Program-made: the position numbers and the translations under genes | The notes under the pieces: generated by a model | Databases searched by the model: none | What the model saw: only the letters and a program-made list of their open reading frames with translations | Told to the model about the DNA's origin: nothing | Assembly: GCA_947484535.1 (NCBI GenBank) | Contig: CANKPO010000023.1 | Location: 1 to 10,771 of the forward strand | Length of the DNA: 10,771 nt | Reading direction: 5' to 3' | DNA from: Caulobacteraceae bacterium | GTDB lineage: Bacteria > Pseudomonadota > Alphaproteobacteria > Caulobacterales > Caulobacteraceae | Part shown: in pieces, positions 1-10,771 of the stretch | Position numbering within the stretch: position 1 is the stretch's first letter | Layout: every line of letters begins with the position of its first letter

Positions 1-1035
1 ATTGCCCGCCGCGCCCTCAGTGCCGCCAAGCTGGGCGGCTATGATGTTCTGATCCTCGACACCGCCGGTCGCACGACCTTGGACGAGGCCATGATGGCCG
101 AAGCCTCTGAGATTGCGCGCATCGCCACTCCGGTCGAGACCCTGCTGGTCGCCGACAGCCTGACCGGCCAAGATGCGGTGCGTACCGCCAAGGCCTTCCA
201 TGAGCGTTTGCCCCTGACGGGCTTGATCCTGACCCGCGCCGATGGCGATGGGCGAGGCGGTGCGGCCCTGTCGATGCGGGCGGTCACGGGCCTGCCGATC
301 AAGTTCATGGGCGCGGGCGAAAAGATCGAAGCCCTCGATGTCTTTGATGCCCGCCGGGTTGCGGGCCGGATTTTGGGTCAAGGCGATATTGTCGCTCTGG
401 TCGAGCGAGCCGCGGCTGATCTGGATCAGGCCAAGGCCGAAAAGATGGCTCGCCGTCTGGCCAAGGGTCAGTTCGATCTCGAAGACCTGTCCGACCAACT
501 GCGTCAGATGCAGCGCATGGGTGGCATGCAGGGCATTATGGGCATGCTTCCGGGCGTTCAGAAGGCCAAGCAGCAGATCGCTGAAGCCAATATGAACGAC
601 AAATCGATCTCTCGTCAGCTCGCCATCATCTCGTCCATGACGCCGCTGGAACGCAAGAAGCCGGATATTCTGGCCGCCTCGCGCAAGAGGCGCATCGCCG
701 CCGGTTCTGGCGTTGACGTGGCCGAGATCAACCGCCTGCTCAAGCAACATCGTCAGATGGCCGACGCCTTCAAGATGATGAGCCGTGACGGCGGCAAGGG
801 CATGGCCCGCATGGCCCAGATGATGGGCGCCAAGATCCCCGGCCTGCCCGGCGGTGGTGGCGGCGCGGATCTGGACCGTATGAAATCTATGGGCGGCGGC
901 AAGATGGCCGCGTCCGATCCCTCTTCTCCGTCCTTGCCCGGTCTTTCTGGGTCACCCCTTGCGGGGCTGGGCGGCGCTGCGAAACCTCCGGCAGGCCTTC
1001 CTGGCTTAGGCGGTCTGTTCAAACCTAAATCCTGA
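1..1035 (+). CDS. ffh: Signal recognition particle GTPase Ffh (3' part, N-terminus outside window)
   Basis: This frame is open from the first base, so the gene begins upstream; 344 residues and the stop codon are visible. Ffh binds 4.5S RNA and hydrophobic signal sequences and, with FtsY, delivers ribosome-nascent-chain complexes to the inner membrane. The visible G domain has the DTAGR motif (visible residues 20-24), a TRAD version of the usual TKxD guanine-specificity motif followed by GDGRGGAALS, and GxGEKIEAL. The M domain follows from about residue 155: a Met-rich stretch (MQRMGGMQGIMGMLPG), the RNA-binding region RKRRIAAGSG, and INRLLKQHRQMADAFKMM. The C-terminal ~70 residues are a Gly/Pro/Ser-rich low-complexity tail, as is common in Ffh. 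The NG-domain start and P-loop are missing because of the window edge, not truncation. rpsP starts 28 bp downstream on the same strand, so co-transcription is likely. The family assignment is secure. Confidence 0.97.
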   Translation: MARRALSAAKLGGYDVLILDTAGRTTLDEAMMAEASEIARIATPVETLLVADSLTGQDAVRTAKAFHERLPLTGLILTRADGDGRGGAALSMRAVTGLPIKFMGAGEKIEALDVFDARRVAGRILGQGDIVALVERAAADLDQAKAEKMARRLAKGQFDLEDLSDQLRQMQRMGGMQGIMGMLPGVQKAKQQIAEANMNDKSISRQLAIISSMTPLERKKPDILAASRKRRIAAGSGVDVAEINRLLKQHRQMADAFKMMSRDGGKGMARMAQMMGAKIPGLPGGGGGADLDRMKSMGGGKMAASDPSSPSLPGLSGSPLAGLGGAAKPPAGLPGLGGLFKPKS

Positions 1036-1063
1036 TCAAAACGATCTTCGAAAGGACTAACCC

Positions 1064-1597
1064 ATGCTGCGTATCCGTTTGACCCGTGGGGGCACCAAGA
1101 AGCGCCCTTACTATTCCATCATCATCGCTGACAGCCACGCTCCTCGCGATGGCCGCTTCATCGAAAAGGTGGGCACCTATAACCCGCTGCTCAAGAAGGA
1201 CGATCCTACGCGCGTGACCTTGAAGCTGGAATCCATCACCGCTTGGCTCGCCAAGGGCGCTCAGCCGTCCGACCGCGTCGCGCGCTTCCTGGCCGCTGAA
1301 GGTCTGGTCAAGTGGGAACATGGCAATAACCCCAACCGGGCAAAGCCAGGCAAGAAGGCGCAAGAGCGCGTCGCTGAGCGCGCCAAGCGCGATACCGACC
1401 GTATTGCCGCTGAAGAGGCCGCTAAGGCTGATGCGGCTGCTGCTGCCGTTGCCGCCGCTGAAGCTGCCGCCGCTGCGGCTGCGGCTCCTGCCGTAGAAGA
1501 GGCTCCTGCTGAAGAGGCCGCCGCTGAAGAGGTCGTTGCTGAAGAAGCGCCAGCCGAAGAGGCTACTGCTGAAGAGACCCCTGCCGAAGAGGCATAG
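1064..1597 (+). CDS. rpsP: Small ribosomal subunit protein bS16 with long Ala/Glu-rich C-terminal tail
   Basis: The product is bS16, a structural and assembly protein of the 30S subunit that contacts 16S rRNA. Residues 1-85 are the canonical domain: [19 protein letters not shown], then [16 protein letters not shown] and the [17 protein letters not shown] segment. The start is supported by AAAGGA at 1051-1056, seven bases before the ATG. The protein has 177 residues against roughly 80-110 in many bacteria. The excess is a basic linker (about 92-113), a nearly pure alanine stretch (about 115-143) and seven pentad repeats of the type AEEAP (144-177). This tail is acidic and probably disordered or helical. 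Extended bS16 tails are known in alphaproteobacteria, but no function can be read from the sequence. ffh lies 28 bp upstream, and a terminator-like hairpin lies between rpsP and rimM. Confidence 0.97.
1493..1594 (+). repeat. 15-bp tandem repeat encoding AEEAP-type pentads in the bS16 tail
   Basis: The last 34 codons of rpsP read as seven in-phase pentads: [30 protein letters not shown] and a final AEEA. At DNA level each unit is 15 bp with a GAAGAG-type core (GAAGAA in one unit). The third codon positions vary between units (GCT/GCC/GCG, GAA/GAG), so this is an old or selected protein-level repeat rather than a fresh DNA slippage product. Unit number may vary between strains. Confidence 0.85.
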
Positions 1598-1624
1598 GTC
1601 GAAGGCCAATCGGCCTCTTGACGT

Positions 1625-1663
1625 CGTCAGGCGCGGTCTAGGAAGATCGCGCCTGATGTTTTT
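1625..1663 (+). terminator. Intrinsic terminator or attenuator between rpsP and rimM
   Basis: Bases 1625-1638 pair with 1645-1658 to give a 14-bp stem with two G-U wobbles and a 6-base loop (TAGGAA). Five T residues (1659-1663) follow directly, then a pyrimidine-rich CTGTTCC. This is the classic form of a Rho-independent terminator. It lies inside what is usually one operon, ending about 10 bp before the rimM ribosome binding site. Partial termination here would let bS16 be made in excess over RimM, as is required; whether it terminates fully or partly cannot be seen. Confidence 0.75.
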
Positions 1664-1672
1664 CTGTTCCCT

Positions 1673-1676
1673 AGGA
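1673..1676 (+). promoter_or_regulatory. Ribosome binding site that selects the second ATG of rimM
   Basis: AGGA at 1673-1676 overlaps the first possible ATG (1676) and sits five bases before the second ATG (1682). Only the second start has workable Shine-Dalgarno spacing, so translation should begin with MTQDNR rather than MFMTQ. Confidence 0.6.
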
Positions 1677-1681
1677 TGTTC

Positions 1682-2194
1682 ATGACGCAAGACAACCGCC
1701 TCGTCCTGGTCGGCCGGGTCGCTGGCGCCTTTGGTGTGCGCGGCGAAATCCGTTTGACCACCTTTACCGAAGCGCCCCTGTCGGTGGTCAATTACCGCGA
1801 CCTGCGCCGCAAGGATGGCTCTCCGGGCCTGACCATGATCTCGGGTCGCTCAACCAAGGGCGGTCTCATTGGCCGCGCCAAAGAGGTCGAGACCAAAGAA
1901 CAGGCTGACCGCCTGCGCGGCACCGAGCTCTATGTCCCGCGCGAGCTTCTACCTCCCACCGATGATGACGAGTTCTATCTGGCTGATCTGATCGGTCTGC
2001 GGGTGGATTCGCCCGAAGGCCTCGTGCTCGGCAAGGTCAAGGCGGTTCAGAATTTCGGCGCCGGCGACCTGATCGAGGTCCAGCCCGCCCGTGGCAATAG
2101 CTGGTACCTGCCCTTCACCCGCGAACTGGTCCCAGAGATCGATCTTGCGGGTGGCCGGATTGTTGGTGTGCCGGTGGTGGTTGTCGAGGAATAG
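1682..2194 (+). CDS. rimM: Ribosome maturation factor RimM
   Basis: RimM is a soluble assembly factor that binds uS19 and helps mature the 30S head; it is normally encoded between rpsP and trmD. The 170-residue product has the N-terminal RimM barrel with VGRVAGAFGVRGEIRL (residues 10-25) and a C-terminal PRC-barrel domain. The PRC barrel begins at EFYLADLIGLRV (97-108) and includes the typical NFGAGDLIEV (124-133) and WYLPFTRELVPEIDL (141-155). Length is normal for the family (about 170-180). I chose the ATG at 1682 because AGGA precedes it by five bases; the ATG at 1676 would add only MF and has no spaced ribosome binding site. Expression is probably limited by the hairpin upstream. Unlike the usual arrangement, trmD does not follow: a repeat element and an oppositely oriented block intervene. 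Confidence 0.96.
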   Translation: MTQDNRLVLVGRVAGAFGVRGEIRLTTFTEAPLSVVNYRDLRRKDGSPGLTMISGRSTKGGLIGRAKEVETKEQADRLRGTELYVPRELLPPTDDDEFYLADLIGLRVDSPEGLVLGKVKAVQNFGAGDLIEVQPARGNSWYLPFTRELVPEIDLAGGRIVGVPVVVVEE

Positions 2195-2228
2195 GGGCAT
2201 TCAGGCGGGGACCGCCCCACTCTAACCT

Positions 2229-2320
2229 CCGTTTCCCCCGCGAAGGCGGGGGTCCAGAAACGTCTAGAACGGACCGTCGGCGGGCCCTTATCTGGATCCC
2301 CGCCTGCGCGGGGAAGGTGG
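2229..2320. repeat. Dispersed palindromic repeat element, copy 1 (92 bp)
   Basis: This 92-bp element is about 89% identical (82 of 92 positions by eye, no gaps) to the copy at 2637-2728, in the same orientation. Its two ends form a long imperfect inverted repeat of about 31 bp per arm. Each arm also contains its own small hairpin: CCCCGC, a 4-base loop, GCGGGG. The centre, about 30 bp, is not palindromic and is well conserved between copies, with a TCTAGA and GGACCGTCGG. Similar GC-rich palindromes are common between genes in alphaproteobacterial chromosomes. The element starts 34 bp after the rimM stop and ends 10 bp before the GIY-YIG stop codon, so its hairpins could also stop transcription or protect mRNA ends from both sides. 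Confidence 0.9.
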
Positions 2321-2330
2321 AAGGGGGGCG

Positions 2331-2615
2331 TTAGGGCTCAAGCCTCAGGGCCAGATCGTCCCAGTTGGGATTGTCCATCTCGATCAGGGCTATCTTCCAA
2401 TCCCGGTTCCATTTTTTCATGCGCCGCTCGGTGGTCAGCGCGGACTCTCGACTGTCATGGGCTTCGAACCAGACGAGGATCTTGGTATTGTGTCTCGCGG
2501 TGAAACCGGGAACCGCTCGGCTCTGGTGTTCAAAAACCCTGCGATTAAGATTGTCCGTCTGGCCAATATAGAGGGTACCGTTGCGCCCTGACGCCATGAT
2601 GTAGACGTAGAACAT
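2331..2615 (-). CDS. Small GIY-YIG nuclease domain protein
   Basis: The 94-residue product is a single-domain member of the GIY-YIG superfamily (the small URI/YhbQ-like type). Visible signatures are YVYIM (3-7) and LYIG (15-18), which form the name-giving pair of strands. They are followed by the basic RRVFEHQ helix (25-31, with the conserved Arg and His), and TTERRMKKW (61-69), where Glu63 should be the metal-binding Glu. The ending WKIALIEMDNPNWDDL is typical. The start at 2615 is required because the first catalytic strand begins at residue 3; its ribosome binding site is poor, with GGAG touching the ATG and a G-rich stretch farther up. GIY-YIG enzymes cut DNA, but the substrate of this small family is largely unknown. 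The gene is tightly bracketed by two copies of a 92-bp palindromic repeat (10 and 21 bp away), which suggests mobility or a role at these palindromes. The domain is certain; the role is not. Confidence 0.93.
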   Translation of the reverse strand: MFYVYIMASGRNGTLYIGQTDNLNRRVFEHQSRAVPGFTARHNTKILVWFEAHDSRESALTTERRMKKWNRDWKIALIEMDNPNWDDLALRLEP

Positions 2616-2636
2616 CTCCGCCCACCCCCCTTTCTA

Positions 2637-2728
2637 CCGTCTCCCCCGCGAAGGCGGGGGTCCAGACGCGTCTAGAACGGACCGTCGGTAGGCCCTTGTC
2701 TGGGTCCCCGCCTTCGCGGGGAAGACGG
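2637..2728. repeat. Dispersed palindromic repeat element, copy 2 (92 bp)
   Basis: This is the better preserved copy. Its arms, 2637-2667 and 2698-2728, match as an inverted repeat at 28 of 31 positions. Two of the three exceptions are G-T pairs, so an RNA copy would pair at 30 of 31. The ends are exactly complementary (CCGTCT and AGACGG). Each arm carries an internal hairpin with core CCCCGCGAAGGCGGGG, so the element can fold as one long stem or as two short hairpins. I see no convincing target-site duplication. It sits between the start of the GIY-YIG gene and the end of tesB, where it could also act as a terminator for tesB. Confidence 0.9.
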
Positions 2729-2738
2729 AGCTATGTGT

Positions 2739-3602
2739 TCACATCTCCGGGGCGCGATAGCGGATCAGGCCCTCTTGGGCGACGGAGGCTATGAGCGTGC
2801 CGTCTTCGGTGTAGATCTCTCCGCGGATGAAGCCGCGTGCGCCGTGGGCGTTGGGGCTGTCCTGATCATAGAGGTGCCAGCCGTCAAAGCGGCTATGGCG
2901 ATGGAACCAGATGGCGTGGTCGAGGCTGGCGCTCTGGAAGCCCGGTGTCGTCCAGACAATGCCGTGCGGGCGCATGGACGTGCCCAGAAGGCTCATATCC
3001 GAGGCATAGGCCAAGACCGCCTGATTGAAGGCCACATCATCATCGAGCGGATCGGTGGACTTCATCCAAACCTGTTGGCGGCCGGGCAAGATCTTGGGAT
3101 GGCTCAGCGACTGGGGATCGACCGAGCGCATCTGGATGGCCATGGGACGCAAGAACCCGGCGGCGGCGCGCGGTGGCAGGTTGGCGGCCAGACGCTTGCG
3201 CTCTTCAAAGTCATCGGTGACGGTCAGGGGCGCGGGGGCCTCAGGCATGGTCAACTGATGCTCAAAACCGTCTTCTGGCGTTTGGAATGAGGCGGCGAGG
3301 TTGAAGATCTGCTCACCATGCTGGATGGCGGCCACGCGGCGGGTAGCAAAGCTCTTGCCGTCCCGCGCCCGCTCGACCTGATAGAGGATCGGCACATTGG
3401 GATCGCCGGGCCTGATGAAATAGCAATGCAGAGAGTGACAGGTACGGTCCTCGACCGTGCGATAGGCCGCCATCAGGGCCTGCGCGATCACCTGACCGCC
3501 GAAAATCCGCTTTTGCCGCTGATCGTGGGTAAAGCCGCGAAAAAGATTCACCTCAATGGCTTCAAGATTAAGCAGTTCTTTGAGATTTTCGTGCGTGCTC
3601 AT
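2739..3602 (-). CDS. tesB: Acyl-CoA thioesterase II (TesB type)
   Basis: TesB hydrolyses medium- and long-chain acyl-CoA to free fatty acid and CoA in the cytoplasm. The 287-residue product matches the E. coli protein in length (286) and shows the double hot-dog layout. The N-terminal half has LFRGFTHDQRQKRIFGGQVIAQAL and the H-CYFIRPGDP segment (57-68). The C-terminal half has AYASDMSLLGTS (199-209), SLDHAIWFHR (226-235), RGFIRGEIYTEDGTLIAS (256-273) and VAQEGLIR (274-281). The expected triad residues are Asp202, Ser226 (Thr in E. coli) and Gln276. A longer in-frame start at 3680 exists, but I prefer 3602: AAGGA lies eight bases before it and the protein then has family length. The gene runs against the surrounding ribosomal genes, and its 5' end faces the lipoprotein gene across about 147 bp. 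Confidence 0.95.
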   Translation of the reverse strand: MSTHENLKELLNLEAIEVNLFRGFTHDQRQKRIFGGQVIAQALMAAYRTVEDRTCHSLHCYFIRPGDPNVPILYQVERARDGKSFATRRVAAIQHGEQIFNLAASFQTPEDGFEHQLTMPEAPAPLTVTDDFEERKRLAANLPPRAAAGFLRPMAIQMRSVDPQSLSHPKILPGRQQVWMKSTDPLDDDVAFNQAVLAYASDMSLLGTSMRPHGIVWTTPGFQSASLDHAIWFHRHSRFDGWHLYDQDSPNAHGARGFIRGEIYTEDGTLIASVAQEGLIRYRAPEM

Positions 3603-3610
3603 GGATAGGG

Positions 3611-3615
3611 TCCTT
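3611..3615 (-). promoter_or_regulatory. Ribosome binding site fixing the tesB start
   Basis: On the minus strand AAGGA is followed by eight bases and then the ATG at 3602. No comparable site precedes the in-frame ATG at 3680, so the extra 26 residues of the longer reading are probably untranslated leader. Confidence 0.65.
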
Positions 3616-3656
3616 AGCGCGATGGCCTGATGTTCGGTCAGTCTGATTATGGCCGG

Positions 3657-3685
3657 GCAATAGCGGTGCGTCGAGACCATCGCAA
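3657..3685 (-). promoter_or_regulatory. Possible tesB promoter (weak match)
   Basis: On the minus strand TTGCGA (3685-3680) is followed after 15 bases by GCTATTGC (3664-3657). This loosely resembles the Caulobacter housekeeping pattern of TTGACG-like -35 and GCTANAWC -10 boxes. It lies about 55 bp before the tesB start codon. The match is partial and could be chance. Confidence 0.2.
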
Positions 3686-3749
3686 GGCGCCGATCGTCTC
3701 AGGTGTCCAAGCGGGTAACAGATTGGGCTAACCGCCCTATGGGAATGTC

Positions 3750-4430
3750 ATGCGTCTGTCGAATGTCATAAAGATCATTGGTACGGGTGTGGTGGTCTTG
3801 GCCGTCAGCGGCTGTGGGGTCGCGCGGAATGTGTCCCTGCAGTCTGATCGGATCGGCGCGGCACCGGCGGCTGGCCTGGCCTATGGCTTGGCCAAGTCGC
3901 AACTGGGTGGTGAGGAGAAATATGTCTTGGCTGCTGGAGCGCTGGCCTATGGGCTGGTTGAAAGCCGCTCCAACGGGACCGAATGTGACATCATCGCGGC
4001 AACCCTCTCCCACAAGCCTTTGGGACTGTCGCTAAGGCGCCTACGCACCGACGTGAAAAAGCGTGGCGGGCCACTGATGAGCCTCAAATTTCCGAGCCTG
4101 ACCGACGAGGAGCAGAACGACCTCGACGAGGCCAAACTGCGCAAACAGTCCAATAGCTTTTCCATCAAGTGTCATTGGAAAAAGCTAGGCTTTAAGGATG
4201 TCCCGGCCATGACCGATGGGTCGTCCTATAGTTTCATTGGTCGGCCGGTCATTTCCGCAAAAGGCGATTTGGCTGTGGTTGGAGTCGGCAAGGTGGGTCT
4301 CGAACGCCCCAGAGCCCTCGCGCTCGATCCAACCTTCAACCCCACGGTCGGAGAGGGTCAGTTCTGTCTCTTGCGCCGCTCGGCCAAGGGCTGGGCGGTC
4401 GAGACCTGTCGTACGACTTGGGCATTGTAG
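3750..4430 (+). CDS. Predicted lipoprotein of unknown function
   Basis: I do not recognise this 226-residue protein. It begins with a short basic stretch (MRLSNVIK), a hydrophobic core ([10 protein letters not shown]) and a lipobox VSGC, so Cys22 is the probable lipidation site and the protein should be membrane-anchored facing the periplasm. Residue +2 is Gly, not Asp. Residues 37-50 and 59-72 form an internal near-repeat ([11 protein letters not shown] and [13 protein letters not shown]), two Gly/Ala-rich hydrophobic segments separated by a charged turn. The rest has a charged middle (about 97-147) and a beta-type C-terminal part ending in [20 protein letters not shown]. Cysteines at 79, 141, 206 and 220 could form disulfides. 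GGGA precedes the ATG by five bases. The gene is 49 bp upstream of trmD and in the same direction, so it probably shares, and may supply, the transcript for trmD-rplS. Lipoprotein status is likely; the function is open. Confidence 0.85.
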
Positions 4431-4479
4431 CGCGGGGCTCTATAAGGCGCAGGTCTTTGCCTTTGGATCGCGCCTGCCC

Positions 4480-5190
4480 ATGACCTTCGCTGTTGCTGTT
4501 CTGACCATGTTTCCAGAGGCCTTTCCCGGGCCGCTTGGGGTGTCGCTTATCGGCACCGCTTGGCGTGAACAGAACCTTTGGTCCTTGGAAACAGTGGACA
4601 TTCGGCAATTTTCAGCAGATAAGCGCGGCTTCCTCGACGACACCCCTGCGGGTGGCGGCCCGGGACAGGTCATGAAGGCGGACGTCATCGCTGCTGCGCT
4701 CGATCATCTCGAGCAGGCAGGACGGCCGCTTTTGTACATGAGCGCGCGGGGTCGGCCCCTGACCCAAGCGCGGGTTAAACAATGGGCGACAGCGCCGGGC
4801 ATCATTGTCCTGTGCGGTCGGTTCGAGGGGGTGGACCAGCGGGTGCTTGATGCCCGAGGGTTCGAAGAGGTCGCCGTCGGTGACGCGGTTCTTGCCGGTG
4901 GTGAGGCGGCGGCCATGGTCGCGATTGAGGCCTGCGTCAGGCTGGTTCCAGGGGTTCTGGGTCAGGCTGCATCGCTGGAGGAAGAAAGCTTCGAGGACGG
5001 GCTCCTTGAACATCCGCACTATACGAGACCGCGGGCGTTCGAAGGGTTGGACATCCCCGAGGTGTTGTTATCGGGCAACCATGCGGCGGTCCGACAATGG
5101 CGCCAAAAGCAAAGAGAAGACACGACCCGCGAGCGTCGGCCCGACCTATGGGCTGCCCGTCTCGCCAAACAACAGGCAAAGGGCGATTAA
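4480..5190 (+). CDS. trmD: tRNA (guanine-N1)-methyltransferase TrmD
   Basis: TrmD methylates G37 next to the anticodon of tRNAs reading CNN codons, using S-adenosylmethionine, and thereby prevents +1 frameshifting. The 236-residue product starts [17 protein letters not shown] and carries [14 protein letters not shown] (53-66). It also shows the trefoil-knot SAM loops: [13 protein letters not shown] (84-96, ARG where many have PQG), [12 protein letters not shown] (111-122) and [14 protein letters not shown] (133-146). Arg154 and Asp173 (in [15 protein letters not shown]) match the catalytic Arg and Asp. Length agrees with the family (about 230-250). The reading frame is open farther upstream to about 4216, but that part overlaps the lipoprotein gene, so the ATG at 4480 is the start. 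It lacks a good ribosome binding site (GGA 12 bases away), which fits low TrmD synthesis next to highly made bL19. rplS follows after 17 bp. Confidence 0.97.
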
Positions 5191-5194
5191 GCCC

Positions 5195-5199
5195 AGGAG
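5195..5199 (+). promoter_or_regulatory. Strong ribosome binding site of rplS
   Basis: AGGAG stands eight bases before the ATG at 5208. It contrasts with the near-absent site of trmD just upstream and explains how two genes on one mRNA can be translated at very different rates. Confidence 0.75.
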
Positions 5200-5207
5200 A
5201 TAGACCG

Positions 5208-5600
5208 ATGAACATGATCCAAACGCTGGAGCACGAAGAAGCTCAGCGCCTACTCGCCCTTCGCGGCGTCCCCCACTTCCAGCCCGGCGATACGCTGCGC
5301 GTCAATGTCCGCATTAAGGAAGGCGAGCGCGAGCGCGTCCAGGCCTATGAAGGCGTCTGCATTGCCCGCTCCGGCGGCGGCATCCAAGAGAACTTCACAG
5401 TTCGCAAGATTTCCTTCGGTGAAGGCGTGGAACGCGTGTTCCCCCTGCTGTCGCCGATGATTGAATCCATCGAAGTTAAGCGTCGCGGCGTTGTCCGGCG
5501 CGCCAAGCTCTATTACCTGCGCGACCGTCGCGGCAAGAGCGCCCGCATCGCCGAACGTCAAACCGTTCGCGCCCCAAAGACGGCTCCGACCGAAGACTAA
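5208..5600 (+). CDS. rplS: Large ribosomal subunit protein bL19
   Basis: bL19 sits at the 30S-50S interface of the ribosome. The 130-residue product has the standard sequence order: [35 protein letters not shown], then [20 protein letters not shown], and the C-terminal [25 protein letters not shown]. The start at 5208 is set by AGGAG at good spacing; a second ATG two codons later is possible but less well placed. A short lysine/threonine tail (APKTAPTED) extends past the conserved core. The gene is the last of the trmD transcript, being followed after 23 bp by a strong intrinsic terminator. Confidence 0.97.
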
Positions 5601-5623
5601 GATCTTCGACGGACACGACCTTC

Positions 5624-5659
5624 AAAGGCTCCGGTGGAAACACCGGGGCCTTTTTCTTT
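5624..5659 (+). terminator. Rho-independent terminator after rplS
   Basis: Bases 5624-5636 pair with 5641-5653, giving a 13-bp stem with one G-U wobble closed by a GAAA tetraloop. The right arm runs into TTTTTCTTT. It ends the rplS transcript and separates it from leuC. Confidence 0.93.
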
Positions 5660-5711
5660 GGGGGTAGAATCCGCCCCCAACTCATTCGTGGCTCTGGCAA
5701 TAACAGTAGAA

Positions 5712-5729
5712 ATCCCCTAAATCGCGGGG

Positions 5730-5731
<2 letters not shown>
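5712..5731 (+). promoter_or_regulatory. Hairpin enclosing the leuC start codon
   Basis: ATCCCC (5712-5717) is complementary to GGGGAT (5726-5731), with an 8-base loop. The right arm includes the only purine-rich stretch near the start (GGGG) and the first two bases of the leuC ATG. If formed in the mRNA it would hide the start codon. The stem is only six base pairs, so it may be coincidental. Confidence 0.35.
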
Positions 5732-7160
<1,429 letters not shown>

Positions 7161-7163
7161 GCC

Positions 7164-7772
7164 ATGAAGCCCTTCACGCGCCTTGATGCCCGCGCCGCGC
7201 CGCTGGACATTGCCAATGTCGATACCGACCAGATTATCCCGGCCCGCTATCTAAAGACCGTCGAGCGGACGGGTCTGGGCAAGGGTCTCTTTGCCGCCAT
7301 GCGCTATGAGGCCGATGGCACGCCAAAGCCTGATTTCGTGCTCAATCAGCCGGACTATGCCTCTGCGGGCGTCTTGATCGCCGGTGATAATTTCGGCTGC
7401 GGTTCAAGCCGTGAGCACGCGCCTTGGGCCCTTCTGGATTTCGGTATTCGCTGTGTGATCTCCACCAGCTTTGCCGATATTTTCTATAATAACTGCTTCA
7501 ACAATGGCCTCTTGCCCATCGTGCTGCCCGAGGACGAGGTTAGAAGCCTGATGGACGAGGCGCGCGGTGGCAACCACGTCTTCAGCATCGATCTGGAGGC
7601 CAAGACCGTGACCCTGCCCTCGGGCCGGGTGGTCAGCTTCAATCTCGACGCCGGGCGTCAGGAAAAGCTGGTCAAGGGTCTGGATGCCATTGGTGAGACC
7701 CTGCAGCATGTCAGCAGCATTGATGATTTCGAAGCCCAGCGCCGCCTGACTCAGCCTTGGGTCGCAGCCTAG
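7164..7772 (+). CDS. leuD: 3-isopropylmalate dehydratase small subunit
   Basis: LeuD supplies the swivelling domain that completes the isopropylmalate isomerase active site with LeuC. The 202-residue product is of normal size. It shows the start [31 protein letters not shown] (21-31), and the substrate-binding [17 protein letters not shown] (74-90) followed by [19 protein letters not shown] (100-118). The ATG lies three bases after the leuC stop, with GGAG 11 bases upstream inside the leuC 3' end, so translational coupling to leuC is likely and would give the 1:1 ratio the complex needs. Confidence 0.98.
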
Positions 7773-7821
7773 TTCCCAATCCGGCCTAACGACCGCCGTC
7801 CACCATCATGAAAGTGCCCTC

Positions 7822-8886
7822 ATGAAAACCCTGCTACTTTTGCCCGGCGACGGGATCGGTCCTGAAGTTATCGCCGAAGTGCGCAAGGTCGTTGCCGCGC
7901 TGATGGCCAAGGGCGGACTGGAACTGACCCTTGTCGAGCGTCCCTTTGGCGGTACCAGCTACGACCTGCATGGCACGCCCCTGACGGCTGAGGCTGAGGC
8001 CGTGGCTCTGGCGTCCGACGCGGTGCTGATGGGCGCGGTGGGTGGTCCTAAGTGGGCAGGCGTTGGGCGCGATGTGCGGCCCGAGGCGGGCCTTCTGCGC
8101 CTTCGCAAGTCGATGGATGTCTTTGCCAACCTGCGTCCGGCCATCTGTTTTGACGCTCTAGCCGACGCCTCGACCTTGAAGCACGAAGTAGTTGCAGGCC
8201 TCGACATCATGATCGTTCGCGAGCTTTGCGGCGGCGTCTATTTTGGTCAGCCGCGCGGGATCGAGACCCTGCCGGACGGCCAGCGCCGGGGCTTTGACAC
8301 CCAAGTCTATACGACCAGCGAGATCGAGCGCATTGCCCGTGTCGCCTTTGAGTTGGCCCGTAGCCGTGACAATCGCGTCACCAGTGCTGAAAAGTCCAAT
8401 GTCATGGAAAGCGGCCTGTTCTGGCGCGAGGTCGTGACTGAGATTCACGCCCGTGACTATGCCGATGTGAAGCTTGATCACATGCTGGCCGACAATTGCT
8501 CGATGCAGCTGGTGCGCAATCCCAAACAGTTCGACGTCATCTTGACCGACAATCTGTTCGGCGACCTGCTGTCCGATCAGGCCTCGATGGCGACCGGCTC
8601 TATTGGGCTTCTGCCCTCAGCGGCGCTAGGCGTAGCGGGTAAGCCCGGTCTCTATGAGCCGATCCACGGTTCGGCGCCCGATATTGCTGGCCAAGGCGTG
8701 GCCAATCCCGTTGCGGCGATCCTGTCCTTCGAGATGGCCCTGCGTTGGTCGCTGGAGCGGCCCGATCTGGCCGACCGTCTCTATAGCGCGGTTGAGGCGG
8801 CGCTGAATGGCGGCGCACGCACGCGGGATCTGGGCGGCAAGCTTAGCACCGAAGAGATGGGCGCAGCGATCCTCGCCCAGCTCTAA
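7822..8886 (+). CDS. leuB: 3-isopropylmalate dehydrogenase
   Basis: LeuB oxidises and decarboxylates 3-isopropylmalate with NAD to 2-oxoisocaproate, the direct precursor of leucine. The 354-residue protein starts [16 protein letters not shown]. The substrate residues expected from the family are present: Arg95 and Arg105 ([14 protein letters not shown]), Arg133 and Tyr140 ([16 protein letters not shown]), Lys191 ([17 protein letters not shown]), Asp224, and Asp248 and Asp252 ([10 protein letters not shown]). The NAD-binding [16 protein letters not shown] (281-296) is intact. No clear ribosome binding site precedes the ATG; a five-codon reading frame starting at 7808 ends in an ATGA overlap with it. 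The gap to leuD is 49 bp, so one leuCDB transcript is likely. The stop codon overlaps that of the convergent regB gene. Confidence 0.98.
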
Positions 8887-10256
8887 TCGGCTTCGATCCG
8901 CTCGCGAGGCCAGCGCGCCGATACGGTCGCGCCGCCTTGGCGGGCATTGCCAAATGTTACCTTAGCGCCTGTTCGTTCGAGCAGGGTCTTGGCGATGAAG
9001 AAGCCAAGGCCCATGCCCAGATGGCCGGTGCGAGATCCTTCGCCGCTCGGCCGACTGGTGACATAGGGCTCGCCGAGCTTGAGCAGCACATCGGCGGCAA
9101 AGCCTAGGCCATCGTCGCGGACCTCGACGGTCAAGGTGCGGGCATCATAGCGGGCAATGACCTGAACCTCTGTTCGGGCGAAATCCACCGCATTATCGAC
9201 CAGAGAGGTCAGGGCGTGCATGACCTCTGGTAGACGCTGGATCTCTGGCGCTTCGCTGCCTTCTGTCCCACTGATCACCGCCATGACCCGAACAGAGTCA
9301 TGCAGATAGGGCTCAATCACCTCATCGAGAAACTGTTGCAGCGCCATGCGGCCATGGACCATGTCGTCCGTCTCCGGCTCTTGGGTCAGGCGCAGAAGGA
9401 TGTCGCGGCACCTTGCCGCTTGAGAGACCAGCAGTTCGGCATCTTCGCGCAGGTGACCCTCTGGGGCCTCGCGGACCATCTCCTTGGCCACGACCGAGAT
9501 GGTGGCCAGCGGTGTGCCGAGCTCGTGCGCGGCAGCGGCGGCCAGTCCGCCCAGGGCGGCGAGGCGCTGTTCGCGGGCCAAAACCGTTTGGGTCACGCTC
9601 AAGGCCAGTTCCATCCGGGTGGCTTCTGCCGAGGCCTGCCACGCATAGCCGGCGGTAAAGGCGATCCCGGTGAGGGTCGCAATGGCCATCCCGGCCCGAT
9701 AGAGCAGGGGCAGTTCAACCGCTTCTCCGGCGATCCAGGGTAGGGGCATGGACCAGAGGCTAAGAATGACAGCCGCCGTGACCGCCAGCAGGCCGAGCCC
9801 GACCGCAAAACGACCCGGCAAGGTCGCGGCGGCGAGGGTGACAGGAGCGATCAGCAGCAGCGAGAAGGGATTGGTGATACCGCCAGTCAGATAGAGCAGC
9901 GCGGCCAACTGCAAAATATCAAAGCCCAACTGCGCCGCCGCTTCCCAGCCTCTCGCGAACTTCTGACCGGGCCGACCCAAGGACAGCACGACATTGAGCC
10001 AAGCGCTCGCCGCAATCAGGCTGAGGCACCACAAAAAGGGCAGGGAAAAGCCAAATCCCAAGCCGATGGTCAGGACCGCGACCGTTTGGCCGACAATGCC
10101 CAGCCAGCGCAGAACCAGAAGGGTTCGTAGCCGCAAGCGTCCCCTGGCCAAGGGGCCTTGCCACAGGCCGTCGTCGCTTGCGCCCCCAAGAAGGGTTCCG
10201 GTGGCGGCGCTATCCATATCCATCGGGTGCGGCGGTTTGGTATTGGGCATGGGCAT
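8883..10256 (-). CDS. regB: RegB/PrrB-type redox-sensing histidine kinase
   Basis: The 457-residue protein fits the RegB/PrrB/ActS sensors, which phosphorylate the response regulator RegA when the quinone pool or oxygen signal changes and so control respiration and related energy genes. After a ~45-residue cytoplasmic start come about six hydrophobic segments (roughly 46-206), including the quinone-site motif GGITNPF (125-131). The H box [13 protein letters not shown] has the phospho-acceptor His244. Cys283 in [10 protein letters not shown] is the counterpart of the redox-active cysteine of RegB. The ATP-binding part has an N box (SLVDNAVDF, Asn355), DDGLGF (381-386) and [21 protein letters not shown] (411-431). 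An AGG six bases upstream supports the ATG at 10256, though Met3 is also possible. senC lies divergently 91 bp away, as in Rhodobacter. The stop overlaps that of leuB. Confidence 0.95.
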
Positions 10257-10289
10257 TCATAGCCTATATTGACAAGAGAAGCAGGCCTT

Positions 10290-10303
10290 GGTCGTGCGCG
10301 ACC
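10290..10303. promoter_or_regulatory. Inverted repeat in the regB-senC divergent region (possible operator)
   Basis: GGTCG-TGCG-CGACC is a perfect 5-bp inverted repeat in the 91-bp space between the two divergent start codons. It contains a GCGAC half site, and a GACGC lies 14 bp farther on (10317-10321); these resemble the GCGNC/GNCGC half sites described for RegA/PrrA. The spacing is unusual, so autoregulation by RegA is only a suggestion. A TTGACA (10269-10274) is nearby on the + strand but lacks a convincing -10 box. Confidence 0.25.
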
Positions 10304-10347
10304 TGTGCGAACAATAGACGCGCCCCTCCGCGCGAAGGATTAAAGAG

Positions 10348-10771
10348 ATGAAGCAATTCCGTTTGGCGGTGATCCTGTGCTGCATCGTCGCGGCTATTGG
10401 GCTGGGCGTTCTGGTCTCGATTAAGGGGCCTCCTCCCAAGGCACCTGCAGCCGAGGGGGCCTTGCAGATCGGCGGCGACTTTCAGCTGGTGGATCAGGAC
10501 GGAAAGCCGGTCGACCAACGGATGTTAAAGGGCAAGTGGAGCGCGGTCTTCTTTGGGTTCACCTATTGTCCAGATATTTGCCCAACCACCCTTCAGACCC
10601 TTGGCACCGCGGTCGATCAGTTGGGCCCTAAGGGTAAGGATCTGCAGATTATCTTGATCAGCGTCGATCCAGAGCGCGATACGGCGCCCAAATTAAAGGC
10701 CTATCTCGCCAGTCCCGGATTTCCCAAGGGCATTATTGGCCTGACCGGCACACCCGATCAGGTCAAGGGCG
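10348..10771 (+). CDS. senC: SenC/PrrC, Sco1-type copper chaperone for cytochrome oxidase (3' end outside window)
   Basis: The visible 141 residues begin with a membrane anchor (about 6-25, FRLAVILCCIVAAIGLGVLV) and a Pro-rich linker. The thioredoxin-fold Sco domain follows: IGGDFQLVDQDGKPVDQ (41-57), WSAVFFGFTYCPDICPTTL (64-82) and ILISVDPERDT (102-112). Cys74 and Cys78 of CPDIC are the copper ligands; the third ligand, a His, would lie in the missing ~60 residues. Sco proteins insert copper into the CuA site of cytochrome c oxidase, or act as thiol reductants, on the periplasmic face. AAGGA stands eight bases before the ATG. In Rhodobacter senC/prrC lies beside regB and is followed by regA, so a regA gene is expected just downstream. 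The gene is cut only by the window edge. Confidence 0.95.
   Translation, partial: MKQFRLAVILCCIVAAIGLGVLVSIKGPPPKAPAAEGALQIGGDFQLVDQDGKPVDQRMLKGKWSAVFFGFTYCPDICPTTLQTLGTAVDQLGPKGKDLQIILISVDPERDTAPKLKAYLASPGFPKGIIGLTGTPDQVKG

Follow-up and report, generated by a model that had tools for sequence, protein, structure and literature searches.

The repeats closest to those described here are the CGTC-tagged REPs (Di Nocera 2013, PMC3733652). According to the accessible part of that paper, they carry a tag, CGTC (or TGTC or CCTC), at one end, a stem of 7-9 bp starting with AT, a loop of 4-5 nt and a CCA tail. They occur mostly as inverted dimers with short spacers, are centred on alphaproteobacteria, with C. 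crescentus among the positive species, and include dRS3 of Neisseria and RPE-4 and RPE-6 of Rickettsia. The paper describes them as lacking a dedicated transposase and found no other dedicated enzyme for them, and the word 'GIY' is absent from its text.

The window analysed here is a stretch of 10,771 nucleotides from the draft genome of a Caulobacteraceae bacterium. A gene for a small GIY-YIG nuclease lies in it between two REP pairs, designated E1 and E2:

2229..2321, plus strand: E1, a REP pair of two inverted hairpins round a spacer
2237-2256 (plus) and 2293-2312 (minus): REP pattern matches of E1, with degenerate tags (CCGTT and CACCT)
2331..2615, minus strand: GIY-YIG nuclease gene (94 aa), an ORF with a match to PF01541
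2637..2729, plus strand: E2, a REP pair in the same orientation as E1
2645-2664 (plus) and 2701-2720 (minus): REP pattern matches of E2, with CCGTC at both outer tags

A mechanical repeat search gave direct repeats at 2229-2321 and 2637-2729 that are 93 nt long and 89% identical, with a start-to-start distance of 408, and the gaps between these elements and the gene are 9 and 21 bp. The layout of the original prediction, a GIY-YIG gene between two elements of the same orientation and 89% identity, was retained, and its sizes were corrected from 92 to 93 bp for the elements and from 10 and 21 bp to 9 and 21 bp for the gaps. Two REP hairpins in inverted orientation, with the tags outward and the CCA tails inward, make up each element. 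The hairpins have a GC stem of 7-8 bp, which does not start with AT, and a loop of 4. The arms of E2 (2637-2667 and 2698-2728) are 90% complementary, and folding of E1 and E2 as single-stranded DNA gave z values of -4.9 and -6.8, respectively, against shuffled sequences. A search of Rfam gave no match. The proposed search of the source genome (1.77 Mb, 64% complete) was productive, giving at least 72 BLAST matches to the element with both strands summed, a lower bound because 40 of 50 candidates were scored. Seven distinct places, two of them in the window, match at least 80 of the 93 element positions, and most others are single hairpins. The same genome contains a second, distant GIY-YIG match (L002, G000:C11:3919-4086; 41% over 54 residues).

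The bracketed block sits between rimM and tesB, both of which are intact. The interval between rimM and trmD also contains tesB (minus strand) and an ORF at 3750-4430. No GIY homologue was found in the relative G065, where one stretch likewise contains rimM, tesB and trmD, with tesB between the other two. The claim that the block interrupts a conserved operon was therefore overstated; the GIY-YIG block alone does not interrupt the rimM-trmD operon. The start of ORF 3750-4430 is apparently lipoprotein-like. The ORF at 1064-1597, presumably ribosomal protein S16 from its position before rimM, has a C-terminal part (1403-1597) that forms an Ala/Glu-rich tail of 15-nt repeats.

The window protein belongs to the GIY-YIG nuclease superfamily. 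It matches PF01541 with an E value of 8.9e-15, and it contains Y5, Y16, G18, R26, H30, E63 and N82, which are invariant across 30 homologues and which we take to have a catalytic role in GIY-YIG nucleases. Among the 120 homologues listed out of 625 (E ≤ 0.001), those with a name in the databases are called 'putative endonuclease' or 'GIY-YIG nuclease family protein'. Its AlphaFold model, of high confidence with a mean pLDDT of 95, predicts a stand-alone single domain of 94 aa. The nearest solved fold is 1zg2 (UPF0213 BH0048; E 2.5e-4), followed by Slx1 chains (E about 0.02), and the identity of these top matches over the aligned part is 24-31%. In the accessible part of the literature, Slx1 is described as cleaving branched DNA (PMC6902002) and as partnering with Slx4 in eukaryotes. 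Because the predicted fold is close to that of this branched-DNA nuclease, hairpin or cruciform DNA is a reasonable candidate for the substrate of the GIY-YIG protein.

The association of GIY-YIG genes with flanking repeats was examined across genomes, using as controls the other ORFs of the same loci, which were mechanical ORFs and not annotated genes. The Caulobacteraceae set of 93 loci consisted of the window, its 29 best matches in other genomes, 60 further loci taken in descending order from the listed matches with some skipped, together with three named loci that are duplicates of L111-L113. Short flanks led to the omission of some loci from the shared-repeat test (1/93 in Caulobacteraceae and 4/75 in other taxa) and from the hairpin test (3/93 and 5/75). 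When the 200 bp before and the 200 bp after each gene were compared (score of at least 20), shared repeats flanked 49/92 GIY genes of Caulobacteraceae, or 46/89 without the three duplicate loci, versus 1/251 control ORFs. The corresponding values in other named taxa were 37/71 GIY homologues versus 11/755 control ORFs. A class-wide search gave 23/29 loci with flank-shared repeats; these loci are not a random draw because they were supplied for the best-scoring genomes, one of which was again from Caulobacteraceae.

In the hairpin test, a stem of at least 7, a loop of 3-6 and a CCA tail were sought within 150 bp of each gene. Such a hairpin was present on either side of 73/90 GIY genes versus 12/279 control ORFs in Caulobacteraceae, and on both sides of 34/90 versus 0/279. 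For control ORFs flanked on each side by noncoding DNA, the values were 4/54 for a hairpin on either side and 0/54 for both sides, and for the small members of this group 2/16 and 0/16, respectively. In other taxa, the values were 29/70 versus 35/842 for either side and 14/70 versus 3/842 for both sides; intergenic-flanked controls gave 17/225 and 2/225, and small noncoding-flanked controls had no both-sided hairpin (0/59). The contrast between GIY genes and control ORFs is large, the counts being descriptive ratios because orthologous loci are not independent. The several kinds of control ORFs argue against chance clutter of intergenic DNA as its cause. Enrichment of the element beside GIY-YIG homologues relative to other genes, which the original prediction had proposed to count, was strongly positive in the family, the class and other phyla, and the association of the GIY-YIG gene with REPs is general and in our view settled.

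The commonest REP-bearing layout, seen at 27/168 loci, is REP-gene-REP with the tails inward, so that the gene forms the spacer of a REP pair. The window layout, with the gene between two REP pairs, was found at 8/168 loci (seven without a duplicate), and no hairpin of the sought type occurred within 220 bp at 56/168 loci. Constant outer ends (CCGCTC...GAGCGG) were present in 16 of 24 hand-chosen units, which form 17 groups by homologous neighbours. Terminal inverted repeats thus bound a unit at several sites, as in insertion sequences; no consistent target-site duplication was seen by eye round the 24 units. Many REP copies of Caulobacteraceae have GCTCA in place of the CGTC tag. A genome contains few copies of the GIY gene, most of them diverged, and synteny between species is seen at many loci.

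L182 and L186 have homologous neighbours and, relative to these, a REP-GIY-REP unit in opposite orientation, as would follow from inversion or separate insertion. One Nitrospira MAG (Nitrospira lenta) holds two REP-GIY-REP copies, L052 and L070, whose genes are 98% identical. Both copies lie inside a larger unit with the outer inverted ends GGGTCTTCTCCC.../...GGAGAAGACCC, and the upstream REP of L070 is split by a further hairpin. At the flavobacterial loci L044, L055, L058, L060, L069, L071 and L073, an AT-rich palindrome with arms of about 16-21 bp, located 36-135 nt upstream of the GIY gene, replaces the GC-rich REP. The neighbours of the flavobacterial loci are syntenic in many pairs, and a rough motif search in these loci found few further palindrome copies.

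One REP pattern, which covers part of the REP diversity, was counted in 199 Caulobacteraceae genomes; REP places were the first ones per genome among the matches listed, and the reversed pattern gave at most two matches per strand. Genomes were scored as having the gene at E ≤ 0.001, a group that includes seven weak genomes reassigned in the strict analysis. At least ten REP matches were present in 78/128 genomes with the gene versus 8/71 without it (medians 14 versus 0), and the observed value was reached in none of 20000 trials in which the gene label was shuffled within genera. Part of this contrast is trivial because each gene brings its flanking REPs. With strict calls and two REPs deducted per gene copy, the values were 58/121 versus 13/78 (Fisher 5e-6; within-genus permutation 17/10000), and with the gene-free genus g14 also removed they were 58/121 versus 13/53 (Fisher 4e-3; permutation 13/10000). 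The contrast therefore shrinks after removal of the flanking REPs and of g14. Besides the eight REP-rich genomes without the gene, the exceptions include 13/128 genomes that have the gene and at most one REP match. In 230 alphaproteobacterial genomes, at least ten matches were found in 19/86 with the gene versus 3/144 without it, or 17/84 versus 3/144 without two Caulobacteraceae. The sole two pattern matches in the genome of G114 flank its GIY gene. Within the genus of the window, G036 and G065, which have no GIY match, contain 15 and 24 REP matches, and the other five members contain 48 to 130; one of these five, G048, has weak GIY matches only.

As a negative control, PF01797, the Y1 transposase family that contains the known REP enzymes, was counted in the same 199 genomes. 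It was present in 32 of them and showed no relation to REP number, with at least ten REP matches in 14/32 versus 72/167 genomes (permutation 6744/20000). No PF01797 match was found in the 64% complete draft genome G000, from which the window comes. These results argue against a tyrosine transposase as the true REP partner in Caulobacteraceae genomes.

The distance between GIY proteins was correlated with the distance between their REPs (Spearman 0.73; 0/2000 permutations) across 105 loci with a nearby REP. For the 72 Caulobacteraceae loci the correlation was 0.62; shuffling REPs within the same genus gave 0.11 on average, and 0/3000 shuffles reached 0.62. In addition, 14 comparisons, which are not independent of each other, set the REP of a gene against those of its nearest homologue from another genus and of a paralogue from the same genome. 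It was nearer to the former in 10, equally near to both in two and nearer to the latter in two. By these distances, the GIY protein and its flanking REP co-diversify beyond the host genus.

Gene-bearing and gene-free versions of one site were also compared. A single REP pair separates rimM and tesB in G065, and in G036 degenerate hairpins lie between them. The proposed comparison of siblings at this site did yield gene-free relatives (G065 and G036), and it gave no clean empty site for the window unit among G065, G036 and G048, the last of which has no tesB match. Repeats at this locus in relatives that lack the gene had been named as a point against the idea, and this holds in part, the element being at the locus in G065. 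It does not undo the association because REPs occur at many gene-free places, and it is compatible with the gene having been gained or lost at a REP pair.

Two further sites were compared in genus g2. The odhB-lpd gap contains a REP-GIY-REP unit in 5/30 loci (L268, L269, L272, L273 and L287); the GIY gene of L269 has two in-frame stops, and that of its close relative L268 is open. L270, whose lpd is 97% identical to that of its close relative L268, instead has another gene and a hybrid REP pair that begins at the same point. The dnaN-recF gap contains the GIY gene in 9/30 loci of g2 (dnaN in reach in 27), with outer tags on both sides in 7/9 units, and in 1/30 loci of g22 (dnaN in reach in 11); in one g2 locus this gap is merely 13 bp. 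In g2, the dnaN-recF gap (L208-L267) and the odhB-lpd gap (L268-L297) hold many small inserts of different kinds, among them GIY units, GGCGAGT-type repeats and further ORFs. Both gaps are insertion hotspots, and the comparison at them is only partly clean for this reason. The loci with and without the gene at rimM-tesB, odhB-lpd and dnaN-recF indicate insertion-like behaviour of the unit, and show that a REP pair and a REP-GIY-REP unit can alternate at one site.

The best reading of these data is a REPIN/RAYT-like system based on an unrelated GIY-YIG nuclease whose conserved residues are intact. The REP-like layout with an unrelated nuclease fold, as originally predicted, is supported by the locus comparisons and also by the genome-level association, which was absent for the tyrosine-transposase control. 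The small GIY-YIG nuclease is probably the dedicated partner of the CGTC-type REP family, as RAYT (TnpAREP) is of the GTAG-tagged REPs, and the recurrent pairing suggests that it accounts for the spread of a widespread bacterial repeat family whose partner had been missing. We infer that the protein binds, cuts and mobilises REPs; mobilisation by this enzyme is the best single explanation, and an unproven one. Several observations count against this reading: the 56/168 loci at which no hairpin of the sought type was found, the exceptional genomes in both directions (8/71 and 13/128), the smaller contrast once flanking REPs and g14 are taken out, the lack of a consistent target-site duplication, and the small number and divergence of the gene copies, many of whose loci are syntenic. 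The commonest bracketed unit would be a short element whose ends are inverted REP hairpins and whose spacer is the nuclease gene, and REP pairs without a gene would be its non-autonomous form. The enzyme would recognise the REP hairpin, as single-stranded or cruciform DNA, together with its tag and tail, and nick there; repair of the break could then copy or insert a REP pair at a new place, and in rare cases the entire unit. The wider proposal, to which we give even chances, is that CGTC-type REPs of many phyla owe their mobilisation to small GIY-YIG nucleases, the enzymes so far missing for them, with REP pairs as gene-less miniatures of hairpin-ended REP-GIY-REP elements, and that this arrangement originated independently of the HUH-based REP/RAYT system.

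GIY-YIG homing endonucleases are a known class, and a serious rival, though in our estimate an unlikely one, is a selfish, homing-type cassette formed by the GIY-YIG gene, for which pre-existing REPs are landing sites. Such a gene would cut REP pairs and be copied into them by homologous repair between REPs, and the REPs would then surround the gene without owing their spread to it. The gene-free REP pair at rimM-tesB of G065, the hybrid form at odhB-lpd of L270 and the REP-rich genomes without a detected gene are consistent with this. Homing alone, however, leaves the lower REP number of gene-free genomes unexplained, as it does the co-diversification of protein and REP within genera, part of which recognition of landing sites would cover. 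A selfish gene that also spread its landing sites would be intermediate between a homing gene and a dedicated partner.

A role in genome maintenance, in which the protein would trim hairpins or cruciforms of REPs or resolve them, and would stay beside REPs for expression or regulation, would agree with the second-closest fold, that of the branched-DNA nuclease Slx1. We consider this improbable, since it does not explain the constant REP ends beside unrelated neighbours, the alternation with gene-free REP pairs or the decay of the copy in L269, a close relative. Passive co-location, in which small accessory genes and REPs both gather in intergenic DNA and insertion hotspots, draws on the varied inserts of the dnaN-recF and odhB-lpd gaps of g2. 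It is very improbable in view of the noncoding-flanked controls, which had both-sided hairpins in 0/54 and 2/225 cases versus 34/90 and 14/70 for GIY genes. Mobilisation by a dedicated GIY-YIG partner names a specific candidate for the CGTC-type REPs, which were previously without a known enzyme. How these repeats arose, spread and are kept up can thereby be tested with a single small protein and a hairpin about 30 nt long. Should the proposal be true, unrelated nucleases have been recruited by hairpin repeats at least twice.

Among the matches listed from the open-access PMC literature, no report linking GIY-YIG proteins to REPs was found, in agreement with the original statement that such a partnership with palindromes is not an established system. 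Likewise, no mention of the link was found in the accessible parts of a 2006 GIY-YIG survey (PMC1564403), a 2018 HUH enzyme survey (PMC6006769) and a 2025 REP survey (PMC12306157). The window gene resembles those of GIY-YIG homing endonucleases in being a small GIY-YIG gene that looks like an insertion, and differs from them in standing alone between REPs and not in an intron. The closest solved folds of its product are UPF0213 and Slx1-type GIY-YIG nucleases, but the link to REPs sets it apart from both, for neither of which a REP link was found in the literature searched.

Compared with the CGTC-tagged REPs, the window elements are likewise hairpins with a loop of 4 and a CCA tail arranged as inverted dimers, but their fit is looser, with CCGTC tags present on E2 alone and no AT at the start of the stem. 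The repeats that flank GIY genes in other phyla fit closely, for example CGTC-ATTCCCGCGAAAGCGGGAAT-CCA. The tags beside GIY homologues of other taxa are CGTC or TGTC, and the stem, loop, tail and dimer arrangement of this family are all found in several. Close fits occur at loci titled Nitrospira, Sulfuritalea, Deltaproteobacteria, Zixiibacteriota and Chloroflexota, and also Rifleibacterium, Campylobacteraceae, Lysobacter and Stagnimonas, single labels that need care because most are MAGs. As in the REPIN/RAYT system (TnpAREP), according to the accessible parts of PMC3116915 and PMC6006769, the nuclease gene is flanked by REPs that are also dispersed in the genome, REP pairs are the dispersed form, the copy number of the gene is low and the REP types are lineage-specific. 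Unlike that system, the enzyme of the window is a GIY-YIG nuclease and not an HUH tyrosine transposase (Y1_Tnp).
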